Below are positions 1 through 64,000 of a stretch of DNA of 64,000 nucleotides, in pieces. Position 1 is the stretch's first letter. Each line of letters starts with the position of its first letter. The stretch comes from Rhizobium sp. BK316. Lineage in GTDB: Bacteria; Pseudomonadota; Alphaproteobacteria; Rhizobiales; Rhizobiaceae. The stretch is taken from the NCBI RefSeq assembly GCF_014193695.1, contig NZ_JACHZR010000004.1, forward strand, positions 744,001 to 808,000, in the 5' to 3' direction. The notes beneath the pieces are model-generated. The model saw only the letters and a list, made by a program, of their open reading frames with translations. It searched no databases and was not told the DNA's origin. The translations under genes were made by a program, and so were the position numbers.

Positions 1-520
1 CAGGCTCGGCAGCATATTGGGCGACGGGAACAATCGGAGCAACGCGTGGAGCCGGAGCCGGCTCGACCGGGCGCGGATCGGCAGCGGCGCGCGGCGCTTC
101 GTAGGCTGCCTGCGGCTCGAATTGCGGCTGCGGTTCGCGGGACGGCTGGGGCATGTCACGGAGAGCCTGGCCGGCCTGAACGGCGCTGCGCTCGGAAGCG
201 GCACGGACGCGGGCTGCGACATCGGCAAGCGACATGGCGCGAGCAGGCATTTCCGGCTCCGGAGCGGTACCGGCGGAATTTGCAGCGACGAAACGCGGAT
301 CGCCACGCAGCGCTGGAGGCTCCGGAAACTCGACGCCAGCATAGGTGTCGTCAACCGTCAGATGGATTTCGGAGTCGTTTTCCTCTTCCGCACCGTAAAC
401 AGGGGGAAGCGAGGCGGATATCGCCTTTCCGGCGCCTGGCTCATTGCTTTCGATGATCTGGCGAATGGAGGCCAGAATCTCTTCCATGGACGGTTCACGC
501 ACTACACCTGGCTGAGCCAT
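1..520 (-). CDS. popZ: PopZ / DUF2497-family polar organizing protein, N-terminal part
   Basis: The reverse strand reads in frame from an ATG at 520 to the left edge, giving about 173 residues without a stop. The N-terminus contains EPSMEEILASIRQIIESNE, the conserved helix of DUF2497/PopZ proteins. A long Pro/Ala/Glu-rich low-complexity stretch follows, which is typical of the PopZ middle region. PopZ forms a polar matrix that anchors the chromosome origin and cell-cycle factors in alphaproteobacteria. The C-terminal oligomerisation region lies outside the window. A GGGGATAG stretch precedes the start. The assignment to the family is firm; the PopZ role is inferred from it. Confidence 0.85.
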   Translation of the reverse strand, partial: MAQPGVVREPSMEEILASIRQIIESNEPGAGKAISASLPPVYGAEEENDSEIHLTVDDTYAGVEFPEPPALRGDPRFVAANSAGTAPEPEMPARAMSLADVAARVRAASERSAVQAGQALRDMPQPSREPQPQFEPQAAYEAPRAAADPRPVEPAPAPRVAPIVPVAQYAAEP

Positions 521-706
521 ATCTATCCCCGTTATCCCTTAAACAACGATCGGACGGCGTGGAGCATGCATCCGAATCACCATGACCTTAGAATACCCCA
601 AAGGGGAAAAAAATCAGCGCGAATCAAACAAATGCAGCCGTGCACAGTTTTGTTACCCAAGTGTAAGCGAAGTCTGTGAAGGCTTTTTTGACAGCCGAAA
701 CGAAAA

Positions 707-725
707 CGGGCGCCTATGGCGCCCG
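707..725 (-). terminator. Intrinsic terminator of pcm
   Basis: On the reverse strand an eight-pair hairpin, CGGGCGCC, loop ATA, GGCGCCCG, is followed by TTTTC. It begins 27 bases after the pcm stop, so pcm and the popZ-like gene are probably separate transcripts. Confidence 0.7.
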
Positions 726-751
726 CTCAAAAAAACGAAGGCAGAAACGCC

Positions 752-1414
752 TTAGAATACGAATTCACGAGCCTTGGCGAAACCGGGCAGCGGTTTGACC
801 GAAGCATTGAAGAAGACGTTTTCGGAAACAGCGCCGCGCTCGCTGACGAAGACCTTCGCGCGGGCAGCATTGCCATAACCCTGCACGGCAACGAGACGGC
901 CGCCATCCTGCAACTGGCCAAGAAGTGCCGCTGGAACTTCCTCCACCGAACCGTTGATGAAGATCAGATCATAAGGAGCGCCGTCGGCATTGCCCTTCTC
1001 GAGCGGGCCAGTTGCCACCTGCACATTTGCATAACCGGCGAGATTTGCCTTGGCTTCAGCAGCAAGGGTCTCATCCGATTCGAGCGCGACGACGGAGCCT
1101 GCGATCAGCGACAACAGCGCGGACGCGTAACCGGTGCCGGCGCCAACTTCGAGCACCGCATCATCCTTGGTGATGGCGGCGAGCTGCAACAGCTTTGCGA
1201 GCGGCGACGCCTCCATGAGGAAACGGCCCGGATTGCCGGCAGCCGCCGGAGCAATTTCGATATCATTGTCGATATAGGCCAGCGCCTTCGCTTTCTCCGG
1301 CACGAATGCCTCGCGCGGGACGGTGAGGAAGGCCGTCAGCACCGAATGCGAGGTAACGTCCGTGGTGCGGACCTGGTTGTCGACCATCTTTACGCGTGCT
1401 GCTTCGAAATCCAT
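752..1414 (-). CDS. pcm: Protein-L-isoaspartate O-methyltransferase family protein
   Basis: The protein has 220 residues. The class I methyltransferase SAM loop VLEVGAGTGYASALL lies near residues 87-101, and the N-terminus MVDNQVRTTDV matches the alphaproteobacterial Pcm-like family. Family members repair isoaspartyl residues in damaged proteins. The ATG at 1414 is preferred to the adjacent ATG at 1417 because GAGAGG then sits five bases upstream. A hairpin terminator follows the gene. In this alphaproteobacterial neighbourhood a tolC-like outer-membrane gene often lies between pcm and the DUF2497 gene; here there are only 231 bases. Confidence 0.85.
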   Translation of the reverse strand: MDFEAARVKMVDNQVRTTDVTSHSVLTAFLTVPREAFVPEKAKALAYIDNDIEIAPAAAGNPGRFLMEASPLAKLLQLAAITKDDAVLEVGAGTGYASALLSLIAGSVVALESDETLAAEAKANLAGYANVQVATGPLEKGNADGAPYDLIFINGSVEEVPAALLGQLQDGGRLVAVQGYGNAARAKVFVSERGAVSENVFFNASVKPLPGFAKAREFVF

Positions 1415-1624
1415 CATATCCTCTCGCCGATGAAAGCGGTTCAGTCTTCCGTCTCTTAATCTCCGGCACGGATGCTTTCAAGGCTTGCCGGAGGCGCGTT
1501 TGAAGAATCCCGGAAACCCCTCGCCGCATGCAACAGGTGAAAAGCGATAGCTGCAACTTCTGCGTGGAACAAATGGCGATTTCATGGTATTATTGCGATT
1601 GGAGGAAATGAGGAGGAGCAGGCC

Positions 1625-1726
1625 ATGTCTGCCGTTCTGGAATATTTCACGCTGTTCGACTTTTTCATCGCCGCAGCGCTCGTCGGCATATTCTGCTGCG
1701 GGCTGCTGGACGGCAAATCGACCTGA
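1625..1726 (+). CDS. Small hydrophobic protein, 33 residues
   Basis: A short frame starts at ATG 1625 behind a very strong ribosome site (GGAGGA plus AGGAGGAGCAGG upstream). It encodes 33 residues with one central hydrophobic segment (FFIAAALVGIFCCGLL) that could span the membrane once. No family is recognised. It lies between the divergent pcm and a KTSC-like gene and would be monocistronic. The strong ribosome site and membrane-like composition support it; the short length is the main doubt. Confidence 0.5.
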   Translation: MSAVLEYFTLFDFFIAAALVGIFCCGLLDGKST

Positions 1727-1889
1727 ACAGATCGTATTCTCTCAGTAAAAGTTGCCTGGCCGCTTGCTCGGCGCGCCGAAGAAATGGTTTTCGGCACCCA
1801 GCCGGGTCAAACTGGCACGGCCGATTGCGTCATTAACTCTATATCAACCATACTGTTGCGCCAGCCGCGGCTTTCGCTAGGTTTGCGGC

Positions 1890-2180
1890 ATGCAAACATT
1901 CGCCGTTCAATCCCCAGATATCGAAGCGCTTCACTACAATCCGGAAGCGCGGCTCTTGCTTGTGAAGTTCAAAAACGGCGCCATCTGCAATTTCACACGG
2001 ATCTCGGCGCAGGCGCTGCAACGACTGCTCGGTCCAGATGTGCAGATAGGGAACCAAACGGCAGAGGGTGACGCCGACTATCTGGCGGGCCTGCGCAGCG
2101 GCGGATTGCGGGCGCTTTATTCCCTCACCGGCATCAAGCCAGCCCAATTCGATTTCACCCAAATCCCCGGTATCTGGTGA
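1890..2180 (+). CDS. KTSC-like domain protein
   Basis: This 96-residue soluble protein has the pattern ALHYNPEARLLLVKFKNGAICNF near residues 13-35. It resembles the beta-hairpin core of KTSC domains, in which a residue pattern L-x-V-x-F-x-x-G is followed by an aromatic position. The function of such domains is poorly defined; a nucleic-acid link has been suggested for some. A second protein with a similar core is encoded at 2786-3175, on the other side of tRNA-Cys. No partner genes are adjacent. The domain name is tentative. Confidence 0.6.
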   Translation: MQTFAVQSPDIEALHYNPEARLLLVKFKNGAICNFTRISAQALQRLLGPDVQIGNQTAEGDADYLAGLRSGGLRALYSLTGIKPAQFDFTQIPGIW

Positions 2181-2250
2181 GTGGAACTGCGACGCCGTTG
2201 GCACGCCTCATATGACGCGGCCGGAGTTCTATGTCATGGTGAGAAGATAT

Positions 2251-2324
2251 TGGAGGCCTCGCCCGGAATTGAACCGGGGTACAAGGATTTGCAGTCCTCT
2301 GCGTCACCACTCCGCCACGAGGCC
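2251..2324 (-). tRNA. tRNA-Cys (GCA)
   Basis: The reverse strand folds as a 74-base tRNA with acceptor GGCCTCG paired to CGAGGCC, anticodon GCA in CTGCAAA, T-arm GGTTCAATTCC and an encoded CCA end. A weak promoter with TTGCGA (2377-2382) and TAAACG (2354-2359), 17 bases apart, lies upstream on the same strand. Confidence 0.95.
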
Positions 2325-2785
2325 TCACAGGCTGTCAACTTAGCCGTGGCGAGCGTTTAGAATGATCGTAAGGAAATCGCAAGAGGGCTTTCCAAAAACA
2401 TTTCCTGCAATTTCAAACTCTGGCCACATCCGGGTCGTACGGAATAAGGGTCGATCCAGCGCCGGAAGGCGGCGAGACAGCCGCCTCCATATCTGATGAT
2501 AAAAGGCCTACCCCGCAAAAAGTTCGAGCTTTCTTGAACAATAATTAGGCCAACAGCCGCTCGAATAGGCCTCCTTGCGCTCCGGATTGTGCAATAGGCG
2601 AAATCAACATGCCCTCAGCCTATTGCCTATATTTATCCCCGAGGCGTCATCCGTCGTGACGACATCGCCTCCACTTTAATTATATTAGAAACTTCGGAAG
2701 TTAACCTAAAATATGAGTAACAAATTCTTAACTTGACTTTCATCATCGTCATTCCATCCTCCTCTTGGGAGAGATAGGAGCAGAA
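2325..2785. other. Non-coding stretch with a short palindrome
   Basis: No convincing gene is seen. The first part holds the likely tRNA-Cys promoter. The last 120 bases are AT-rich and contain the palindrome AACTTC-G-GAAGTT at 2690-2702, about 85 bases before the start of the next gene, a possible operator or promoter element. Confidence 0.4.
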
Positions 2786-3175
2786 ATGAATTGGGTGCCT
2801 TTGAATTCCAAGCAGATCCGTGCTGTATCCTACGATCCGCAAGTCCAAGTGCTTCATATCAAATTTGCCGGCGGCCGATCAGTGCGACATAACGGGGTGC
2901 TGCCCCATATCTACGACAACCTCATCGAAACCGACGATCCGGAATTTTATTATAAATACTATCTGGAACCGTCGCGTGTCCAAGCCGGCTGGTGGCAGAG
3001 CCTCGGCGCCAGCTCCTATGCGGTAAAACTCTTGATATTTCTGATCGGCGTACTCGTGATCACAACGACCGCGCTTGAGGAAAGTGGCGAGCTGCCGATC
3101 TACCTGTCGGAAATCACCGAGTCAGGAACAGCCGCTCCGGCGTCCGTTGACGGTGCTGTCATCTCTCCACAATGA
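2786..3175 (+). CDS. KTSC-like domain protein with one membrane segment
   Basis: The protein has 129 residues. Residues 1-60 carry a KTSC-like core (IRAVSYDPQVQVLHIKF, then a YYKYYL end), and a hydrophobic segment near residues 80-97 (AVKLLIFLIGVLVITTTAL) predicts one membrane span. A short acidic tail follows. ATG 2786 is chosen over an upstream TTG at 2765 because ATAGGAG lies five bases before it. The domain would sit in the cytoplasm if the N-terminus is inside. Its function is unknown. Confidence 0.65.
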   Translation: MNWVPLNSKQIRAVSYDPQVQVLHIKFAGGRSVRHNGVLPHIYDNLIETDDPEFYYKYYLEPSRVQAGWWQSLGASSYAVKLLIFLIGVLVITTTALEESGELPIYLSEITESGTAAPASVDGAVISPQ

Positions 3176-3259
3176 GAGCGCAATGCCGCATGAATCCATG
3201 GCGCGATTCGGGCGGCAAACAACCGACATCGCAGGCCGCTTGCTGTTTCCCCGGAGGCT

Positions 3260-3553
3260 TCAAGCAGGGCGCTTTCGGCGATGCCACCAGACTGCGACGC
3301 GGCGTCGCCATCTGCGTGCGACCGGTAGCTCGTGGGACAGCACGAGGAAGCCGAGCGGTAACATCCAGAAGCCGAGAACAGGCAAAAAGCCCAGAATGCC
3401 GCCGAAAATGAGCAGTGTTCCGGTCGTCATGCGTGCGATGCGCGAGCGCGGCATAGGCACGCGCAACGAGCCGAGAACCAGCTTGCCATCCCGGTGATCG
3501 ATCCCGAAATGCGTTTCTCCGGCCTTTTTCGGCCCATTTTTCCTGTTAGTCAT
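3260..3553 (-). CDS. Small membrane protein with basic C-terminus
   Basis: This 97-residue protein has a hydrophobic hairpin (MTTGTLLIFGGILGFLPVLG, then FWMLPLGFLVLSHELP) followed by a tail rich in arginine and tryptophan (RRWRRRVAVWWHRRKR). This arrangement recurs in short conserved rhizobial membrane proteins of unknown role. The start at 3553 is taken because the upstream extension to 3622 overlaps the tRNA-Asn promoter region. It faces the tRNA-Asn gene divergently. Confidence 0.65.
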   Translation of the reverse strand: MTNRKNGPKKAGETHFGIDHRDGKLVLGSLRVPMPRSRIARMTTGTLLIFGGILGFLPVLGFWMLPLGFLVLSHELPVARRWRRRVAVWWHRRKRPA

Positions 3554-3615
3554 CCACAAGAGATGGGCGCAAACACCGCAAATACAAGCTGATTTCATTT
3601 TTTTGAAAAAACTGC

Positions 3616-3644
3616 TTGGCAAATCGGGAAAGCATTTGTATTAC
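3616..3644 (+). promoter_or_regulatory. Promoter of tRNA-Asn
   Basis: A TTGGCA box (3616-3621) and a TATTAC box (3639-3644) are exactly 17 bases apart, and the -10 box ends 27 bases before the mature tRNA 5' end. This is a good sigma-70 match. Confidence 0.6.
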
Positions 3645-3671
3645 CCCGCTCACGCCGCGGCCAAGCGGTGA

Positions 3672-3746
3672 TCCCTGGTAGCTCAGCGGTAGAGCATTCG
3701 ACTGTTAATCGACAGGTCGCCGGTTCGAATCCGGCCCGGGGAGCCA
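3672..3746 (+). tRNA. tRNA-Asn (GTT)
   Basis: A 75-base tRNA with acceptor TCCCTGG pairing with CCGGGGA, anticodon GTT in CTGTTAAT, T-arm CGGTTCGAATCCG and encoded CCA. Its last 17 bases are the left attachment core of the integrated element. The integration therefore rebuilds an intact tRNA. Confidence 0.97.
3730..3746 (+). repeat. attL core, 17 bp, in tRNA-Asn
   Basis: TCCGGCCCGGGGAGCCA at the tRNA 3' end is repeated exactly at 29334-29350. The identity stops one base outside on each side, which defines the crossover core. Confidence 0.92.
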
Positions 3747-3756
3747 GTTTCGAAGA

Positions 3757-3786
3757 GGGGTGCGCAAAAATGCGCACCCCTTTTTT
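3757..3786 (+). terminator. Element-borne terminator for tRNA-Asn
   Basis: A perfect ten-pair hairpin (GGGGTGCGCA, loop AAAA, TGCGCACCCC) is followed by six T. It lies just inside the attL core, so it was brought in by the element and now ends tRNA-Asn transcription. Confidence 0.85.
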
Positions 3787-3907
3787 ACTTCGATTTCAAT
3801 GTCTTATCTGATGCGGCTCCGAAATCTGCAACCGTTTCCGCAGCCCCATACTTGTCGAATTGGCTACATTTTCGATACTTTTCCGACCACAGCGGAGAAG
3901 ACCGGTC

Positions 3908-5233
3908 ATGAAATCGCGCGATATTTCGAGATATGTGGTTCAGGATAAGCGCTCTGGGACCTGGCTATATTATCGTCGCGTTCCTCGCGAAGTGGGCCAC
4001 CTCGACGGACGTAGCCACGTCAAGAAGAGCCTGAAGACCGATAGTCATCGGGAAGCTTTGCAGCGGGCGGAGGAAATTCACCGGGCAACTGAAGCAATGT
4101 GGAGATCGCTTCTGCAGGGTGGAGACAGGACGACCTCTATCGCCTCCTACGAAGCCGCGGTGAAAGCCGCACAATCGCTCGGCTTCGTCTACCGTCCGGC
4201 CACCGATATTCAGGATTTGTCGATCGATGAAATGGAGCGACGGCTGAAAATCGCCCATGCGAATCTCGGAAAGGCTCCAGCGGTCGTCGATGCGATGTTA
4301 GGAACAGCCCCCGCCCCTACCCTCCGCATTTCAGATATTTGGAAAGAATACGAAGAGCACAACGCCGCCGGCTTGAAGGGGATGAGTCCGGACCAGCTTC
4401 GAAAGCACAAAGTGTCGCGACTGCGGGCGATCGAGTATGCGAGGGAAGCTCTTGGCGGCGATATGGAACTCGGGGCTATCAAACGCCCGGACGTGCTTAA
4501 AATGCGCGGATGGTGGCTAGAGAAGATCGAGAGCGAAAAGCTCAAGGCCTATTCAGCAAATCGATGCTTCTCTGATCTCAAAGGTATGCTCACGGTCATC
4601 GATGACGCCCTCCAAACCGACTACCGCACAGTGTGGGACAAGGTTCGGCTGAAGGAGACGGTTGCGACAAAATTGGGAAAGCGGCCGCCGTTTCCTGTCG
4701 CATGGGTGCAAGATCGTATCCTGGCGCCCGGGGCGCTGGACACAATGAACGACGACGCGAAGCTGATTGTGCTCACGATGGTCGAAACGGGCGCGCGGCT
4801 CGGCGAGATATGCAATCTCCGTCCGCAGGACATCCGCCTTGACGACGAGGTTCCACACATCGAGGTTGCCGAGCGTGAGGACCGTGTTCAGAAAACCGAA
4901 TACAGCATTCGGCAGATCCCACTCGTCGGCGTCTCTCTTTGGGCGATGAAACAGCGGCCGAACGGTTTCCCTCGCTATGCGGACAGCGCCGACGCGGCTT
5001 CGGCCTTGATCAATAAGGTGATGCTGAGCGCCGGCTTGCGGCCAACCGAGCGCCACACCGTCTACAGCTTGCGACACACTTTTCAGGACCGCATTGAGAA
5101 CGCAGATTGCTCAGACCGGATGCAGGCCGATTTGATGGGGCACGAATTTGGCCGGCCGGCCTATGGCGACGGCGCTGAGATGAAGCGCCGGCAGAAATTC
5201 TTGGACGGCATCAAGTTTAAGTGGCCTCAATAA
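3908..5233 (+). CDS. int: Tyrosine-type site-specific integrase
   Basis: A 441-residue recombinase that would insert and excise the element at tRNA-Asn. The N-terminal region (about 1-60) resembles the DUF6538 arm-binding part of rhizobial phage integrases. The catalytic domain shows the first arginine in TGARLGEICNL (near 297), YSLRHTF (near 387) with tyrosine in place of the usual histidine before SLR, LMGHE (near 410), and the nucleophile in PAYGDG (Tyr419). ATG 3908, with GGAG ten bases upstream, is preferred to a TTG at 3860. No excisionase gene is adjacent; candidates are the HTH proteins at 6979-7542 and 28649-28855. Confidence 0.93.
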   Translation: MKSRDISRYVVQDKRSGTWLYYRRVPREVGHLDGRSHVKKSLKTDSHREALQRAEEIHRATEAMWRSLLQGGDRTTSIASYEAAVKAAQSLGFVYRPATDIQDLSIDEMERRLKIAHANLGKAPAVVDAMLGTAPAPTLRISDIWKEYEEHNAAGLKGMSPDQLRKHKVSRLRAIEYAREALGGDMELGAIKRPDVLKMRGWWLEKIESEKLKAYSANRCFSDLKGMLTVIDDALQTDYRTVWDKVRLKETVATKLGKRPPFPVAWVQDRILAPGALDTMNDDAKLIVLTMVETGARLGEICNLRPQDIRLDDEVPHIEVAEREDRVQKTEYSIRQIPLVGVSLWAMKQRPNGFPRYADSADAASALINKVMLSAGLRPTERHTVYSLRHTFQDRIENADCSDRMQADLMGHEFGRPAYGDGAEMKRRQKFLDGIKFKWPQ

Positions 5234-5310
5234 CCCTTGCGACTTGCAATCGCCACATGCCTAAATAAGAATGGTTGCAATGAACAATTGACTCAACTAA
5301 GGGACGGAAA

Positions 5311-5559
5311 ATGGCTTTTTACATAATCAAATTAAATGCAACAGAAGTGCCAAGTTTTGCGATTGAAGATGAACGTTCTGAAGATGAACTAGCTGAAGCA
5401 TTAGTCAATAATGGCTTCCTGAAAGTCCAGCCTGTGGAGTTTTTTGGCGGCCAGGAGAACAGGCAGATATCAAATTCTATTGAGAGAATTTTATTTTTAG
5501 GTTTCGTTGTCAGTATACATAAGCTGGACTCTTCTCAATGGGAAATTGAGCGCATCTAA
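5311..5559 (+). CDS. Hypothetical accessory protein, 82 residues
   Basis: An acidic, soluble 82-residue protein that I do not recognise. The base composition is clearly more AT-rich than its neighbours, which suggests later acquisition. ATG 5311 has GGGACGG upstream. It follows the integrase by 77 bases in the same direction and ends at a hairpin terminator shared with the convergent gene at 5636-5863. Confidence 0.6.
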   Translation: MAFYIIKLNATEVPSFAIEDERSEDELAEALVNNGFLKVQPVEFFGGQENRQISNSIERILFLGFVVSIHKLDSSQWEIERI

Positions 5560-5583
5560 ACTCCTTTTTCGTCACAATGAAAA

Positions 5584-5605
5584 GGCCGCCCCTTTCGGAG
5601 CGGCC
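5584..5605. terminator. Hairpin between convergent genes
   Basis: GGCCGC and GCGGCC pair across a ten-base loop between two convergent stop codons. T-rich sequence flanks it on both strands (GTTTA on the plus, CCTTTTCATT on the minus), so it may work in both directions. Confidence 0.55.
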
Positions 5606-5635
5606 GTTTAGGTCGCGACGATTTTCGTCGCTAGC

Positions 5636-5863
5636 TCAGTCCCTCATCAGCAGAATGGTCCGCTCCGATCCCGTCGCCGCTGCCGACCACGTGCCGCCGC
5701 ACGCGACCTCAAGGGCCTTCCTGAGTTCTTCCAAGTGAAATGCGACGAGTTCGAAGCCACTCCTCTCTGATGCCCCCACGGCGGTAGGAATGGCGGCCGC
5801 TGCGGAAATGGTAGCAGCACCTTTCAAAGTATTTCTACGCGTGATATTGGAAGTTAGATCCAC
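5636..5863 (-). CDS. Miniature protein with Tat-like signal
   Basis: This 75-residue protein begins with a twin-arginine-like segment, TRRNTLKGAATISAAAAIP, then VGA-S, which would suit signal cleavage near residue 31. Only about 44 residues would remain, with a single cysteine in VACGGTW. AGGAGGA eight to nine bases before ATG 5863 gives a strong ribosome site. If the signal works, a tiny folded domain is exported by the Tat route, which is unusual. It could instead stay anchored through the hydrophobic segment. No family name is known to me. Confidence 0.6.
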   Translation of the reverse strand: MDLTSNITRRNTLKGAATISAAAAIPTAVGASERSGFELVAFHLEELRKALEVACGGTWSAAATGSERTILLMRD

Positions 5864-6008
5864 GAGATCCTCCTATGATCTTTGGGTTTAGCGACGGACA
5901 TGAGCTGCAACTCGTGTTCGTCGCGATCAATGTAGACGATCCCTTAAATATGAAAATATAGAAATTTACCATTTACTTTTTCGGCGTTGGATAAACTTCA
6001 TGCCGTTT

Positions 6009-6076
6009 GGAATATTTGCTTAAGACGCTTCCGACTTTATTCGGTTTTCGGCCATTTTATATTCCAAAAGGAATAT
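6009..6076 (+). promoter_or_regulatory. Possible operator of the four-paralogue cassette
   Basis: A perfect inverted repeat, ATATTCC-AAAA-GGAATAT, lies at 6059-6076, 40 bases before the first cassette gene. A further half-site GGAATAT lies at 6009-6015. The surrounding 180 bases are strongly AT-rich, as for a promoter. Confidence 0.45.
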
Positions 6077-6115
6077 TTCACAATCTCAAAATACCGAAAA
6101 AAGTCTGGGGAAAAG

Positions 6116-6361
6116 ATGGAAACGACCCGCCCGCCTGGCCCTACCGTCCCCTCGGATGTACCCGTTGAGAGGATGGAGAAATTGCTCGATCGGCTCGCAC
6201 AAGAAATCGTCGCGGCTGGAGAAGACGGATATAAATTAGTCCATCTCTACGAATGGCTAGAAGGCCAGATACTCGCCCGACGAGCGGTGAACGCCACTCT
6301 CGATCGGGCGAGCGCGCGCGTGGAGCGTAAAAAAAATCAAGGCGGAGGACGGATGGTGTGA
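6116..6361 (+). CDS. Cassette paralogue 1 (unrecognised family)
   Basis: The 81-residue protein consists of little more than the shared module: an N-terminal RPPGPTVP, a helix ERMEKLLDRLAQEIVAAGE, then DGYKLVHLYEWLEGQI and ARRAVNATLDRASARVER. The module looks all-helical, with a charged C-terminal helix. ATG 6116 follows GGGGAAAAG; an upstream extension to 5987 would read through the likely operator and is not used. The next gene starts at a GTG that overlaps this stop, so the genes are translated as one unit. No known function is recognised. Confidence 0.75.
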   Translation: METTRPPGPTVPSDVPVERMEKLLDRLAQEIVAAGEDGYKLVHLYEWLEGQILARRAVNATLDRASARVERKKNQGGGRMV

Positions 6362-6657
6362 GTAGCCGACAGCGGCCAATAGGACCGGACATCCCGCCAG
6401 AAGTTTCGCTTGAGGAGATGGAGCGCTTACTCGATACGGTCGCCATCGAGGTAGTCGCTCTCGGAGACGAAGGCTGGAAGCTGGTTCCTTGGTTCGACTG
6501 GCTCGAATACCAGATCGCAGAACGCCGCAAGATGAATGCCACCCTGGACCGTGCGCGTGCCCGAGTTGAACACCTAGCCAAGCGGGAGGGAGTGACTGTG
6601 GCCGAATTGACCCGCAAAGGTCTGAAGCGGCGAAGACGGAGCCCGGCGCGGAAATGA
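6358..6657 (+). CDS. Cassette paralogue 2 (unrecognised family)
   Basis: The 99-residue protein repeats the module (RPIGPDIPPE, EEMERLLDTVAIEVVALGD, EGWKLVPWFDWLEYQI, NATLDRARARVE) and adds a very basic tail ending KGLKRRRRSPARK. The GTG start overlaps the preceding TGA by four bases (GTGTGA), and GGCGGAGGACGG lies upstream as a ribosome site inside the previous gene. The basic tail could bind nucleic acid; this is inference. Confidence 0.75.
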   Translation: MSSRQRPIGPDIPPEVSLEEMERLLDTVAIEVVALGDEGWKLVPWFDWLEYQIAERRKMNATLDRARARVEHLAKREGVTVAELTRKGLKRRRRSPARK

Positions 6658-6959
6658 AGATGTCTATGGAAGAAGATGTCTATGGAAATAGAATGAGCGC
6701 CGGACCAACGATCGACGAGATGGAGACTTGGCTCGACCGGCTCGCCAGCGAAATCATAGCAGTCGGCGAGCAAGGCTATAAGCTCGTTCCACTCTACGAA
6801 TGGCTTGAAGAGAAGATCGAAGAGCGCCGTAAAGTGAGCGCGACCTTGGAACGAGCGCGGTTTCGGGTGGAGCGCAAGGCAGAAAAGGTCGGGACGACCG
6901 TCGGCGCATCGATCCGCGGTGGGCCAAAACAGAAAAAGCCCGGTTCAAGGCGGAAATGA
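6654..6959 (+). CDS. Cassette paralogue 3 (unrecognised family)
   Basis: A protein of up to 101 residues with the same module (IDEMETWLDRLASEIIAVGE, QGYKLVPLYEWLEEKI, SATLERARFRVERKAEK) and a basic tail ending KQKKPGSRRK. The N-terminus lacks the RPxGPxxPPE segment of the other copies. A 16-bp tandem duplication lies exactly here and shifts the frame, so the true start is uncertain. ATG 6654 overlaps the previous stop, while ATG 6693 would keep only the conserved part. The tail resembles a degraded version of the tail of paralogue 2. Confidence 0.72.
   Translation: MKMSMEEDVYGNRMSAGPTIDEMETWLDRLASEIIAVGEQGYKLVPLYEWLEEKIEERRKVSATLERARFRVERKAEKVGTTVGASIRGGPKQKKPGSRRK
6656..6687 (+). repeat. 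16-bp perfect tandem duplication at a start codon
   Basis: GAAGATGTCTATGGAA occurs twice in direct succession (6656-6671, 6672-6687). Because 16 is not a multiple of three, the second copy is read in another frame. Confidence 0.9.
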
Positions 6960-6978
6960 AGACGGGAGAACAGAAACC

Positions 6979-7542
6979 GTGAGCACCCACGAGCGGCCCG
7001 TCGGACCGGAGCTTCCGCCAGAAATCACCATTGCAGAGATGGAGACTTGGTTGGATCACACGGCAGAGGAAATAGTAGCCCTAAAAGAAGAAGGCTATAA
7101 ACTTGTCCCTTGGTTCGAGTGGCTCGAGGGCCAGATCCAAAAACGGCGGAATGAACAAGCCGCCATGGATCGCGTAAAGGCCAGGATCACAGGCAAGGCC
7201 GCCACATCGGCGGTCACGCTAGACGACATGACTCCACACGACGTGGTGCTCGAGCGATATCCGTGGCTCACCGCGCAGATCCTCAATCGATGGCGCCGTG
7301 AGCGGCGTATTCGCTCATTTCGAGGGAGAGAGGGCGTCGTCGTTTACAGTCGATCGGAGCTCGACGTTGCGCTGGAGGCTGAGTTTCGCTTCGATGGTTC
7401 CCCCGAGCCACGGATGAGGAGACCGCCGTCCGAGCCTGAGAGGCCGACGATGTCTGAAGGCGATCGGATCCGCGAGCGGCTTTATCTCGAAAGGATAAGT
7501 GGCAAGCGGAGACCGGGAAAGCCGAAGCCAGAGAACGCATGA
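6979..7542 (+). CDS. Cassette paralogue 4 with HTH-like extension
   Basis: The protein has 187 residues. Residues 1-75 are the cassette module (RPVGPELPPE, AEMETWLDHTAEEIVALKE, EGYKLVPWFEWLEGQI). Residues 95-140 contain YPWLTAQILNRWRRERRI followed by FRGREGVVVYSRSELDVAL. That pattern resembles the winged helix-turn-helix of MerR/excisionase-type proteins, where a helix is followed by a G-x-V-Y-x-x-S-E-L strand. A charged, proline-rich tail follows. GTG 6979 has GGGAG nine bases upstream. If the fourth copy binds DNA, it may regulate the cassette or help excision. The family is unknown to me. Confidence 0.72.
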   Translation: MSTHERPVGPELPPEITIAEMETWLDHTAEEIVALKEEGYKLVPWFEWLEGQIQKRRNEQAAMDRVKARITGKAATSAVTLDDMTPHDVVLERYPWLTAQILNRWRRERRIRSFRGREGVVVYSRSELDVALEAEFRFDGSPEPRMRRPPSEPERPTMSEGDRIRERLYLERISGKRRPGKPKPENA

Positions 7543-7637
7543 GAAGTTCTGAAGGGGATTTGGCACCTTTAGCCAGGCACTCCCATTGACTCCTGCGTGT
7601 ATTTTGCTCACGTTTAATTGCAACGTGGAGGGGCAAC

Positions 7638-7919
7638 ATGGGACGGAATCTGCATATATCTTACGACCTGAAAAATCCCGGGCAAAATTATGACAACGTG
7701 ATCGCTGCGATCAAACAACTAGGCGACTGGGCGAAAATCCAATACTCGTACTGGTATGTGAATTCGCAATACACGGCAGTACAGGCGCGTGATCATGTCT
7801 GGAGTGCAATGGACGCCAACGATTCACTCTACGTCGTGGACGCATCGAACAACGAAGCTTCCTGGCAGAATATCCCTCCGGAATCATCGAAGTTCATCAT
7901 GGATAACTGGCTCAAGTGA
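7638..7919 (+). CDS. SinR-family (Cas2/VapD-like) small protein
   Basis: This 93-residue protein begins NLHISYDLKNPGQNYD and continues with AIKQLGDWAKIQYSYWYV, AVQARDHVWSAMDANDSLYVV and ASWQNIP. The pattern is that of small proteins annotated as SinR family and related to the ferredoxin-like Cas2/VapD fold. Relatives of that fold include endoribonucleases and toxins. The acidic residue at the end of the first strand (SYDL) is where Cas2 and VapD nucleases keep their aspartate. There is no CRISPR array here. GGAGGGGC lies upstream, and the stop overlaps the next start (GTGA), so the two products are made together. Confidence 0.75.
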   Translation: MGRNLHISYDLKNPGQNYDNVIAAIKQLGDWAKIQYSYWYVNSQYTAVQARDHVWSAMDANDSLYVVDASNNEASWQNIPPESSKFIMDNWLK

Positions 7920-8458
7920 CGATTGACGTCTCAATTCCCGAGTACTTGAAGGATTTCTTTGAGCTAACGACAACGATATCGAAGCCAAGCGCCGATCATC
8001 GAACCATAGCGATCGTGGGCGTGTCTTTCATCGACGATGGAGTCCGGGAAATTCTGGAGTTGGCTATGCCAGGGCTCAATTCCAAATTGCGTGACAAAAT
8101 ATTCGACGGATATGGGCCATTGTCTACGTTGGCTGCGCGCTTGGATGTCGCTCGAGCGCTAGGATTGATGAGGCCGCACGAACACACGATGATCGTCTCA
8201 TTGGCGCGCATTCGGAACCGAATGGCCCATAGTCTTCACGTGCATAATTTCGATCACCCTGACGTTGCGAAAATTCTTGATGAAATAGAGATCACCGTCA
8301 CTGACGGTGCCACCGGCAAAGAGACAACACAGAAAGGTCCGTTTGATGGTCAACCCCGCTGGTCTTTCTATCAGACCTGCATAGGTGGGGTGGCGATGTC
8401 CATCCAAAGGGTAAGAACGGAGCGCTGGCTTGCCAGGAACGGGGATCGCAAGAACTAA
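7916..8458 (+). CDS. MtlR-like protein with HEPN-type motif
   Basis: The protein has 180 residues. Its core, SFIDDGVREIL, then GYGPLSTLAARLDVARALGL and LARIRNRMAH, follows the pattern of the MtlR (mannitol repressor) family. The segment R100-N-R-M-A-H105 fits the R-(N/D/H)-x3-H signature of HEPN ribonucleases. The GTG start overlaps the stop of the SinR-like gene. A Cas2/VapD-like protein coupled to a HEPN-like protein, placed beside a phage integrase, suggests a toxin-antitoxin or anti-phage module. This is inferred from position and motifs only. Confidence 0.7.
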   Translation: MTIDVSIPEYLKDFFELTTTISKPSADHRTIAIVGVSFIDDGVREILELAMPGLNSKLRDKIFDGYGPLSTLAARLDVARALGLMRPHEHTMIVSLARIRNRMAHSLHVHNFDHPDVAKILDEIEITVTDGATGKETTQKGPFDGQPRWSFYQTCIGGVAMSIQRVRTERWLARNGDRKN

Positions 8459-8481
8459 AAAAGCCCGCCCAAAGGGCGGGC
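8454..8481 (-). terminator. Terminator of the leftward late operon
   Basis: On the reverse strand GCCCGCCC-TTT-GGGCGGGC is followed by TTTTTTAG. It ends the long minus-strand operon and overlaps the stop of the MtlR-like gene on the other strand. Confidence 0.8.
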
Positions 8482-8564
8482 GATAGATAACATCGATGTT
8501 CAGACGAAATTCGTCCGATGTCAGGCATGCTCGCACTTTAGCGTGGTGGAGCGCCCTGCATTGT

Positions 8565-8960
8565 TCAGGTAGCTCGAAACCGCATCCGGAATCCGAGCCG
8601 GCGCCGCCACGCGTCGCCGGTCTCACCGCGATCAAAGAAGTCAACGCCATCGTGCGCGATGTCGTCGACTTCAAATCCAGCGATCGAACCGCGGTAGTCG
8701 ATCAGGGTATCGCGGACATCATCACCAAGCACATCGGCGGCTTGGTATGTTGCCGCGACGCAATCAACGATAAAGCGCGAAACTGGATATCGATCGCTTC
8801 CAGAGAGGTGGCGGCCGTCGATCTCATCGACGGAAGAAAGTACGATCGCCGGCAATTGGATTTTCTGAGGCAGTTCAATAGGAAAAATGCGCTGCGCTAC
8901 AACGGCGATGATATCGGCATCGACAGCAAGGATTTCCCGAACGATCGATATCCCGCTCAT
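8565..8960 (-). CDS. DUF3168-like tail-terminator protein
   Basis: The 131-residue protein has the DUF3168 layout: VVAQRIFPIELPQKIQLPAIVL near residues 20-41, then a strand-rich core with FIVDCVAATYQAADVLGDDV and a final RMRFRA strand. Such proteins cap the tail tube and join it to the head in siphoviruses. ATG 8960 overlaps the upstream stop (ATGA). This gene usually precedes the tail-tube and tape-measure genes; here it is the last gene of the operon, two genes after the tape measure. Confidence 0.65.
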   Translation of the reverse strand: MSGISIVREILAVDADIIAVVAQRIFPIELPQKIQLPAIVLSSVDEIDGRHLSGSDRYPVSRFIVDCVAATYQAADVLGDDVRDTLIDYRGSIAGFEVDDIAHDGVDFFDRGETGDAWRRRLGFRMRFRAT

Positions 8961-9583
8961 TGCTTGAACACCCAAGCACCTTCATGAACGACCATCCGAC
9001 GTCCGGTTTCCGGGTCATATTTCTCGTAAGGTTCTAATTGCGCCCAGGCGCCGTCAGTCATCTTCTGAAAGATGAGCCCGCTCTGTGGATCGACCATTTC
9101 CTCCTTCACCATCGGCGCGGCCGTCGACGTCGTTCCCTCGTCTTTAGACGCCCGGGTCGCTGGCTCGATCTCTGACCCCTCTTCGACACTAGGCGCCTTC
9201 CCGGCAACTATCTCGATGGCTTCGGCCAACGTCTTGCCTTTAAACACCCGGATCTGCGCATCGTAGAGACGCAAGCCGATCTGATCGATGGTGAGGCCCC
9301 AAGGAAACCCGGAATCGTCGCCGTTGACCAAGCATACGGCCATGGTGCGCGAAATGATCACGGCGGACGGTTTCAGGAAACCACGCGAGATGATTTCGAA
9401 ATAGTCCTCACCGAAATCTGCTTCCAATTGCTCGAGGGCATCGACGCCCATGAACAGGTAAGCTCCATTGCCAGCTTCTGGCATGGCGACATAGGCAAAG
9501 GAATTCTGGTCAGCCGGCACCGGCGTACCGTCACGTCTGAAGAGCCCCTCAAAGAAGATATGTGCCTTAGAAAAAATACTCAT
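8957..9583 (-). CDS. Phage protein of unknown function after tape measure
   Basis: A 208-residue protein that I cannot place. Residues 1-115 look globular (EGLFRRDGTPVPADQNSFAY, GNGAYLFMGVDALEQLEADF). Residues 125-165 are a polar, acidic linker, and the last 45 residues form a small module rich in tryptophan and tyrosine (GAWAQLEPYEKYDPETGRRM). ATG 9583 is chosen because GGAG lies nine bases upstream and directly abuts an alternative ATG at 9592. It is translationally coupled to the DUF3168-like gene. A tail-assembly role is likely from position only. Confidence 0.6.
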   Translation of the reverse strand: MSIFSKAHIFFEGLFRRDGTPVPADQNSFAYVAMPEAGNGAYLFMGVDALEQLEADFGEDYFEIISRGFLKPSAVIISRTMAVCLVNGDDSGFPWGLTIDQIGLRLYDAQIRVFKGKTLAEAIEIVAGKAPSVEEGSEIEPATRASKDEGTTSTAAPMVKEEMVDPQSGLIFQKMTDGAWAQLEPYEKYDPETGRRMVVHEGAWVFKQ

Positions 9584-9647
9584 ATGCGACATCTCCGGTT
9601 TTTAGGTGATATGGCGAGGCTGAATGGGGCGGAAGCCGAAGACCCCG

Positions 9648-12506
9648 TCAGGAATTCCGATAATCCCTGCCGGCCATGTTGCTCTGGTAGTCAGCGACGG
9701 TTGGAACGACCCGCTGGTTGGCACCATTGATCGCTGTACCGACGATCTTTGGCGCCGCGTCTTTTACCGCAGAGGAAGACTCTTTCCGGACATATGCCTG
9801 CAGCTTTCCATCATCGTCGACCGTTACCCCGACATCGACGGCTACCCGGGATTGCTGCAGCGTTCCCACCAAGTCACCGAAACCACCAAATGTCGGGGGT
9901 CGAAGTGTCGGCAAGGTCATCGATGCATATCCGCCGCGCTCAAAACCACGTCCGGAGTTGATGGCTTCAAGCAGCGGTCGATGCTTCACGGTAGCAGCGG
10001 CATTCACCACAAATTCCTTGCCATGAACCACGCCCGCTACATCGCTGATGCCGCGATCGCCAGTGTATCCGCCGGTTTCGAAGCCAAGCAGCGATCCAAT
10101 GCCCGCAAACAGTGAGCCGAATAAGCCGCCTGCCGAATTACTGGTCTTGGGCGCAAAGAGTGCGTCAAAAGCATTGCTGATGAGGAGATCACCAAGACGC
10201 TTGGCGATATTGGCCAAGGCATCGCTGAAACTCTCCGCGCCGGTGATGGCTCCCGAAATCTCGCTCTTGAAGGCATCATAGAAGTCTTCGGCCGAGCGGT
10301 CGGCACGGTCCTGTGCTTCCTGGACACGTCGCAAAGCGTCGGCTTGCGCGGCATAGGCGGCGCTGGCCTGTTCGATCTTCTGCCGCTGTTCGTCGGAGAT
10401 CTTGAGGTTGTCGAGATCGGTCTGGCCCTTACGGCGAGCTTCCTCGCGAAGATCAGCCAGAGCGTTTTGCTCGAGCTCAAGCGCCATACGTCGGCGCTCT
10501 TGATCCTGATACGACAGGCTCAGTGTGCGCTGCTCTTCAACAAGCGCGGCTGTCCGATCTTTGACAGATTGAATATCCTGATCGAACCGGCTTTCAGCCG
10601 TGGCCTTTACTCCGTGGCTTTGGCCTCGACCACTCTGGGATCTCGATTGATCAGCAGCAACATTTTTCGCAGCTAATGCCGCAATCTGATCGTCAGGCAG
10701 GAAGCCGCCCTTCGAGGTGAGCCCTTGCCTGATGGATGCGATTTCCTTCTCGACTGCAAGCTGCTCTTTGCTCAGACCATTCTGACGATCGGCTTCGTCG
10801 GCATACGCTTTACCGATACGCAGCATTTCCTCGCCCTGTCGGCGGGAGTCGTCGTACTGCTTGTACGCGGCAACGGAAGCAGCGGAGAGACCGTCGGAAC
10901 CAAGTTTCTTCTGGAGAAGATCGGTGGCTGCGATCGCAGAGGAAAGTTGCTGCAATAGCGGAGAAAGCTGCTCTGCGAGGCGCTGAAAATTCGGATTGGA
11001 ATTAGCCAAGGCGAACAGTTCTTGTTCAACCTCGTTTGCCGCCCGCTTTCCTGTGCTTAGCCCATCGCGAAGATCCTGAAGGGAGCCCAACTGCTCTTCA
11101 GTGATGAGACGCCGTGGCGCGTTATCGATGATCTCGCTAAAGAGATCGACGGCGGCCTGGCGGGCTGCATCGATGCTTGCGGTACCCACTTCAACGCCAG
11201 CGCTGAGGGCATTCTTCACCTTCTCATCGATCGCGGTGGAAACGCCGCCGATTGCCGGCGCAGCGTCCTTTGCACGCTGCTCTATCTCCTGAAGCGCCTG
11301 CGCATAGGTTCGTGCACCCTGCGTTGCTTCCGCAGATGATGACGAGAAGAGGGCAAGGGCGCCGACCACTGTCCCGCCGATGATCAGCCCGAGCGGCCCC
11401 GCAACCGCGCCGACGCCGCCAATAGCAGAAGCCAGTTGGCCCGCGGTGGAAGCTGCCCGAAGCGCACCCACGAACTTGTAGACTTCGGAGGTTGCCAGGC
11501 CAAGCTTCCCAATCATCCCGACGATGGAACGTCCAACGAGGGCGCCAGCAACAACGCCGGCCAGCTTGAGGGTCATCTCCGCAGTTTGGTCGAAATTGTT
11601 GGCGAGGGCATTCAGGCCGGCGACGAGCCGCTGTGATGCCCCAAGGCTACTATCGGTTTCGCCGATGTATTTTGTGAAGGCGTTGTTGACCTTGATGATG
11701 CCCTGTTCGATCGTGGTCGTCGAGTTGGCAGCCATTGCCTGGATGGCGGGCAGGCCCTTCAGGAACGCTTGGAAGAACTGCTGCCCAGAAACCTTGCCGT
11801 CATTGACCAGCGCCTTCAGCTTGTTGACCGAGCCGCCAGCCGCATCCAACCCGTTGGCGACGGCGATGAGAATCGGCCGCGCGCCCTCGTTGATCGAATT
11901 GAATTCTTCAGCTTCGACACGAGCTTTCCCAAGAAGCTGCCCGAGCTGGAGTAGACCCCCTGACGCCGCACTTGCGGAAGTTCCTGCCACGCGCAGGGCG
12001 ACCGCTACGCCGTCGGAGAATTTCAGGAGATCTTGCTGGCTGGCGCCAAGATTATCGGAGGCCTGGGCTGCCTTGCCGTAGAGATCGCTCAGAGCGCCTA
12101 TCGGGGCTGCGTTGGCCTGAGCCGATTTGTAAAGCTCGTCGAGTACCTTCGCCTGCTGTTCACCGGTAACGCCGGCCACCGCCAGGCTATTCTTCGCAGA
12201 CGTCCATGCATCGGCATACGCGAGGACCTCGCGGGCGGACAGCGCGGCCGTGATCGCACCCAGCGACGGGACGAGGCTTTTTCCGAAATTGGCAAAGCTT
12301 CGATCCATACGAGAAAGCGCAGCTTCGAATTGTGCCGTCCTGGCCAAGGTTTGCTCGAACTTCGCCATGCCTGCAGCGGCATCCCGCTGGACTTTCGACA
12401 TCGTGGCAGAGTTCTGCGCTTCAACTCGCTTCAGAGCTTTTTCGAGACGCGCCGTGGTGGCGCTGATATCGACGACCAATGGCCGCAGATTGATTTCATC
12501 TGCCAT
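9648..12506 (-). CDS. Tail tape-measure protein
   Basis: The 952-residue protein has the tape-measure domain near residues 85-290 (YADAWTSAKNSLAVAGVTGE, LSDLYGKAAQASDNLGASQQ, EAEEFNSINEGARPILIAVA). A hydrophobic alanine/glycine-rich part (about 300-390) could enter a membrane during DNA injection. Long coiled-coil stretches with many Q, E, R and A follow. The C-terminus is glycine-rich (AGVVHGKEFVV near 870), as in tape-measure proteins of lambdoid siphoviruses. The protein sets tail length. It begins only 13 bases after the head-closure gene; no tail-tube or chaperone gene lies between. Confidence 0.9.
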   Translation of the reverse strand: MADEINLRPLVVDISATTARLEKALKRVEAQNSATMSKVQRDAAAGMAKFEQTLARTAQFEAALSRMDRSFANFGKSLVPSLGAITAALSAREVLAYADAWTSAKNSLAVAGVTGEQQAKVLDELYKSAQANAAPIGALSDLYGKAAQASDNLGASQQDLLKFSDGVAVALRVAGTSASAASGGLLQLGQLLGKARVEAEEFNSINEGARPILIAVANGLDAAGGSVNKLKALVNDGKVSGQQFFQAFLKGLPAIQAMAANSTTTIEQGIIKVNNAFTKYIGETDSSLGASQRLVAGLNALANNFDQTAEMTLKLAGVVAGALVGRSIVGMIGKLGLATSEVYKFVGALRAASTAGQLASAIGGVGAVAGPLGLIIGGTVVGALALFSSSSAEATQGARTYAQALQEIEQRAKDAAPAIGGVSTAIDEKVKNALSAGVEVGTASIDAARQAAVDLFSEIIDNAPRRLITEEQLGSLQDLRDGLSTGKRAANEVEQELFALANSNPNFQRLAEQLSPLLQQLSSAIAATDLLQKKLGSDGLSAASVAAYKQYDDSRRQGEEMLRIGKAYADEADRQNGLSKEQLAVEKEIASIRQGLTSKGGFLPDDQIAALAAKNVAADQSRSQSGRGQSHGVKATAESRFDQDIQSVKDRTAALVEEQRTLSLSYQDQERRRMALELEQNALADLREEARRKGQTDLDNLKISDEQRQKIEQASAAYAAQADALRRVQEAQDRADRSAEDFYDAFKSEISGAITGAESFSDALANIAKRLGDLLISNAFDALFAPKTSNSAGGLFGSLFAGIGSLLGFETGGYTGDRGISDVAGVVHGKEFVVNAAATVKHRPLLEAINSGRGFERGGYASMTLPTLRPPTFGGFGDLVGTLQQSRVAVDVGVTVDDDGKLQAYVRKESSSAVKDAAPKIVGTAINGANQRVVPTVADYQSNMAGRDYRNS

Positions 12507-12518
12507 GAGGCAAAATCC

Positions 12519-12854
12519 TTAGTTCGCGCCCACGTCTGTCGCCGTGGCGTGAATCTCGGTTCCATCCTTGAAACCGACCGGAACGACGTCCTGGACGTTC
12601 CAGACCCGATTACCGCCGCGTCCAAGATGAACGAGACGGTCGACCTGCGAGAGGTCCTCGCGATAATTGATGCTGAACACCGCACGTGTTTCACCGATGG
12701 CCACGCCGCCCTCGCGGAACTCACGGCCGCGCGTCGGGAGGAATTGTGCCCACACGGTGCCGACGTCAACGAACGGCTCTGGATCGTCCCATGTCGGCAC
12801 GCCGCGCTTCTGGAGCGTGATGCGATCACGCATTTTGCCGGGATTGATGGTCAT
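12519..12854 (-). CDS. Head-tail adaptor (head-closure) protein
   Basis: The 111-residue protein starts MTINPGKMRDRITLQKRGVP and contains VWAQFLPTRGREF and DRLVHLGRGGNRVWNVQDVV. This is the pattern of the SPP1 gp16-like head-closure family. It would plug the portal after packaging and receive the tail. ATG 12854 overlaps the preceding stop as ATGA. Confidence 0.8.
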   Translation of the reverse strand: MTINPGKMRDRITLQKRGVPTWDDPEPFVDVGTVWAQFLPTRGREFREGGVAIGETRAVFSINYREDLSQVDRLVHLGRGGNRVWNVQDVVPVGFKDGTEIHATATDVGAN

Positions 12855-13264
12855 TTTGAAAGCTTCTTCAAGGCCGCATTGATGGACCGTGCCGTCCGGC
12901 TTTGAATACGCTTTTTGATCGACCGGTAGGCAGGCCAAAAGAAGGGCCTGGCAGACATTGCGCCTTGGCCGTCTTTCTCGTGCCGGCCGAACTCGACGAA
13001 TGCCGCGTAGGGCTCTTCGGCGACTACCCGAACTGATAGTTCGCCGACCTCTTTGCCTCCAGCAATGGAGTTTCCGGCGGTCGTCACGGAAATGCTGTCA
13101 CGGAGACTACCGTCTTCGACCGGTGCCAGCGCCTTCGCGGTGCGCACCATTTCTTCGCCTGACTTTTCCAAGCTGGATTGGATCTCGGCTTTCACGATAT
13201 CCGGAATGGTCTTCAGGAGTTGCTGCCGAAGTTCCTTCATTCCAGAGATGGTCACCTTAGCCAT
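12851..13264 (-). CDS. HK97 gp10-family tail-completion protein
   Basis: This 137-residue protein begins with MAKVTISGMKELRQQL, followed by LAPVEDGSLRDSI and a strand pair ending YAAFVEFGRHEKDGQGAM and RPFFWPAYRSIKKRI. These are the marks of the HK97 gp10 family, which joins tails to heads. ATG 13264 has GGGGG seven bases upstream and overlaps the end of the connector gene by eight bases. Confidence 0.85.
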   Translation of the reverse strand: MAKVTISGMKELRQQLLKTIPDIVKAEIQSSLEKSGEEMVRTAKALAPVEDGSLRDSISVTTAGNSIAGGKEVGELSVRVVAEEPYAAFVEFGRHEKDGQGAMSARPFFWPAYRSIKKRIQSRTARSINAALKKLSK

Positions 13265-13568
13265 AACCAAACCCCCAATTTCGAAACGGCCGAATGAGAT
13301 AGAAATACTGCTCCGGAAGCACCGGGGATTTCCGGTCGAAATAGTTGATCGTCACATCCATCGTGATGGCGAGCTTGAGCTCGGCAGGGACTTCTTCCCA
13401 ATCGATAAGCTTGGTTGCCAGATGGTCGTCTAGGCGATTCTGTGCGGCGGTGATCAGGGTGGCGATATAAGCGCGATCCGCAGGCTCCTGCGTCTCAGGG
13501 CTGCCGCCAGTGGCGTATAGGTCGACTTGAAGCGCCTGCCAGACTTCCTGTTCGGTCACATGGAACAT
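13257..13568 (-). CDS. Head-tail connector protein (gp6-like)
   Basis: A 103-residue helical protein with YIATLITAAQNRLDDHLATK and ELKLAITMDVTINYFDR, typical of the gp6/gp15 connector family that forms a ring under the portal. It begins at an ATG sharing one base with the upstream stop (TGATG). Confidence 0.8.
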   Translation of the reverse strand: MFHVTEQEVWQALQVDLYATGGSPETQEPADRAYIATLITAAQNRLDDHLATKLIDWEEVPAELKLAITMDVTINYFDRKSPVLPEQYFYLIRPFRNWGFGYG

Positions 13569-14005
13569 CAAGCTTTCCCTCCATCGCGACCGCGCTTCAC
13601 AGCAAGCCGCCAATCATCGCCGACGCCAGGCTTGCTTGAGGTATTCCGCTGGCAGATCCAGTAAGATCCAGCCCATGTCACGCCGTCACCGGACTTGTGT
13701 TCGCCTTCGCGCCAAACACCGCGGTCAAGCACCACTGGCATCTCGAAGCTGAAGGTTTTAACGACCTCGCCTCGCTGGAACCGAAGCGTGATTGTCCTCT
13801 CGCCATCGTATTCGGCGGCCATGTCGTCGAAGCCGACTCCATCGACGCCGTTCTTCCCATCGGGAATAGCATCGATGGCGGATTTCAATTCGACGGCCCT
13901 CTGATCCAGTCCGTCCAAACGTGATGTGATCGGCGCAATGGCGCGCTGCACATATTCCTTCACCGCGGCGACGATCTCCGCACCGAATGATTTTCCGTCG
14001 AACAT
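13568..14005 (-). CDS. Phage structural protein of unknown role
   Basis: A 145-residue protein. An N-terminal helical part (about 1-50) is followed by a PDGKNGVDGVGF turn and a C-terminal domain with GVWREGEHKSGDGVTWAGSY and a final basic GRDGG. The GVW...YxxGDxVTxxGS layout recalls small carbohydrate-binding modules found on virion proteins. It is coupled to the portal gene stop (base 14005 is shared). A capsid- or neck-decorating role is inference. Confidence 0.65.
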   Translation of the reverse strand: MFDGKSFGAEIVAAVKEYVQRAIAPITSRLDGLDQRAVELKSAIDAIPDGKNGVDGVGFDDMAAEYDGERTITLRFQRGEVVKTFSFEMPVVLDRGVWREGEHKSGDGVTWAGSYWICQRNTSSKPGVGDDWRLAVKRGRDGGKA

Positions 14006-15291
14006 CAGCGAAGTCCCTTGAATATCTCGACCAAAGCGGCGTTCGTCTGCACGGTCATGTCCGGTTCCGGCTCAGGCTCACCGGCAATGAGGGCGGCATC
14101 CCGCGCAGCAATAGCTGCGAGGCTGTGGTCTTGTTGCTGAAGGTAGATCGTATCGCCACCCTCGACGGGAACGAGGTTGACGCGCCTGCGAGCTTCGTTG
14201 AGCGTGGTCGTTCCCTTGGACTTCTGCACGACATCGAACTGTGTCGCCGTATCCATTCGAAGCAGGCCGTCGACGTCGATCTCAGTGCCGATCGACACGC
14301 CATTGTAATCAAGCCCCTCGTCAAGACAGGCTTCGATTGCTTCGATTAGGATCTGAAGGCAGGTCTCGAAATAGTCGATATTGAGGGACTGCACGCTTGA
14401 AGTCGCGTATTTCGGAGCCTCACCGATCCCGATTTTGTAGGGCGGCACATGATACACGGAGCATACGACGGTCGTGGTCCATCGGAGTTGTTCGATAAGC
14501 TGAGCGTCGACCGCCTTCGACGACATCACTTCGAACTTGAGACCCGATCCGAGAACCGCGATCTTGCCCGAATTCTTGCCGCTGAAATTCTCGTTCCAGC
14601 TTTTCGCCAGCCGCTGCTCATCAGTGTCTGAGATGTTTCCCGGGCCGGTCAGAATGCCGGATGGGCGCGCGCCGTTTTGGAAAAAGACCGTGGAATCCTT
14701 CTGGATTGTTAGGCCCTGCATCGCAGCCAATCCACCGGCGAAGATTGGGGAAAGCCCGACGAGCGGATGGAAGAAGGTGTTGAAACGATCGTGGATGATT
14801 TCGCTAGCAGGTACGACGACCTGTTGCGGCAAGCCAGCAAGACTATCGGTGTTGAGCTCGTAAAAGATGTCACCGCTGTCGGCAACGAGTGGTGTTACCA
14901 AATTCGGGTCGAGAATATAGAGGGCGTCAACCTTGCCCTTTCCGTCTCGACGCTTCAGCGCATACGTATTGCCAGCCTGAAGCTTCGAAAGTACCCACGA
15001 CTCAATGAACTGGATGCGGTTCTGGAAATGGTTCGGCTTGCGGAGGATGGCCGGCTGCCGTGGCGCTTCCGTCCAGATTCCATCCTTGTCCTTTTTGACC
15101 AGCCGCAAGCCAAGCTTAGCGATATCCGAGGCGATCAACGTTCGGCACGCAAAATCAGCATGGAAGGCCAGAACGCTGTCACGCTTGACCTCCACGTCCT
15201 GCTGCCAGGCACCGAGATAGGATTCGAGGATACGCCAGCCGCGGCTAGGCGCTGGGGAAAGCGCCTTCTGGCGCCGACGCTTACGAGCCAT
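14005..15291 (-). CDS. HK97-family portal protein
   Basis: The 428-residue protein has the portal features ILRKPNHFQNRIQFIESWVL (near 80), GNTYALKRRDGKGKVDALY, GLSPIFAGGLAAMQ (near 180) and the clip-region motif IGIGEAPKYATSSVQS (near 290-305). Portals form a dodecameric ring through which DNA is packaged and to which the tail attaches. ATG 15291 shares a base with the preceding stop (TGATG). The protein ends with a short acidic, polar tail. Confidence 0.93.
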   Translation of the reverse strand: MARKRRRQKALSPAPSRGWRILESYLGAWQQDVEVKRDSVLAFHADFACRTLIASDIAKLGLRLVKKDKDGIWTEAPRQPAILRKPNHFQNRIQFIESWVLSKLQAGNTYALKRRDGKGKVDALYILDPNLVTPLVADSGDIFYELNTDSLAGLPQQVVVPASEIIHDRFNTFFHPLVGLSPIFAGGLAAMQGLTIQKDSTVFFQNGARPSGILTGPGNISDTDEQRLAKSWNENFSGKNSGKIAVLGSGLKFEVMSSKAVDAQLIEQLRWTTTVVCSVYHVPPYKIGIGEAPKYATSSVQSLNIDYFETCLQILIEAIEACLDEGLDYNGVSIGTEIDVDGLLRMDTATQFDVVQKSKGTTTLNEARRRVNLVPVEGGDTIYLQQQDHSLAAIAARDAALIAGEPEPEPDMTVQTNAALVEIFKGLR

Positions 15292-15530
15292 CAATCAGCC
15301 CCCTCGACAATGGCAGACTGAGCGGCATGCACCTTCGCCTGCAAGGTGGAAGCCGACCAACGCTTATCGGCGTTCTTTCCCGTGAGACGGTGAAATTCCC
15401 CGGCAAGGCGCGCCCGCTCGTCTTCCGTTTTCGCAGGCACGCGGGATTTGCGCTTGGCAAGCAGCAGCTCCGCGACTTTGCGATGGCGCGGGTTGCTCGC
15501 GGTCATCATTCGCGTAAGGTAATTACTCAT
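15291..15530 (-). CDS. Small basic phage protein between capsid and portal
   Basis: A 79-residue, basic and mostly helical protein (NPRHRKVAELLLAKRKSR, WSASTLQAKVHAAQSA) of unknown function. ATG 15530 is chosen since GGGGAG lies nine bases before it. Small genes in this place are common in HK97-type phages but are seldom characterised. Confidence 0.65.
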   Translation of the reverse strand: MSNYLTRMMTASNPRHRKVAELLLAKRKSRVPAKTEDERARLAGEFHRLTGKNADKRWSASTLQAKVHAAQSAIVEGAD

Positions 15531-15606
15531 TCGGGACATCTCCCCAGATAGCAAAACGCCGATCGCAGTTGCCCGCGACCGGCTGTCTCAAGAAAAAGGA
15601 AGGGCT

Positions 15607-17586
15607 TTAGGCGCTCGGGGCGCCATAGTCGGCGTTACCGATGTAAGCGACCGCAGAGGCGCGACGCTTCGCAAAGTTCAGCGGGCGCACGACTTTCAAC
15701 GCGACGCTTTCCGTCTGATACATCGACACGACCGATGTGTTGGCGGTCGGCGTATCAGTGTCGCCATTCGGTGCGCTATCCATCTGAATTGCGGCTTCCG
15801 ACGAAATCGACACCTCGACGCCGCGATCACCGATCTTGTAGATATCGGACGGCTTCAGGAGGATCAGGTCACCTGCGCCGATATTACCGCCCGCATGAAG
15901 CGGATCGCCCAGCAACGTACCGCCATTGGCGCCGATGCCGGGGAAGGCCCAGTTGCCCATGATGTTTTGCATCAGGCCCAACGACTTGGCCAAAGACTGG
16001 GTCGTGACGAATTCAAGAGCTTCAGAATTGCTGGCGGCGATGAACGGAGCGTAGAGTGCCTTCACGTCAGCGATGACGCCATCGACATCATTGCCGGCAC
16101 TCGTACCGGCGGTGAGGCCGTTCAGTATCCCTGCGGGCGAGACACCAGCAGCGGCCGCCGAAGTACCGAAGAACGTCTGATCGACACGCTGTGCCGAAGC
16201 GTTGACCAGCGAGTCACGCACCAGCTTTTCAGCCGAGGGCGACGAATCCCGGAGCAGTTCCTTGGAGACGATGGCGATAGCTGCAACCTTCAAAGGCAGA
16301 AGGTTCACGTCCATGAAGTCAGCCTTGGTAACCGGGATAGACTTGCTTTCGCCGACCCAATAAGCCGACGCGGCACCGTCCTGGCCCGCGATGTTCACAT
16401 TAGCCGGAACTTCGCGGAGGGGGAGCTTGTCGAACACCGTGCGAGCATAGAGATAGTCGATGAAGTCGCCGGTATAACGGTCTATGTGGACCAGTTCGGA
16501 ACCCCATTCGCCCGATCCCGCACCGCCGCCAGCTACTGCGGCTTTCACGTGTTCGACAAAGGCCGGATTCTTCTGGCCCCAGCGCTTATGTGCGACAACG
16601 ACTGCCGACACGTCATCCATACGCGCAAGCGTCTTCGCGATAACGAGGCGCGTGAAGTTCTGGCCCTCGAAATCTTCGTCCTTGGCGTGCTTGTCGAAGT
16701 GAACCGGCGCGCCAAGGCGGGACTGCGTGCCTTCGGCGGCGGACCTTGCGACAACCGGCTTGGCCGTCGCGGCCTGTGCCTTTTCGAGAGCGCGAAGGCG
16801 CTTGAGATCGGCGTCTATTGCAGAAACGTCCTTTTCGAGCATGTCGAACTCTTCCTGTTCGGCAGCATCGGTAGAGCGGCCTTCGTCCATCGATTTCTGC
16901 ATAACGGCGCCCATCTGGGCGGTCTTGGCAGCGCGAGAAGCTTCAAGCGCCGCGATCTGTTCAGCAAGGGTCTTCATTCCCTTGTCTCCTTTTGATTTGA
17001 GATTTACGGAGTGGGTTTTTCCCGCAGCGCCGGGAGTGGTTTTCGGAGGGCGGACCAATTGGCCAGACGCGGCCGGAGCGCCCTTGTCGAAGGTTTTGAT
17101 GATCGCGACTGCAGCCGCGTCCATGTTCTTCAGGCTGGTGATAATGGCGTCCGGCTGAGCCGGAACCGTCACGAGACTCAGTTCGTAGACTTCGGATTTC
17201 ATGAAGCGGATGCCGTCATCGTCCATCCATGCGTATTCCAGAGCCCGGAATCCGATGGAGACGGCGGCAATCAACCCGGCGACAACGCTCTGCCACGCTT
17301 CTTCGATACGATCCTTGAGCACGCCAGATCCGTCGATTACCGGCAACTCGGCAGTGAACGTGATTCCGTCTGTCGTCGGTTTGTCGAACCTAACAGTCCC
17401 GACCGGCTTTTCATGATTATGATGCATGAGAAGCGGCAGCGGGTTTTTGAAGCTGACCCCGAGCGGCTCCACGATGTCGCCGACACGATCAACCGTCGGC
17501 GTCGTGGCAATACCACGGATGATGCGCTTATTTTCATCGACCGCCTTGACGGTGAGCAACGAGTAAGCGCGGCGCGTCAACGTCAT
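15607..17586 (-). CDS. Fused HK97 prohead protease and major capsid protein
   Basis: The 659-residue protein joins two virion functions. Residues 1-160 are the maturation protease: MHHNHEKPVGTV carries the catalytic histidine and IAAVSIGFRALE the serine. Residues 204-270 form a coiled-coil scaffold-like delta domain (MKTLAEQIAALEASRAAKTA). The rest is the HK97-fold capsid (WGSELVHIDRYTGDFIDYLY, SKELLRDSSPSAEKLVRD, SAEAAIQMD-like end). GGAGG precedes ATG 17586. An internal ATG at 16977 has its own ribosome site, so free capsid protein of 456 residues may also be made. Confidence 0.92.
   Translation of the reverse strand: MTLTRRAYSLLTVKAVDENKRIIRGIATTPTVDRVGDIVEPLGVSFKNPLPLLMHHNHEKPVGTVRFDKPTTDGITFTAELPVIDGSGVLKDRIEEAWQSVVAGLIAAVSIGFRALEYAWMDDDGIRFMKSEVYELSLVTVPAQPDAIITSLKNMDAAAVAIIKTFDKGAPAASGQLVRPPKTTPGAAGKTHSVNLKSKGDKGMKTLAEQIAALEASRAAKTAQMGAVMQKSMDEGRSTDAAEQEEFDMLEKDVSAIDADLKRLRALEKAQAATAKPVVARSAAEGTQSRLGAPVHFDKHAKDEDFEGQNFTRLVIAKTLARMDDVSAVVVAHKRWGQKNPAFVEHVKAAVAGGGAGSGEWGSELVHIDRYTGDFIDYLYARTVFDKLPLREVPANVNIAGQDGAASAYWVGESKSIPVTKADFMDVNLLPLKVAAIAIVSKELLRDSSPSAEKLVRDSLVNASAQRVDQTFFGTSAAAAGVSPAGILNGLTAGTSAGNDVDGVIADVKALYAPFIAASNSEALEFVTTQSLAKSLGLMQNIMGNWAFPGIGANGGTLLGDPLHAGGNIGAGDLILLKPSDIYKIGDRGVEVSISSEAAIQMDSAPNGDTDTPTANTSVVSMYQTESVALKVVRPLNFAKRRASAVAYIGNADYGAPSA
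16975..16995 (-). promoter_or_regulatory. Internal ribosome site and start for free capsid protein
   Basis: Inside the fused gene the reverse strand reads AAAGGAGACAAGGGAATGAA. An AGGAGA ribosome site lies seven bases before an in-frame ATG, at exactly the residue where ordinary HK97-type capsid proteins begin. Confidence 0.65.
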
Positions 17587-17619
17587 GACCACCTCCAATA
17601 TTCAGATTGTTTGGATTCT

Positions 17620-19407
17620 TCAGCCGAGGATCAGCATCTGGTTCTTCGGCGTCTCCGGCACCGCCGGATTGCGCGTCATCACAGTCACCGCGTTGAAAAG
17701 CGCCATGACCGGATCGATTTTCGCATCGCCGGCAGTCTGTTTGGTCGCCCGGATTGCTGTTGCGGTTGGCTCGATCTTCAGATTCGAGACACACCAGGTC
17801 ATCAATGGGCCGCCAGCATGCATCAGCGTGCCGTTTTTCAAACGCCGCCCAGCCGTTTTTATGGCGTTCATAAGGCCGTAGCTTTGCTGGATGCCCAACA
17901 GCAGGCCATTCTCCTGCGTGATATCGATCTCCGGAGCAGCCAGAGCATCGACGAGCTCGCCTAAGCCGGCGGGGTCGACGGCTACCGCCGCCAGGATGCC
18001 TCGAGTCTTCACGCCATTGATGATCTCAACAATGGCAGCCAGGTCTTCGAGAGCATCGTCGGTGATGGTTAGATGCCCGGATTTCTGGATATCTATCAGT
18101 TTCGTTGCAATCGACTTCCGTCTTTCCAGCACGTCTCTGTCGCACCACGCGTGCGACCAAGCGAGCCATCGCTTCATTCGCTTGACGGTTGGCCTACCGT
18201 TGACCTTCACGGTCACCTCTATTTCGGCTGGCTCCCGCCCCACGATCGTAAGTCCGAAGAGGTCGTCTAGGCCGCCACCGTCGATACCAGCAACCACGAC
18301 CTCGCAACGATCGAGCATGGCATCCAAAGCATCGAAGGGCGGAAGACCTGCAAGCGCGAGATCGGTTGCGCCAACCCAGTAGTCCGCGCCGGACCACCGA
18401 TTTGCCCGGAGGTTCATGCCGATAGGAACGTTCAGGTGCTTGGAGAGGAACGTCTGGATCGTATCGCCTTCTTCGTCTTGACCACTCAAGACGTTTGCAA
18501 GTTTCCGTTCCAGCCATTCCCGCCGCACCGATTTTCCCATGTTCGGATTGGTGACATAGAAGTTTGCGGGATTGAGGTAAGCCTTGCTCTCAATCATCTC
18601 TTCTGGGAACTCATAGAGGACCGGCAGGAAGCGCGGATCTTCGATTTCGCCATCGCGGACCGCGCGGGCGTAATCGAGCTTCTCCTTAAACACACCGGTC
18701 GGTGGCGCGTCCGAATGCGTCGAGATGTAGATCACGAAGCCTTCCGGCCTGGAAATAAGCCCGCCCGTCGCCTCCTGAAGCATAGCGCTGGCGCCGGCCT
18801 TCTTGCCGAACAGCCAAAGCTCCTCGACAAGCACGAAGGCCGCCTTCTTGCCGGCTGAGGTCGATGAATCTGCGGACACCACCTTAAGCACGGCCAATGT
18901 TAGGCGATGCGTTATCGTCTTCAGATTGTCCTGGACATGCAGCAGATCAAACAGCTCCGCATCCGCTCTCACCATATCGGCGGCCGGCTTGAATGAGTTG
19001 TCGGCGACTTCCCGCGTGGGCGCCAGGATCAGCAGTTCAGCGGAATGGCGCCAATTGCGGATGAGTGCCGTGAGCATGATGCCGGCAACGATCGTCGATT
19101 TCCCGTTCTTCTTCGAGATTAGAAGGAAGAATTCTTCGATCAGCCTGTTGGCGTTCTTGGCGTCATAGGCGCCGAAGACGGCTTTGACGAAGTCGAAAAC
19201 AAACTGCTCGCCCACTTCGCCGAATGTGGGGTGTCTCGTTTCATCGGTATCCGGATCGACCACCTGCGGCAGGTCGACCACCTGCAGAGACTTGAACACC
19301 TCCAGGGCGGCCTCTGCCTCATCGCGAAATAAAGGTGCAAAAGGGATCAGCGATCGGCGCTGAACGATACGCTCACGCCAATCAACACAAGCCGTTGACC
19401 ACTGCAT
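17620..19407 (-). CDS. terL: Terminase large subunit
   Basis: The 595-residue packaging motor has an ATPase domain with the P-loop-like LLISKKNGKSTIVAG (near residue 97), Walker B FVLVEELWLFG (near 190), and YISTHSDA as coupling motif. The nuclease domain starts near residue 355 with VVAGIDGGGLDDLFGL, whose aspartates would bind metal. This fits the Terminase_1 (HK97-like) family. The start ATG shares a base with the small-subunit stop. The gene is complete. Confidence 0.93.
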   Translation of the reverse strand: MQWSTACVDWRERIVQRRSLIPFAPLFRDEAEAALEVFKSLQVVDLPQVVDPDTDETRHPTFGEVGEQFVFDFVKAVFGAYDAKNANRLIEEFFLLISKKNGKSTIVAGIMLTALIRNWRHSAELLILAPTREVADNSFKPAADMVRADAELFDLLHVQDNLKTITHRLTLAVLKVVSADSSTSAGKKAAFVLVEELWLFGKKAGASAMLQEATGGLISRPEGFVIYISTHSDAPPTGVFKEKLDYARAVRDGEIEDPRFLPVLYEFPEEMIESKAYLNPANFYVTNPNMGKSVRREWLERKLANVLSGQDEEGDTIQTFLSKHLNVPIGMNLRANRWSGADYWVGATDLALAGLPPFDALDAMLDRCEVVVAGIDGGGLDDLFGLTIVGREPAEIEVTVKVNGRPTVKRMKRWLAWSHAWCDRDVLERRKSIATKLIDIQKSGHLTITDDALEDLAAIVEIINGVKTRGILAAVAVDPAGLGELVDALAAPEIDITQENGLLLGIQQSYGLMNAIKTAGRRLKNGTLMHAGGPLMTWCVSNLKIEPTATAIRATKQTAGDAKIDPVMALFNAVTVMTRNPAVPETPKNQMLILG

Positions 19408-19832
19408 CAGCGATTATCGACAACCAGCTTCGGCGGCGTTGGTGGCGCGAATTTGCCGGCAACAGCCTTTGCGGCGAGCTTCTGCTCCTCCTTTTTGCCG
19501 AGTTTGGGAGCCTTCGCCTCACGCTGCTTCACCGCTTCTTGCGCACCGGCGACCCTGCCCATTTCCTCGAGCTTCTTGATCGCCGCGACATTGCCGCTGC
19601 GTGCGGCGCCAAACAGCAGGCCGATCACTTCCTTTCGGCGTTGTGCGTGGCCATCAGCCAGTTCTTCGAGAAAGTGTTTACGAAGGGTGTCGGGGTCGAT
19701 GCCAAGCGCTCGGGCGATCGTGTTGTCGCTCTCACCGCAGAATTTCATTTGTTCGACCATCTGCCGATCCTCAAGGGAGGCGCGATAGGTCGGCCGCCCC
19801 CGCTTACCAGGGGCCTTTGTTTTTTCGGTCAT
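19407..19832 (-). CDS. terS: Terminase small subunit-like DNA-binding protein
   Basis: A 141-residue protein with a basic GKRGRPTY start and a helix-turn-helix near residues 24-55 (MVEQMKFCGESDNTIARALG, IDPDTLRKHF). A helical oligomerisation region follows (NVAAIKKLEEMGRVAG), with a lysine-rich tail. Position directly before terL, with a TGATG overlap, supports a role in recognising the packaging site. Confidence 0.8.
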   Translation of the reverse strand: MTEKTKAPGKRGRPTYRASLEDRQMVEQMKFCGESDNTIARALGIDPDTLRKHFLEELADGHAQRRKEVIGLLFGAARSGNVAAIKKLEEMGRVAGAQEAVKQREAKAPKLGKKEEQKLAAKAVAGKFAPPTPPKLVVDNR

Positions 19833-19971
19833 GACGATGATTCACCCTCGAAATTTCGAGACGGCAGAAAAAAATGTGATGGTGAGGGGACGCGGGTGTG
19901 GTGCCGAAGCTTGCCCGACTGGGTAGAGTGCCCCCCCCGATGGAAGGCGCGGACATTCGCAAAGTCCAGTG
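19833..19971. other. Gap before terS, possible packaging-site region
   Basis: This 139-base gap holds a run of eight C (19931-19938) in GTAGAGTG-C8-GATGG and several G-rich runs. Packaging (cos/pac) sites are often beside terS. No direct proof is visible. Confidence 0.25.
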
Positions 19972-20964
19972 TCAATTCTGTGGGGGACGTTCCCACACTT
20001 CGACGGCATCGTGAACGACTATCATTCCGTTTTCGCTCACCCAGACTCCGCGTAATATCGTTTGCACGTGCTCCGATCTCTTGAGCTGTTCTATCAGCAC
20101 GTCAGTCGCTTCAGCAGATGCTTGCGGCTGTACTACTGGATGCAATTCCTGCCCGATAATCGTGACAAGCGTGCATGAAACGGGGATTTCTGCATTGGGT
20201 GTGCCACGTGCAACTATTCCTTGGTCGGCCATACAGAAAATCGCGACACCGTTTTCGCCTATCCGCTTTCTAGTTGTGGTGTCGGCATTCAATTGCCCGA
20301 TCAACCCTGCCGTCCTAACCAGATGCATCTGGTCGAAGAGTTCCCCCGTTATTGTCTCCCCAAGTAATGCATATCTTCGATCGACGGTTCTGCTCAGCAA
20401 AACTTCGGCGGCGATTGCCGTCGGGCCATCGAGTACGGATATGAACTGCAAAGTCTGCAATGAGAATGAAGCTGGCTTGCGGATTTCCCCAGCCAACACT
20501 CGAGCCCAAGTTTCACGAAGTTCATCTGAACTCGCTTTCGCTGCATACCCATCGAAAACATTCATCCAGTCGTCCGTCGGACCTTCGGAAGTCGATACCA
20601 CAGGATCTGTCGTGAGGTGCGCTATTGTTTTTTCCGCAACGGCCTCACGATTTTCTTGAGCTCTGTAGATTTCCGATACATGTCGATGCAGCGCACGATC
20701 TAGCAGTGCGGGATCAGCAACGGCAGCACTAGCTGTCGCTTTCGCTATCGCACCCACAATTGTGGTTCTGGCAGCGGTGTCATCTTTAATGCGTTGAGCC
20801 TGCTTTTCCAGCCAGGCTGCGGGAATGTCAGTCGCACCTGCTATAAGTCGGCTGAGGGCCTTGCCGGCCGGCCCGGCGAGAATCTGCGGTACGCCGCCTT
20901 CTGCCAGAGATTTGGCAACGTCAGTCCATGTTGTAGGTAGTTTCTGCTCAGAGTCGTTTGTCAT
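19972..20964 (-). CDS. DUF2806-domain protein
   Basis: The 330-residue protein has a C-terminal half that matches my memory of DUF2806: DDWMNVFDGYAAKASSDELR, then TWARVLAGEIRKPASFSLQT and a long strand-rich end. Residues 1-120 are helical with AGPAGKALSRLIAGATDIPA, a possible membrane-interacting helix. ATG 20964 with GGGGA five bases upstream is the best start. Its function is unknown. It sits between the HNH nuclease and terS, which are normally neighbours, so it is probably an inserted accessory gene. Confidence 0.7.
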   Translation of the reverse strand: MTNDSEQKLPTTWTDVAKSLAEGGVPQILAGPAGKALSRLIAGATDIPAAWLEKQAQRIKDDTAARTTIVGAIAKATASAAVADPALLDRALHRHVSEIYRAQENREAVAEKTIAHLTTDPVVSTSEGPTDDWMNVFDGYAAKASSDELRETWARVLAGEIRKPASFSLQTLQFISVLDGPTAIAAEVLLSRTVDRRYALLGETITGELFDQMHLVRTAGLIGQLNADTTTRKRIGENGVAIFCMADQGIVARGTPNAEIPVSCTLVTIIGQELHPVVQPQASAEATDVLIEQLKRSEHVQTILRGVWVSENGMIVVHDAVEVWERPPQN

Positions 20965-21121
20965 GATCATCCCCATCACGAGATGATCAAAACACGATTC
21001 GCGCCAAAGTCTAGGTCGATTGCAGCCTTGAAACCTTGGCCCTCGTTGGCATGGGGCGGCAGGGAGGTTTCTACCGTTGTCGGCTGGACTGCGCAGCCTC
21101 GAAATTGCCGCCTTGTTGGGT

Positions 21122-21469
21122 TTACTGTTGGCCCTCAAGCATCTGCTTATGCCGGTTATGGCAAGGGTCAGCGCAAAGAGTCTGAAGGTTTTCTGGATCC
21201 CAAAAGAGCGTCTCATCACCGCGGTGAGGTTCGACATGGTCGCAGACCATTGTACCGCTTCTCAGGCTGATGCGGCCGCACATCGCGCATTTGTATCCAT
21301 CCCGGACGAGGATCGACAGACGCAGATCCTGCCAACGCTTCGTGCTGTACCATTTGCGCCAGGGCTGCTCCGCTGCACGATATTGCGTCCGGCTGAGGCC
21401 CTCTCGTTCAGGCTTGATAAGTGGTGCCAATACGGAGATTGATGGCCCCAATATCTTTAGTCTCGCCAT
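21122..21469 (-). CDS. HNH endonuclease of the packaging module
   Basis: The 115-residue protein has WYSTKRWQDLRLSILVRDG, a CAMCG knuckle, VCDHVEPHRGDETLFWDPEN as the HNH core and CHNRHK with further zinc ligands. HNH proteins beside terminase genes assist DNA cutting at cos sites in HK97-type phages. ATG 21469 (MARLKILGP...) has GGGGA nine bases upstream and matches the usual N-terminus; a TTG at 21544 is less likely. Confidence 0.88.
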   Translation of the reverse strand: MARLKILGPSISVLAPLIKPEREGLSRTQYRAAEQPWRKWYSTKRWQDLRLSILVRDGYKCAMCGRISLRSGTMVCDHVEPHRGDETLFWDPENLQTLCADPCHNRHKQMLEGQQ

Positions 21470-21590
21470 CGTCGTATCCCCGACGGATGCAGCGATCAGA
21501 CGATCGCGCTTTCTCTGTGGGTTGTATTGTGGATGTCTGGACAATCAGCCAGCCCGATGGCAGCCTTCGTCACAAACGATGGGGTGACAG

Positions 21591-21809
21591 ATGTCCAAAG
21601 AACACGTGGAAGCAGCCAACCAAGCAATCGAGACACTTCTTAAGGCGAGAAGAAAGCACGTTGAAGGGATGACAAAGGCTGTTACCTACAGCGATTTAGA
21701 TCGTCTCGTTCAAATGCAGAATGCACTAGAGGCACTTGAGAGAGTGTTGGCCGACGAGGAGAAGCGCCTTCCCTCAGTCTACGAAAGCCAAGGCATTCGA
21801 AGCGTCTAA
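21591..21809 (+). CDS. Small helical hypothetical protein
   Basis: A 72-residue, charged, probably all-helical protein (HVEAANQAIETLLKARRKHV, LDRLVQMQNALEALERVLAD) that could form a coiled coil. GGGGTGACAG precedes the ATG. It runs opposite to the late operon, with the gene at 21835 just downstream. I do not recognise it. Confidence 0.55.
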   Translation: MSKEHVEAANQAIETLLKARRKHVEGMTKAVTYSDLDRLVQMQNALEALERVLADEEKRLPSVYESQGIRSV

Positions 21810-21834
21810 GGCGCTTCCAGACGAGGAGAAACAG

Positions 21835-22332
21835 ATGTTTCTGCACAGCCCCGTTCGCATGAAGTTTTTTGCTGACCTGCAGGTTGGCGAACTTTGCCAG
21901 GTTCAGTTCGGAACCGGACTTGGTATCAGTTTTCCGATCGCCATAGATGGACCGAGAAGGCTGATCGCCATCCTAAAGCTTGGTGAAGAAGTAAGGCCGA
22001 CGGTCCACGAAGTCGTGAATCTCCGCACACCATGCTTATCGTATGGGCAAGACTGGGTGCTAGCCCCCGAGGTTAATGCATCAGCAACCATAAGCTCCAG
22101 GCATTCAGAAACCCCCGGAGCGATCCACCTGTATACTGAAGGCGCCACAATGTACCTCGCGCCATTTACGCGCGAGTCGATGATGGATGGTTATCGACTT
22201 GCGCTGCCAGGGTTCGGCCAAGGGCAAATTCCTACCGATTCAATCCCTGTCCTCAAGTGGAAGCTCTGGACCAGTGAGGCAGATCGCCAACGGCCTGGCG
22301 CCACTCCATTGCTGGAATTCTCGCATCAATAG
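21835..22332 (+). CDS. Hypothetical beta-rich protein
   Basis: A 165-residue protein, rich in predicted strands (FFADLQVGELCQVQFG, RRLIAILKLGEEVRPTVHEV). ATG 21835 follows GAGGAGAAACAG. It lies 25 bases after the small helical gene, so the two form one transcript. A weak hairpin follows the stop. No family is recognised. Confidence 0.6.
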   Translation: MFLHSPVRMKFFADLQVGELCQVQFGTGLGISFPIAIDGPRRLIAILKLGEEVRPTVHEVVNLRTPCLSYGQDWVLAPEVNASATISSRHSETPGAIHLYTEGATMYLAPFTRESMMDGYRLALPGFGQGQIPTDSIPVLKWKLWTSEADRQRPGATPLLEFSHQ

Positions 22333-22335
22333 AAA

Positions 22336-22357
22336 CGGCGCCCATTTCGGAGCGCCG
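22336..22357 (+). terminator. Weak hairpin after the 21835-22332 gene
   Basis: CGGCGC and GCGCCG pair across a ten-base loop, starting three bases after the stop, with only GCTTTG downstream. Confidence 0.4.
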
Positions 22358-22678
22358 GCTTTGCGGCCAACGTTTTTCCTGTGAGCAATCCACTGCTTTT
22401 GCTTGGATAACCAGCCGTACGCATTGATCTTGCCGCGCAAAGCTGCCTAGCTAAAGATCCTGGCAGCGGGGAATGCGGCTAAGCTTGGAGGCGAACCGCA
22501 CTCTCCCGCGTCAGGTGGCTCCTCGGCGGTGGGGTCAGCGCGAATGCTGATCTCACCGACAGCCAAAGACACCGTGCAACAGAATGTTGATTGCGGCAAT
22601 GAAGGAGTTGCATAAAACGCAACTTTTCCACGGTCGCGGACATTCATCCGCGATTTCTCTATGAGTGCTGGGGACGCA
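22358..22678. other. Stretch without a supported gene
   Basis: A minus-strand frame covers 22447-22872, but its sequence looks like the mirror of the membrane-protein gene at 22679. No other gene, repeat or RNA is apparent here. Confidence 0.35.
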
Positions 22679-22918
22679 ATGATTTTCACTAACCTTGCCA
22701 GGATTGCAGCCTGGCTCGCGCTCGTGTTAGGCGCGATCCAGCTAGTCATCGGCTTCGGAGTAGCAACCGAGTTTTTCGGACCATATGACGCTGCCTTAGC
22801 GCGATATGCGCCCGGTGCGGAAAATTCAGGTGAAGTCATAAATCGCGGATTTTTCGCTATCATCTTCGCCATTGCACTCGGAACGCTGGCGGAGATCGGC
22901 GTCGCGTTGCGGCGCTAA
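22679..22918 (+). CDS. Small two-span membrane protein
   Basis: The 79-residue protein has two hydrophobic segments (IAAWLALVLGAIQLVIGFGV and GFFAIIFAIALGTLAEIGVA) around a polar loop (PYDAALARYAPGAENSGE), ending in Arg-Arg. GGGGA four bases before ATG 22679 favours this start over ATG 22661. A holin role is conceivable from size and topology but no endolysin is adjacent. Confidence 0.65.
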   Translation: MIFTNLARIAAWLALVLGAIQLVIGFGVATEFFGPYDAALARYAPGAENSGEVINRGFFAIIFAIALGTLAEIGVALRR

Positions 22919-22952
22919 GGATTAGGCGGAGCAGGGGCGGCAGAGAGATAAG

Positions 22953-23216
22953 ATGGCAGACCAGACAGTTGGTAGCATCGTTTCAGATCTTGCCACGAGA
23001 GGTGGCAAGATCTACTTCCTGGAGGCAAATGAGCCATATCCGGTTGATGCAATCCTAACGGCAATCAGGGCCGATCTAATTAGGCAAATGCCTCAAGGGT
23101 ACGGGACGAACGAAGTTATCGAATTGACTTCCCGTGGAAGAGAAGTTGCGGGCCTACCGCCGCAGTTTAGTTTGGTACGCTGGATCGTCGGCTTATCGGC
23201 GCGAAAGCCTCGCTAA
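22953..23216 (+). CDS. Hypothetical protein, 87 residues
   Basis: A soluble protein of 87 residues (GGKIYFLEANEPYPVDAILT, VIELTSRGREVAGLPPQFSL) of unknown function, 34 bases after the membrane-protein gene. AGAGAGATAAG precedes the ATG. Its last four bases overlap the end of the convergent SGNH gene. Confidence 0.55.
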   Translation: MADQTVGSIVSDLATRGGKIYFLEANEPYPVDAILTAIRADLIRQMPQGYGTNEVIELTSRGREVAGLPPQFSLVRWIVGLSARKPR

Positions 23217-23920
23217 ACCTTTCTCAGCGCGACCTTGATCTTATCGAGAATAATCCGCTGCTGCGTCGGCCCCCAGTGTGCATAATCGAGCAGATACCCC
23301 GGAATTGCCGCGCCGCCGCTCGTTTGCAGGTCTGATATATCGACGATTTCACATTGGTCTCGGCTCGAGTATGTCGAGAGCAGCCACGCATTGAAAGCCG
23401 ATATGTTGGAGTTATAGCCCGTGACAGTCGTGCGCGTCGGCGGGACGATCACAAGCGGGCCGGTGAAATAACTCATCACCGAAGCATACAGCCCCTCGAT
23501 CGCGGGGATGTTAGGCCCATCTTGGGTGAGATTGTTCAGCGGTATGCCAGCAAGAACGATGGCGCGAGCATTGGTGAGGCAAGAATAAGAGCCGCTTCGC
23601 AGGCGATAGATCAGCCCCTCGATCGTATCGCCACCAATCCCGAAATTCGATGCAAAAGGGATTTCACCTAGATCGAGCCCGTCGATGTTGCTGTCGCCAA
23701 AGAAGGCAATCTCGCCGCCGTCAATCCGAAGACGTGACTGCTTCCTTCCGTCTGCCTCGACGCGCCCAGCGAAATAGACTCCTGGCGAAAACGAAACGGC
23801 CGTGGGCACGGTACCCAGCAAAAGGTTTTGTCCCTGAGGCCGCTTGAGTTGAGGGGCCATTCCAGAACCTGTTGCCAATCCAGCGCCAGGCCGCGGCGTT
23901 ACGATGGTAGGATCCAGCAT
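23213..23920 (-). CDS. SGNH/GDSL-type hydrolase, tail-associated
   Basis: The 235-residue protein has an SGNH fold signature: block I in IAFFGDSNIDGL (nucleophile serine near residue 76), a glycine block in NFGIGGDTIEG, and the C-terminal DYAHWGP with the Asp-x-x-His pair. A canonical block III GxND was not found; the matching segment reads LAGIPLNNLT. Such enzymes deacetylate or cleave esters of surface polysaccharides. The start shares a base with the stop of the tail-fibre-like gene (TGATG), so it probably acts on the host envelope during adsorption. Confidence 0.75.
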   Translation of the reverse strand: MLDPTIVTPRPGAGLATGSGMAPQLKRPQGQNLLLGTVPTAVSFSPGVYFAGRVEADGRKQSRLRIDGGEIAFFGDSNIDGLDLGEIPFASNFGIGGDTIEGLIYRLRSGSYSCLTNARAIVLAGIPLNNLTQDGPNIPAIEGLYASVMSYFTGPLVIVPPTRTTVTGYNSNISAFNAWLLSTYSSRDQCEIVDISDLQTSGGAAIPGYLLDYAHWGPTQQRIILDKIKVALRKV

Positions 23921-25746
23921 CAGGCGTTCACCTCGGTACGGATGCCGCAAAGATAGCAGCGCTTCAAGTTGAACGTTCTATATCGGATAGAGATTTCATC
24001 GCCCGACGGCTGGCCCGATACCGAGACGATATTCGTCTCGAAATAGGTCCGAGAGCCAAGAGCCTTCAATTGCGTCATGGTTGCCGCCGTCCACGTGGTT
24101 CCGCCGTCGCGGCTCACATCGATCTTGACGTCGGTGTTCAGCGTCAGTGCATCGAGCGCTTCGAAGATGCCAGACACCTTGACCTGTGTGGGTGTGAAAT
24201 CGATGAACTCGAAGGCGGCAGTCACCAGAGCGATGTTCTCTGTGCTGTCAGGCTGCTCGACCTGGATCTGCTCAACGAGAACGATGTCATTGACTGACGT
24301 CGTATATCCGGTTGCCGTCGTGGTGGCTGCGTCGGTTCCAGCCTTATAGTAAAGCGTGAAATCCGCATCAGTGGGATTGATGCGCCCGATCGTGCCTCCT
24401 GCCGTGCACTGTGCGGCAATGATCAGGGGTGAGCCTGCCGTTACGGCATAGCTTACCCAATCCGACCACTCTTCTTCGTTGGCAGCCAGCGTGAGGGTCG
24501 AAACACCACCACCGAATGTCAGCGGAACCTGGTCTCCGGTGAATGATCCGCCCGCGCCTGCGTGCCCAACGTAAACGGAAGAGAAGGTAGCTCCAGAACT
24601 CCCGCCCTTGCAGAGAATCCGGACCTTGTTGCCGCCCTGAGAGATGCGAACGCCAGCAAATTTCTGTCGGAGCGTATTGCCGGCCCATCCGCCTGCCGAC
24701 GTGGCCAAAGGCACATATGAGAACGAGTCTACCTGCTGGACGGGGTTGCCGCCGTTCATAACTCTCCCGTTACCGGGATCAAGAACATATCCGGAAGATG
24801 CGCTTGTGTTGATACCTCCTTCGCCGCCGAAACCATCGGCCAGCCCATTCGCCATGAAAACAGGCTCGGCAACAGCTCTTGAAGAATGGATCGCGCTGAG
24901 TGTGCCGCCGTCAATCGAAATGCGATTGCGAAGGGCGGCGGATAGTTTAACGTCCGTCACCGTATCGTCCGCAACTGTGGCAAAGGGGAATCCCTGCCAT
25001 GCCGCTCCGTCCCAATAGAAGTGAGCGATAGAAGCGGTATTCCAGTAGAAGGCACCCTGCCTAATCGGATCGCCATTCGGATCGCTCGTGGGCGCCGTCG
25101 CATATTCCCCCAAATACTGCGACTGGAACTGCCCAAAAACGGCTTCCATCGCCGCCTGAATAGCAGCGCTTGCCTGGTCGCTGGCGAGGCGGAAAGTCGA
25201 GCCATCCTGCTTGCCAATCAGAATAGAGCCGGCGACGATTGCGCCAGGCGCTACATTCCCGCCGGAATTCGTTTTGATTGTGAGCGGCGAACCGTCATTA
25301 AAGCTGACGGTGACGGGCGAGCCAGTGTTGGTGGTTGAAACCGTCAGCCAAACCTGCGCGGTGCTGGAAATAGGCTGGGCCGAACTCGCATGAATAGCGT
25401 TCGGTGTGCCGGTGCCTTCGTCCTCGGCGATGATGACCGAATACGGGAGATCAGCAACGCGAGTCCATGATCCGGTGCCGGCGGCTCCATTCTTTCTATA
25501 GATACCGCTCAGCGCCTCATCTTGCACGACCCATGCCATGTCGTTTGCGTCGTGCTGCAGATCAGCAAAGAGCTGGGCGCGTGTGAGATACACGCTGCCA
25601 CCAGACCCACCGATTGCTGTGACGAAGCTTTCAAGCCACGCGCCCCACGCACGCACCTCGGATTTCTTGACCTTTTTCGGTCCAGAGGACGGGGAGCCAG
25701 GGATATTGTCATCGGAGAAAACTGTGGCGGCGGTTGGTGCTAACAT
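23920..25746 (-). CDS. Tail-fibre-like / tail surface protein
   Basis: The 608-residue protein is rich in Gly, Thr, Ser and Ala. It has a helical N-terminal segment (KKSEVRAWGAWLESFVTAIG) typical of virion-attachment regions of tail fibres and tailspikes, then GAFYWNTASIAHFYWDGAAW and long beta-rich repeats. ATG 25746 is preferred because the longer frame to 25779 reads through a hairpin-plus-T stretch. A glycan-binding role is inferred from composition and from the esterase gene behind it. Confidence 0.7.
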   Translation of the reverse strand: MLAPTAATVFSDDNIPGSPSSGPKKVKKSEVRAWGAWLESFVTAIGGSGGSVYLTRAQLFADLQHDANDMAWVVQDEALSGIYRKNGAAGTGSWTRVADLPYSVIIAEDEGTGTPNAIHASSAQPISSTAQVWLTVSTTNTGSPVTVSFNDGSPLTIKTNSGGNVAPGAIVAGSILIGKQDGSTFRLASDQASAAIQAAMEAVFGQFQSQYLGEYATAPTSDPNGDPIRQGAFYWNTASIAHFYWDGAAWQGFPFATVADDTVTDVKLSAALRNRISIDGGTLSAIHSSRAVAEPVFMANGLADGFGGEGGINTSASSGYVLDPGNGRVMNGGNPVQQVDSFSYVPLATSAGGWAGNTLRQKFAGVRISQGGNKVRILCKGGSSGATFSSVYVGHAGAGGSFTGDQVPLTFGGGVSTLTLAANEEEWSDWVSYAVTAGSPLIIAAQCTAGGTIGRINPTDADFTLYYKAGTDAATTTATGYTTSVNDIVLVEQIQVEQPDSTENIALVTAAFEFIDFTPTQVKVSGIFEALDALTLNTDVKIDVSRDGGTTWTAATMTQLKALGSRTYFETNIVSVSGQPSGDEISIRYRTFNLKRCYLCGIRTEVNA

Positions 25747-25813
25747 CGTCGGAATCCGGGCAATAAAAAAACCGCTCAAAGGCGGGCTTAGGTGTCACGT
25801 GAGTACGGGGTAG

Positions 25814-25921
25814 CTACACCCACTCCGTGCCATCGTCGAAAGTCGAGTCATCGTCGAACGGAGCGCTTTCTTCTGGCGCCTGCTGTTCGTCGTCTTCGTC
25901 GTTCGGATCTGAAGAAATCAT
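25814..25921 (-). CDS. Very acidic 35-residue protein
   Basis: On the reverse strand ATG 25921 opens 35 codons with 14 Asp or Glu (SDPNDEDDEQQAPEE, then STFDDGTEWV). AGGGG lies about ten bases upstream. A short hairpin with seven T follows on the same strand at 25766-25790, before the tail-fibre gene. The composition recalls acidic DNA-mimic peptides, but the length makes this tentative. Confidence 0.4.
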   Translation of the reverse strand: MISSDPNDEDDEQQAPEESAPFDDDSTFDDGTEWV

Positions 25922-26205
25922 TGATTCGCTGCCCCTCACTTGGGGAAGATTCGGTGTGAAAATGACTCGTCTTTTTTGATTCCGTCAACACGTGATAGGA
26001 AATTAATCCGATTAACTAAGAATACATTCCTGCGATATCGGAATCCGGTCAAGGGAAATCAGCTGATGAAAAAACATCGAATTTTTTCTCAATTTTGTTT
26101 TTCGAAGGCGTCAAAATGGCAAAATTTCTGCACGGGTTATTGACGTGTCGGAGCCAAAAAATGCAGGTATGGGTATAGTTTCAAGATTCCTGGAGCATTG
26201 CCTTA

Positions 26206-27036
26206 ATGGCGAACGTGAGTAATGAGGCCGAAGAATTACACCGCATGTGTCTCGTGTTTAAGGATCTGAATGGAGGACATCGAACCTTAGAAGTGCTCGC
26301 TGCGCTATTTGGCTCTCAACCGGAAGAAGCTGAGTATTATATTTTTCTGTCGGCAATACGTTTGAGATTTCAGCGCTTTCTCAAGGCCGTCGATGAAGCC
26401 GTTTTGAACGAGCGCCATCGGACCAATCTTCGCAATGCGGTTAGGCATCTGATGATGTTCACCGAAATCCGTTATGCGACCAATGGGTGGCCTAACACGA
26501 AGGCGGAGGTTTTTACTGATACCCATCTAATGGCGCTCGACATGGCGGGCGGTGGGTTAGCCGGCGTCGTGCCAGTCGTGGTTCTCAGCGAGGACGAGCG
26601 AACGCAATACGTGGCAGACTTACGTCAAGTCTACGATGAGATTTCTGAAACCCACGATTTTGCCTCCGAGATGGTTGGAAACGCAATCCTAGCCTCAATT
26701 CGAATGATCGAATTATTCGACATTTTTGGATCTATCGCGATAGGTGAAAAGCTAATCCAACTCCATGCAACGGCTAAGCAAGCCGCAGAGCTAGTGCCGA
26801 AAGAGCGACGGGCGAAGTATACAAAAGCTGCAGGTGCCGTTGCGATCGTTCTGGGCGGTTTGGTGTACGCCGACGGGGTGGTGTCCGCCGTCGAGAATTT
26901 TTACACTCGAGCAGGCACCATTGCGGAACAGCTGTTACTGGCTAATCCCCCGCAGTTGAAGCTTTTGCCATCCCCCAAAATATCTCAAGATTCGAACGGA
27001 CACCCCGACGCGGAAGTAACTTCGATCGACGTATGA
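26206..27036 (+). CDS. Accessory protein of unknown function with hydrophobic segment
   Basis: The 276-residue protein is helical through residues 1-195 (AEYYIFLSAIRLRFQRFLKA, HRTNLRNAVRHLMMFTEIRY). A hydrophobic stretch follows near residues 207-225 (AAGAVAIVLGGLVYADGVVS), with a polar tail. It is transcribed against the phage operons and flanked by 280 AT-rich bases, as for a lysogenic-conversion gene. Possibilities include superinfection exclusion or a membrane-acting defence effector. No family is recognised. Confidence 0.6.
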   Translation: MANVSNEAEELHRMCLVFKDLNGGHRTLEVLAALFGSQPEEAEYYIFLSAIRLRFQRFLKAVDEAVLNERHRTNLRNAVRHLMMFTEIRYATNGWPNTKAEVFTDTHLMALDMAGGGLAGVVPVVVLSEDERTQYVADLRQVYDEISETHDFASEMVGNAILASIRMIELFDIFGSIAIGEKLIQLHATAKQAAELVPKERRAKYTKAAGAVAIVLGGLVYADGVVSAVENFYTRAGTIAEQLLLANPPQLKLLPSPKISQDSNGHPDAEVTSIDV

Positions 27037-27109
27037 AACTGCCTGGCCGGTAAATCGCGCCAAGAACACGCGAACCGGCCCAAGGTTATCAGCGGACGAT
27101 CAGAGGGCG

Positions 27110-27304
27110 TCACTGGATATTCTCGGGCTTAAGGTTTTTCCGACTAGAGAAGCGCAGCAGTTCCCATCCCAAGGGCGTGATCCGCAGCGGATCTCCCGCG
27201 GCTAGACCGAGGGCGATCAGTTCGGGAATGATGGCACTATCGATCTTCCGTTCCAGCTTCAGGTAAAACAGTGCTTTCTGTTGATCGGGTGTCAGTTCCT
27301 TCAT
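27110..27304 (-). CDS. Small early protein, 64 residues
   Basis: This 64-residue protein (LTPDQQKALFYLKLERKIDS, LIALGLAAGDPLRITPLGWE) has the helix-rich pattern of a small winged-helix-like domain. It starts at an ATG that overlaps the stop of the replication gene (ATGA) and is the last gene of the early operon. Function unknown. Confidence 0.6.
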   Translation of the reverse strand: MKELTPDQQKALFYLKLERKIDSAIIPELIALGLAAGDPLRITPLGWELLRFSSRKNLKPENIQ

Positions 27305-28152
27305 GCCGCCTTCCGATGAATTACTTGTCCCACCCGCTGCCGAAACCAGTCCTCTGTCTCTCTCGATCTCAGGGCGCAGACATCACGCCAATGAAATGGC
27401 ATGAACAGGTCGTTCCCGTCGGTGGTCTTATCGAAGGCCTGCTGAACAATCCGATCCATCGCGCCCGCCGCGATGGTCTTTCCATCTGTCATCTCCACCA
27501 CGATCTCATCGAAGGTATTCAGGAACTCTAGGTCTTCACGATACGCCGAAGGGACAAAATGACGGGGAACCGAAGGGACATTTCTGGCCGCAGCCGAAGG
27601 GACAGTTTCAGATCCTCGCGCGTATCCACCAACATCTTCCCATGGGCAGGCTGAATCTTTATCAGGGGTATTACTATCAGGGATATAGGGACATACGGGT
27701 GTCCCTTCGGTGGATCGTTTCTGTCCCTTCGGTTCTGGCTGTCCCTTCGGTAAATGTCCCTTCGGTGATTGCCCCGCAGCTTCATCCTGTCCCTTCGGTT
27801 CAGGCTGCTTTGCGATGTCTGGTGAGGTGAGGTAGATGCGACGCAACTTGCCGACAACAACACCTTTGTCATCGCGCTTCGGCTGCGTCACACGTTCAAG
27901 GGCGCCAGCATCCTCAAGGAATGACAAGCCACGCTTTGCAGTCTTCACGTCACCTCCGATGGCTTCCGCCAGTTGCTCATCGGTGGGAAAAGCGTATCCG
28001 AGATCTCGGTTCAAGAATCCTGGCAGAACGGCAGCAACCCTCAAGCCTGCTTTTGGAAGGCCCGGTAGGCTCACTCCCATGCTTCTCCATTCGTCGCGCT
28101 GTTCGTTGAAGGTAGCAGCGTCTGAGGAAAAATCGATCCGACGGCTGCTCAA
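27301..28152 (-). CDS. Replication-initiator-like winged-helix protein
   Basis: The 283-residue protein has a winged helix-turn-helix near residues 45-110 (FPTDEQLAEAIGGDVKTAKR, GLSFLEDAGALERV, KLRRIYLT), a low-complexity linker (about 115-205), and a C-terminal domain (about 205-283) with AMDRIVQQAFDKTTDGNDLF. The layout resembles phage O-type or DnaD-like replication proteins. The linker DNA contains eight copies of an 11-bp word in two opposed clusters, as expected if the origin lies inside the gene, as in lambda. The replication role is inference from layout. Confidence 0.7.
   Translation of the reverse strand: MSSRRIDFSSDAATFNEQRDEWRSMGVSLPGLPKAGLRVAAVLPGFLNRDLGYAFPTDEQLAEAIGGDVKTAKRGLSFLEDAGALERVTQPKRDDKGVVVGKLRRIYLTSPDIAKQPEPKGQDEAAGQSPKGHLPKGQPEPKGQKRSTEGTPVCPYIPDSNTPDKDSACPWEDVGGYARGSETVPSAAARNVPSVPRHFVPSAYREDLEFLNTFDEIVVEMTDGKTIAAGAMDRIVQQAFDKTTDGNDLFMPFHWRDVCALRSRETEDWFRQRVGQVIHRKAA
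27546..27604 (+). repeat. Iteron cluster A, three copies
   Basis: CCGAAGGGACA occurs at 27546-27556, 27570-27580 and 27594-27604, with an exact 24-base period. In the gene these copies are read as Val-Pro-Ser. Confidence 0.85.
27605..27699. other. Candidate origin core between the iteron clusters
   Basis: The 95 bases between the opposed clusters end in an AT-richer part with ATCTTTATCAG and TACTATCAGGGATATAG, including a repeated TATCAGGG. This could be the melting region of a phage origin. Confidence 0.4.
27700..27798 (-). repeat. Iteron cluster B, five copies, opposite orientation
   Basis: The reverse complement TGTCCCTTCGG occurs at 27700-27710, 27722-27732, 27740-27750, 27755-27765 and 27788-27798. 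Four copies are read as Pro-Lys-Gly-Gln/His and one, in another codon phase, as Thr-Glu-Gly-Thr. All five have T next to the word (A on the other strand). Confidence 0.85.
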
Positions 28153-28652
28153 AATGCCTCCAACTGTTCCAAGCCATAAGATGCGTCACCTTTCGATGCC
28201 TCCGTACGTCTTTCAAGCTTGTCGACGGCATCGCGGATATTCACCGGAACCTTCCACCAATCAAAAGACCGTAATCCGATCGCTTCGGCGATATCAGCCT
28301 TGAGACGGCCGATATCGAGAAGCGTTAGACCACAATCATCCTCGATATCACTTAGAGATAAACGCACGTTGTCGAGTCGATCAGCTCGGGAATCGCCGCC
28401 AAGGATTGATTTGCTGTCTCGCGCCACTCGGTCCAACGCGGCGCGGTGTTCATCGGTTTCCAACTCGATGACCTGGACAAGTTCATCCCTTAAATTCCGG
28501 TCTTTGGTTGCCACTTCCGTAAGTGCAGCGAGAAGGACTTCCCGCGTAATGTCACCGAGCTCCCGGCAGCCGAAATCCCAGCACGCGGACCAAACCCGGT
28601 CGACGGTTTCTTTCACGAGTCTTGCGGTTTTCACCTTTCTCCAGTTCGTCAC
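28149..28652 (-). CDS. Early protein of unknown function
   Basis: A 167-residue, acidic, mostly helical protein (LETDEHRAALDRVARDSKSI, LTLLDIGRLKADIAEAIGLR). It uses a GTG start overlapping the AlpA-like stop (GTGA) and ends in an ATGA overlap with the replication gene, so it is translated with both. No family is recognised. Confidence 0.65.
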   Translation of the reverse strand: MTNWRKVKTARLVKETVDRVWSACWDFGCRELGDITREVLLAALTEVATKDRNLRDELVQVIELETDEHRAALDRVARDSKSILGGDSRADRLDNVRLSLSDIEDDCGLTLLDIGRLKADIAEAIGLRSFDWWKVPVNIRDAVDKLERRTEASKGDASYGLEQLEAF

Positions 28653-28855
28653 GCGTTGGCCTCAGGTGCTTTTTCCGAATTGAGTTTTTGGAAAGCCTCC
28701 TCGAGGACAGATCGGCGCCACCTTACCGCCCTGATGCCAACCCGCTCACCGGTAGGCAGCAACCCGCGCCGGATTAGGCTGTAGAGCGTCACTTTCGAGA
28801 ATTTACGCTCTTTGCAAATCTGGGATGCTGTCAGGAATTCGTCAGCCTCAGCCAT
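28649..28855 (-). CDS. AlpA/MerR-like helix-turn-helix regulator
   Basis: The 68-residue protein is almost only a helix-turn-helix: FLTASQICKERKFSKVTLYS, LIRRGLLPTG, IRAVRWRRSVLEEA. AlpA-type proteins activate or act as excisionases in integrated elements. GAGGGA precedes ATG 28855, inside the end of the upstream gene. It lies about 480 bases from attR, at the opposite end from the integrase. Confidence 0.78.
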   Translation of the reverse strand: MAEADEFLTASQICKERKFSKVTLYSLIRRGLLPTGERVGIRAVRWRRSVLEEAFQKLNSEKAPEANA

Positions 28856-29102
28856 GGCGTTGTCCCTCTGCGATGAGAGCAGCTACGCGATCATGGGCGG
28901 AAGGCCGCAATGCTGCGCGGTATTCCAACTCGAGCCTCACCAGCCAGGGTTCGGCGGCGGGGCCAACGGCATCAACACAATCGGCCGCCAAGATGAGCAA
29001 TTTTTCTATACGGGAACGCAGCTTTTCCCCGCTGCTAGGATGGGAAAGGTTCACTATAACTTCCAAGTGAACTGCGAAGCAGTCAAACCCACGGGCCTGC
29101 AT
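28848..29102 (-). CDS. First gene of the early operon, unknown
   Basis: An 84-residue protein (FAVHLEVIVNLSHPSSGEKL, RSRIEKLLILAADCVDAVGP) of unknown role. ATG 29102 is chosen for a GAGGG four bases upstream; an in-frame ATG at 29153 has no clear ribosome site. It overlaps the AlpA-like gene by eight bases. Confidence 0.5.
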   Translation of the reverse strand: MQARGFDCFAVHLEVIVNLSHPSSGEKLRSRIEKLLILAADCVDAVGPAAEPWLVRLELEYRAALRPSAHDRVAALIAEGQRHG

Positions 29103-29333
29103 CGCGCCCTCGCCTAACGGCGGTGGCAAGACCGGCGGATTTGCGCTTTCCATGAACCGGTCACAGACCCCCGCTATAGATAAAGCGCGGTAAAGTCAAG
29201 TGTGGTTTCGTAAATGTTTTCCGGCCACAAATGCGAATACTTTTGGGCTACAAATTCAAGGCAATCGCGTTGAAGATATCATATAACTATTTGATTTTAC
29301 TTATATCGATGGCTCCTCCTGGATCAAGACCAT
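29103..29333. other. Right-end control region of the element
   Basis: AT-rich DNA before attR that must hold the leftward early promoter. ACAAATGCGAATAC and CTACAAATTCAAG contain a repeated ACAAAT. No gene is seen. Confidence 0.4.
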
Positions 29334-29350
29334 TCCGGCCCGGGGAGCCA
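29334..29350 (+). repeat. attR core, 17 bp
   Basis: An exact copy of the tRNA-Asn 3' end (TCCGGCCCGGGGAGCCA). The bases before it do not form a tRNA, so this copy is only the attachment remnant. Confidence 0.92.
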
Positions 29351-29360
29351 ATTTGAAGAT

Positions 29361-29402
29361 AAGCGCCTGTTTTCGTTGAATATTCCGAAGCAGGCGCTTT
29401 CT
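29361..29402 (+). terminator. Displaced original terminator of tRNA-Asn
   Basis: AAGCGCCTG pairs with CAGGCGCTT, with an inner TTCG/CGAA stem, followed by TTTCTTTCCC. It begins eleven bases after attR, the same place where the element's own terminator follows attL. Confidence 0.7.
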
Positions 29403-29543
29403 TTCCCACTCCCTCTCCTACCTCCCTTCCCACTTTGGGAACGCATTTTTGTCAGGCAGTAGCCGCAACGCGCGCCCCATAAGGCGGAACCATCAAGTCC
29501 GAGTTTGGTTTAATTCAGACACTTGTCGCTAGCGGAGGCTACG

Positions 29544-29771
29544 ATGTGGGCTATCTTGATCGGTGCCGCTCTTATAATTGGCGGACTACTTTTATTCTTT
29601 TCATCGACGCTTCGTCGAAGATCGAGTGATCCGCATCAAATACCCCAAGGCGGCACCACGCTTGAACCACGGCACCAGGGCATCAGGTTTCTCGGTGTAT
29701 CCCAAAACTGGCAAGCCCTTGTCATTATCGCAGTCGGCGCACTTCTCTTGGCATTTGGTGCGTATTCATGA
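29544..29771 (+). CDS. Small two-span membrane protein
   Basis: The 75-residue protein has hydrophobic segments at both ends (MWAILIGAALIIGGLLLFFS and ALVIIAVGALLLAFGAYS) around a polar, basic loop. GGAGG lies five bases before ATG 29544, so the upstream in-frame start at 29523 is not used. Function unknown. Confidence 0.6.
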   Translation: MWAILIGAALIIGGLLLFFSSTLRRRSSDPHQIPQGGTTLEPRHQGIRFLGVSQNWQALVIIAVGALLLAFGAYS

Positions 29772-30034
29772 CGCTCGACAGCACTTGACCGCTCCATTCG
29801 CCGTAGGTGCTGAAGTCACCGAGATGGCAGCAGTACACCTTCGGGCTATGACACTTGCACTCGCTTGGGTTTTCGTCAAAATCCTGATTGCAGTGCGCAG
29901 GCGCCTGACAATCATGGCTCGCGCCGGCGAATATTTATTATAGAACTTCAGGGCCGATGCGGCGACGGCAGCAATCAAGCCACGATACCCATTAATTCGA
30001 ATTTTCCGACCTATCTTCACGGCGAGAAGGCGAC

Positions 30035-30922
30035 ATGGATTTCGACGCATCGCAAGGGGACAGAAAATATCGGACCAGCGAGCGCGTGGGCGGGCTTGTC
30101 GACTGTTCAGGGCTGCAGGTCGAGCTCCGGCGTTTCGATCCGGGCTGGCAGGTCGACCTTACACTCGAATGCACAGAAATAGCCGTCCTGCTCTCGGGAC
30201 AGTCGAAGATCCGATGGACCGGTGACGGTCACAGGCGGGAAGCTATCGCCCGCCCCGGAGTCGCATGGGTATGTCCGGCTGGAGTCAATGAGAGCGCTGT
30301 AGAAATCGTCGGCACGATGCCTGAGTCCCTTCACATCTTCCTGCCGCCATCGCTCGTCGGTGAGAGTGCACTTTCAAACTTTGACATCGATCCGGCGAGA
30401 GTGCAGCTCGCCTATGCGGGCGGCGTCCCTGATCCAGTGGTCTTGCAGCTCGGTGAGCTTTTTCGTGGTGTGTTGAACCGAAAACTGGAAGCGACAGACC
30501 GGCTGTTTCTCGACGGGATTCAGCTGGCGCTGGCGGCGCATTTGCTTGGCACCTATTCGTCCGCCCGCTGGCGTCCGCCGACGCGGACACCCGCCATCGA
30601 TCCGAAAAGGCTGAGGCGCGTCCTCGATTTCATCGAGGCTCGCATTGCGGCGGAAATCTCGCTGGAGGATCTTGCGGCGGAGGCCTGTCTCAGCCCCTTT
30701 CACTTTTCTCGCATCTTTCGCGTGGCCACCGGCAAGGCCCCGCATCGCTACGTTACCGAGCGACGGATCGAGGCGGCCAAGGAGAAACTGCGGCTCGCGC
30801 AGTCCTCGCTGGTGGAGATCGCTATCGATACCGGCTTCGGCTCACAGGCCAATTTCACCCGCGTCTTCCGCAAGATAACCGGCCTGACGCCCGGCCAGTA
30901 CCGCGCGCTCTTCACCTCTTAG
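30035..30922 (+). CDS. AraC-family transcriptional regulator
   Basis: The 295-residue protein has a variable N-terminal sensing part (about 1-190) and a C-terminal AraC/XylS domain with two helix-turn-helix units (SLEDLAAEACLSPFHFSRIF near 215 and LVEIAIDTGFGSQANFTRVF near 265), ending GLTPGQYRALF. It likely regulates the following HbpS-like, SDR and NTF2-like genes, which start 167 bases downstream in the same direction. Confidence 0.9.
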   Translation: MDFDASQGDRKYRTSERVGGLVDCSGLQVELRRFDPGWQVDLTLECTEIAVLLSGQSKIRWTGDGHRREAIARPGVAWVCPAGVNESAVEIVGTMPESLHIFLPPSLVGESALSNFDIDPARVQLAYAGGVPDPVVLQLGELFRGVLNRKLEATDRLFLDGIQLALAAHLLGTYSSARWRPPTRTPAIDPKRLRRVLDFIEARIAAEISLEDLAAEACLSPFHFSRIFRVATGKAPHRYVTERRIEAAKEKLRLAQSSLVEIAIDTGFGSQANFTRVFRKITGLTPGQYRALFTS

Positions 30923-31088
30923 CAATATCCGCCGTCCGGACGCGTTCGCCGCCCCCTCTGCGTGCCCATTCGAGCGCAAGATCTGCACATAGTGCAGCAA
31001 GAGATGGAAATACGGCAACGCGCCTTCGGCCTACACCTGTCTCATCGAACGGGGAGCACCCACCCTCGAACGAAGAGGAGACAGGGAC

Positions 31089-31490
31089 ATGATTACCGCT
31101 GAAGAAGCGCGCAGGGTCATCGCCGCCGGCGAGGCGCGAGCAAGAGAAATTGGCGTTCCAGCCAATATCGCCGTGCTCGACGCCGGCGCTCACATGAAGG
31201 CTTTTGCCCGCATGGACGGCGCCTTGCTGGGTTCCATCGACATCGCCGTCAACAAGGCCCGGACGGCGGCGCTGTTTTCCATGCGCACCGAAGCAATCGG
31301 CGAATTCTGTAAACCCGGCGGCACCTCGTTCGGCCTAGAGCAAACCAATGGCGGCCTCGTCGTCTTCGCCGGCGGCATTCCCCTCACCGATGGACGTAAC
31401 ATCATGATCGGCGCAGTCGGCGTGTCCGGAGGGGCCGTCGCCCAGGACCTTGAAATTGCCCAGGCTGCAGCGGCTGCCCTCACCGCCTGA
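31089..31490 (+). CDS. GlcG/HbpS-family protein
   Basis: The 133-residue protein matches the GlcG/HbpS family: ITAEEARRVIAAGEARAREI, ANIAVLDAGAHMKAFARMDG, SIDIAVNKARTAALF and FAGGIPLTDGRNIMIGAVGV with a C-terminal SGG. Some members bind haem or take part in redox sensing; others are of unknown role in catabolic operons. AGGAG precedes the ATG. It is the first gene of a group with an SDR and an NTF2-like protein. Confidence 0.85.
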   Translation: MITAEEARRVIAAGEARAREIGVPANIAVLDAGAHMKAFARMDGALLGSIDIAVNKARTAALFSMRTEAIGEFCKPGGTSFGLEQTNGGLVVFAGGIPLTDGRNIMIGAVGVSGGAVAQDLEIAQAAAAALTA

Positions 31491-31550
31491 ACGACTTTTC
31501 TCCGTCTGAACTACCTTTTTTCAACCCAAGCACATCGAAAGGAAGTTATT

Positions 31551-32354
31551 GTGACCAAGACCATTCTCATCACCGGCGCAGGCTCCGGCTTCGGCAAAGC
31601 CGCCGCCATCGGCATGGCCAAGAACGGCCACAACATCATCGCCACCGCGCAGGTTTCCTCACAGGTCACGCCGCTGCGCGAAGAAGCCGCCGCCCTTGGC
31701 CTGAGGAGTTTCCGCGTCGAGCGCCTCGACCTTACCGACCCCTACGACATCAAGCAGGCCCAAGGCTTCGATTTCGACGTGCTCTGGAACAATGCCGGCA
31801 TGGGCGAAGCCGGCCCGGTCTGGGAAATTCCGATTGATCTCGTCCGCAAGAACTACGAAGTCAACGTCTTCCTGCCGCTCACGCTGACCCAGGGTGTCGT
31901 CCAGAAATGGGTGCGCGAAGGCAAGAAGGGCAAGGTGGTCTTCACCTCATCGATGGGCGGCCTGTTCACGCCGGCCAACTGGGGCACCTACGTCTCCACC
32001 AAGCACGCTCTGGAATCGATCGCCGAAGCGCTGCAGCAGGAGCTCGGCCCCTACGGCATCAAGATCCAGACGATCAATCCGGGCGCCTATTACACTGGCT
32101 ATAACGAGACGATGGCCGACAATCCGTTCCGCTGGCTGGATGACAGTAAGAATTTCACCAAGCGGGCCGACCTGCGCAACGGCTTCAACGACTTCTTTGC
32201 CACCCCCGAAGGCAAGATGGACCCGACGGAAATGATCGACCGGATGATCGAGATCGTTCCAGCCGATACTGGCAAATTCCGCAACGTGGTTCCGAAAGTT
32301 ATCGAGGACATGCTTAGGGAGCATCAGCTCAAGGCCTGGGAAAACCAGATCTGA
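31551..32354 (+). CDS. SDR-family oxidoreductase
   Basis: The 267-residue classical short-chain dehydrogenase shows the NAD(P) motif ILITGAGSGFGKAAA (residues 4-18), NNAGMG (about 82), a catalytic serine in FTSSMGG and YVSTK (Tyr-x3-Lys, about 150). The substrate is unknown. It is probably co-transcribed with the HbpS-like gene 60 bases upstream and the NTF2-like gene downstream. Confidence 0.9.
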   Translation: MTKTILITGAGSGFGKAAAIGMAKNGHNIIATAQVSSQVTPLREEAAALGLRSFRVERLDLTDPYDIKQAQGFDFDVLWNNAGMGEAGPVWEIPIDLVRKNYEVNVFLPLTLTQGVVQKWVREGKKGKVVFTSSMGGLFTPANWGTYVSTKHALESIAEALQQELGPYGIKIQTINPGAYYTGYNETMADNPFRWLDDSKNFTKRADLRNGFNDFFATPEGKMDPTEMIDRMIEIVPADTGKFRNVVPKVIEDMLREHQLKAWENQI

Positions 32355-32424
32355 TCGGCATCGCGCGTCGCAGCGGCACCCGCTGGCGGGTGCCGCACCA
32401 CCGTCCCAATCCCTGGAGGAAACC

Positions 32425-32973
32425 ATGTCCATCCCTGCAAGCGCAACTGTCCGCAGCCCGACATCCGTTGCCCGCCGCATCTTAAACGCTGCTCTCGGCA
32501 TTGCCGCCACAATCCTGGCCCTGGGCGGGCTCGAAGCCCGTGCCGCGCCGCAGACGCTGACCGAAACCGAACGCCGCAACAAGGCGGCCGTCGAGGCCGG
32601 CTTTGAAGCGTGGGCGGCCGGCACAGGCAGCCCCTATGACCTGCTCGCCGACGACGCCCGCTGGACGATCGAGGGTTATTCGCTGGCGTCGAAGACTTAT
32701 CCGAGCCGCGAGGCGTTTCTGCGCGAGGTGATCCGCCCGTTCAACGCCCGCATGAAGGCGCCGCTGAAGCCCGTGATCCGCAACGTCTATGCCGACGGTG
32801 ACACCGTGATCGTCTTTTTCGACGCCCGCGGCATCGCCCGCGACGGGAAACCTTACGTCAATACCTATGCCTGGTTCCTCGACATGCGCGACGACCGTAT
32901 CGTCCGCGCTTCGGCCTTCTTCGATTCGGTCGCATTCAACGAGTTCTGGACCCGTGTGACGCCATCCGAATAG
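32425..32973 (+). CDS. Exported NTF2/SnoaL-like protein
   Basis: The 182-residue protein begins with a signal-like segment (ILNAALGIAATILALGGLEA, cleavage after ARA). The rest is a cone-shaped SnoaL/NTF2-like fold (AAVEAGFEAWAAGTGSPYDL, DARWTIEGYS, VRASAFFDSVAFNEFW). Members include ketosteroid-isomerase-like enzymes and ligand-binding proteins. CTGGAGGAAACC precedes the ATG. Confidence 0.83.
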   Translation: MSIPASATVRSPTSVARRILNAALGIAATILALGGLEARAAPQTLTETERRNKAAVEAGFEAWAAGTGSPYDLLADDARWTIEGYSLASKTYPSREAFLREVIRPFNARMKAPLKPVIRNVYADGDTVIVFFDARGIARDGKPYVNTYAWFLDMRDDRIVRASAFFDSVAFNEFWTRVTPSE

Positions 32974-33021
32974 GCCAGTAGGATTTGATCTCGCTCAAAC
33001 GATCCGGGCTGAAGCAGACGT

Positions 33022-33048
33022 AATCTCCGGTCACAACCAACGGAGATT
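33022..33048 (+). promoter_or_regulatory. Hairpin covering a Shine-Dalgarno site
   Basis: AATCTCCG (33022-33029) and CGGAGATT (33041-33048) pair perfectly across eleven bases. The right arm is the ribosome site of the peptide starting at 33052, so in mRNA the site would be closed unless the hairpin melts. Confidence 0.6.
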
Positions 33049-33051
33049 CCT

Positions 33052-33150
33052 ATGCCAACAGATACCATCATCATCGTCAGTGGCGTTGTCGCAGCATTTG
33101 CGTTTTTCGCAGTCGGCCTCGCTTTTGCGAGCATTACCTCCAGCAAATAA
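33052..33150 (+). CDS. Single-span membrane peptide, 32 residues
   Basis: A 32-codon frame starts three bases after a CGGAGATT ribosome site. It encodes one membrane segment (IIIVSGVVAAFAFFAVGLAF) and a short polar end (SITSSK). A strong terminator follows 52 bases later. Peptides of this kind occur in rhizobial genomes, but no role is known to me. Its ribosome site lies inside a hairpin. Confidence 0.6.
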   Translation: MPTDTIIIVSGVVAAFAFFAVGLAFASITSSK

Positions 33151-33202
33151 GAGCCGGCGGCTCGCAATCGCGTCAGAGGCAGGCTCAGTCACCGAAAACA
33201 AA

Positions 33203-33230
33203 GACGCCCCGGAAACCGGGGCGTCTTTTT
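33203..33230. terminator. Bidirectional terminator
   Basis: A perfect ten-pair hairpin (GACGCCCCGG, AAA, CCGGGGCGTC) has TTTTT on the plus side and TTTGTTTT on the minus side. It serves the peptide gene and the convergent peroxiredoxin gene. Confidence 0.85.
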
Positions 33231-33255
33231 GATTCGATCGAAATCCGCGGCGAAC

Positions 33256-33915
33256 TTACGCCGAAGGCTGCTTGGTCTTCCTGAGATAGGGCAGAACCGT
33301 ATCGAAGGAGCCGAAGCGGGCAATCGCGTCTTCGTTGGAAACGGCAGCAGTGATGATGACGTCGTCGCCCTGGTTCCAGTTGGCTGGGGTTGCGACCTGA
33401 TGCTTGGCGGTCAGCTGGATGGAATCGATGGCGCGCAGGATCTCGTTGAAATTGCGGCCCGTCGTCATCGGGTAAGTGAGGATCAGTTTGATCTTCTTGT
33501 CCGGGCCGATAACGAAGACCGAGCGCACGGTGGCGTTATCGGCGGGCGTGCGGCCTTCGGAGCTCTCGCCGGCGCCGGCGGGCAGCATGTCGTAGAGCTT
33601 GGCGACCTTGAGGTCCTTGTCGCCGATCAGCGGATATTCGACATCGAAGCCGGTCGCCGTCCTGATGTCATTTTTCCATTTGGCGTGGCTTTCGACGGGA
33701 TCGACGGAGATACCGATGATCTTGACGCCGCGCTTCTTAAATTCGCCTTCGAGGCCGGCCATCGTGCCAAGCTCGGTCGTGCAGACCGGCGTGAAGTTCT
33801 TGGGATGCGAGAAGAGGACGGCCCAGCCATTGCCGATCCAGTCATGGAACTTGATGGGACCCTGGGTGGTGTCGGCGGTGAAATCGGGAGCAATATCGTT
33901 AATACGTAAGCTCAT
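33256..33915 (-). CDS. 1-Cys peroxiredoxin (Prx6-like)
   Basis: This 219-residue thiol peroxidase has the active site NFTPVCTTELG (Cys near 46) with the upstream conserved FSHPK, and a long C-terminal domain (LRAIDSIQLTAKHQVATPAN, DDVIITAAVSNEDA) typical of the Prx6 branch. No second cysteine is present, in line with a 1-Cys mechanism. It would reduce peroxides in the cytoplasm. GGAGGG precedes ATG 33915; a longer frame to 34167 is not supported. Confidence 0.92.
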   Translation of the reverse strand: MSLRINDIAPDFTADTTQGPIKFHDWIGNGWAVLFSHPKNFTPVCTTELGTMAGLEGEFKKRGVKIIGISVDPVESHAKWKNDIRTATGFDVEYPLIGDKDLKVAKLYDMLPAGAGESSEGRTPADNATVRSVFVIGPDKKIKLILTYPMTTGRNFNEILRAIDSIQLTAKHQVATPANWNQGDDVIITAAVSNEDAIARFGSFDTVLPYLRKTKQPSA

Positions 33916-34192
33916 GGTCGGCCCTCCTGTTGCCAATCGTTTATCTTGAACACTTGCAGACGTGCCCGCATGCTGGTGACTATCTACAGACTTGTGCCGA
34001 GCGCGGTCAAACCAAAGCCTTCCGCGAAAAGGGCGGCGGCGGAATATTATTTCCCGCAGGCAACGATGGCGTGACATCGAGCTAAGATATGATGCGCTCA
34101 AAAAGGCAGCGGCGCGCGCGCAAATCGATGCTTTTCGCATGCCGCAATATTCCCTACTCACTGTCAAGGACTGACAAAGAGGGAAAGCGGCG

Positions 34193-34990
34193 ATGGCGAC
34201 ACCATTCTACTGGAATGAACTGAACACTTATGATTTTGCCGCTCTCTCTGCCGAAACGACCATCGCCATCCTGCCGATCGCCTCGACGGAGCAACACGGT
34301 CCGCATCTGCCCGTCGCAACCGATGTGGCGATCGCCAACGGCATGCTGGCGGAACTGCGCCGGCAACGGCCCGATGACCTCGATATCCTCGTCCTGCCGA
34401 CACAGGAAATCGGCAAGGCCAACGAGCATGTCTACGGTCCAGGCACGCTTTCCCTCAGCGCCGAGCTGCTGATCCCCGTCTGGACGGCGATCGGCGCGAA
34501 GGTGGCGGAAGCCGGCCTGCGCAAGCTCGTGATCGTCAATTCGCATGGCGGCAATGTCGATATCATGAGCATCGTCGCCCGCGAGCTCAGGGTACGCTAC
34601 CAGATGGCCGTCGTTTCCACCCAATGGGGCCGGTTCGGCAATCCCGAGGGCATGATCAGCGAGCACGAAACGCGTTACGGCATTCATGGCGGCGAAGTGG
34701 AGACATCGCTGATGCTGCATTTCCGACCGGATCTGGTGCGGATGGAAAAGGCTGAGAATTTCATATCAAAGGCCGAATGGATGCGCGCGCAATCGCGCTA
34801 TATCCAGCCGCTGCCACCGCATTCACTTGCCTGGATCGCCCACGATCTCAATCCGAATGGCGTGGTCGGCGATGCCTCGAAGGGCACAGCCGAAAAGGGC
34901 GACGCGATCTGCCGCCATCAGGTGAAGGGCTTCATAGAGCTGCTCTACGACCTGAAGCGCTATCCGCTCTCCAACCTCTATTCGCAGTAA
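34193..34990 (+). CDS. Creatininase-family amidohydrolase
   Basis: The 265-residue protein carries the family metal-site motifs: ILPIASTEQHGPHLPVATDV (Glu and His), NSHGGNVDIM (near 118) and HGGEVETSLML (near 163). Members hydrolyse creatinine or open or deformylate amidines and formamidopyrimidines (ArfB type). It is convergent with the LysR gene, sharing no spacer, and faces the ABC/deaminase operon that begins 1.1 kb away. It may belong to the same pathway. Confidence 0.9.
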   Translation: MATPFYWNELNTYDFAALSAETTIAILPIASTEQHGPHLPVATDVAIANGMLAELRRQRPDDLDILVLPTQEIGKANEHVYGPGTLSLSAELLIPVWTAIGAKVAEAGLRKLVIVNSHGGNVDIMSIVARELRVRYQMAVVSTQWGRFGNPEGMISEHETRYGIHGGEVETSLMLHFRPDLVRMEKAENFISKAEWMRAQSRYIQPLPPHSLAWIAHDLNPNGVVGDASKGTAEKGDAICRHQVKGFIELLYDLKRYPLSNLYSQ

Positions 34991-35941
34991 TTACGCAACG
35001 ACAGGCCGCTCCAGCGGGATGTGTCCCTTGGCCTGCAACTCCTGAACGAGGCCCGCAAGCTCGGCCAGCAGATATTCGACGAAAAGGCTGGTCGCGGAAT
35101 CGAGCGGCGCGCGGGCACGCGCGAAAAGCTTCATCGGCTGATGGCGGCTGTGCGGCTCGGCAAGAGGGCGGAACACCAGCTCGCCCTGGCGGCATTCGGT
35201 AATGACATCGAGCGGGTTCAGCATGGAGAGCCCTGCCCCACATTTGACCAGTTTCTTCAGCATTTCCGATGCATTGGTTTCCAGAACCGGCTCGACAGGG
35301 ATATCGAGCCTGGCCATTGCGAGGTTGATGACCTCACGCAGGCTGGTACCTTGCTGCGCAAGCACCAGCCGTTCCTGCACGACGTCGGCAAGGCTGATCG
35401 GTCCGGGTCCGATCAAGGGATGGCCAGGCGGCAGGATGACGCCGATCGGGATATCGAAATTTCCGAGCGTGCGGATGCCGGGTGTGGCCGGAATATTGAA
35501 GCCCAGGCCGATATCCACCTCACCCGACAGCACCGGATTGACCGTCATCGTCCCGGCATCGTTGCGCAGTTGAATGAAGACGCGCGGATGCTCGGACTGG
35601 AAGCGGGTGATGATCTCCGGCAATGGACCTGAGGCAAGACCGACAGTCGTCACCAACCTGACCTTGCCGGCCTGCTGCATCTTGAGGCTTTTGATACGCC
35701 CCTCCAGCCGCTCGTAGTTCTTCAGAACCTCACGGATATGTTCGATGCAGAGCTCGCCGGCGGCCGTCAGCCGAAGCCCCCTCGGTAGGCGCTCGAAGAG
35801 CGGAGCGCCCATTTCCTCCTCCAGCGCCAATATCTGCCGGTTGATCGCCGAAGAGGCAACGTTGAGGCGCGCTGCGGCCTTTCGGATCGAGCCCGTGCGG
35901 GCAATCTCGTTGATGTAGAGAAGCTTTCTGGAGTGCAGCAT
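34991..35941 (-). CDS. LysR-family regulator of the adjoining catabolic operon
   Basis: The 316-residue protein has a LysR winged helix-turn-helix at residues 1-60 (LLYINEIARTGSIRKAAARL, NVASSAINRQILALEEEMG) and a periplasmic-binding-protein-like effector domain (VRLVTTVGLASGPLPEII, GEVDIGLGFNIPA). It is divergent from the ABC transporter operon with a 182-base gap, the usual arrangement of a LysR protein controlling its neighbour. The effector is probably the transported compound or a breakdown product. Confidence 0.9.
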   Translation of the reverse strand: MLHSRKLLYINEIARTGSIRKAAARLNVASSAINRQILALEEEMGAPLFERLPRGLRLTAAGELCIEHIREVLKNYERLEGRIKSLKMQQAGKVRLVTTVGLASGPLPEIITRFQSEHPRVFIQLRNDAGTMTVNPVLSGEVDIGLGFNIPATPGIRTLGNFDIPIGVILPPGHPLIGPGPISLADVVQERLVLAQQGTSLREVINLAMARLDIPVEPVLETNASEMLKKLVKCGAGLSMLNPLDVITECRQGELVFRPLAEPHSRHQPMKLFARARAPLDSATSLFVEYLLAELAGLVQELQAKGHIPLERPVVA

Positions 35942-36123
35942 TGCGACCTCATTGCATCGTTTTTGAGCACAGCGCCCAATTCAGGCACAGAATCCAGTGG
36001 GATGCCAAAAAGGCATCACTGCGCACGAATTTTGCTGCTTTTCAAAGAGCGAAGCAATCGCTCAAATGAAGAAAATCGGGGGTCGAAAACGAGCTTCCAA
36101 GGCACCAGAAGGGGAATGCCGCC

Positions 36124-37140
36124 ATGTCCAACAGATTGAAAACATCCGTATTTTCTGCAGTTCTTGGGCTTGGCGGCATGTTTGCCGCCAGCGTACCCGG
36201 CTATGCGCTCGACAAGGTCAGCTATGGCACCAACTGGCTGGCGCAGGCCGAGCATGGCGGCTTCTACCAGGCGGTCGCCGACGGAACTTATGCCAAATAC
36301 GGCCTCGACGTTTCCATCGTGCAGGGCGGGCCGAACGCCGCCAACAATGCGCTGCTGATATCAGGCAAGATCGATTTCTACATGGGCGGACCGCAGGGTG
36401 AAATCTCCGCTGTCGAGCAGGGCATTCCGCTCGTCGATGTCGCCGCGATCTTTCAGAAGGATCCGCAGATCCTGATCGCTCATCCCGATGTCGGCGTCGA
36501 TAAGTTCGAGGACCTTGCCAAGCTGAAGGCGCTGTTCCTCAGCAAGGACGGTTACCTCACCTATTTCGAGTGGATGAAGGCAAACTTTCCAGGTTTCAAG
36601 GACGAGCAGTACAAGCCTTACAACTTCAACCCAGGTCCCTTCCTTGCCGATAAGCAATCTGCCCAGCAGGGTTATCTGACCTCCGAGCCCTACGAAATCC
36701 AGAAGCAGACCGGCTGGGAACCGAAGGTCTTCCTGCTCGCCGATAACGGCTACTCGCCTTATTCGACGATGATCACGACGACGCAGCAGATGATCGATAG
36801 CAAGCCGGACGTAGTGCAGCGCTTCGTCGATGCCTCGATCGAGGGCTGGTACAACTATCTCTACGGCGACAACAGCAAGGCCAACGAGCTGATCAAGAAG
36901 GACAATCCCGAAATGACGGATGGCCAGATCGCTTATTCGATCGCCAAGATGAAGGAATACGGCATCATCGAATCCGGTGATGGCCTGGACAAGGGCATCG
37001 GCTGCATCACGGACGCCCACTACAAGAAGTTCTTCGACGAAATGGTGGCGATCAAGGTCTTCAAGACCGACACCGACTACACCAAGGCCTTTACGACGAA
37101 ATTCGTCTGCAAGAGCGTCGGTGTATCACTGAAGAAATAG
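36124..37140 (+). CDS. ABC transporter substrate-binding protein, NMT1/THI5 type
   Basis: The 338-residue protein has a signal peptide (about 1-28, VLGLGGMFAASVPGYA) and an NMT1/THI5-like fold: VSYGTNWLAQAEHGGFYQAV, YAKYGLDVSIVQGGPNAANN, LLISGKIDFYMGG. This fold binds pyrimidine, sulfonate and other small heterocyclic ligands. An ATPase and a permease follow, forming a complete uptake system. The spacer holds a ribosome site and no terminator. Confidence 0.9.
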   Translation: MSNRLKTSVFSAVLGLGGMFAASVPGYALDKVSYGTNWLAQAEHGGFYQAVADGTYAKYGLDVSIVQGGPNAANNALLISGKIDFYMGGPQGEISAVEQGIPLVDVAAIFQKDPQILIAHPDVGVDKFEDLAKLKALFLSKDGYLTYFEWMKANFPGFKDEQYKPYNFNPGPFLADKQSAQQGYLTSEPYEIQKQTGWEPKVFLLADNGYSPYSTMITTTQQMIDSKPDVVQRFVDASIEGWYNYLYGDNSKANELIKKDNPEMTDGQIAYSIAKMKEYGIIESGDGLDKGIGCITDAHYKKFFDEMVAIKVFKTDTDYTKAFTTKFVCKSVGVSLKK

Positions 37141-37206
37141 CCTCCCAAGGCAGGCTCGTCGCTCTCAGGCGGCGGGCCGCATCCCCTTCGATAAAAGAGC
37201 GAGAGA

Positions 37207-38031
37207 ATGTCCCTAGCCGAAACCAAGGCGGCGCCTTCGAAGGAAATACGCAAGCGGCCGCTGGTCGTCATGCAGTCCGTCTCGAAGGTTTTTTCCAGCG
37301 GCACGATCGCGCTTTCGGGCATGTCCCTGACAGTCGAAAGCGGCGAGTTCATCAGCCTTCTCGGTCCTTCCGGCTGCGGCAAATCCACGGCCCTGCGCAT
37401 CATCGCCGGCCTTGGCGACGCCACGGCGGGCAAGATCGACTGGCCAAGTTCGCGCATCAATTCGAAGGGCCTGCCAGAAGGCGATATCGGCTTCGTCTTC
37501 CAGGAGCCGACGCTGATGCCGTGGAAGACCGTTTTCGGCAATGTCTATCTGCCGCTGAAATTGCGCGGCGTTTCCAAGGCGGAGGCGAGCGACCGGATCA
37601 TGCAAGCGCTCGCGACTGTCGGCCTGCATGATTTCGCCGATGCCTATCCGCGCGAACTCTCCGGCGGCATGAAGATGCGTGTGTCGATCGCCCGCGCCTT
37701 GGTGACCAAACCGAAACTGCTGCTGATGGACGAGCCTTTTGCCGCTCTGGACGAGATTACCCGCCAAAAGCTCAATGACGACGTTTTGCGGTTGTGGAAG
37801 GCGACCGGCATCACGGTGATTTTCGTCACGCATTCCGTCTTTGAGTCTGCCTACCTTTCCAATCGGATCGTGGTGATGAAGGCGCGGCCGGGCCGCGTCC
37901 ATGCCGATATTCCGCTGACCACGAGCGTCGATCGTGATGCGCACTACCGAACTTCCGAGGAATACCGGCGGGCCTGCGAGACCGTTTCCTATTCGCTGAT
38001 TGGCGCGATCAACGCAGCAAAGGAAGACTGA
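37207..38031 (+). CDS. ABC transporter ATPase (SsuB/TauB/ThiZ-like)
   Basis: The 274-residue protein has Walker A LGPSGCGKST (near 58), Q-loop FVFQEPTLMPWKTV, signature LSGGMKMRVSIARAL (near 152), Walker B LLLMDEPFAALDE and the switch histidine in FVTHSVFES. It energises import with the adjoining binding protein and permease. Its stop overlaps the permease start (TGATG at 38029-38033). Confidence 0.93.
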   Translation: MSLAETKAAPSKEIRKRPLVVMQSVSKVFSSGTIALSGMSLTVESGEFISLLGPSGCGKSTALRIIAGLGDATAGKIDWPSSRINSKGLPEGDIGFVFQEPTLMPWKTVFGNVYLPLKLRGVSKAEASDRIMQALATVGLHDFADAYPRELSGGMKMRVSIARALVTKPKLLLMDEPFAALDEITRQKLNDDVLRLWKATGITVIFVTHSVFESAYLSNRIVVMKARPGRVHADIPLTTSVDRDAHYRTSEEYRRACETVSYSLIGAINAAKED

Positions 38032-38876
38032 TGAGCATAGAGACAGTCGAAAACTCCCTGCCGGCCATGTCCAATCCGCTCAATGCGAAGCGCCGGGATC
38101 TGGCGCTCCGCATTAGCGTGCCTTTTCTCGCCATCATCGTGCTGATTGCGATCTGGGCGACCTATGTCAAGGTTTCGGGCGTGCCGCCCTATATCCTTCC
38201 GAGCCCATTTGCGGTTGCCGGAGCGCTCGTCAGCGATTGGGGCACGCTTTCGCCGGCGCTCTGGGTTACGACCAAGATCACTTTCATGTCACTGGCGCTC
38301 GCGCTGATCGGCGGCGTCGGTTTTGCGGTCTTCCTAGTGCAGTCGCGCTGGATCGAGATCGCCTTCTATCCGCTCGCCGTCATCCTGCAGGTCACGCCGA
38401 TCGTGGCGATCTCGCCACTGATCCTGATCTATGCGCCGTCCACGCAGGTGGCGTTGCTGATCTGCGCTTTTCTCGTCGCTTTCTTTCCGATCCTGTCGAA
38501 CATGGTACAGGGATTGAAGAGCGTCGACCACAACCTCATCAATCTCTTCGAGCTCTACGGCGCCTCGCGCTGGCAGACGCTGCTTTATTTGAAGTTGCCC
38601 GCAGCCCAGCCCTATTTCATGACCGGGCTTCGCATCGGCGGCGGTCTGGCCCTGATTGCGGCAGTTGTGGCCGAGTTTGCAGCCGGTTCGGCAGGTGCGG
38701 GCTCCGGCCTCGCCTTCCGGCTCCTTGAAGCACAATATCGCATGAACATTCCCCGCCTATTCGCCGCGCTCTTCATGCTGTCGATGCTCGGGGTCGCAAT
38801 CTTTGCCATTACCTCCTTCATTTCATGGCTCAGCCTGCATCGCTGGCATGAGAGCAGCCTGAAGCGGGAAAATTGA
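38031..38876 (+). CDS. ABC transporter permease
   Basis: The 281-residue protein has about six membrane segments (VPFLAIIVLIAIWATYVKVS, ALALIGGVGFAVFLVQSRW, VALLICAFLVAFFPILSN, GGGLALIAAVVAEFAAGS, LFAALFMLSMLGVAIFAITS). The EAA-type loop is LFELYGASRWQTLLYLKLPA (near 175-195), which contacts the ATPase. It belongs to the SsuC/TauC/ThiX group. It is translationally coupled on both sides. Confidence 0.93.
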   Translation: MSIETVENSLPAMSNPLNAKRRDLALRISVPFLAIIVLIAIWATYVKVSGVPPYILPSPFAVAGALVSDWGTLSPALWVTTKITFMSLALALIGGVGFAVFLVQSRWIEIAFYPLAVILQVTPIVAISPLILIYAPSTQVALLICAFLVAFFPILSNMVQGLKSVDHNLINLFELYGASRWQTLLYLKLPAAQPYFMTGLRIGGGLALIAAVVAEFAAGSAGAGSGLAFRLLEAQYRMNIPRLFAALFMLSMLGVAIFAITSFISWLSLHRWHESSLKREN

Positions 38877-40186
38877 TGACCTATTCTTTCATGTCTCCTC
38901 CCAATGCGGGCCGCTTCGTGCTTGCCAATGCGACGCTTCCGGCCGTTGCGACAGGCTATGCGGCGGCAGCAGCCGAGGGGCTCGTCAAAGCTGACATCGT
39001 GATTGCGGACGGCTTAATTGCAGCGATCCTGCCGCCGGGCACGGCTTCGGCGGAGTTCGCCAAATCCGATATGAAAGAGGGTATGGTCTGGCCTTGCTTT
39101 GCCGATATCCACACACATCTGGACAAGGGCCATATCTGGCCGCGCAAACCCAATCCGGATGGAACCTTCATGGGTGCGCTGGAAGCCGTAGGCAGAGACC
39201 GGGAGGCAAACTGGTCGACAGCCGATGTGCGCAAGCGCATGGAATTCTCGCTGCGTTCGGCCTATGCACATGGCACCGGGCTGATCCGCACGCATCTGGA
39301 TTCGCTTGCCCCGCAACACCGCATTTCCTTTGAGGTCTTTGCCGAAATACGCGACGAGTGGAAGGACAAGATCGCCCTGCAGGCGGTTGCCCTTTTCCCG
39401 CTCGACAATATGGTCGACGAAGGTTTCTTCGCCGATCTCGTCGCCGTCGTCAAAGACAAGGGCGGCCTGCTCGGCGGTGTCACCAAGATGGGACCATTGC
39501 TCGACTGGCAGCTCGATACGCTTCTGCGCGCGGCAGCAAAGAACGGACTCGATGTCGATCTGCATGTCGACGAGACCGACGATCCGGGCGTGGAGACATT
39601 GAAGGCGATCGCCGAAGCCGTCCTGCGCAACCGGTTCGAGGGGAAGGTGACGGCAGGTCATTGCTGCTCGCTTGCTCGGCAGGATGACGATACGGCGCAG
39701 CGGACGGTGGAACTGGTCCACCAGGCGGGGATTTCGATCATCTCGCTGCCGATGTGCAACATGTATCTGCAGGATCGCTATCCGGACCGAACGCCACGCT
39801 GGCGCGGGATTACGCTCTTCAAGGAACTGGCGGCTGCCGGTGTCGAGACGGCAGTCGCCTCCGACAATACCCGCGATCCCTTCTATGCCTATGGCGATCT
39901 CGATCCGGTCGAGGTATTCCGCGAGGCAGTGCGCATCCTGCATCTCGATCATCCGCTCGACAACGCGGCGCGTGTCGTCACGACGTCACCGGCCAGGATT
40001 GCCGGCAGGCCGCAGATGAGCCGTATTGCCGTCGGCAATCCCGCCGATCTCGTGCTCTTCAGCGCCCGGCGCTGGAGCGAATTCCTTTCCCGTCCGCAGT
40101 CTGACCGCGTCGTGCTTCGCCGCGGCAAGGTGATCGACCGCAGCCTGCCGGATTACCGTGAACTCGATAGCGTCGTTGGAGGCTGA
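38876..40186 (+). CDS. Cytosine-deaminase-like amidohydrolase
   Basis: The 436-residue protein shows amidohydrolase features: DIHTHLDKGHIW (His-x-His metal site, near 77-90), HVDETDDP (about 233), GHCCSL (about 260) and ASDNTRDPFYAYGD (Asp near 332), as in cytosine deaminase and related heterocycle deaminases. It would deaminate the imported ring compound. The substrate is not known. Creatinine, a pyrimidine or a related ring all fit the operon. ATG 38876 shares a base with the permease stop. Confidence 0.85.
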   Translation: MTYSFMSPPNAGRFVLANATLPAVATGYAAAAAEGLVKADIVIADGLIAAILPPGTASAEFAKSDMKEGMVWPCFADIHTHLDKGHIWPRKPNPDGTFMGALEAVGRDREANWSTADVRKRMEFSLRSAYAHGTGLIRTHLDSLAPQHRISFEVFAEIRDEWKDKIALQAVALFPLDNMVDEGFFADLVAVVKDKGGLLGGVTKMGPLLDWQLDTLLRAAAKNGLDVDLHVDETDDPGVETLKAIAEAVLRNRFEGKVTAGHCCSLARQDDDTAQRTVELVHQAGISIISLPMCNMYLQDRYPDRTPRWRGITLFKELAAAGVETAVASDNTRDPFYAYGDLDPVEVFREAVRILHLDHPLDNAARVVTTSPARIAGRPQMSRIAVGNPADLVLFSARRWSEFLSRPQSDRVVLRRGKVIDRSLPDYRELDSVVGG

Positions 40187-40187
40187 C

Positions 40188-41597
40188 ATGGCCGATTTTC
40201 AGAAGATCAAAAGAGAACTCGAAGGCATCGCGATCGAGGACAATCCGGCGCTCGTTCGCCAGAAGAGCCGGGATTTCTACTGGTATTCGCCGATCCTGAA
40301 GGCGCAGCTCGACAATGTGACGGCCGATATCGTCGTCACACCAAAGAACGAGGCCGAGGTCATCCAGACGCTGAAGGTCGCTTATGCCCATGGCGTCCCA
40401 GTGACCCCGCGCGGAGGCGGCACCGGCAATTACGGCCAGGCCATGCCGCTTTCCGGCGGCATCATCCTGAACCTTGCCGCCATGGACAAGATCAAGGAGA
40501 TCCATCCCGGTCGCGTCATCTGCGAACCCGGTATCGTGATCGCCCAGCTCGACAAGCAGACCAAGGCGCATTCCGGCCAGGAATTGCGCTTCCACCCCTC
40601 GACCGCCCAGATGGCGACGGTCGGCGGTTTCATTGCCGGCGGTTCTGGCGGCGTCGGTTCGATCACCTGGGGCGGATTGCGCGACCTTGGCAATATCCTA
40701 CGCCTGCGCGTCGTGACCATGGAGGCGGAGCCCCGGGTGCTCGATCTCACTGGCTGGGACCTGCAGAAAGTCAGCCACGCCTATGGCACCAACGGCATCA
40801 TTACGGAAATCGAAATGCCGCTCGCACCCGCCTATGACTGGGTGGACGTTCTCGTCGGCTATGACGACTTCATGGATGCGGTGCGTTTCTCCGATGCGCT
40901 GGCGAAGTGCAACGGCATTCTCGTCAAGGAAATCGCGCCGATCGCCGCTCCCATCCCGCATGACTATTTCACCCGGCACAAGCCCTATATCCGTCAGGGC
41001 CAGTCGATTGTCGTGCTGATGATCGCGCCGCATTCCATGGATGCCTTCCTTGCGTTTACTGCAGCTCAGAAGGGTGAGATCATGTTCCGCTCCGACAAGG
41101 TCGAGAGCATGCGCGGCATTCCGCATGCCTATGAGCTTGCCTGGAACCATACGACGCTGCGTGCGCTCAAGGTCGATCCGACATTCACCTATCTGCAGGT
41201 GCAGTATCCGGGGCCGGATCATGTCGCCAAGGTGCGGAAAATGGTCGAGATTTTCGGCGACGAGGTGCCGGGTCATCTCGAATTCATCAGGTTCGACGGG
41301 CAGATCCAGTGCTCGGGCCTGCCGCTGGTACGCTACACGACAGAGGAACGGCTGGAAGAAATCATCAAGATCCACCAGGACCACGGCTGCCCAATCTTCA
41401 ATCCGCACCGCTATACGCTGGAAGAAGGCGGCATGAAGCGCACCGACAAGGTACAGCTCGCCTTCAAGCATGAGACCGACCCGAAGGGGTTGCTCAACCC
41501 CGGCAAGATGATCGCCTGGGAGAATCCCAATTTCGACTTCAACGCCGGCAAGAATTACCTCTTCCCCGGTCTTGCGGCCGTCATGGAGGCCTCATGA
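40188..41597 (+). CDS. FAD-linked oxidase (GlcD/VAO type)
   Basis: The 469-residue protein has an FAD-binding PCMH domain: VVTPKNEAEVIQTLKVAYAH, VTPRGGGTGNYGQAMPLSGG (near 78-97), CEPGIVIAQLD, and GGFIAGGSGGVGSITWGGL. The C-terminal substrate part ends with a LLNPGKM motif typical of the VAO family. It likely oxidises a hydroxy acid or ring product of the pathway. GGAGG lies five bases before ATG 40188. Confidence 0.9.
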   Translation: MADFQKIKRELEGIAIEDNPALVRQKSRDFYWYSPILKAQLDNVTADIVVTPKNEAEVIQTLKVAYAHGVPVTPRGGGTGNYGQAMPLSGGIILNLAAMDKIKEIHPGRVICEPGIVIAQLDKQTKAHSGQELRFHPSTAQMATVGGFIAGGSGGVGSITWGGLRDLGNILRLRVVTMEAEPRVLDLTGWDLQKVSHAYGTNGIITEIEMPLAPAYDWVDVLVGYDDFMDAVRFSDALAKCNGILVKEIAPIAAPIPHDYFTRHKPYIRQGQSIVVLMIAPHSMDAFLAFTAAQKGEIMFRSDKVESMRGIPHAYELAWNHTTLRALKVDPTFTYLQVQYPGPDHVAKVRKMVEIFGDEVPGHLEFIRFDGQIQCSGLPLVRYTTEERLEEIIKIHQDHGCPIFNPHRYTLEEGGMKRTDKVQLAFKHETDPKGLLNPGKMIAWENPNFDFNAGKNYLFPGLAAVMEAS

Positions 41598-42175
41598 GGG
41601 TTCTCGTCATCCACTCGCACCCGGTCGAGGAAAGCTACGGCAAAGCGCTCTACAGGCAGACCCTGGAGAGCCTCGCCAGGGCCGGGCATGAGGTGGACGC
41701 CTGCGATCTCTATGCCGAAAAATTCGATCCCGTTCTCTCCCAGCATGACCGGCTGGTCTATCACGACTATCCGGAGAATACGTCTCTGGTAAAACCCTAT
41801 GTCGACAGACTGAGGCAGGCCGAGGCGCTGGTCATCTGCACACCGGTGTGGAACTTCGGTTTCCCGGCCATCCTCAAGGGTTATTTCGATCGAGTCTGGC
41901 TTCCCGGCGTCTCCTTCGAACTCGTGGACGGCAAGGTTGAATCGCGCCTCCGCCATATCAAAAAGCTCGGAGCGGTGCTGACCTATGGCGCGACACCTTT
42001 CCGTGCCTTTGTCGCCGGCAATCCCCCGAAAAAGATCGTGAAACGGGTTCTGCGGGCGCAGATCAACCCGCTCAAACCGGTCACCTTTCTCGCCCATTAC
42101 GACATGAACAACTGCACGCCGGAAACGCGGGCAGCATTTCTCGCCAAGGTGCAGACCGCGATGGAACGCTTCTAG
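41594..42175 (+). CDS. NAD(P)H oxidoreductase, flavodoxin_2 type
   Basis: The 193-residue protein begins MRVLVIHSHPVEESYGKALY and contains VICTPVWNFGFPAILKGYFD and the GATPF segment, as in NQO/MdaB-type quinone reductases with bound FMN or FAD. It overlaps the FAD oxidase stop by four bases (ATGA) and is the last gene of the operon, where it may recycle a flavin or quinone acceptor. Confidence 0.88.
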   Translation: MRVLVIHSHPVEESYGKALYRQTLESLARAGHEVDACDLYAEKFDPVLSQHDRLVYHDYPENTSLVKPYVDRLRQAEALVICTPVWNFGFPAILKGYFDRVWLPGVSFELVDGKVESRLRHIKKLGAVLTYGATPFRAFVAGNPPKKIVKRVLRAQINPLKPVTFLAHYDMNNCTPETRAAFLAKVQTAMERF

Positions 42176-42213
42176 AGAATTTCCGTTTATCTCCGAACCA
42201 CGGAAATGCTCTA
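42173..42213. repeat. Rhizobial-type extragenic palindrome / terminator
   Basis: TAGAG-A-ATTTCCGT pairs with ACGGAAAT-G-CTCTA across a 13-base loop, followed by TCTCTTTGTTTT. It includes the stop codon at 42173. The sequence resembles a palindrome that I remember as frequent between genes in Rhizobium; it may end transcription from both sides. Confidence 0.55.
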
Positions 42214-42255
42214 TCTCTTTGTTTTCACGCAGAGCTTGCGATCAAGCCGTAGAGG

Positions 42256-42645
42256 TCAAACGACCTTTGCGGCCGTGACTTCTACTTCGACCAGAAATTC
42301 AGGCCGGGTAAAACCGCTGACGATGATGAGCGTCGAAACAGGTTTTGGGTCGAGCGTGAACCGGTCGCGCACCGCCATATAGGCAGGGAAATCTTCCCGC
42401 TTCGTCACGAAGCCGGAAATGCGGATGACATCGGCAAAGCTCATCTCGGCCTCGGCAAGGATCGCCTTGATCGCTTCGAAGCAGAGCTCGGCCTGTGCCG
42501 TCACATCGTCAGGGATTTTTTCATCGAGGCTGATGCCGAGCTGACCGGACGTGACCAGCAGGGACGCGCCCGGCGGCACGAGGAGGCCGTGATTGTAATT
42601 TCCAAAGGGGCGGCGGACAGATGGCGGATTGAAAATCTTCTTCAT
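42256..42645 (-). CDS. RidA-family protein
   Basis: This 129-residue protein follows the RidA pattern: NYNHGLLVPPGASLLVTSGQ near 17-36, AELCFEAIKAILAEAEMSFA and DVIRISGFVT, with a final RPEFLVEVEVTA. RidA enzymes hydrolyse reactive enamines and imines formed by PLP enzymes. The conserved arginine of true RidA appears shifted, so it may belong to another Rid subgroup. It is convergent with the catabolic operon and may relate to it. Confidence 0.88.
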   Translation of the reverse strand: MKKIFNPPSVRRPFGNYNHGLLVPPGASLLVTSGQLGISLDEKIPDDVTAQAELCFEAIKAILAEAEMSFADVIRISGFVTKREDFPAYMAVRDRFTLDPKPVSTLIIVSGFTRPEFLVEVEVTAAKVV

Positions 42646-42721
42646 GAAAAAACCTCGCTACAGACAGAGATTTATAGCGAGGTTTCTCAACACATTCCAA
42701 GCACTTGCTTGCACTACGCCC

Positions 42722-43285
42722 TCAAAAATCCAGCGATTGTTGAGCCGGCGCAGGCGGGCCGACCTGCACGCCTTCGAGCTCCAGCATGCGAAGCTTGGAG
42801 GTCGAACCGCCGGGTGCGGAAAAACCTCCAATCTTGCCGCCTGCGGCAAGCACGCGATGGCAGGGGATGATGAGCGCGACTGGGTTCTTTGCCATCGCCT
42901 GCCCCACATCCCGTGCTGCTTCCGGCCCTGCTCCGAGCTCCCTGGCAAGCGTGCCATAAGTCGTCGTATGGCCCCAACCGATGCGGCGCGCGGCGGCATA
43001 GATATCGCGGAAAAATGCGTCTTGACCGTCGAGATCGACAGGCACGCTGGAGAAGTCGATTTCCTCACCTTCGAAATAGCGCTTCACAGCGGCAACCGCC
43101 TCCTGAATCAGTGGCGTCGGTGCGCCCGGTTCAGCAACCGTCAAACGGCGCAACAGCAGGCGTTCGGTCGACTCGGCGCTCTTCGTCGGCAGCTGGAACC
43201 GCGTCACGCCGGCGTCGCTCCAGGCAATGCCACAAAAGCCGCCAGCGGTTTCGAAGATCAGATATTGATGCACTTTCTGAGCCAT
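42722..43285 (-). CDS. ogt: Methylated-DNA-protein cysteine methyltransferase
   Basis: The 187-residue DNA repair protein has an N-terminal RNase-H-like part and a C-terminal DNA-binding domain with WGHTTTYGTLARELG, then the active site ALIIPCHRVLAAGG (Cys near 145) and GGFSAPGG. It removes alkyl groups from O6-alkylguanine in a suicidal reaction. ATG 43285 has GAGGG seven bases upstream; the start at 43312 is less likely. Confidence 0.93.
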   Translation of the reverse strand: MAQKVHQYLIFETAGGFCGIAWSDAGVTRFQLPTKSAESTERLLLRRLTVAEPGAPTPLIQEAVAAVKRYFEGEEIDFSSVPVDLDGQDAFFRDIYAAARRIGWGHTTTYGTLARELGAGPEAARDVGQAMAKNPVALIIPCHRVLAAGGKIGGFSAPGGSTSKLRMLELEGVQVGPPAPAQQSLDF

Positions 43286-43372
43286 GGTGAAGCCCTCACG
43301 TCCGTTGGTCATTAGAATCGTACCGCGGAAGCTTAAGTTCAACCCGTTTCTTGCGCATGCCCCGATAAAGCG

Positions 43373-43960
43373 TCAGGCCGATGCGGCGGTTGCCGCAAAC
43401 GTGGATATCTGCGGTCTCTTTGCCTTCGCCTTGCCTTTTACCGCATCGAACAATGCGTAGCCGCCGGTCCAGCGGCCGAAACCGCTGGCAATGTTGATAT
43501 GGCCTGCGAGACCGATATTGCGGACCTCGGTTTTCCAGAGGCGGGTGTAGAAGCTCAAACGGTCGAGCGACATGTACTTGTCGTCGAGGCTGCCGATGGT
43601 GAGGCTCGGAAACGGAAGCGGGTTTGTGGGCATGGGGCCGAAGGCGAGCGAACCGGGATGCAGTCGCTCCGTTGCGTGCAGATCACAAGGGGCGACCAGA
43701 AGTGCCCCCTTTACTCTATAAGCCAGGGGCCGGTCGGCGAGCCTTGCCGTCAGGATGCAGCCGAGGCTATGGGCAACGATATAGGCTTCTCCCGCCTCCA
43801 GCAGCGCCTGCTCCAGCCGCTCCATCCAGTGGTCCAGACGCGCGTGGTTCCAGTCGTCCTGTTCTATCAGCCGGCTCTGCGGCACATCATGGAGCCAATA
43901 GCGCTGCCAATGCCCCTCGTCAGAACCGAACAGACCCGGCACGATCAGGATTTTTGTCAC
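43373..43960 (-). CDS. Serine hydrolase, RBBP9/YdeN family
   Basis: The 195-residue alpha/beta hydrolase has ILIVPGLFGSDEGHWQRYW at the start, the nucleophile elbow in AYIVAHSLGCIL (Ser near 65), SLDDKYMS with the acid, and GHINIASGFG with the catalytic histidine. The natural substrate is unknown. GTG 43960 has AGGAG six bases upstream, so the longer reading from 44023 is not used. Confidence 0.88.
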   Translation of the reverse strand: MTKILIVPGLFGSDEGHWQRYWLHDVPQSRLIEQDDWNHARLDHWMERLEQALLEAGEAYIVAHSLGCILTARLADRPLAYRVKGALLVAPCDLHATERLHPGSLAFGPMPTNPLPFPSLTIGSLDDKYMSLDRLSFYTRLWKTEVRNIGLAGHINIASGFGRWTGGYALFDAVKGKAKAKRPQISTFAATAASA

Positions 43961-44201
43961 TGTTATCTCCTGGGCTATCTCCTGGCGAATGCGCAGCAAT
44001 CTGCTGCGACGCAGCTCAACCAAAATTATCTATTAAATTTATAGACTAAAGAAACAAAGCTCCAAAACCCACGCGAGGGCTGGAAAATCCATCGCATAAG
44101 TCATTGTCGCCGCAACCGCTCCGATCAAATTTCGGAACAAGGAGTTCGCTGAGGGGTTAGGGGAATGTCACCAAAGATGAAAATCGAAGGAGGATAGCCC
44201 T

Positions 44202-44525
44202 ATGCGTAAATCCCTTATCGCCGCATCGCTGCTTGCCATCGGCATGGCGTCGTCGGCATTTGCCCAGTCCAATCCCGACAGCATAGGCCCGACCAATGGC
44301 GGTTCCACGGACCCAAATTCGGGCAATTACTCGTCCGACTATACGAGTGACAGCAACGGCATTCATCCGGTTCCCGCAAGTCCGGTAGACCCGACCACAA
44401 CGCAGAGCATCGGTGGCCAGGCAATCGAATGCCCGGGAATGCCGCAGCAGCGCACGGGCATCGATACGCGCGGCGGTGAAAGCGGCGCTTCGATCAGTGA
44501 GGCATGCCGCGAATATGACAATTGA
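44202..44525 (+). CDS. Small exported protein, Ser/Asn-rich
   Basis: The 107-residue protein has a clear signal peptide (MRKSLIAASLLAIGMASSAFA, cleaved after AFA). The mature part of about 86 residues is rich in Ser, Asn, Pro and Thr, with two cysteines (IECPGMP and ACREYDN) that could form one disulfide. AAGGAGGA precedes the ATG and a terminator follows. It is probably periplasmic. Function unknown. Confidence 0.72.
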   Translation: MRKSLIAASLLAIGMASSAFAQSNPDSIGPTNGGSTDPNSGNYSSDYTSDSNGIHPVPASPVDPTTTQSIGGQAIECPGMPQQRTGIDTRGGESGASISEACREYDN

Positions 44526-44551
44526 TCGGGCAAAGACCCATTCGTTGAGAG

Positions 44552-44574
44552 AGGCCGGCTTGACCGGCCTTTTT
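44552..44574 (+). terminator. Terminator of the exported-protein gene
   Basis: AGGCCGG pairs with CCGGCCT across five bases, followed by TTTT, 27 bases after the stop. Confidence 0.8.
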
Positions 44575-44606
44575 CATGCCCGCCTGCTGAAACTGTTGAT
44601 CCGATT

Positions 44607-44957
44607 GCCTCTATCCGCTGGCGCATACTTGAGACCGATGCAGAGGGGCCGCTTCTTGCAGCCACATTCAGCGGCCGGCAAAAGCCGCTGACGGGCTGGA
44701 CGCTCGGCTATCTTCTTGCGGCCATTCCCTTCTTGACCGTCAAGATCATGGCTGGAATTCACTGGGAGGCTCTGAAACTCTGGCTGAAAGGCGCCGTCTA
44801 TATTCGCCGGCCACCGCCTCCGCCGCCCGTCAGCGTGAAGCCCCCCAAGCCGGCTTGCAGAAGCTGCGGAATGAATCTAGCGTTCGCCTCGATCGCCGGA
44901 GGAGAGGCGCAGGCGTCGTCCCCAACCGGCCAGAAAATGCGGGAGGACGGAGGATGA
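44607..44957 (+). pseudogene. 3' remnant of a DUF1365 gene
   Basis: An open frame reads ASIRWRILETDAEGPLLAAT, then FSGRQKPLT, IPFLTVKIMAGIHWEALKLW and LKGAVYIRRPPPPPP. This is the C-terminal end of DUF1365 proteins, which usually lie directly before a CFA-synthase-like methyltransferase, as here. The N-terminal two thirds are absent; the preceding sequence is the terminator of the exported-protein gene. No start codon with a ribosome site lies at the beginning. The frame ends in a four-base overlap with the CFA synthase ATG. Confidence 0.7.
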
Positions 44958-46213
44958 GCAAAACACAAGACTGGAACCAAACTGCCCGGGATGCCGTGAC
45001 ATTGACGGCAGAGAACGTCTCGCGCATCGTCAAAGGCCTGCCTTTCAAGGCCAAGCTTGCGCTGCGGGGGCTGCTGCGCATGCAGCATGGTTCGCTTGCC
45101 GTCACCCTGCCCGACGGGCGCAGGGTGTTCATCAAGGGAAGGATCGCCGGACCGAACGCAGCGCTCACGCTCCGGAATTGGAACCTTCCAGACCGGGCTC
45201 TGACCAGCGGCACGATCGGTGTCGCCGAAACCTATATGGATGGCGACTGGGACAGCCCCGACATCACTGCCTTCCTCGAGCTTTTCCTCGTCAATGGCGA
45301 GGCCGCGCATAGCTATTCGCATGGCAAGGGCGGTGTCGGCCGCCTCGTCGAGCGCATCCGCCACTGGATGAACGCCAACACCAGAATAGGCTCGAAGCGC
45401 AACATCTCGGCTCATTACGACCTCGGCAACGACTTCTACAAGCAATGGCTCGATCCGAGCATGACCTATTCCTCGGCGCTCTATTCGACCGGCGCCAATG
45501 ACCTGCAGTCGGCGCAGAATGCCAAATATCGCGCGTTGGCGGAGGCAACCGGCATCAAGCCCGGCGATCACGTGCTGGAAATCGGCTGCGGCTGGGGCGG
45601 CTTTGCCGAGTTCGCGGCGGGCGATTTGAACTGCCGGGTGACGGGGCTGACCATCAGCCGCGAGCAGCTTGCCTTCGCGCAGGCGCGCATCAGCAAGGCG
45701 GGGCTCAGCGACAAGGTCGATTTCCGCTTCCAGGACTATCGCGATGAAACCGGAGTCTACGATCGCATCGTCTCAATCGAGATGTTCGAGGCTGTTGGCG
45801 AGAAATATTGGCCGGCTTATTTCTCCAAGCTGAAACAGTGCCTGAAGCCGGGCGGCAAGGCTGGGCTGCAGATCATCACCATCCGTCCTGAAGCCTTCGA
45901 GCAATATCGCTGCAATCCGGATTTCATCCAGAAATACGTCTTTCCCGGCGGCATGCTGCCGACCCGTCACCATCTCGCCGAACTCGGCAAGAAGATGGAC
46001 CTGTCACTGGTGAGAGACTTTGGCTTCGGCCTTGATTATGCCCGTACGCTGGCGGAATGGCGCGAGCGCTTCTGGTCCGTCTGGCACAAGCTCAGGCCAA
46101 TGGGTTTCGACGACCGGTTCAAGCGGCTCTGGGAATTCTACCTCTTCTATTGCGAGGCAGGCTTTCGTGCCCGCAACATCGATGTGCGGCAGGTGGTCTT
46201 TTCGCGGCCTTGA
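44954..46213 (+). CDS. cfa: Cyclopropane-fatty-acyl-phospholipid synthase
   Basis: The 419-residue protein has an N-terminal lipid-binding part (about 1-120), then NISAHYDLGNDFYKQWLDPS, MTYSSALY, the SAM loop VLEIGCGWGGFAEFA (near 198) and SIEMFEAVGEKYW, ending with FYLFYCEAGFRARNIDV. It adds a methylene group from SAM to unsaturated acyl chains, which stiffens membranes under stress. ATG 44954 follows GGAGGACGGAGG. It overlaps the DUF1365 remnant, so its original operon has been truncated upstream. Confidence 0.93.
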   Translation: MSKTQDWNQTARDAVTLTAENVSRIVKGLPFKAKLALRGLLRMQHGSLAVTLPDGRRVFIKGRIAGPNAALTLRNWNLPDRALTSGTIGVAETYMDGDWDSPDITAFLELFLVNGEAAHSYSHGKGGVGRLVERIRHWMNANTRIGSKRNISAHYDLGNDFYKQWLDPSMTYSSALYSTGANDLQSAQNAKYRALAEATGIKPGDHVLEIGCGWGGFAEFAAGDLNCRVTGLTISREQLAFAQARISKAGLSDKVDFRFQDYRDETGVYDRIVSIEMFEAVGEKYWPAYFSKLKQCLKPGGKAGLQIITIRPEAFEQYRCNPDFIQKYVFPGGMLPTRHHLAELGKKMDLSLVRDFGFGLDYARTLAEWRERFWSVWHKLRPMGFDDRFKRLWEFYLFYCEAGFRARNIDVRQVVFSRP

Positions 46214-47047
46214 TCACTCGGCCGGATGCGGCGTCACCGGGCGGCGACCGGAGTTGGCAGGCCGCTCGCCCCAACCGGTGAAGCGATTCACCAGTGCGAA
46301 ATAGAGACCGTAAGGCAAGATCCGCAGGAACTTCAGCACATAGGTGAAGCGCTTCGGGAAGGTGATCTCGAACGCCTGCGACTTGAGACCCGCCGCAATG
46401 CGCTCTGCCGCCGTCTCGGGCGAAACCAGTGCCGGCATGGGAAAGGCATTCTTGCGCGTTGCCGGCGTATCGACGAAACCCGGATTGATGAGCTGGATGC
46501 GGATACCAATCTTGTCGAGATCGAATTTCAGGCTTTCGGCCATGTTGATCAGGGCAGCCTTGGTCGCGCCGTAGGCGGCGCTGGTCGGCAATCCCGTGTA
46601 ACCCGTGACCGAGGAAACGATGGCGATCTGGCCCTGCCCCTTCGTCTTCATGTGGCGGATCGCCGGCAGCAGGCAATTGACGACGCCTGAGAGGTTGACG
46701 GCAAAAGTCTTCTCGAAATCGGCTCTGTTCAGATCCTCGCCGTGGACGGGCTGATAGACGCCTGCACACAGGATCGCCATGGCGAGCGCACCGTGCTCAT
46801 ATTCGATCGAGGCCATGACATGTTCCATGTCTTCGGCATCGGCCACATCGCCATCGAGAACGATGATGCTGCCAGCCAATCCGGCCGCCTCGAGCTGCAA
46901 TTCCACCAGTTTTTCGTGATTGCGGGCGGTGACGGCGACCCTGTATCCCTCGTCTGCGAGCTTCAGCGCCAGCGCTCGGCCTATTCCGGAGCTCGCACCG
47001 GAAATCCAGACGATACCATGTTCTGGACGGGCGATGAAATTACGCAT
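46214..47047 (-). CDS. SDR-family oxidoreductase near CFA synthase
   Basis: The 277-residue protein has VWISGASSGIGRALALKL (residues 13-30), LCAGVYQP in place of NNAG, a catalytic serine in IVSSVTGYTG and YGATKAAL (Tyr-x3-Lys near 158). The end is basic with hydrophobic parts (LKFLRILPYGLYFALVNRFT), suggesting membrane association. SDR genes accompany CFA/DUF1365 clusters in many proteobacteria. Here it is convergent with cfa, ending at the adjacent base. Confidence 0.9.
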   Translation of the reverse strand: MRNFIARPEHGIVWISGASSGIGRALALKLADEGYRVAVTARNHEKLVELQLEAAGLAGSIIVLDGDVADAEDMEHVMASIEYEHGALAMAILCAGVYQPVHGEDLNRADFEKTFAVNLSGVVNCLLPAIRHMKTKGQGQIAIVSSVTGYTGLPTSAAYGATKAALINMAESLKFDLDKIGIRIQLINPGFVDTPATRKNAFPMPALVSPETAAERIAAGLKSQAFEITFPKRFTYVLKFLRILPYGLYFALVNRFTGWGERPANSGRRPVTPHPAE

Positions 47048-47145
47048 GACACTTCCTCCGGTCTGCCGATTTGAACACGAACACAGGCCCGGAAGCTCCT
47101 CATCTCCCCCGGGACCATGGCTCTATCACAGCATTATGGCTGCTT

Positions 47146-47805
47146 TCAGCCGATGAGGTCACCAATGATCTGCCGGAAGGAGCCGGTGAGCTTGATCGGG
47201 CCGTCAGAAACGGCAAAGGCGATGCAGGGCCGGTCCTTTTCGGCGACGGGGCGATGGTCGACAGTGGCATCCGCAACCGAGATATCTCCCGGCCCGAAAC
47301 GACCGCGCTCGTCGCGGAAAGCGCCATCGAGGATGAGGATCAGTTCCATGCCCGCATGCGTATGGGCAGGCAGCACACGACCCGGCCGTATCCACATCAG
47401 ACTGACCTCGCAGCCGTCGATATCGGTCGCATATTCCTTGAAGCCCGGAAGACGCTTGCGCCACGGCACGTCATCGATTTCGAAACCGATGAGGTTGCGC
47501 AAGGCGCGCGGGAAAAGAGCACCCTGCGGACGTGACGGGAGCTTCGGAGGGGAAGCAGGAGCCTTCGAGCCGAAGATTGCCGCAAGCTTCGCATCGCGGT
47601 CGCTGATCGGACTTGCTGGCGTGCTCTCCAGAGCTTCTCCAGCCAGCCGTTCGAGGTCAGCCACCAGGCCACGATTGTCCGGCTTCATTTCGAGATGGGA
47701 TTCCACGAGTGCGCGGGCCGGCTCCGGAAGGGAGCCGGCGACATAGTGCGCCATCAATGCATCGATCGTGTCGATATGCTCGTGAACCATGTCAGATTCG
47801 GTCAC
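47146..47805 (-). CDS. ChrR-like cupin anti-sigma-factor family protein lacking zinc cysteines
   Basis: The 219-residue protein has the ChrR layout. An N-terminal helical domain (IDALMAHYVAGSLPEPARAL, then ESHLEMKPDNRG) is followed by a C-terminal cupin (WIRPGRVLPAHTHAGMELIL, DGAFRDERGRFGPGDI). In zinc anti-sigma factors the motif is H-x3-C-x2-C; here the cysteine positions read Lys and Asn (HLEMKPDN). No ECF sigma gene is adjacent. GTG 47805 has AGGA seven bases upstream; ATG 47790 and 47841 are alternatives. The cupin may sense a small molecule. Confidence 0.8.
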   Translation of the reverse strand: MTESDMVHEHIDTIDALMAHYVAGSLPEPARALVESHLEMKPDNRGLVADLERLAGEALESTPASPISDRDAKLAAIFGSKAPASPPKLPSRPQGALFPRALRNLIGFEIDDVPWRKRLPGFKEYATDIDGCEVSLMWIRPGRVLPAHTHAGMELILILDGAFRDERGRFGPGDISVADATVDHRPVAEKDRPCIAFAVSDGPIKLTGSFRQIIGDLIG

Positions 47806-48015
47806 GCCTTGTTCCTGCGCCCGTGCTTGCTTTGTCGTCATCCATACGCCGAAAGTCAATCTTCGGATCACTGCTTGCCCGGGCTGGACGAAAGGCTGGA
47901 AATGGAAGACTAATTTTGTCGCGGGCCTAGAAGGCATGGAATAGGATTTCTTGCCAATGCCGCCTTGTGAAGGGAAAAGACCGTTCCTAAACTATGCGTA
48001 AACGAGGCAGATTCC

Positions 48016-49056
48016 ATGACCTTCCACCCCTCCGTAATCGAGGCTATCGGCAATACGCCCCTCATCAAACTCAAGGGTGTGTCCGAGGCGACCGGCTGCA
48101 CCATTCTCGGCAAGGCCGAATTCCTGAACCCCGGACAGTCGGTGAAGGACCGAGCGGCGCTCTACATTATCCGTGATGCCGAGAAGAAGGGACTGCTCAA
48201 GCCCGGCGGCGTCATCGTCGAGGGCACGGCGGGCAATACCGGCATCGGCCTGACGGTCGTCGCCAAGGCGCTCGGCTATCGCACCGTGATCGTCATCCCG
48301 GAAACGCAGAGCCAGGAAAAGAAGGATGCCCTGCGGCTGCTCGGCGCGGAGCTCGTGGAAGTTCCGGCCGTTCCCTACAAGAACCCGAACAATTATGTGA
48401 AGGTTTCGGGCCGCCTTGCCGAGCAGCTTGCCAAGAGCGAGCCGAACGGCGCGATCTGGGCTAACCAGTTCGACAACGTCGCGAACCGCCAGGCCCATAT
48501 CGAAACCACGGCACCCGAGATCTGGAGAGACACCGACGGCAAGGTCGACGGTTTCATCTGCTCGGTCGGCTCGGGCGGCACGCTTGCCGGCGTGGCGGCA
48601 GGTCTTAAGGGTTTCAACAAGGATATCAAGATCGGCATTGCCGATCCCGAGGGTGCGGCGCTCTACGAATTCTACAAGAATGGCGCGCTGAAATCCGAGG
48701 GCTCTTCGATAACAGAAGGCATCGGCCAGGGACGCATTACCGCCAATCTCGAAGGCTTCACGCCGGACTTTTCCTATCGCGTCACCGATGCCGAGGCGCT
48801 TCCCTACCTCTTCGATCTCGTCGAGAACGAAGGCCTTTGCCTTGGTGGTTCGACGGCAATCAACATTGCCGGTGCGGCTCGCCTCGCCAGGGATCTCGGC
48901 CCCGGCCACACGATCGTGACAATCCTCTGCGACTATGGCAACCGCTATCAGTCCAAGCTCTTCAATCCGGATTTCCTGTCATCCAAGGGTCTTCCCATTC
49001 CCGAATGGATGGTCGGCTCGACGGATATCAAAATACCCTACGAACCTGCAGCGTGA
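48016..49056 (+). CDS. cysK: Cysteine synthase A-like PLP enzyme
   Basis: The 346-residue protein has IEAIGNTPLIKLKG, the PLP lysine in NPGQSVKDRAA (near 45), GTAGNTGIGL for substrate binding, QFDNVANRQAH and the phosphate loop SVGSGGTLAG. It joins O-acetylserine and sulfide to make cysteine. At its N-terminus it resembles cysK; the longer C-terminal end (NPDFLSSKGLPIPEWM) is seen in rhizobial CysK2-like copies. The AlaX-type and mercaptopyruvate sulfurtransferase genes follow closely, a cysteine-centred group. Confidence 0.9.
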   Translation: MTFHPSVIEAIGNTPLIKLKGVSEATGCTILGKAEFLNPGQSVKDRAALYIIRDAEKKGLLKPGGVIVEGTAGNTGIGLTVVAKALGYRTVIVIPETQSQEKKDALRLLGAELVEVPAVPYKNPNNYVKVSGRLAEQLAKSEPNGAIWANQFDNVANRQAHIETTAPEIWRDTDGKVDGFICSVGSGGTLAGVAAGLKGFNKDIKIGIADPEGAALYEFYKNGALKSEGSSITEGIGQGRITANLEGFTPDFSYRVTDAEALPYLFDLVENEGLCLGGSTAINIAGAARLARDLGPGHTIVTILCDYGNRYQSKLFNPDFLSSKGLPIPEWMVGSTDIKIPYEPAA

Positions 49057-49062
49057 GCCCCA

Positions 49063-49800
49063 ATGCCAGTCAATGCCCTCTACCGTGACGACTTCTATCT
49101 CTCCACATGCGAAGCGGTCGTCACGGCCGTTCACGAGGACGGGGGCATTGAGCTGGACCAGACCTGCTTCTATGCAACATCGGGCGGGCAGCCGGGCGAT
49201 ACCGGCTTCTTCGAACGGGTCGACGGCTCCAAGGTAGAGCTTGGCCAGGCAAAACACGGCGCGACCAAGGACATCGTCATCCATATGCCGCTGGAAGGCC
49301 AGGCGCGGCCCGAAATCGGCGAGAAGCTGGTGCTACACATTGACTGGCCGCGCCGCTACAGACTGATGCGCATGCACACGGCCTGCCATCTCCTGTCCGT
49401 CGTCTGTTCCTATCCGATCACGGGGGCGGCCGTCGGCGAGGAAGAAAGCCGCGTCGACTTCGACATGACCGACACGATCGACAAGGACGATGTGACGGCC
49501 AAGCTGATGGACCTCGTCAACCAGAACCATCCGGTCTATCTTCAGTGGATTACGGATGAAGAGCTCGCCGCCAATCCCGGTATCGTTAAATCGAAGAATG
49601 TGCGTCCTCCAATCGGCCTTGGCCGCGTCAGCCTCGTCTGCATCGGCGAGAATTCCGCCATCGATAGCCAGCCCTGCGGCGGCACGCATGTTTCGGAAAC
49701 ACAAGAAGTCGGCCAAATTCATATTGCCAAGATCGAGAAGAAAGGCAAAGAGAACCGGCGTTTCCGCATTCGCTTCGGCACGCCCGGCAACGAAGCCTGA
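49063..49800 (+). CDS. Alanyl-tRNA editing protein (AlaX type)
   Basis: The 245-residue protein corresponds to the editing domain of alanyl-tRNA synthetase: DQTCFYATSGGQPGDTGFFE at the start, the zinc and active-site motif MRMHTACHLLSVVC (near 106) and QPCGGTHVSETQEVG (near 205). It removes serine or glycine from mischarged tRNA-Ala. The gene begins six bases after the cysK stop, so it belongs to the same transcript. Confidence 0.9.
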   Translation: MPVNALYRDDFYLSTCEAVVTAVHEDGGIELDQTCFYATSGGQPGDTGFFERVDGSKVELGQAKHGATKDIVIHMPLEGQARPEIGEKLVLHIDWPRRYRLMRMHTACHLLSVVCSYPITGAAVGEEESRVDFDMTDTIDKDDVTAKLMDLVNQNHPVYLQWITDEELAANPGIVKSKNVRPPIGLGRVSLVCIGENSAIDSQPCGGTHVSETQEVGQIHIAKIEKKGKENRRFRIRFGTPGNEA

Positions 49801-49831
49801 TAGCCGAATCCTGATATCTGGGGAGATCATC

Positions 49832-50701
49832 ATGAGCGACACCAAAAGCCGTTTCGTCGTCTCAGCCGACTGGCTGCAGGCTGAACTCGGCAAGCCGGAC
49901 CTGCGCGTCCTCGACGCATCCTTCTATCTTCCGGCGCAGAAGCGTGACGCCGATGCGGAATATGCCGCCGGCCATATTCCCGGCGCGATCCGCTTCGACC
50001 AGGACAAGATCGCCGATCACTCGACGAACCTGCCCCACACGATCCCCTCGCCCGATTATTTCGCGGCGGAAGCCGGCAAGCTCGGCATCAGCGAGAATGA
50101 TCGCATCATCGTCTATGACGGCATCGGCATGTTCGCCTCGCCGCGTGTCTGGTGGCTGTTCCGGGTGATGGGCGCAAAGAACGTTTTCGTGCTCGACGGC
50201 GGATTGGACGGCTGGAAGGCCGAAGGACGAGCGCTCGAAACCGAAGTGCCACGCTATGCACCGGCGACCTTCAAGACGAATTACGACGCCAGCCGCGTCG
50301 TCCACCTCGATCAGATGCGCGATATCGTTTCGAGTGCGGCCCTGCAGATCGCCGATGCCCGCAGCGCTGGCCGTTTCGCAGCCAGCGAGCCGGAACCGCG
50401 TGCCGGCATGCGCTCCGGCCATATGCCCGGTGCCCGCAGCCTGCCTTCAGGCATCTTCGCCAATCAAGGTCGCTTCAAATCGCTGCCGGAACTGAAGCAG
50501 ACGATCGAGGATGCCGGTATCGACCTTTCCAAGCCAGTTGTCACCTCCTGCGGATCGGGCATTACCGCTGCCATCATCACGCTGGCGCTGGAATCGCTGG
50601 GGCATACCGACAATAAACTCTATGACGGTTCCTGGAGCGAATGGGGCAGCCGTGAGGACACGCCCGTCGTCACAGGCCCACCCGAACCGGTCAAAGCCTG
50701 A
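49832..50701 (+). CDS. sseA: 3-mercaptopyruvate sulfurtransferase
   Basis: The 289-residue protein has two rhodanese domains. The first ends with VFVLDGGLDGWKAEGRALE, and the second carries the active loop VTSCGSGITAAI (Cys near 238), whose CGSGxTA form marks mercaptopyruvate rather than thiosulfate sulfurtransferases. It transfers sulfur to cyanide or thiols. GGGGAG precedes ATG 49832, 31 bases after the AlaX-type gene. Confidence 0.92.
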   Translation: MSDTKSRFVVSADWLQAELGKPDLRVLDASFYLPAQKRDADAEYAAGHIPGAIRFDQDKIADHSTNLPHTIPSPDYFAAEAGKLGISENDRIIVYDGIGMFASPRVWWLFRVMGAKNVFVLDGGLDGWKAEGRALETEVPRYAPATFKTNYDASRVVHLDQMRDIVSSAALQIADARSAGRFAASEPEPRAGMRSGHMPGARSLPSGIFANQGRFKSLPELKQTIEDAGIDLSKPVVTSCGSGITAAIITLALESLGHTDNKLYDGSWSEWGSREDTPVVTGPPEPVKA

Positions 50702-50706
50702 CGCCC

Positions 50707-51267
50707 ATGGGAAAGACGCCCGCCTCGCTCAAGGCCCATATCACGCGGCTTGAAATGGTTGCGCCGCCGAAGGCAAGCCTGCCTGTGCCCGTCAACATCC
50801 AGACGGCAATCATGCGCGCGCCTGGCATTCCGCTCGCCTTCTATCGCTATCTCTACCGTCAGGTCGGCGCACGCTGGCAGTGGGTCGACCGGTTGCGGAT
50901 GAGCGACGAGGAACTAGCAGCTACACTCCATGACAAGCGCAACAATATCAGCGTGCTCTATGTCAACGGCGCACCAGCCGGCTTCTACGAGTATCTTTGC
51001 GAGGACGAGGATACGATCGAGCTTTCCCATTTCGGGCTCTTCGAGCACGCGCTCGGCCTCGGCATCGGCAAATGGTTCCTGCTTCAGGCGCTCTACGCCA
51101 TCTGGACGCTGAATCCGAAGAAGGTCACGACGACGACCAACAATCTCGACCATCCGCGCGCATTGCAGCTCTATCAAATGTTCGGCTTCTCTCCCGTTTC
51201 CACGGGGACCGGGATCGTCAGGCCACTGAGCGACAAGGAATTGCTGGAACTAGCCAGAAGAAGCTGA
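50707..51267 (+). CDS. GNAT-family acetyltransferase
   Basis: The 186-residue protein has the GNAT core: ISVLYVNGAPAGFYEYLCED, ELSHFGLFEHALGLGIGKWF (acetyl-CoA pyrophosphate loop, near 115-134) and TTTNNLDHPRALQLYQMFGF. The substrate is unknown. It lies five bases after sseA and is likely in the same transcript. Confidence 0.87.
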   Translation: MGKTPASLKAHITRLEMVAPPKASLPVPVNIQTAIMRAPGIPLAFYRYLYRQVGARWQWVDRLRMSDEELAATLHDKRNNISVLYVNGAPAGFYEYLCEDEDTIELSHFGLFEHALGLGIGKWFLLQALYAIWTLNPKKVTTTTNNLDHPRALQLYQMFGFSPVSTGTGIVRPLSDKELLELARRS

Positions 51268-51372
51268 TTGCGTCGCACCCGAACCTAGGCCTTGCCGATT
51301 TCAGGCAAGAATCGGGTGGCTTGGCTGAGCTTCAGCGCAGACATTATGGCAAAGCTCACGAGGAGATTTGCC

Positions 51373-51882
51373 ATGACCAACATTCAGTTTTCCGCTATGC
51401 TGACAAGAGATGCAGAAGCGCTGTGGAGCGGCGGCCGCGACGCCTACGATCGTTTACCGGAGACAATGATTTCCGATGGTCCGGGCCATCCCTGCCGTCA
51501 CTGCCTGCGGAATATCGGCGCTGGAGAAGAACTGCTCGTCTTCGCCTATCGGCCCTTTCCGGAACTGCAGCCCTATGCCGAGACTGGGCCGATCTTCCTG
51601 CATAAACAGCCCTGCCAGCGCTATTTTGCCGACGAGATTCTACCTCCCGTCCTGACCACGAGCCCGGATTTCATCGTCCGCGGTTATGGCGAGAACGACA
51701 GGATCGTTTATGGCACCGGAGCGGTCACGCCCATCGAGAAAATTCCTGCTTATGCGGCCGAATTGCTCACGCGGTCGGGCATTGCCTATGTGCATGTGCG
51801 CTCGGCGCGCAACAATTGTTATCAATGTCGCATCGACAAAGTAGAGACGCCGGCCTTTGCGGAAGCCGGCGCCCTAGCCTGA
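51373..51882 (+). CDS. DUF1203-family protein
   Basis: The 169-residue protein has the DUF1203 pattern: PCRHCLRNIGAGEELLVFAY, GPIFLHKQPCQRY and YVHVRSARNNCYQCRIDK with several conserved cysteines that could bind metal. ATG 51373 follows GAGGAGATTTGCC. Its biochemical role is not established. Confidence 0.83.
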   Translation: MTNIQFSAMLTRDAEALWSGGRDAYDRLPETMISDGPGHPCRHCLRNIGAGEELLVFAYRPFPELQPYAETGPIFLHKQPCQRYFADEILPPVLTTSPDFIVRGYGENDRIVYGTGAVTPIEKIPAYAAELLTRSGIAYVHVRSARNNCYQCRIDKVETPAFAEAGALA

Positions 51883-51898
51883 TCTTGAGTCAGTTGCT

Positions 51899-53017
51899 TT
51901 ACGCTACGTTCAGCGCGCTTTCCGGGGCGACAGCTTCATAACCGAGCGCCTCGGCAACCGGCTTGTTGGTGATGCGCCCCCGATGGACGTTCAGGCCGTT
52001 GCGCAGGTGCTTGTCCTCGGCAATGGCGCGCAGGCCGCGATCGGCGAGCGCCAGACCGTGGACGAGCGTGGCATTGTTCAGCGCGTGAGCAGAGGTGACC
52101 GGAACGGCACCCGGCATGTTGGCGACGCAATAGTGCACGACGCCGTCGACGACATAGGTCGGCTCGGAATGCGTCGTTGCATGCGAGGTTTCGAAGCAGC
52201 CGCCTTGGTCGATGGCAACGTCGACGATGACCGAGCCCTTCTTCATGCCCGATAGCATTTCGCGGGTAACGAGCTTCGGCGCGGCAGCACCGGGGATCAG
52301 CACCGCACCGATGACGAGATCGGCTGAGAAGACCTCTTCTTCCAGCGCCTGAATGCTGGAATAGCGCGTATGGATTCGACCATTGAAGATGTCGTCGAGC
52401 TGGCGCAGGCGCGGCAGTGACTTGTCGAGAATGCTGACATCGGCGCCGAGACCGGCAGCCATCTTGGCCGCATGCAGGCCGACGACACCGCCGCCAATGA
52501 TGGCAACCTTGGCCGGCAGAACGCCGGGCACGCCACCGAGCAGGATGCCGAGGCCGCCATTGGCCTTCTGCAGTGCGGTGGCGCCGGCCTGAATCGAAAG
52601 ACGGCCGGCGACTTCGGACATCGGCGCAAGCAGCGGCAGACCGCCGCGATCGTCGGTTACCGTCTCATAGGCGATGGCCGTGACGCCGGAGGCGAGCAGG
52701 CCCTTGGTCTGTTCCGGATCGGGCGCAAGATGCAAGTAGGTGTAAAGAAGCTGGCCGCCGCGGAGCTGCACCCATTCCGAGGGCTGGGGCTCCTTGACCT
52801 TGACGATCATGTCGCACTTTTCGAAGATATCCTTGGCAGAGGCGGCGATCTTCGCGCCAGCAGCCACATAGGCGGCATCATCGGCACCGATGCCGGCACC
52901 CGCCTTCGTTTCCACCCAGACCTCATGGCCGTGGGCGACATATTCCCTCACAGAAGCCGGCGTCAGACCGACGCGATATTCATGGTTCTTGATTTCCTTC
53001 GGGCAACCGACACGCAT
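51899..53017 (-). CDS. ald: Alanine dehydrogenase
   Basis: The 372-residue protein begins [20 protein letters not shown], has [10 protein letters not shown] and [10 protein letters not shown] with the pyruvate-binding residues, and the NAD fold [20 protein letters not shown] (near 170-189). It converts alanine to pyruvate and ammonia, important in rhizobial carbon and nitrogen balance. An Lrp-type gene lies divergently 158 bases away and probably controls it. AGAGG precedes ATG 53017. Confidence 0.95.
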
Positions 53018-53175
53018 TCGCGTTCCTCTCATTCTATGTCCGCATTCCGCGGAGCGTTTTCTTACCCCTAAATCCAAGCACCACGGCCACGAAATGTCCT
53101 TGCAAAGAGGATTTGCCTTGATGCGAAGTTTCGAAGATTATTGCGTCACTCCTCCATTTTTCGAAAGTTCTTCGA

Positions 53176-53637
53176 ATGTCCGACCTCGATAATATCGATC
53201 TTGCGATTCTGAAGGCGTTGCAGATCAATGCGCGTATCACCAATGCGGAGCTTGCCAACAAGGTGGGACTGTCGCCTTCCGCCTGTTCTCGGCGGCTCGA
53301 CATTCTCGAAAAGAGTGGCGTTATCGGCGGCTATCATGCGCGGGTTTCGCATAAGGCGCTCGACTACAAGATGATCGCCATCGTGCATATCTCGCTGTCC
53401 GGCCAGTTCGCCAAGACGCTGTCGGAATTCGAGGCGGCAGTGAAGCGCTGTCCGAACGTGCTCGTCTGCTACCTGATGTCCGGCGAGTACGACTATATCC
53501 TGCGGGTCGCCGCACGTGACCTCGAAGATTATGAGCGCATCCATCGCGACTGGCTTTCGGCGCTGCCGCATGTGGTGAAGATCAACTCCAGCTTTGCGCT
53601 CCGCGAAATCATCGACAGGCCGAATGTCGGCTTCTGA
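53176..53637 (+). CDS. Lrp/AsnC-family regulator, likely of ald
   Basis: The 153-residue protein has an AsnC-type helix-turn-helix (residues 1-60, ARITNAELANKVGLSPSACS, RRLDILEKSGVIGGYHA) and a RAM ligand domain (VLVCYLMSGEYDYILRVAAR). The divergent position next to alanine dehydrogenase matches AldR/AldB-type regulators that respond to alanine. Confidence 0.92.
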   Translation: MSDLDNIDLAILKALQINARITNAELANKVGLSPSACSRRLDILEKSGVIGGYHARVSHKALDYKMIAIVHISLSGQFAKTLSEFEAAVKRCPNVLVCYLMSGEYDYILRVAARDLEDYERIHRDWLSALPHVVKINSSFALREIIDRPNVGF

Positions 53638-53707
53638 GCCCTTGCAAAGCGAGTGAAACCCTGCCCTAGCTTGGCTCTGCGGGCATCTTCCGCTTCAACG
53701 GCAAGAC

Positions 53708-54589
53708 ATGAAATCCAAGACCCACGGCTATATCTTCCTGCTTCTCGCGCTCACCATCTTTTCAGCGCAGGACGCAATCTCGAAACATCTTGGTTCAACC
53801 TATTCGCCCATCTTCGTGACAATGGTGCGCTATTGGGCTTTCGGTCTGTTCACCGTGATCCTGGCCGCAAGGATGCGCGGCGGCATCGCTGCCACCGCCT
53901 GCACGAAACATCCCTTTCTTCAGTTCTCGCGCGGTGTTCTGCTTGCCACGCAGGTGGTGCTGGCAATCACCTGCTTTGCGCTGATCGGCCTTGCGCATTC
54001 GCAGGCGATCTTTGCCGCCACCCCGATCATCGTCGCACTGCTTGCCATTCCGCTTCTCGGCGAGAAGGTCGGCTGGCGCCGCTGGACCGCGATCGGTGTC
54101 GGGCTTCTCGGCGTGCTGCTGATCCTGAAGCCGGAAGGCGGATTTTTCGATGTGAATCTGCTTCTCGCGGTCGTTTCCTGCTTCAACTTCGCGCTTTATG
54201 TGATCGCCACGCGTTACGTGAGCCGGCAGGATTCGGCGATGACGAGCTTCTTCTATACGGGTGTCGTCGGAGCCGCCGTCATGACGCTTGCCGGGCCTTT
54301 TTACTGGGCGCCGGTCCATGGATGGGACTGGATGTGGATGCTTGCGGTTTGCCTGACCGGCACGTCGAGCCATTATTTCCTGATCCGCGCCTATGACGCT
54401 CTCGATGCGGCCGCGGTCCAGCCGCTCACCTACATCCAGCTCGTCTACGCCTCCATCCTCGGGGTGCTGATCTACGGGGAAACGCTGACGCTGAACATGA
54501 TCGTCGGCTCGCTCATCGTGGTCGCGGCGGGTATCTTCACAGTCTGGCGCGAACATGTCGTGGCGCGGCGGGCGGCCGTGCGGAATTGA
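53708..54589 (+). CDS. DMT-superfamily (EamA) transporter
   Basis: The 293-residue protein has ten predicted membrane segments in two EamA repeats (about 5-135 and 145-285), for example IFLLLALTIFSAQDAISKHL, LLATQVVLAITCFALIGLAH and LTYIQLVYASILGVLIYGET. Such carriers export amino acids or metabolites, or act as permeases of unknown direction. It follows the Lrp gene by 70 bases. Confidence 0.9.
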   Translation: MKSKTHGYIFLLLALTIFSAQDAISKHLGSTYSPIFVTMVRYWAFGLFTVILAARMRGGIAATACTKHPFLQFSRGVLLATQVVLAITCFALIGLAHSQAIFAATPIIVALLAIPLLGEKVGWRRWTAIGVGLLGVLLILKPEGGFFDVNLLLAVVSCFNFALYVIATRYVSRQDSAMTSFFYTGVVGAAVMTLAGPFYWAPVHGWDWMWMLAVCLTGTSSHYFLIRAYDALDAAAVQPLTYIQLVYASILGVLIYGETLTLNMIVGSLIVVAAGIFTVWREHVVARRAAVRN

Positions 54590-54676
54590 GACTTTCGGCG
54601 CAATTTTAGACAAGCCTCTAAAGGCATTTCAATCTTCCGCGCCTATGCTTTTCCCGAATTCTTCAGGGGGACAAGC

Positions 54677-55006
54677 ATGACACGTAATCTCAAGATCACT
54701 GCCCGGAAGGCTGACCGCAAGAACTGCCGCGTCTTCGGCAAGATCCGCTATATGAACAGCCAGGTGGATGCCCGCATCCTCGATCTTTCCGCCACGGGAG
54801 CAGCGCTCGAGGTCAAGGCGCCGCTCTACGCGGCCTCCGGCAGCAAAGTACGCATCGAAGCCGAGGATCTCGGCCTGCTCGACGGCGTCATCCGCTGGAA
54901 ACACAATGGCCGCGTCGGCATCCAGTTCGACGTGAATTCCAATGCGCGTGCGCTCATTGCCTCCTATTTCCGCTTCTTCCATCGCGACGTGCCGCGCGTT
55001 CGCTAA
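54677..55006 (+). CDS. PilZ-domain protein
   Basis: The 109-residue protein is a single PilZ domain with the cyclic-di-GMP motifs R-x3-R in RKNCR (near 16) and D-x-S-x2-G in DLSATG, then GVIRWKHNGRVGIQFD. It probably binds cyclic di-GMP and acts on a partner protein. The diguanylate cyclase at 61160-62428 is one possible source of the signal. Confidence 0.85.
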   Translation: MTRNLKITARKADRKNCRVFGKIRYMNSQVDARILDLSATGAALEVKAPLYAASGSKVRIEAEDLGLLDGVIRWKHNGRVGIQFDVNSNARALIASYFRFFHRDVPRVR

Positions 55007-55016
55007 GGTTTTTCAA

Positions 55017-55042
55017 AACGATGCCGCCTTTGCAGCATCGTT
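55017..55042 (+). terminator. Terminator of the PilZ gene
   Basis: AACGATGC pairs with GCATCGTT across ten bases, followed by GTTGCTCTT, eleven bases after the stop. Confidence 0.65.
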
Positions 55043-55135
55043 GTTGCTCTTCTGTCATTTTCGCGATGTACTCCTTCGCCAATCATCCTAAGTTCAGCGA
55101 ACCGGGTGATGCATGATGTCAAAAGGAGTGTTGCC

Positions 55136-57124
55136 GTGTCTTCCATTTTCGATGTGCCTACGATGAGCCGCCGTTCCCTGCTCGGCGGTCTCGCCGCCAC
55201 TTCCGCTCTCGTGCTGCTGCACCCATTCAGCGCCCGCGCTGCCGCAAACCAGGCGCATCTGCGGCTGATGGAAACGACCGACATCCATGTCAACGTCCTC
55301 CCCTATGACTATTATGCCGACAAGCCGAACGACACGATGGGCCTGTCACGTACGGCAACCATCATCGACACAATCCGGGCAGAAGCCGTCAACTCGCTGC
55401 TGATCGACAATGGCGATGTGCTGCAGGGCAATCCGATGGGCGACTATATGGCCTATCAGCACGGCATGAAGGACGGCGATATCCATCCGGTCATCAAGGG
55501 GATGAACACGCTCGGCTACACCGTCGGCACGCTCGGTAACCACGAGTTCAACTATGGCCTGGACTTCATGTTCAAGGTGCTGAACGGCGCGAACTTCCCC
55601 TTCGTCTGCGCCAACCTGACCAAGGGCCAGCTCGCCTCCGACCCGAAGCAGGACGAGTTGTTCTTCAAGCCCTACATTATCGTCGAAAAGCAGATCAAGG
55701 ATGGCTCCGGCAATGAAAGCCCGGTCAAGATCGGCTTTATCGGCTTCGTGCCGCCGCAGATCATGCTGTGGGATGTCAAGAATCTCGAAGGCAAGGCGCA
55801 GACCCGCGATATCGTCCAGGCGGCCAAGGCCTGGGTGCCGGCCATGAAGGAAGCCGGCGCCGACATCGTCATCGCCCTTTCCCATTCCGGCATCGACGGT
55901 TCCGCCCCGTCCGAAAAGATGGAAAATGCCTCGCTCCACCTCGCTGCCGTCGAGGGCATCGATGCGATCTTCACCGGTCACCAGCATCTTGTCTTCCCCG
56001 GTCCGAAGAGCTGGGATGGCATAAGCAATGCCGATCCGGTCAAGGGCACGCTGCATGGCAAGCCCGCCGTCATGGCAGGCTTCTGGGGTTCGCATCTCGG
56101 CCTGATCGACCTCCTGCTGGAAAAAGACGGCAACAGCTGGAAGATCGTCGACTTCACCTCCGAGGCGCGGCCGATCTACCATCGCGACGACAAGAAGAAA
56201 GTCGTTGCCGATGTTGCCGACAAGAAGGAAGTCGTCGAGGCAGCCAAGGCAGAGCATGAGGCAACGCTTGCCTATGTCCGCACGCCTGTCGGCAAGACCT
56301 CCGCGCCGCTTTATTCCTACTTTGCGCTCGTCGCCGACGATCCGTCGGTACAGATCGTTTCACAGGCGCAGACCTGGTATATCAAGCAGATGCTGGCGGA
56401 TACGCAGTTCAAGGATCTGCCCGTTCTCTCCGCGGCAGCCCCCTTCAAGGCCGGCGGTCGCGGCGGTGCGGACTACTATACGGATGTTCCAGCCGGCGAT
56501 ATCGCCATCAAGAACGTCGCCGACCTCTATCTCTATCCGAATACGGTTCAGGCCGTCGCCATCACCGGCGCGCAGGTGAAGGAGTGGCTGGAGATGTCCG
56601 CCGGCATGTTCAACCATATCGAACCCGGCGCGAAGGACGCGGTCCTCCTCAACAAGGACTTTCCGTCCTACAATTTCGACATCATCGACGGTGTGAACTA
56701 TCAGATCGACCTGTCGCAGCCGCCGAAATATGATTCGTCGGGCAAGGCCATCAATCCGGACGCCAATCGAATCCAGAACTTGGCCTTCGAGGGCAAGCCG
56801 ATCGATCCGGCGCAGAAATTTGTGGTCGTCTCCAACAACTACCGTGCAGGCGGCGGCGGCAACTTCCCGGACATCGCCTCCGATAAGGTGATCTTCCAGG
56901 CGCCGGATACCAACCGCGACGTCATCGTCCGCTATGTCCATGATCAGGGCACGATCAACCCGTCCGCCGACGGCAACTGGACCTTCAAGCCGCTGCCCGG
57001 CACGACCGTCGTGTTCGAAAGCGGCCCGAAGGCCAAGCAGTACCTTGCCGACGTCAAGAGCGTGAAGATCGAGGATGCCGGCGAAGGCGCCGAGGGCTTC
57101 ACAAAATTCAGACTGATTCTCTAA
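55136..57124 (+). CDS. cpdB: 2',3'-cyclic-nucleotide phosphodiesterase / 3'-nucleotidase (CpdB type)
   Basis: The 662-residue periplasmic enzyme has a Tat signal (SRRSLLGGLAATSALVLLHP) and a metallophosphatase domain with TTDIHVN, DNGDVLQGNPMGDY, LGNHEFNYG, SHSGIDG and GHQH. A 5'-nucleotidase C-terminal domain (about 350-600) follows. It degrades extracellular nucleotides for phosphate and nucleosides. GTG 55136 follows AAAAGGAG at seven bases; ATG 55109 and GTG 55106 are less favoured. Confidence 0.92.
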   Translation: MSSIFDVPTMSRRSLLGGLAATSALVLLHPFSARAAANQAHLRLMETTDIHVNVLPYDYYADKPNDTMGLSRTATIIDTIRAEAVNSLLIDNGDVLQGNPMGDYMAYQHGMKDGDIHPVIKGMNTLGYTVGTLGNHEFNYGLDFMFKVLNGANFPFVCANLTKGQLASDPKQDELFFKPYIIVEKQIKDGSGNESPVKIGFIGFVPPQIMLWDVKNLEGKAQTRDIVQAAKAWVPAMKEAGADIVIALSHSGIDGSAPSEKMENASLHLAAVEGIDAIFTGHQHLVFPGPKSWDGISNADPVKGTLHGKPAVMAGFWGSHLGLIDLLLEKDGNSWKIVDFTSEARPIYHRDDKKKVVADVADKKEVVEAAKAEHEATLAYVRTPVGKTSAPLYSYFALVADDPSVQIVSQAQTWYIKQMLADTQFKDLPVLSAAAPFKAGGRGGADYYTDVPAGDIAIKNVADLYLYPNTVQAVAITGAQVKEWLEMSAGMFNHIEPGAKDAVLLNKDFPSYNFDIIDGVNYQIDLSQPPKYDSSGKAINPDANRIQNLAFEGKPIDPAQKFVVVSNNYRAGGGGNFPDIASDKVIFQAPDTNRDVIVRYVHDQGTINPSADGNWTFKPLPGTTVVFESGPKAKQYLADVKSVKIEDAGEGAEGFTKFRLIL

Positions 57125-57132
57125 AGCCGCAG

Positions 57133-57161
57133 GGGCGCGGTTTCTTCAACCGCGCCCTTTT
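57133..57161 (+). terminator. Terminator of cpdB
   Basis: GGGCGCGG and CCGCGCCC pair across nine bases, followed by TTTT, nine bases after the stop. Confidence 0.85.
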
Positions 57162-57164
57162 CGC

Positions 57165-57722
57165 TCAAGCAGTTTCCGCCTCAGCTTCGATGCGACGAAC
57201 AAGCAAGCCGAGTTCGGCCGGCGGCTTCTTTTCGATCCTGCGATATTGCCTGCCATCCCGGGTGCGGTGGACAAGCCCGAAATCGAAAAGCTCGCGGCGC
57301 AGCAGTGCGGCATCGCCGAAGAGGTGCAGGCGGCTCAGCAAATCGCTGATTTCGCGTTCCGTCAGTTCCGTATCCGCCGGTATTTTCGACCACAGGAACC
57401 ACAAGCAAAGTTCCTGCAGCCCCCTCCTGCCCGGCCAGCGGATCAATTGCCCGTTGCCATCGAAATGGCGCGATGCCTTCAGCACGCGGTCTTCATTCGG
57501 CAAAGGCTCGGGATCCAGCTTCAGGCTCCAGTCCTTCAGGACCGCAGCGGACTGCGCCACGCTGCGGAAATGCTGGTAGTTGCGATAACCCGCCGCGCGG
57601 GTCAGCAGGTTGAGCATCTCGACATGGCTCGGATTGTCAGCGAGCGCTTCGATCTGCTTGCGGAGAGATTTGGCGAAAGCCGAAAGATCGGCGATTTCCA
57701 TTGGAAAGATAGATCTGGTCAC
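57165..57722 (-). CDS. DUF2087-domain protein
   Basis: The 185-residue protein has a C-terminal DUF2087 domain (SRHFDGNGQLIRWPGRRGLQ, ADTELTEREISDLLSRLHLF, DAALLRRELFDFGLVHRT), a winged-helix-like fold thought to bind nucleic acid. The N-terminal part (SHVEMLNLLTRAAGYRNYQH) is an extra helical module seen in some rhizobial members. GTG 57722 with GAGGA six bases upstream is chosen over ATG 57701. Confidence 0.83.
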   Translation of the reverse strand: MTRSIFPMEIADLSAFAKSLRKQIEALADNPSHVEMLNLLTRAAGYRNYQHFRSVAQSAAVLKDWSLKLDPEPLPNEDRVLKASRHFDGNGQLIRWPGRRGLQELCLWFLWSKIPADTELTEREISDLLSRLHLFGDAALLRRELFDFGLVHRTRDGRQYRRIEKKPPAELGLLVRRIEAEAETA

Positions 57723-57910
57723 GTCTTATCCTCAACGCGCCGTTCCCTGAAAAAGGTGTCGGTGGTCGCCGGCTTTCGACTTCGGCACAGGACAAGTGCT
57801 GATCATCTCTCTGGAGCAGGTTTAGCTTCCCTTGCGGGACGGCGACGCCTCGGTGAACTGCAGACCGTAACGCCGTTATAGCAAAGGCCGGAAACCCGTC
57901 AACCGTGCAG

Positions 57911-58879
57911 CTATTCGGCAGCTTCGGGAATGGCATGCAGCCCGTCAATGCCCAGTATGTTGATCATTTCGCCATGGCTCGGGCACATGGAGAGCCGCCC
58001 GCGAAAGGCCTCGACCAGCCATTGCCCGGCGGGGCCTGGCGGATTTGCGGCCCTGCGCATGGCATAGATCGGATATTCGCCCTGCTCGTAAGCCTCCAGC
58101 TTGATGGCGACCAGATTGCCCTTCATGATGTCCTCTCCGACGACCGAAACCGGAAGGCCACCCCAGCCGAGACCACCCCTGATGAGCTGGTGCTTGGTCG
58201 CAATGTCGCTGACACGCCATGTCCTGTAAGACAGGACGTTGAAGTCCCGCCCCTTGGTCAGGCCGGAGGCATCGGAAACCACAAGCTGGATCTCTTCGCG
58301 CACATCAGCCAGCGTCAGCGGGCGGCCAATGCTCGCCAGCGGATGATCGGGTGCGACCACGGGAACCATGAACGAGTAGCCGATCTTTTCGGCCACAAGC
58401 GAATCGTCCTGCCTCACAAGCGCTCCGCCAATCCCAATATCGGCCTTGTCGTTCATCACCATGTCCATGACCATGCCGAGCTCGCCGACATTGAGGTTGA
58501 GGGCTACACCCGGGAATTTTTCGCGGAACTCGCGCAGCACCATCATAGCGGCATCGGCAGGCACCATGACACTGATTGCCAGAGAAAGCTCCGCCTCCAA
58601 CCCCTGCTTGATGCTTTTCACGCGGGCGCGCATGACTTCGAGGTCGGCCATCAGCCGGCGGGCATCCTCCAGCATCGCCTTGCCGGCATCCGTCAGTTTC
58701 GGTTGGCGGGCGCCGGAACGCTCGAAGAGCGGCACTTCGAGCTGGGCTTCCAGATTGGCGATCGTATAGCTGACCACCGACTGCGCGCGGTTCAGCACGC
58801 GCGAGGCGGCCGAAAAGCTGCCGGTTTCGGCGACCGTCAGGAAAACCTGCAATTGATCCAGTGTCGGGTTGGGAAGCAT
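57911..58879 (-). CDS. LysR-family regulator divergent from azoreductase
   Basis: The 322-residue protein has a LysR helix-turn-helix (residues 5-65, LQVFLTVAETGSFSAASRVL, NRAQSVVSYTIANLEAQLEV) and an effector-binding domain. It is divergent from azoR with 141 bases between, suggesting that it controls this redox enzyme in response to quinones or related compounds. ATG 58879 fits the usual N-terminal length. Confidence 0.9.
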   Translation of the reverse strand: MLPNPTLDQLQVFLTVAETGSFSAASRVLNRAQSVVSYTIANLEAQLEVPLFERSGARQPKLTDAGKAMLEDARRLMADLEVMRARVKSIKQGLEAELSLAISVMVPADAAMMVLREFREKFPGVALNLNVGELGMVMDMVMNDKADIGIGGALVRQDDSLVAEKIGYSFMVPVVAPDHPLASIGRPLTLADVREEIQLVVSDASGLTKGRDFNVLSYRTWRVSDIATKHQLIRGGLGWGGLPVSVVGEDIMKGNLVAIKLEAYEQGEYPIYAMRRAANPPGPAGQWLVEAFRGRLSMCPSHGEMINILGIDGLHAIPEAAE

Positions 58880-59020
58880 CTTCCATCCAATCCATCGATA
58901 ATTTTGATCGACATTATCCCAGTTTTTTCGATAGCGGGCCAGCCTTATTTTCACACTCGAACACAGCGGTTTGCCGTTTCCAACCGGCAGCTGAAATCCA
59001 ATTCGAGAGGAAATTCAACT

Positions 59021-59635
59021 ATGTCTTCCATTCTTCTTCTGACGTCCAGCCCGCGTTCGGAATCACTTTCCACGTCGATCGCTGCCGAGCTCGCCGACAA
59101 GCTCAAGAGCCAGAACCCGGGTAGCGTCGTCGTTCGTCGCGACCTCGCCGCAAATCCGCTGCCGCATATTGATGACCTGTTCACTGCTGCCATCCGCAAG
59201 CCGCCGGAAGCCCGTACGGCTGAGGAAGCTGCAGCCGTGAAGACTTCTGATGAGCTGGTCAACGAGCTTCTCGCCGCCGACAGCATCGTCATCGGCACCG
59301 GCCTCATCAACTTCAACATCTATTCGTCGCTGAAAACCTGGATCGACAACGTTGCCCGCGCAGGCCTTACGTTCAAGTACACCGAAAGCGGCCCGGTCGG
59401 CCTCGCGACCGGCAAGAAGGTCTATGTCGTTCTCGCCTCCGGCGGCGTCTACTCCCAGGGTCCGGCCGCCGGCATGAACCACGCCGTTCCGTACCTAAAG
59501 TCGGTTCTCGGTTTCCTTGGCATCACCGATATCGAAACCATCTATGTCGAAGGTCTCGCCTTCGGCCCGGAAGCAGCGGAGAAGGCCATCGGCGCTGCCA
59601 AGTCGCGCGTCGAAGAGCTCGCGCTTGCTGCTTAA
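59021..59635 (+). CDS. azoR: FMN-dependent NADH:quinone oxidoreductase / azoreductase
   Basis: The 204-residue flavodoxin-fold protein has LLLTSSPRSESLSTSIAAEL at the FMN phosphate site, GLINFNIYSSLKTWIDNVAR, AGLTFKYTESGPVGL and VYVVLASGGVYSQGP, matching AzoR. It reduces quinones and azo compounds by two electrons. GAGAGGAAATT precedes the ATG. The LysR gene on the other strand is the likely regulator. Confidence 0.93.
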   Translation: MSSILLLTSSPRSESLSTSIAAELADKLKSQNPGSVVVRRDLAANPLPHIDDLFTAAIRKPPEARTAEEAAAVKTSDELVNELLAADSIVIGTGLINFNIYSSLKTWIDNVARAGLTFKYTESGPVGLATGKKVYVVLASGGVYSQGPAAGMNHAVPYLKSVLGFLGITDIETIYVEGLAFGPEAAEKAIGAAKSRVEELALAA

Positions 59636-59686
59636 TCCGTGAACTAAGAAGTACCACTCGACGGGGCCGGCGCGATGCCGGCCCTT

Positions 59687-60265
59687 TCATTTTCCCGCGA
59701 AGTCATCGGTGAAGGAGCGGACCGTTTCCAGGATTTCGTCGGAGAGCTCTTCGTCGTCGACAATGCGTGCGAGGCCGACGGCGCCCGTCATCAGGCTGGA
59801 GAGGATAATCGCCTTTCGACGTGCCTGCGCCTCATCGGCCGCTGCCACACGTCCGGCCATATTTCCCAGATTCGCCTTCAACTGATCGGTCGCAAGCGAA
59901 CGGCATTTCTCGCCGCTACGGGCAAGGTCGGCCGTCAGAGCAGCAAAGGGGCAGCCGCCGCTCACGTCCTCGCGATGATGCGGGCTCAGATAATTGGCGG
60001 AATATTCCGCCATCGGGATATCTGCGGGTGCCCTGCCCTCCGAACGCACCTTCGCTTCCCAGGAGCCGAAAGCCAGTTTCATGGCTTCGGCCACCATCTC
60101 GTCGCGCGAGGCAAAATGCTTGTAGAAGCCGCCAACAGTCAGCCCCGCCTCCTTCATTAGATCGGCCACGCCGAGCCCTTCCAGTCCTTTCTCTCGCAGA
60201 CGCTTGGAAGCGATCTCGACGATCCTGTCGTGCGTCTTCTGCTTTTCCAATTGCGAATGACCCAT
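59687..60265 (-). CDS. TetR-family repressor
   Basis: The 192-residue protein has a TetR helix-turn-helix at residues 8-58 (RIVEIASKRLREKGLEGLGV, ADLMKEAGLTVGGFYKHFAS) and a C-terminal ligand domain with GGCPFAALTADLARSGE and a single cysteine pair, close to the AcrR/YxaF/LmrA-like group. CGGGAG precedes ATG 60265. It is divergent from the SDR gene, and an inverted repeat lies between them. Confidence 0.92.
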   Translation of the reverse strand: MGHSQLEKQKTHDRIVEIASKRLREKGLEGLGVADLMKEAGLTVGGFYKHFASRDEMVAEAMKLAFGSWEAKVRSEGRAPADIPMAEYSANYLSPHHREDVSGGCPFAALTADLARSGEKCRSLATDQLKANLGNMAGRVAAADEAQARRKAIILSSLMTGAVGLARIVDDEELSDEILETVRSFTDDFAGK

Positions 60266-60299
60266 CGAAAATCTCCCGATATGCGGACTTGACTTATGT

Positions 60300-60339
60300 G
60301 GATTATAATCATAATCCTTGTAGATATCGATCATAATCC
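60300..60339. promoter_or_regulatory. Probable TetR operator
   Basis: The palindrome GGATTAT-AATC-ATAATCC (60300-60317) and a further half-site ATAATCC (60333-60339) lie between the divergent starts. A TTGACT box at 60289-60294 lies just upstream, so binding would cover the SDR promoter. Confidence 0.6.
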
Positions 60340-60371
60340 AGATCGAGCCATTTTCCAATAGGAGCCATTCC

Positions 60372-61148
60372 ATGCGTCTCAAGAACAAGATCGCGCTCAT
60401 TACCGGCGGCAACAGCGGTATCGGGCTTGCCACTGCCAAGGTTTTCGTTGCCGAAGGCGCGAAGGTCATCATCACCGGCCGCAACCCCGAAACGCTGGCA
60501 GCGGCCAAGAAAGCACTTGGCGGCGACGTGCTGACGCTGAAGATCGATCTCACAGACGTTGCGGCGGCGGAGAAGGTCTTCGCCGAGGCAGCTTCTGCCG
60601 TCGGCAAGTTCGATGTCGTCTTTGCCAATGCCGGCATCGGCGGCGCAACGCCGCTCGGCCAGACCTCGCTGGAACAGTTCGAAAAGATCATCAGCACCAA
60701 CCTGACCTCGGTTTTCTTCACGGTTCAGTCGGCACTTCCGCATCTGAATGATGGCGCTTCTGTCATCCTCAACGGCTCGGTCCATGCCGTTCTTGGCGCG
60801 CCCGGCTGGTCGGCCTATGCCGCCACCAAGGGTGCCGTGCGCTCCATGACGCGCAACCTTGCCTCCGAGCTTGCGCCCCGCGGTATCCGCGTCAATCAGG
60901 TAACGCCGGGCGGCACGCGCACACCGATCTGGTCGCCCTATGCGCAGACCGAAGATGCGATGTCGGCACTCGAAGAAAAGCTCGGGAACATGAGCGCGCT
61001 TGGCCGCATGAGCGAAGCAGATGAGATCGCAAAGGCCGCGCTCTATCTCGCCTCCAGCGATTCCAGCAATGTCACCGGGATCGAAATTACCGTCGACGGC
61101 GGTATGACGAGCGCTCCCTCCGGCGCCAAGCTTTTCCGCGCCGCCTGA
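60372..61148 (+). CDS. SDR oxidoreductase under TetR control
   Basis: The 258-residue classical SDR shows ALITGGNSGIGLATAKVF (residues 8-25), NAGIGGATP, a serine in ILNGSVHAVLG, YAATKGAV (near 155) and VNQVTPGGTRTPIW. TetR-SDR divergent pairs of this type are induced by electrophiles or phenolic compounds. The substrate is unknown. AGGAG lies seven bases before the ATG. Confidence 0.92.
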   Translation: MRLKNKIALITGGNSGIGLATAKVFVAEGAKVIITGRNPETLAAAKKALGGDVLTLKIDLTDVAAAEKVFAEAASAVGKFDVVFANAGIGGATPLGQTSLEQFEKIISTNLTSVFFTVQSALPHLNDGASVILNGSVHAVLGAPGWSAYAATKGAVRSMTRNLASELAPRGIRVNQVTPGGTRTPIWSPYAQTEDAMSALEEKLGNMSALGRMSEADEIAKAALYLASSDSSNVTGIEITVDGGMTSAPSGAKLFRAA

Positions 61149-61159
61149 GCGGGCGGAAG

Positions 61160-62428
61160 CTAGCTGACTTTCACGACACCGGAGCGGCCGACGACACAGT
61201 TGCGGCCGCTCTTCTTTGCCTCGTAGAGGCGGCTGTCTGCCGCCGAAAGCACGGTCGTGAAGCTGGTACCGTCTTCGTCGGCGGTTGCAGCCCCTATGCT
61301 CACCGATACCGACGCATCATCGGGCGTCTTCACACTGGTCACGATCGTCCAGCGCAGGCGCTCGGCGAGCAGCAAGCCTTCCTCATGGCTTGTGCCTGGA
61401 CAAACGGCGACAAACTCTTCGCCGCCGAATCGGAAGATACGGTCGCTGGAGCGCAGCGTCGTTCCTAGCCTCGAGGCAATGGCCTTCAGAACCTTGTCGC
61501 CCTGCAGATGGCCGAAGCCGTCATTGACGTCCTTGAAATGGTCGGCATCGATGATGAGAACGGTCGCGTACTGGCCCTGCCGCAGCGCTTCGCGCACCAT
61601 CAGCGGCGCCTCCAGTTCCATGCGGCTGCGGTCATAGACGCCGGTCAACATGTCGCGGCCGGTGCGCTCCAGGAGATCGTTATAGCGCTCGCGGAATGTC
61701 AGATCCCCGAAGAGGTCGCTGATCGAGCGGGCCGAGGCGGCAACACCGTCCCGGCGGATACGGTATTCATAGACGGCGAACATCAGTGAATAGAGGCAGA
61801 CGGCCAGCATCTTGGCTTTCCATCCAGCCCAGAAGGCCGTCATCGGCACGCCCACGAAATAATGCAGGCCGCTGAAGAAGAGGATCTGGTCAAATGTCAG
61901 AAGTACAAGGCCCGAGATCATGAAGCGCAGCACGACGCGGCGACGCGTGAAATCGCCAAGCTTCTCGTAGAGCAGGATGATGCCGAGCGAGTCGAGGTAG
62001 AGGATTGCCGTGCCCCACACCATCAGCCACCCCATTTCCTTCAGGAAATTAACGTCTGCCGGATGGCCGGGCGACAGATCCAGCGGCTGATGAAGCTGCA
62101 GCACCCAGGCAATGGCGACGGTCAGGAGATTGCCGAGAAACAGACCATAGATCGGCTGGCGGACGGTCGCCGCATCCTCCTGCAGGTAGAGCATGAGGAT
62201 CATCATCAGCTTGCCGGAAAAGAAGATCGAAGACCCCGGCGATACGTTCCCGAATGGCAGGGAAACATAGAAGACCGCAGCAAGATAGGTCTCCATGAAA
62301 TGCATGACGCCGAGCGCCGTCAGGAAGACACCCAGTCCGAGGCGCTGTCGAAAATGCAGGAGACTGACCATCAGCACGAAATAGCTGACGGCTTCGACGA
62401 TGAAGAGCGCGGTGTTGAGGAGTTCCAT
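61160..62428 (-). CDS. Membrane-bound diguanylate cyclase (GGDEF)
   Basis: The 422-residue protein has about seven membrane segments in residues 1-225 and a C-terminal GGDEF domain with DADHFKDVNDGFGHLQGD and the active site FGGEEF. The inhibitory I-site is RSSD, five residues before GGEEF, so product feedback is expected. It makes cyclic di-GMP from GTP. GGAGGG precedes ATG 62428. The N-terminal sensor does not match a named family for me. Confidence 0.93.
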   Translation of the reverse strand: MELLNTALFIVEAVSYFVLMVSLLHFRQRLGLGVFLTALGVMHFMETYLAAVFYVSLPFGNVSPGSSIFFSGKLMMILMLYLQEDAATVRQPIYGLFLGNLLTVAIAWVLQLHQPLDLSPGHPADVNFLKEMGWLMVWGTAILYLDSLGIILLYEKLGDFTRRRVVLRFMISGLVLLTFDQILFFSGLHYFVGVPMTAFWAGWKAKMLAVCLYSLMFAVYEYRIRRDGVAASARSISDLFGDLTFRERYNDLLERTGRDMLTGVYDRSRMELEAPLMVREALRQGQYATVLIIDADHFKDVNDGFGHLQGDKVLKAIASRLGTTLRSSDRIFRFGGEEFVAVCPGTSHEEGLLLAERLRWTIVTSVKTPDDASVSVSIGAATADEDGTSFTTVLSAADSRLYEAKKSGRNCVVGRSGVVKVS

Positions 62429-62671
62429 CACTGCCCTCCGCCGACAACAGGAGCGCACGAGCGAGCCACAGCCACCGCGGCGGATCTTCTGGTCAATCGT
62501 CCGGAAAGCTCAAACACAAGCGGCGCCCTGCAAAACCTGCAGGCGCCACCTTCGCCATAATCCTTTAAGATTAGGTGATCAAACCAGCAGTTTCCGTCAC
62601 CGAAATGCTGTCATAGTTTTGAAAAACAACGGGAAATGTCAGCTCGGACAAGGTTCGCCCGGCTCGCGCCC

Positions 62672-63001
62672 TCAGACCTGCCGAAGCTTCTCGCCATCGC
62701 TGAAAAGAGAGGGGCCGTGCTGGTCGATAATCTGCTGCGCCTTACGCACCGTGCATTCGATCGCATCATCGGACGAGGAGAAGAGATCGGCGCGGATGAA
62801 CTTGCGCACGAGAACGTCCTCACCGACTTTCTTCTCGATCCGGCCGGCTAGACGATACTGGCCGCCTTCCTTCTGCGGCTCGGCATAGATGGTGCAATCG
62901 CCATAGAGCTGCGGCTCGCCGGAAGGACCCGCAGCCGCCTCATCTGAGGATTTGCCACCGCCGGAGAAGACCGAAAGAATGTTTGAAAGGAACGAAGCCA
63001 T
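62672..63001 (-). CDS. HlyU-family protein
   Basis: The 109-residue protein has a short N-terminal tail (LSNILSVFSGGGKSSDEAA) and the HlyU core: GDCTIYAEPQKEGGQYRLAG, VRKFIRADLFSSSDDAI and KAQQIIDQHG. HlyU in Vibrio activates a haemolysin gene, but the role in rhizobia is unknown. It follows the end of the threonine dehydratase on the same strand by 37 bases upstream in transcription. Confidence 0.88.
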   Translation of the reverse strand: MASFLSNILSVFSGGGKSSDEAAAGPSGEPQLYGDCTIYAEPQKEGGQYRLAGRIEKKVGEDVLVRKFIRADLFSSSDDAIECTVRKAQQIIDQHGPSLFSDGEKLRQV

Positions 63002-63037
63002 AATCCGCCTTTAGCACGCAGTGCTGTCTACGCAAAG

Positions 63038-64000
63038 TCAAATGATCAGGTTTGCGACGATCTCGTTTTCGGTGATGTCCTCGAAGCCCATGCCTGATCT
63101 TTCGAAATTGGCGACCAGCGTCGCGAAGTTCTCCGGAGCCGTCGTCTCGATGCCGATCAGGATCGAACCGAAATTGCGCGCCGATTTCTTGAGATATTCG
63201 AAGCGGGCGATATCGTCATGCGGTCCGAGAAGATTGAGAAAATCGCGCAACGCGCCGGGACGCTGGGCAAGGCGCAGGATGAAGTATTTCTTCAGACCGG
63301 CGTAGCGCATGGCCCTTTCCTTGACATCGGGCAGCCGCTCGAAATCGAAATTGCCGCCCGAGACGACAGCAACGATCGTCTTGCCTTTGATGGCCTCGCG
63401 ATCCATGGCGGCGATCGCCGTCAGCGCCAAGGCTCCGGCCGGTTCCAGCACCACGCCTTCGACGTTCAGCATCTCCTGGATGGTGACGCAGATGGCGTTT
63501 TCCGGCATCAGCCTGACCTGTTCGGCCGAAAAACTCTTCAGCGCTGCGAAATTCAGGTCGCCGATGCGGGCGACCGCTGCGCCGTCGACGAAATTGTCGA
63601 CCTTCGACAGCGTGACGATCTGCCCCGCTTCGAGGCTGCGGCGCAGGCTCGGCGCGCCGGCAGGCTCGGCAAAGACGAAGTCGGATTGCGGCACAACGCC
63701 GTCGAGAAAACCGGTGATACCGGCGGCAAGGCCGCCGCCGCCGACCGGCAAGAAGATCATATCCGGTACTGTTCCCTCGGGAAGCTGCTGCATGATTTCC
63801 GCGGCGACCGTCGCCTGCCCCTCGATGATATCAGCATGATCGAAGGGCGGCACCATGACGCCGCCGATCGCCTCCACATGATCGCGGGCCGCCTGATAGC
63901 ACTGGTCGAAGAAATCACCGATGAGTTCGATGGTGATGAAGCCGGCGCCGAACATGCGGGTCTTGTCGATCTTCTGCTGCGGCGTGGTGACCGGCATGAA
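63038..64000 (-). CDS. ilvA: Threonine dehydratase, C-terminal part
   Basis: The reading frame continues past the right edge. The visible 321 residues include PVTTPQQKI, GACE-loop-like GAGFITIELIGD, the PLP phosphate loop LPVGGGGLAAGITG (near 105), EPAGALALTA and VVSGGNFDFERL. A C-terminal ACT-like domain (YFILRLAQRPGALRDFLNLL) completes it. The enzyme makes 2-oxobutanoate from threonine, the first step of isoleucine synthesis. The substrate-lysine region lies outside the window. Confidence 0.92.
   Translation of the reverse strand, partial: FMPVTTPQQKIDKTRMFGAGFITIELIGDFFDQCYQAARDHVEAIGGVMVPPFDHADIIEGQATVAAEIMQQLPEGTVPDMIFLPVGGGGLAAGITGFLDGVVPQSDFVFAEPAGAPSLRRSLEAGQIVTLSKVDNFVDGAAVARIGDLNFAALKSFSAEQVRLMPENAICVTIQEMLNVEGVVLEPAGALALTAIAAMDREAIKGKTIVAVVSGGNFDFERLPDVKERAMRYAGLKKYFILRLAQRPGALRDFLNLLGPHDDIARFEYLKKSARNFGSILIGIETTAPENFATLVANFERSGMGFEDITENEIVANLII

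What the first reader, a model, noticed from the sequence alone, without database searches (positions are those of the whole stretch)
27546..27798. Opposed iteron clusters inside a phage replication gene: a candidate origin
Eight exact copies of CCGAAGGGACA occur within 253 bases. Three point one way with an exact 24-base period (27546, 27570, 27594) and five point the other way (27700, 27722, 27740, 27755, 27788). They flank a 95-base core with an AT-richer part. The word is read as Pro-Lys-Gly-Gln/His, as Thr-Glu-Gly-Thr and, in the other cluster, as Val-Pro-Ser. Conservation across three codon contexts points to selection on DNA, not protein. Lambda-type phages keep their origin iterons inside the O gene, so the winged-helix protein encoded here may bind them.
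Basis: partly seen in the sequence, partly recalled or inferred. Interest (0 to 1): 0.75.

Follow-up and report, generated by a model that had tools for sequence, protein, structure and literature searches.

The report
Phage replication origin inside initiator gene
A prophage seems to keep its DNA replication start site inside the gene for the protein that should bind it, and comparison with related genes suggests that the protein's DNA-reading residues and the repeated DNA word change together, like a lock and its key.

Summary
Eight exact CCGAAGGGACA copies (three +, 24-bp period; five -) lie in a 283-codon gene of a 25.6-kb tRNA-Asn prophage; the 6.36-Mb genome has only four others, a chance-level number. 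The gene encodes an O-like winged-helix protein. In its relatives the peptide repeats differ (KGQ+EGT, KGQ+EGS, KVQ+EGS, NGQ+ERT, NGT+ERN, IGP+DRP), yet two reading frames still imply one common 11-base word in 57 of 64 sequences (shuffled pairings: mean 22, maximum 34). So the DNA word is maintained and changes in concert across copies. Among non-linker columns, core bases associate best with residues 70, 68 and 73 at the recognition helix, and the two flank bases with wing residues 99 and 91. Columns 78-89 between them show little link, and the pattern recurs on several tree branches, so plain linkage is unlikely. An AT-rich stretch and an inverted half-site follow the iterons. Most likely this is a lambda-type origin inside its initiator gene. 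Self-recognition is well supported by sequence; binding and origin activity are untested. The kind is known (lambda O, pSK41 Rep). New here is a diversified family in which initiator and origin appear to covary residue by base.

The parts
27301..28152 (-). O-like replication initiator gene, 283 aa (TTG start)
   Evidence: ORF; PHROG 428/270/678/345 replication initiation, E 2.2e-5 to 1.1e-3; homologues
27823..28119 (-). Predicted winged-helix DNA-binding domain (residues about 12-110)
   Evidence: AlphaFold2 model, block pLDDT 92-98; Foldseek/VIA matches to winged-helix proteins
27910..27948 (-). Recognition helix, residues 69-81; residues 68/70/73/74/76/77 covary with the word core
27856..27882 (-). 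Wing and its borders, residues 91-99; residues 91/94/98/99 covary with the two flank bases of the word
27788..27798 (-). Iteron copy 1, read PKGQ
27755..27765 (-). Iteron copy 2, read PKGH
27740..27750 (-). Iteron copy 3, read PKGQ
27722..27732 (-). Iteron copy 4, read PKGQ
27700..27710 (-). Iteron copy 5, second frame, read TEGT
27688..27693 (+). Inverted half-site of the word (GGGACA on +), 6 bp from copy 5; own-word half-sites also visible in L016-L020
   Evidence: protein-level test, partly met
27648..27695 (.). AT-richest stretch of the gene, candidate DNA-unwinding element
27594..27604 (+). Opposed iteron copy 6, antisense, gene read VPS
27570..27580 (+). Opposed iteron copy 7, antisense, gene read VPS
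27546..27556 (+). Opposed iteron copy 8, antisense, gene read VPS
27307..27531 (-). C-terminal helical domain (residues 208-282), separated from the winged helix by a low-confidence linker that is encoded by the origin DNA
3730..3746 (+). Left attachment repeat, 3' end of tRNA-Asn (17 bp)
29334..29350 (+). Right attachment repeat (identical 17 bp); the prophage is about 25.6 kb

Best explanation
This is a replication origin embedded in the gene of its own initiator. The N-terminal winged helix binds the 11-base iterons in the linker-coding DNA of the same gene: recognition helix on the core GAAGGGACA, wing on the preceding CC. Several molecules bound on the sense array (and here also on the opposed array) would melt the AT-rich stretch between them, and the C-terminal helical domain would recruit host replication proteins. 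Shown by sequence: the repeats, their maintenance as DNA, their residue-by-base covariation with the winged helix, the adjacent AT-rich stretch and the prophage setting. Inferred: physical binding, melting, helicase recruitment, origin activity.
For: Exact repeats far above chance and above synonymous recoding. O-like PHROG matches. Two-frame consistency of the word in 57 of 64 sequences; shuffled pairing mean 22.2, max 34 in 2,000. Each of the seven genes with DNA repeats one word, 3 to 8 copies at up to one mismatch, none in the up to 3 kb of flank searched. Association over non-linker columns filled in at least 70% of 57 rows: best columns for the core are 70, 68, 73, for the flank 99, 91, 98; base 4 G or C matches residue 73 K/Q or G/R in 56 of 56 rows that have it, base 6 T matches Ser70 in 12 of 12, flank GT matches Ala99 in 27 of 27 and CC matches V/I/M99 in 28 of 28. 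Residues 78-89, nearer the linker, score -0.02 to 0.25 for the core against 1.23, 1.40 and 0.77 at 68, 70 and 73. On a tree without residues 58-166, independent pairs agree 7 of 7 (base 6), 7 of 7 (flank), 8.9 of 10 on average with none opposed (base 7) and 4 of 4 (base 4, too few for significance) (quick tree). On the careful tree, among 100-101 columns of residues 1-108, columns 70, 99, 70 and 73 come first, 73 level with 76 on pairs. Leave-one-out: residues 68/70/73/74 give the core in 52 of 57, the nearest relative by the rest of the protein 25 of 57, four random columns mean 25.4 and max 37. The gene's highest 40-base AT content is reached beside the last sense iteron in 6 of 7 genes.
Against: No experiment. 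The AT-rich stretch is modest (55-65% AT in the six genes) and in L025 the AT peak lies elsewhere; in L020 it is also reached over the iteron itself. No helicase or loader gene recognised next door. Opposed iterons are not general: of seven genes only the window (3), L018 (2) and L020 (1, one mismatch) have antisense copies. Seven of 64 sequences fail the two-frame test. Antisense tripeptides follow the predicted word only in part, as predicted of all xPS/xRS triplets: GAAGGGACA 16 of 34, GAAGGGTCA 6 of 21, GAAGGTGCA 3 of 5, GAAGGTTCA 2 of 15, GAACGGACA 0 of 6, GAACGGAAC 0 of 1. The inverted half-site is encodable in 37 of 56, in none of nine GAAGGTTCA and two of eight GAAGGGTCA proteins. Base 7 has three exceptions to the residue-70 rule (P0048, P0049, P0057), and inside the GAAGGG words alone its pairs do not reach significance (median p 0.0625). 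Flank and core also show moderate cross-association (flank 0.41-0.43 at 68 and 70, core 0.43-0.50 at 99 and 94). For P0049 and P0057 base 4 was ambiguous (A or C) and I set it to C. Most words are inferred from protein sequence, only seven genes were read as DNA, and the rules were found on the data they are tested on.
Confidence: 0.84

Rival explanations
1. The protein binds the repeats, but as an autoregulatory operator or copy-control handle inside its gene rather than as an origin.
For: Covariation shows self-recognition only, and many of the winged-helix matches are transcription regulators.
Against: O-like initiator PHROG matches, the AT-rich stretch beside the array in 6 of 7 genes and the place in the middle of the gene resemble lambda ori and pSK41 Rep (passages).
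Confidence: 0.12
2. Protein-level repeats: KGQ-type linker repeats expanded for a protein function and the DNA identity is a by-product of recent duplication.
For: Four of eight copies are read in one frame; recent duplication gives identical codons, and the sequence around copies is partly alike (63-73% over 30 bases).
Against: The same word sits in a second frame and antisense; in relatives the peptides in both frames change in step with a single DNA word; the linker is predicted with low confidence, as for disorder.
Confidence: 0.02
3. Linkage: winged helix and repeats are exchanged together as a cassette, so they covary without any contact. (Exchange as a cassette could also coexist with the best explanation, so these odds are not exclusive.)
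For: The two lie within about 400 bp, and a group with another C-terminal region carries the same cassette types.
Against: Columns 78-89, closer to the repeats than the recognition helix, show little association with the core; core and flank occur in several combinations and peak at different places, helix and wing.
Confidence: 0.05

Closest known systems
Phage lambda O protein and ori-lambda (PMC4488673, PMC7466680: passages seen)
   Same: Initiator gene with iterons in its middle, bound by the N-terminal half of the protein, and an AT-rich segment beside them.
   Different: Lambda has four 19-bp iterons (near-palindromic, recalled) and a P gene next door (recalled); here 11-bp non-palindromic words, 3-8 copies, sometimes opposed, no P-like neighbour recognised. 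Two relatives, P0003 and P0057, found no match in 50,697 phage records; the window protein itself was not run there.
Staphylococcal plasmid pSK41 Rep, RepA_N type (PMC5703833: passages seen)
pPR9 chimeric Rep with pfam13730 N-terminus (PMC5703833: passages seen)
   Same: Phage-like N-terminal domain exchanged together with its origin onto another C-terminal domain.
   Different: The window protein matches HTH_36 (PF13730) only below its cut-off (13.8 against 25 bits).
V. cholerae PLE RepA and its origin (PMC8263062: passages seen)
   Same: The DNA-binding domain covaries with the origin, and origin/initiator modules are exchanged.
   Different: There the origin is intergenic and five PLEs fall into two groups; here it is coding DNA with nine inferred core words.

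Membership tests
Lambda O-type initiator with origin inside its gene | Initiator-like protein with N-terminal DNA-binding domain | tested here: met
   PHROG O-like matches, weak; winged-helix model
Lambda O-type initiator with origin inside its gene | Tandem iterons in the middle of the initiator gene | tested here: met
   repeated words in 7 of 7 genes
Lambda O-type initiator with origin inside its gene | AT-rich segment adjoining the iterons | tested here: met
   6 of 7 genes, only moderate AT
Lambda O-type initiator with origin inside its gene | Adjacent P-type helicase loader | tested here: inconclusive
   None recognised among the ORFs scanned; not all ORFs scanned
Lambda O-type initiator with origin inside its gene | Binding of the initiator to the iterons and replication from the site | not testable with these tools
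   covariation is indirect support only
RepA_N (PF06970) plasmid initiators | RepA_N Pfam match | tested here: not met
   one search lists no RepA_N match for the window protein at E up to 0.1
HTH_36 (PF13730) proteins | Pfam match above the curated cut-off | tested here: inconclusive
   13.8 bits against 25 for the window protein; PF13730 is precomputed for two of the homologues listed (P0021, P0028)

The most novel reading that the evidence does not exclude
A phage initiator family that repeatedly changes its origin word. A few residues of the recognition helix (70, 73, 74, with 68) set the iteron core and wing residues (91, 98, 99) set the flank; each change rewrites the iterons and with them the protein's own linker in two or more reading frames. 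This yields many distinct origin types, including two in one Aquamicrobium aerolatum genome, perhaps to avoid incompatibility or origin-directed parasites and defences.
Probability: 0.62. Interest if true: 0.78.

Novelty: new variant of a known kind. Interest (0 to 1): 0.64.

Why it matters
Initiators that carry their own origin hold protein and binding site in one gene, so sequence databases contain matched pairs. In this family the protein sequence alone usually reveals its binding word, because two reading frames must agree. That gives a natural data set for how winged-helix proteins change specificity, makes origin words predictable from a few residues, and offers a direct test of whether phages diversify origins to avoid incompatibility, as has been suggested for a chimeric staphylococcal plasmid initiator (PMC5703833, passage) or for escape from an origin-directed nuclease in PLE satellites (PMC8263062, passage).

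Tried and rejected
Viral pattern scan for two tandem words: one hit, L015, an unrelated low-complexity repeat gene (GAEGTA-type repeat). Viral scan with a FMPFHW motif: 10 loci, none a relative. Viral scans with the window protein, P0041 and P0017: no relatives; with the alignment: one relative of 10 stretches, L020. Genome contigs: four relatives of 10 stretches. Phage and plasmid records: no match for P0003, P0057 (phages) or P0003, P0017 (plasmids). Other genomes: 60 relatives had no tandem word; matches in 2 of 397 (order), 4 of 394 (family) and 1 of 148 (own genus) genomes, each count including the own genome; 1 of 6 and 1 of 8 in two other genera, both known; a second family search gave only known hits. 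Dropped before counting: L022 (match over about 70 residues only) and the loci L021, L023, L024, L026 and L037, which repeat the window, L016, L018, L017 and L018. The antisense VPS copies as a general third frame: only partly supported, not relied on. A 25-base tRNA end as attachment repeat was absent at the right end; a 17-base repeat was found instead. P0064 was misaligned when added automatically; its motifs VNGQ and GERT were read by eye and fit the rule, so the out-of-sample check is only two proteins, one by eye; residue 91 of P0063 (Thr) does not follow the flank rule although residues 98 and 99 do. Fold search gave no match at E 0.001 or below, so the fold identity is generic winged helix. 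Nine paper searches listed no title or abstract on residue-by-base covariation for origin-in-gene initiators; the library holds only open-licence papers and only four papers were opened, for passages.

Full report
Observation. The eight exact CCGAAGGGACA copies are real and where stated. The shuffle expectation for the whole window is 0.03. In the 6.36-Mb genome there are 12 copies, eight here and four scattered singles; a random 11-mer would give about three. Synonymous recoding of the gene (20,000 draws, codons pooled from six prophage ORFs) gives 0.26 copies on average and at most 4.

Setting. The gene (27301-28152, minus strand) lies near the right end of a prophage bounded by an identical 17-bp repeat, the 3' end of tRNA-Asn at 3730-3746 and a copy at 29334-29350. 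Inside are an integrase (3860-5233), tape measure, portal, major head and terminase genes and a tail fibre gene. The gene's product matches O-like replication initiation PHROGs weakly (best E 2.2e-5) and a DnaD-like helicase loader family at E 0.0056. Two relatives clearly sit among phage genes: L020 has integrase, Arc-like repressor, HNH and terminase small subunit genes, L018 has integrase and terminase large subunit genes. The ten ORFs of the next call, mostly from L016, gave no clear structural gene. The unnamed host belongs to the family that also holds Aquamicrobium and Aureimonas: G520 and G768 share contig lengths with those records. That this is Rhizobiaceae in GTDB is recalled.

Two-frame test. 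The protein searches gave 50 proteins, the window's own among them, 61 (12 new) and 13 (3 new). The alignment used for statistics holds 65 rows: P0001-P0062 and three translated loci, L019, L020 and L025. At fixed columns, the last frame-1 motif (PKGQ in the window) and the frame-2 motif (TEGT) were asked whether one DNA word could encode both. One row (P0050) was dropped for gaps. Of 64, 57 are compatible, 55 of these with a unique 11-mer. Shuffling the pairings gives mean 22.2 and maximum 34 in 2,000 trials; random four-residue windows are compatible in 8 of 3,168 pairs. Words include CCGAAGGGACA, CCGAAGGGTCA, GTGAAGGTTCA, GTGAACGGACA, GTGAACGGAAC and GTGATCGGCCC. The seven failures are P0014, P0039, P0045, P0053, P0055, P0058 and L019; several have a degenerate last copy, and L019 is frameshifted.

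DNA check. In all seven distinct genes with DNA (window, L016-L020, L025) one word is repeated in the gene, 3 to 8 copies at up to one mismatch, and is not seen in the up to 3 kb of flank searched on either side. There are five different words among the seven: L016, L019 and L020 share one. The last two sense copies start 22 bp apart in six of the seven (L019 excepted), and an 18-bp spacing precedes them in five. Antisense copies occur in the window (3), L018 (2) and L020 (1, one mismatch).

Covariation. Mutual information of each non-linker column (filled in at least 70% of 57 rows, rows weighted at 80% identity) with the word was corrected by permutation. For the nine-base core the first columns are 70, 68 and 73. 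Base 4 (G or C) matches residue 73 (K/Q or G/R) in 56 of 56 rows that have it; base 6 T matches Ser70 in 12 of 12; flank GT matches Ala99 in 27 of 27 and CC matches Val/Ile/Met99 in 28 of 28. P0049 and P0057 were ambiguous at base 4 and set to C. Residue by residue (unweighted, 56 rows, residues 50-110) the core peaks at 64-77, highest at 70 and 68, and the flank at 90-99, highest at 91 and 99; residues 78-89 score -0.02 to 0.25 for the core. There is moderate cross-association (flank 0.41-0.43 at 68 and 70; core 0.43-0.50 at 99 and 94). The gap at 78-89 speaks against simple linkage, which should be strongest next to the repeats. On a tree without residues 58-166 the independent-pair counts are 7 of 7 for base 6 (p 0.016), 7 of 7 for the flank (p 0.016), on average 8.9 same and none opposed of 10 for base 7 (median p 0.004) and 4 of 4 for base 4 (p 0.125); inside the GAAGGG words alone base 7 gives 4.7 of 5 (median p 0.0625). 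On a more careful tree there are fewer supported pairs (6, 5, 8 and 3), but among the 100-101 columns tested, all from residues 1-108, columns 70, 99, 70 and 73 come first; for base 4, column 76 equals 73 on pairs. Leave-one-out prediction of the core: 52 of 57 from residues 68/70/73/74, 25 of 57 from the nearest relative by the rest of the protein, mean 25.4 and maximum 37 from four random columns; for the flank 55 of 57 from 91/98/99 against 45 of 57. These rules were found on the same data. Two later proteins agree in the main: P0063 by script (residue 91 does not fit) and P0064 by eye.

Origin anatomy. The highest 40-base AT content of the gene is reached beside the last sense iteron in six of seven genes (55-65% AT; in L020 also over the iteron; L025 differs). 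In L016-L020 this stretch contains AATATACC, read in one frame as R-I-Y-P (L016, L017) and in another as P-N-I-P (L018, L020), again a hint of selection on DNA. An inverted half-site follows the frame-2 iteron: GGGACA-N6-TGTCCC in the window, CGGACA-N6-TGTCCG in L020, with own-word versions at 5-8 bp in L016-L019 (read). Across proteins a five-base half-site is encodable in 37 of 56 (permutation mean 18.0, maximum 25 in 5,000), but in none of nine GAAGGTTCA proteins and two of eight GAAGGGTCA proteins; for these words the full six-base half-site in the window's frame would need a TGA stop (inference).

Transitional and co-resident cases. P0025 mixes three KVQ/KVH and two KGQ copies, as if caught in a change of word. 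Aquamicrobium aerolatum carries two relatives (L016, L017; proteins 77% identical) with different words, GAACGGACA and GAACGGAAC, and Arg or Lys at residue 74. This fits origin divergence that avoids cross-talk, but it is one genome.

Comparison and verdict. Origins inside initiator genes are known from lambda O (PMC4488673, PMC7466680; passages) and pSK41 Rep (PMC5703833; passages), and covariation of an initiator's DNA-binding domain with its origin from PLE RepA (PMC8263062; passages). The present family is a new variant: short non-palindromic coding iterons under two-frame constraint, many words, and a residue-level correspondence. Sequence evidence for self-recognition is strong; origin function is inferred.

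Noticed in passing
window 3730-3746 and 29334-29350: Identical 17-bp repeats delimit a 25.6-kb prophage in tRNA-Asn.
   Followed up: yes
window 5987-8987 (+): Run of small plus-strand ORFs between integrase and tail genes, opposite to the structural genes; 5 of 7 scanned have no PHROG match, 2 match families of unknown function, one of these with a sub-threshold MtlR match. Possible cargo genes.
   Followed up: partly
window 26206-27036 (+): 276-aa ORF without a Pfam or PHROG match beside the initiator gene, opposite strand.
   Followed up: no
window 23213-23950 (-): Weak, sub-threshold GDSL-like hydrolase match directly after the tail fibre gene.
   Followed up: no
window 19972-21237 (-): DUF2806 protein between terminase and HNH genes.
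   Followed up: no
window 28649-28855 (-): Small HTH_17/excisionase-like gene two genes upstream of the initiator.
   Followed up: no
L016 and L017: Two related initiators with different iteron words in one Aquamicrobium aerolatum genome.
   Followed up: partly
L019 6001-6773: Kaistia terrae relative is frameshifted around the linker, probably a decayed copy.
   Followed up: no
P0038, P0041, P0042, P0043, P0045, P0046, P0059, P0060, P0062: Nine-row group on the tree with a different C-terminal region (P0038 is short) but the same kind of winged helix and repeats, suggesting an exchangeable binding-plus-origin cassette.
   Followed up: partly
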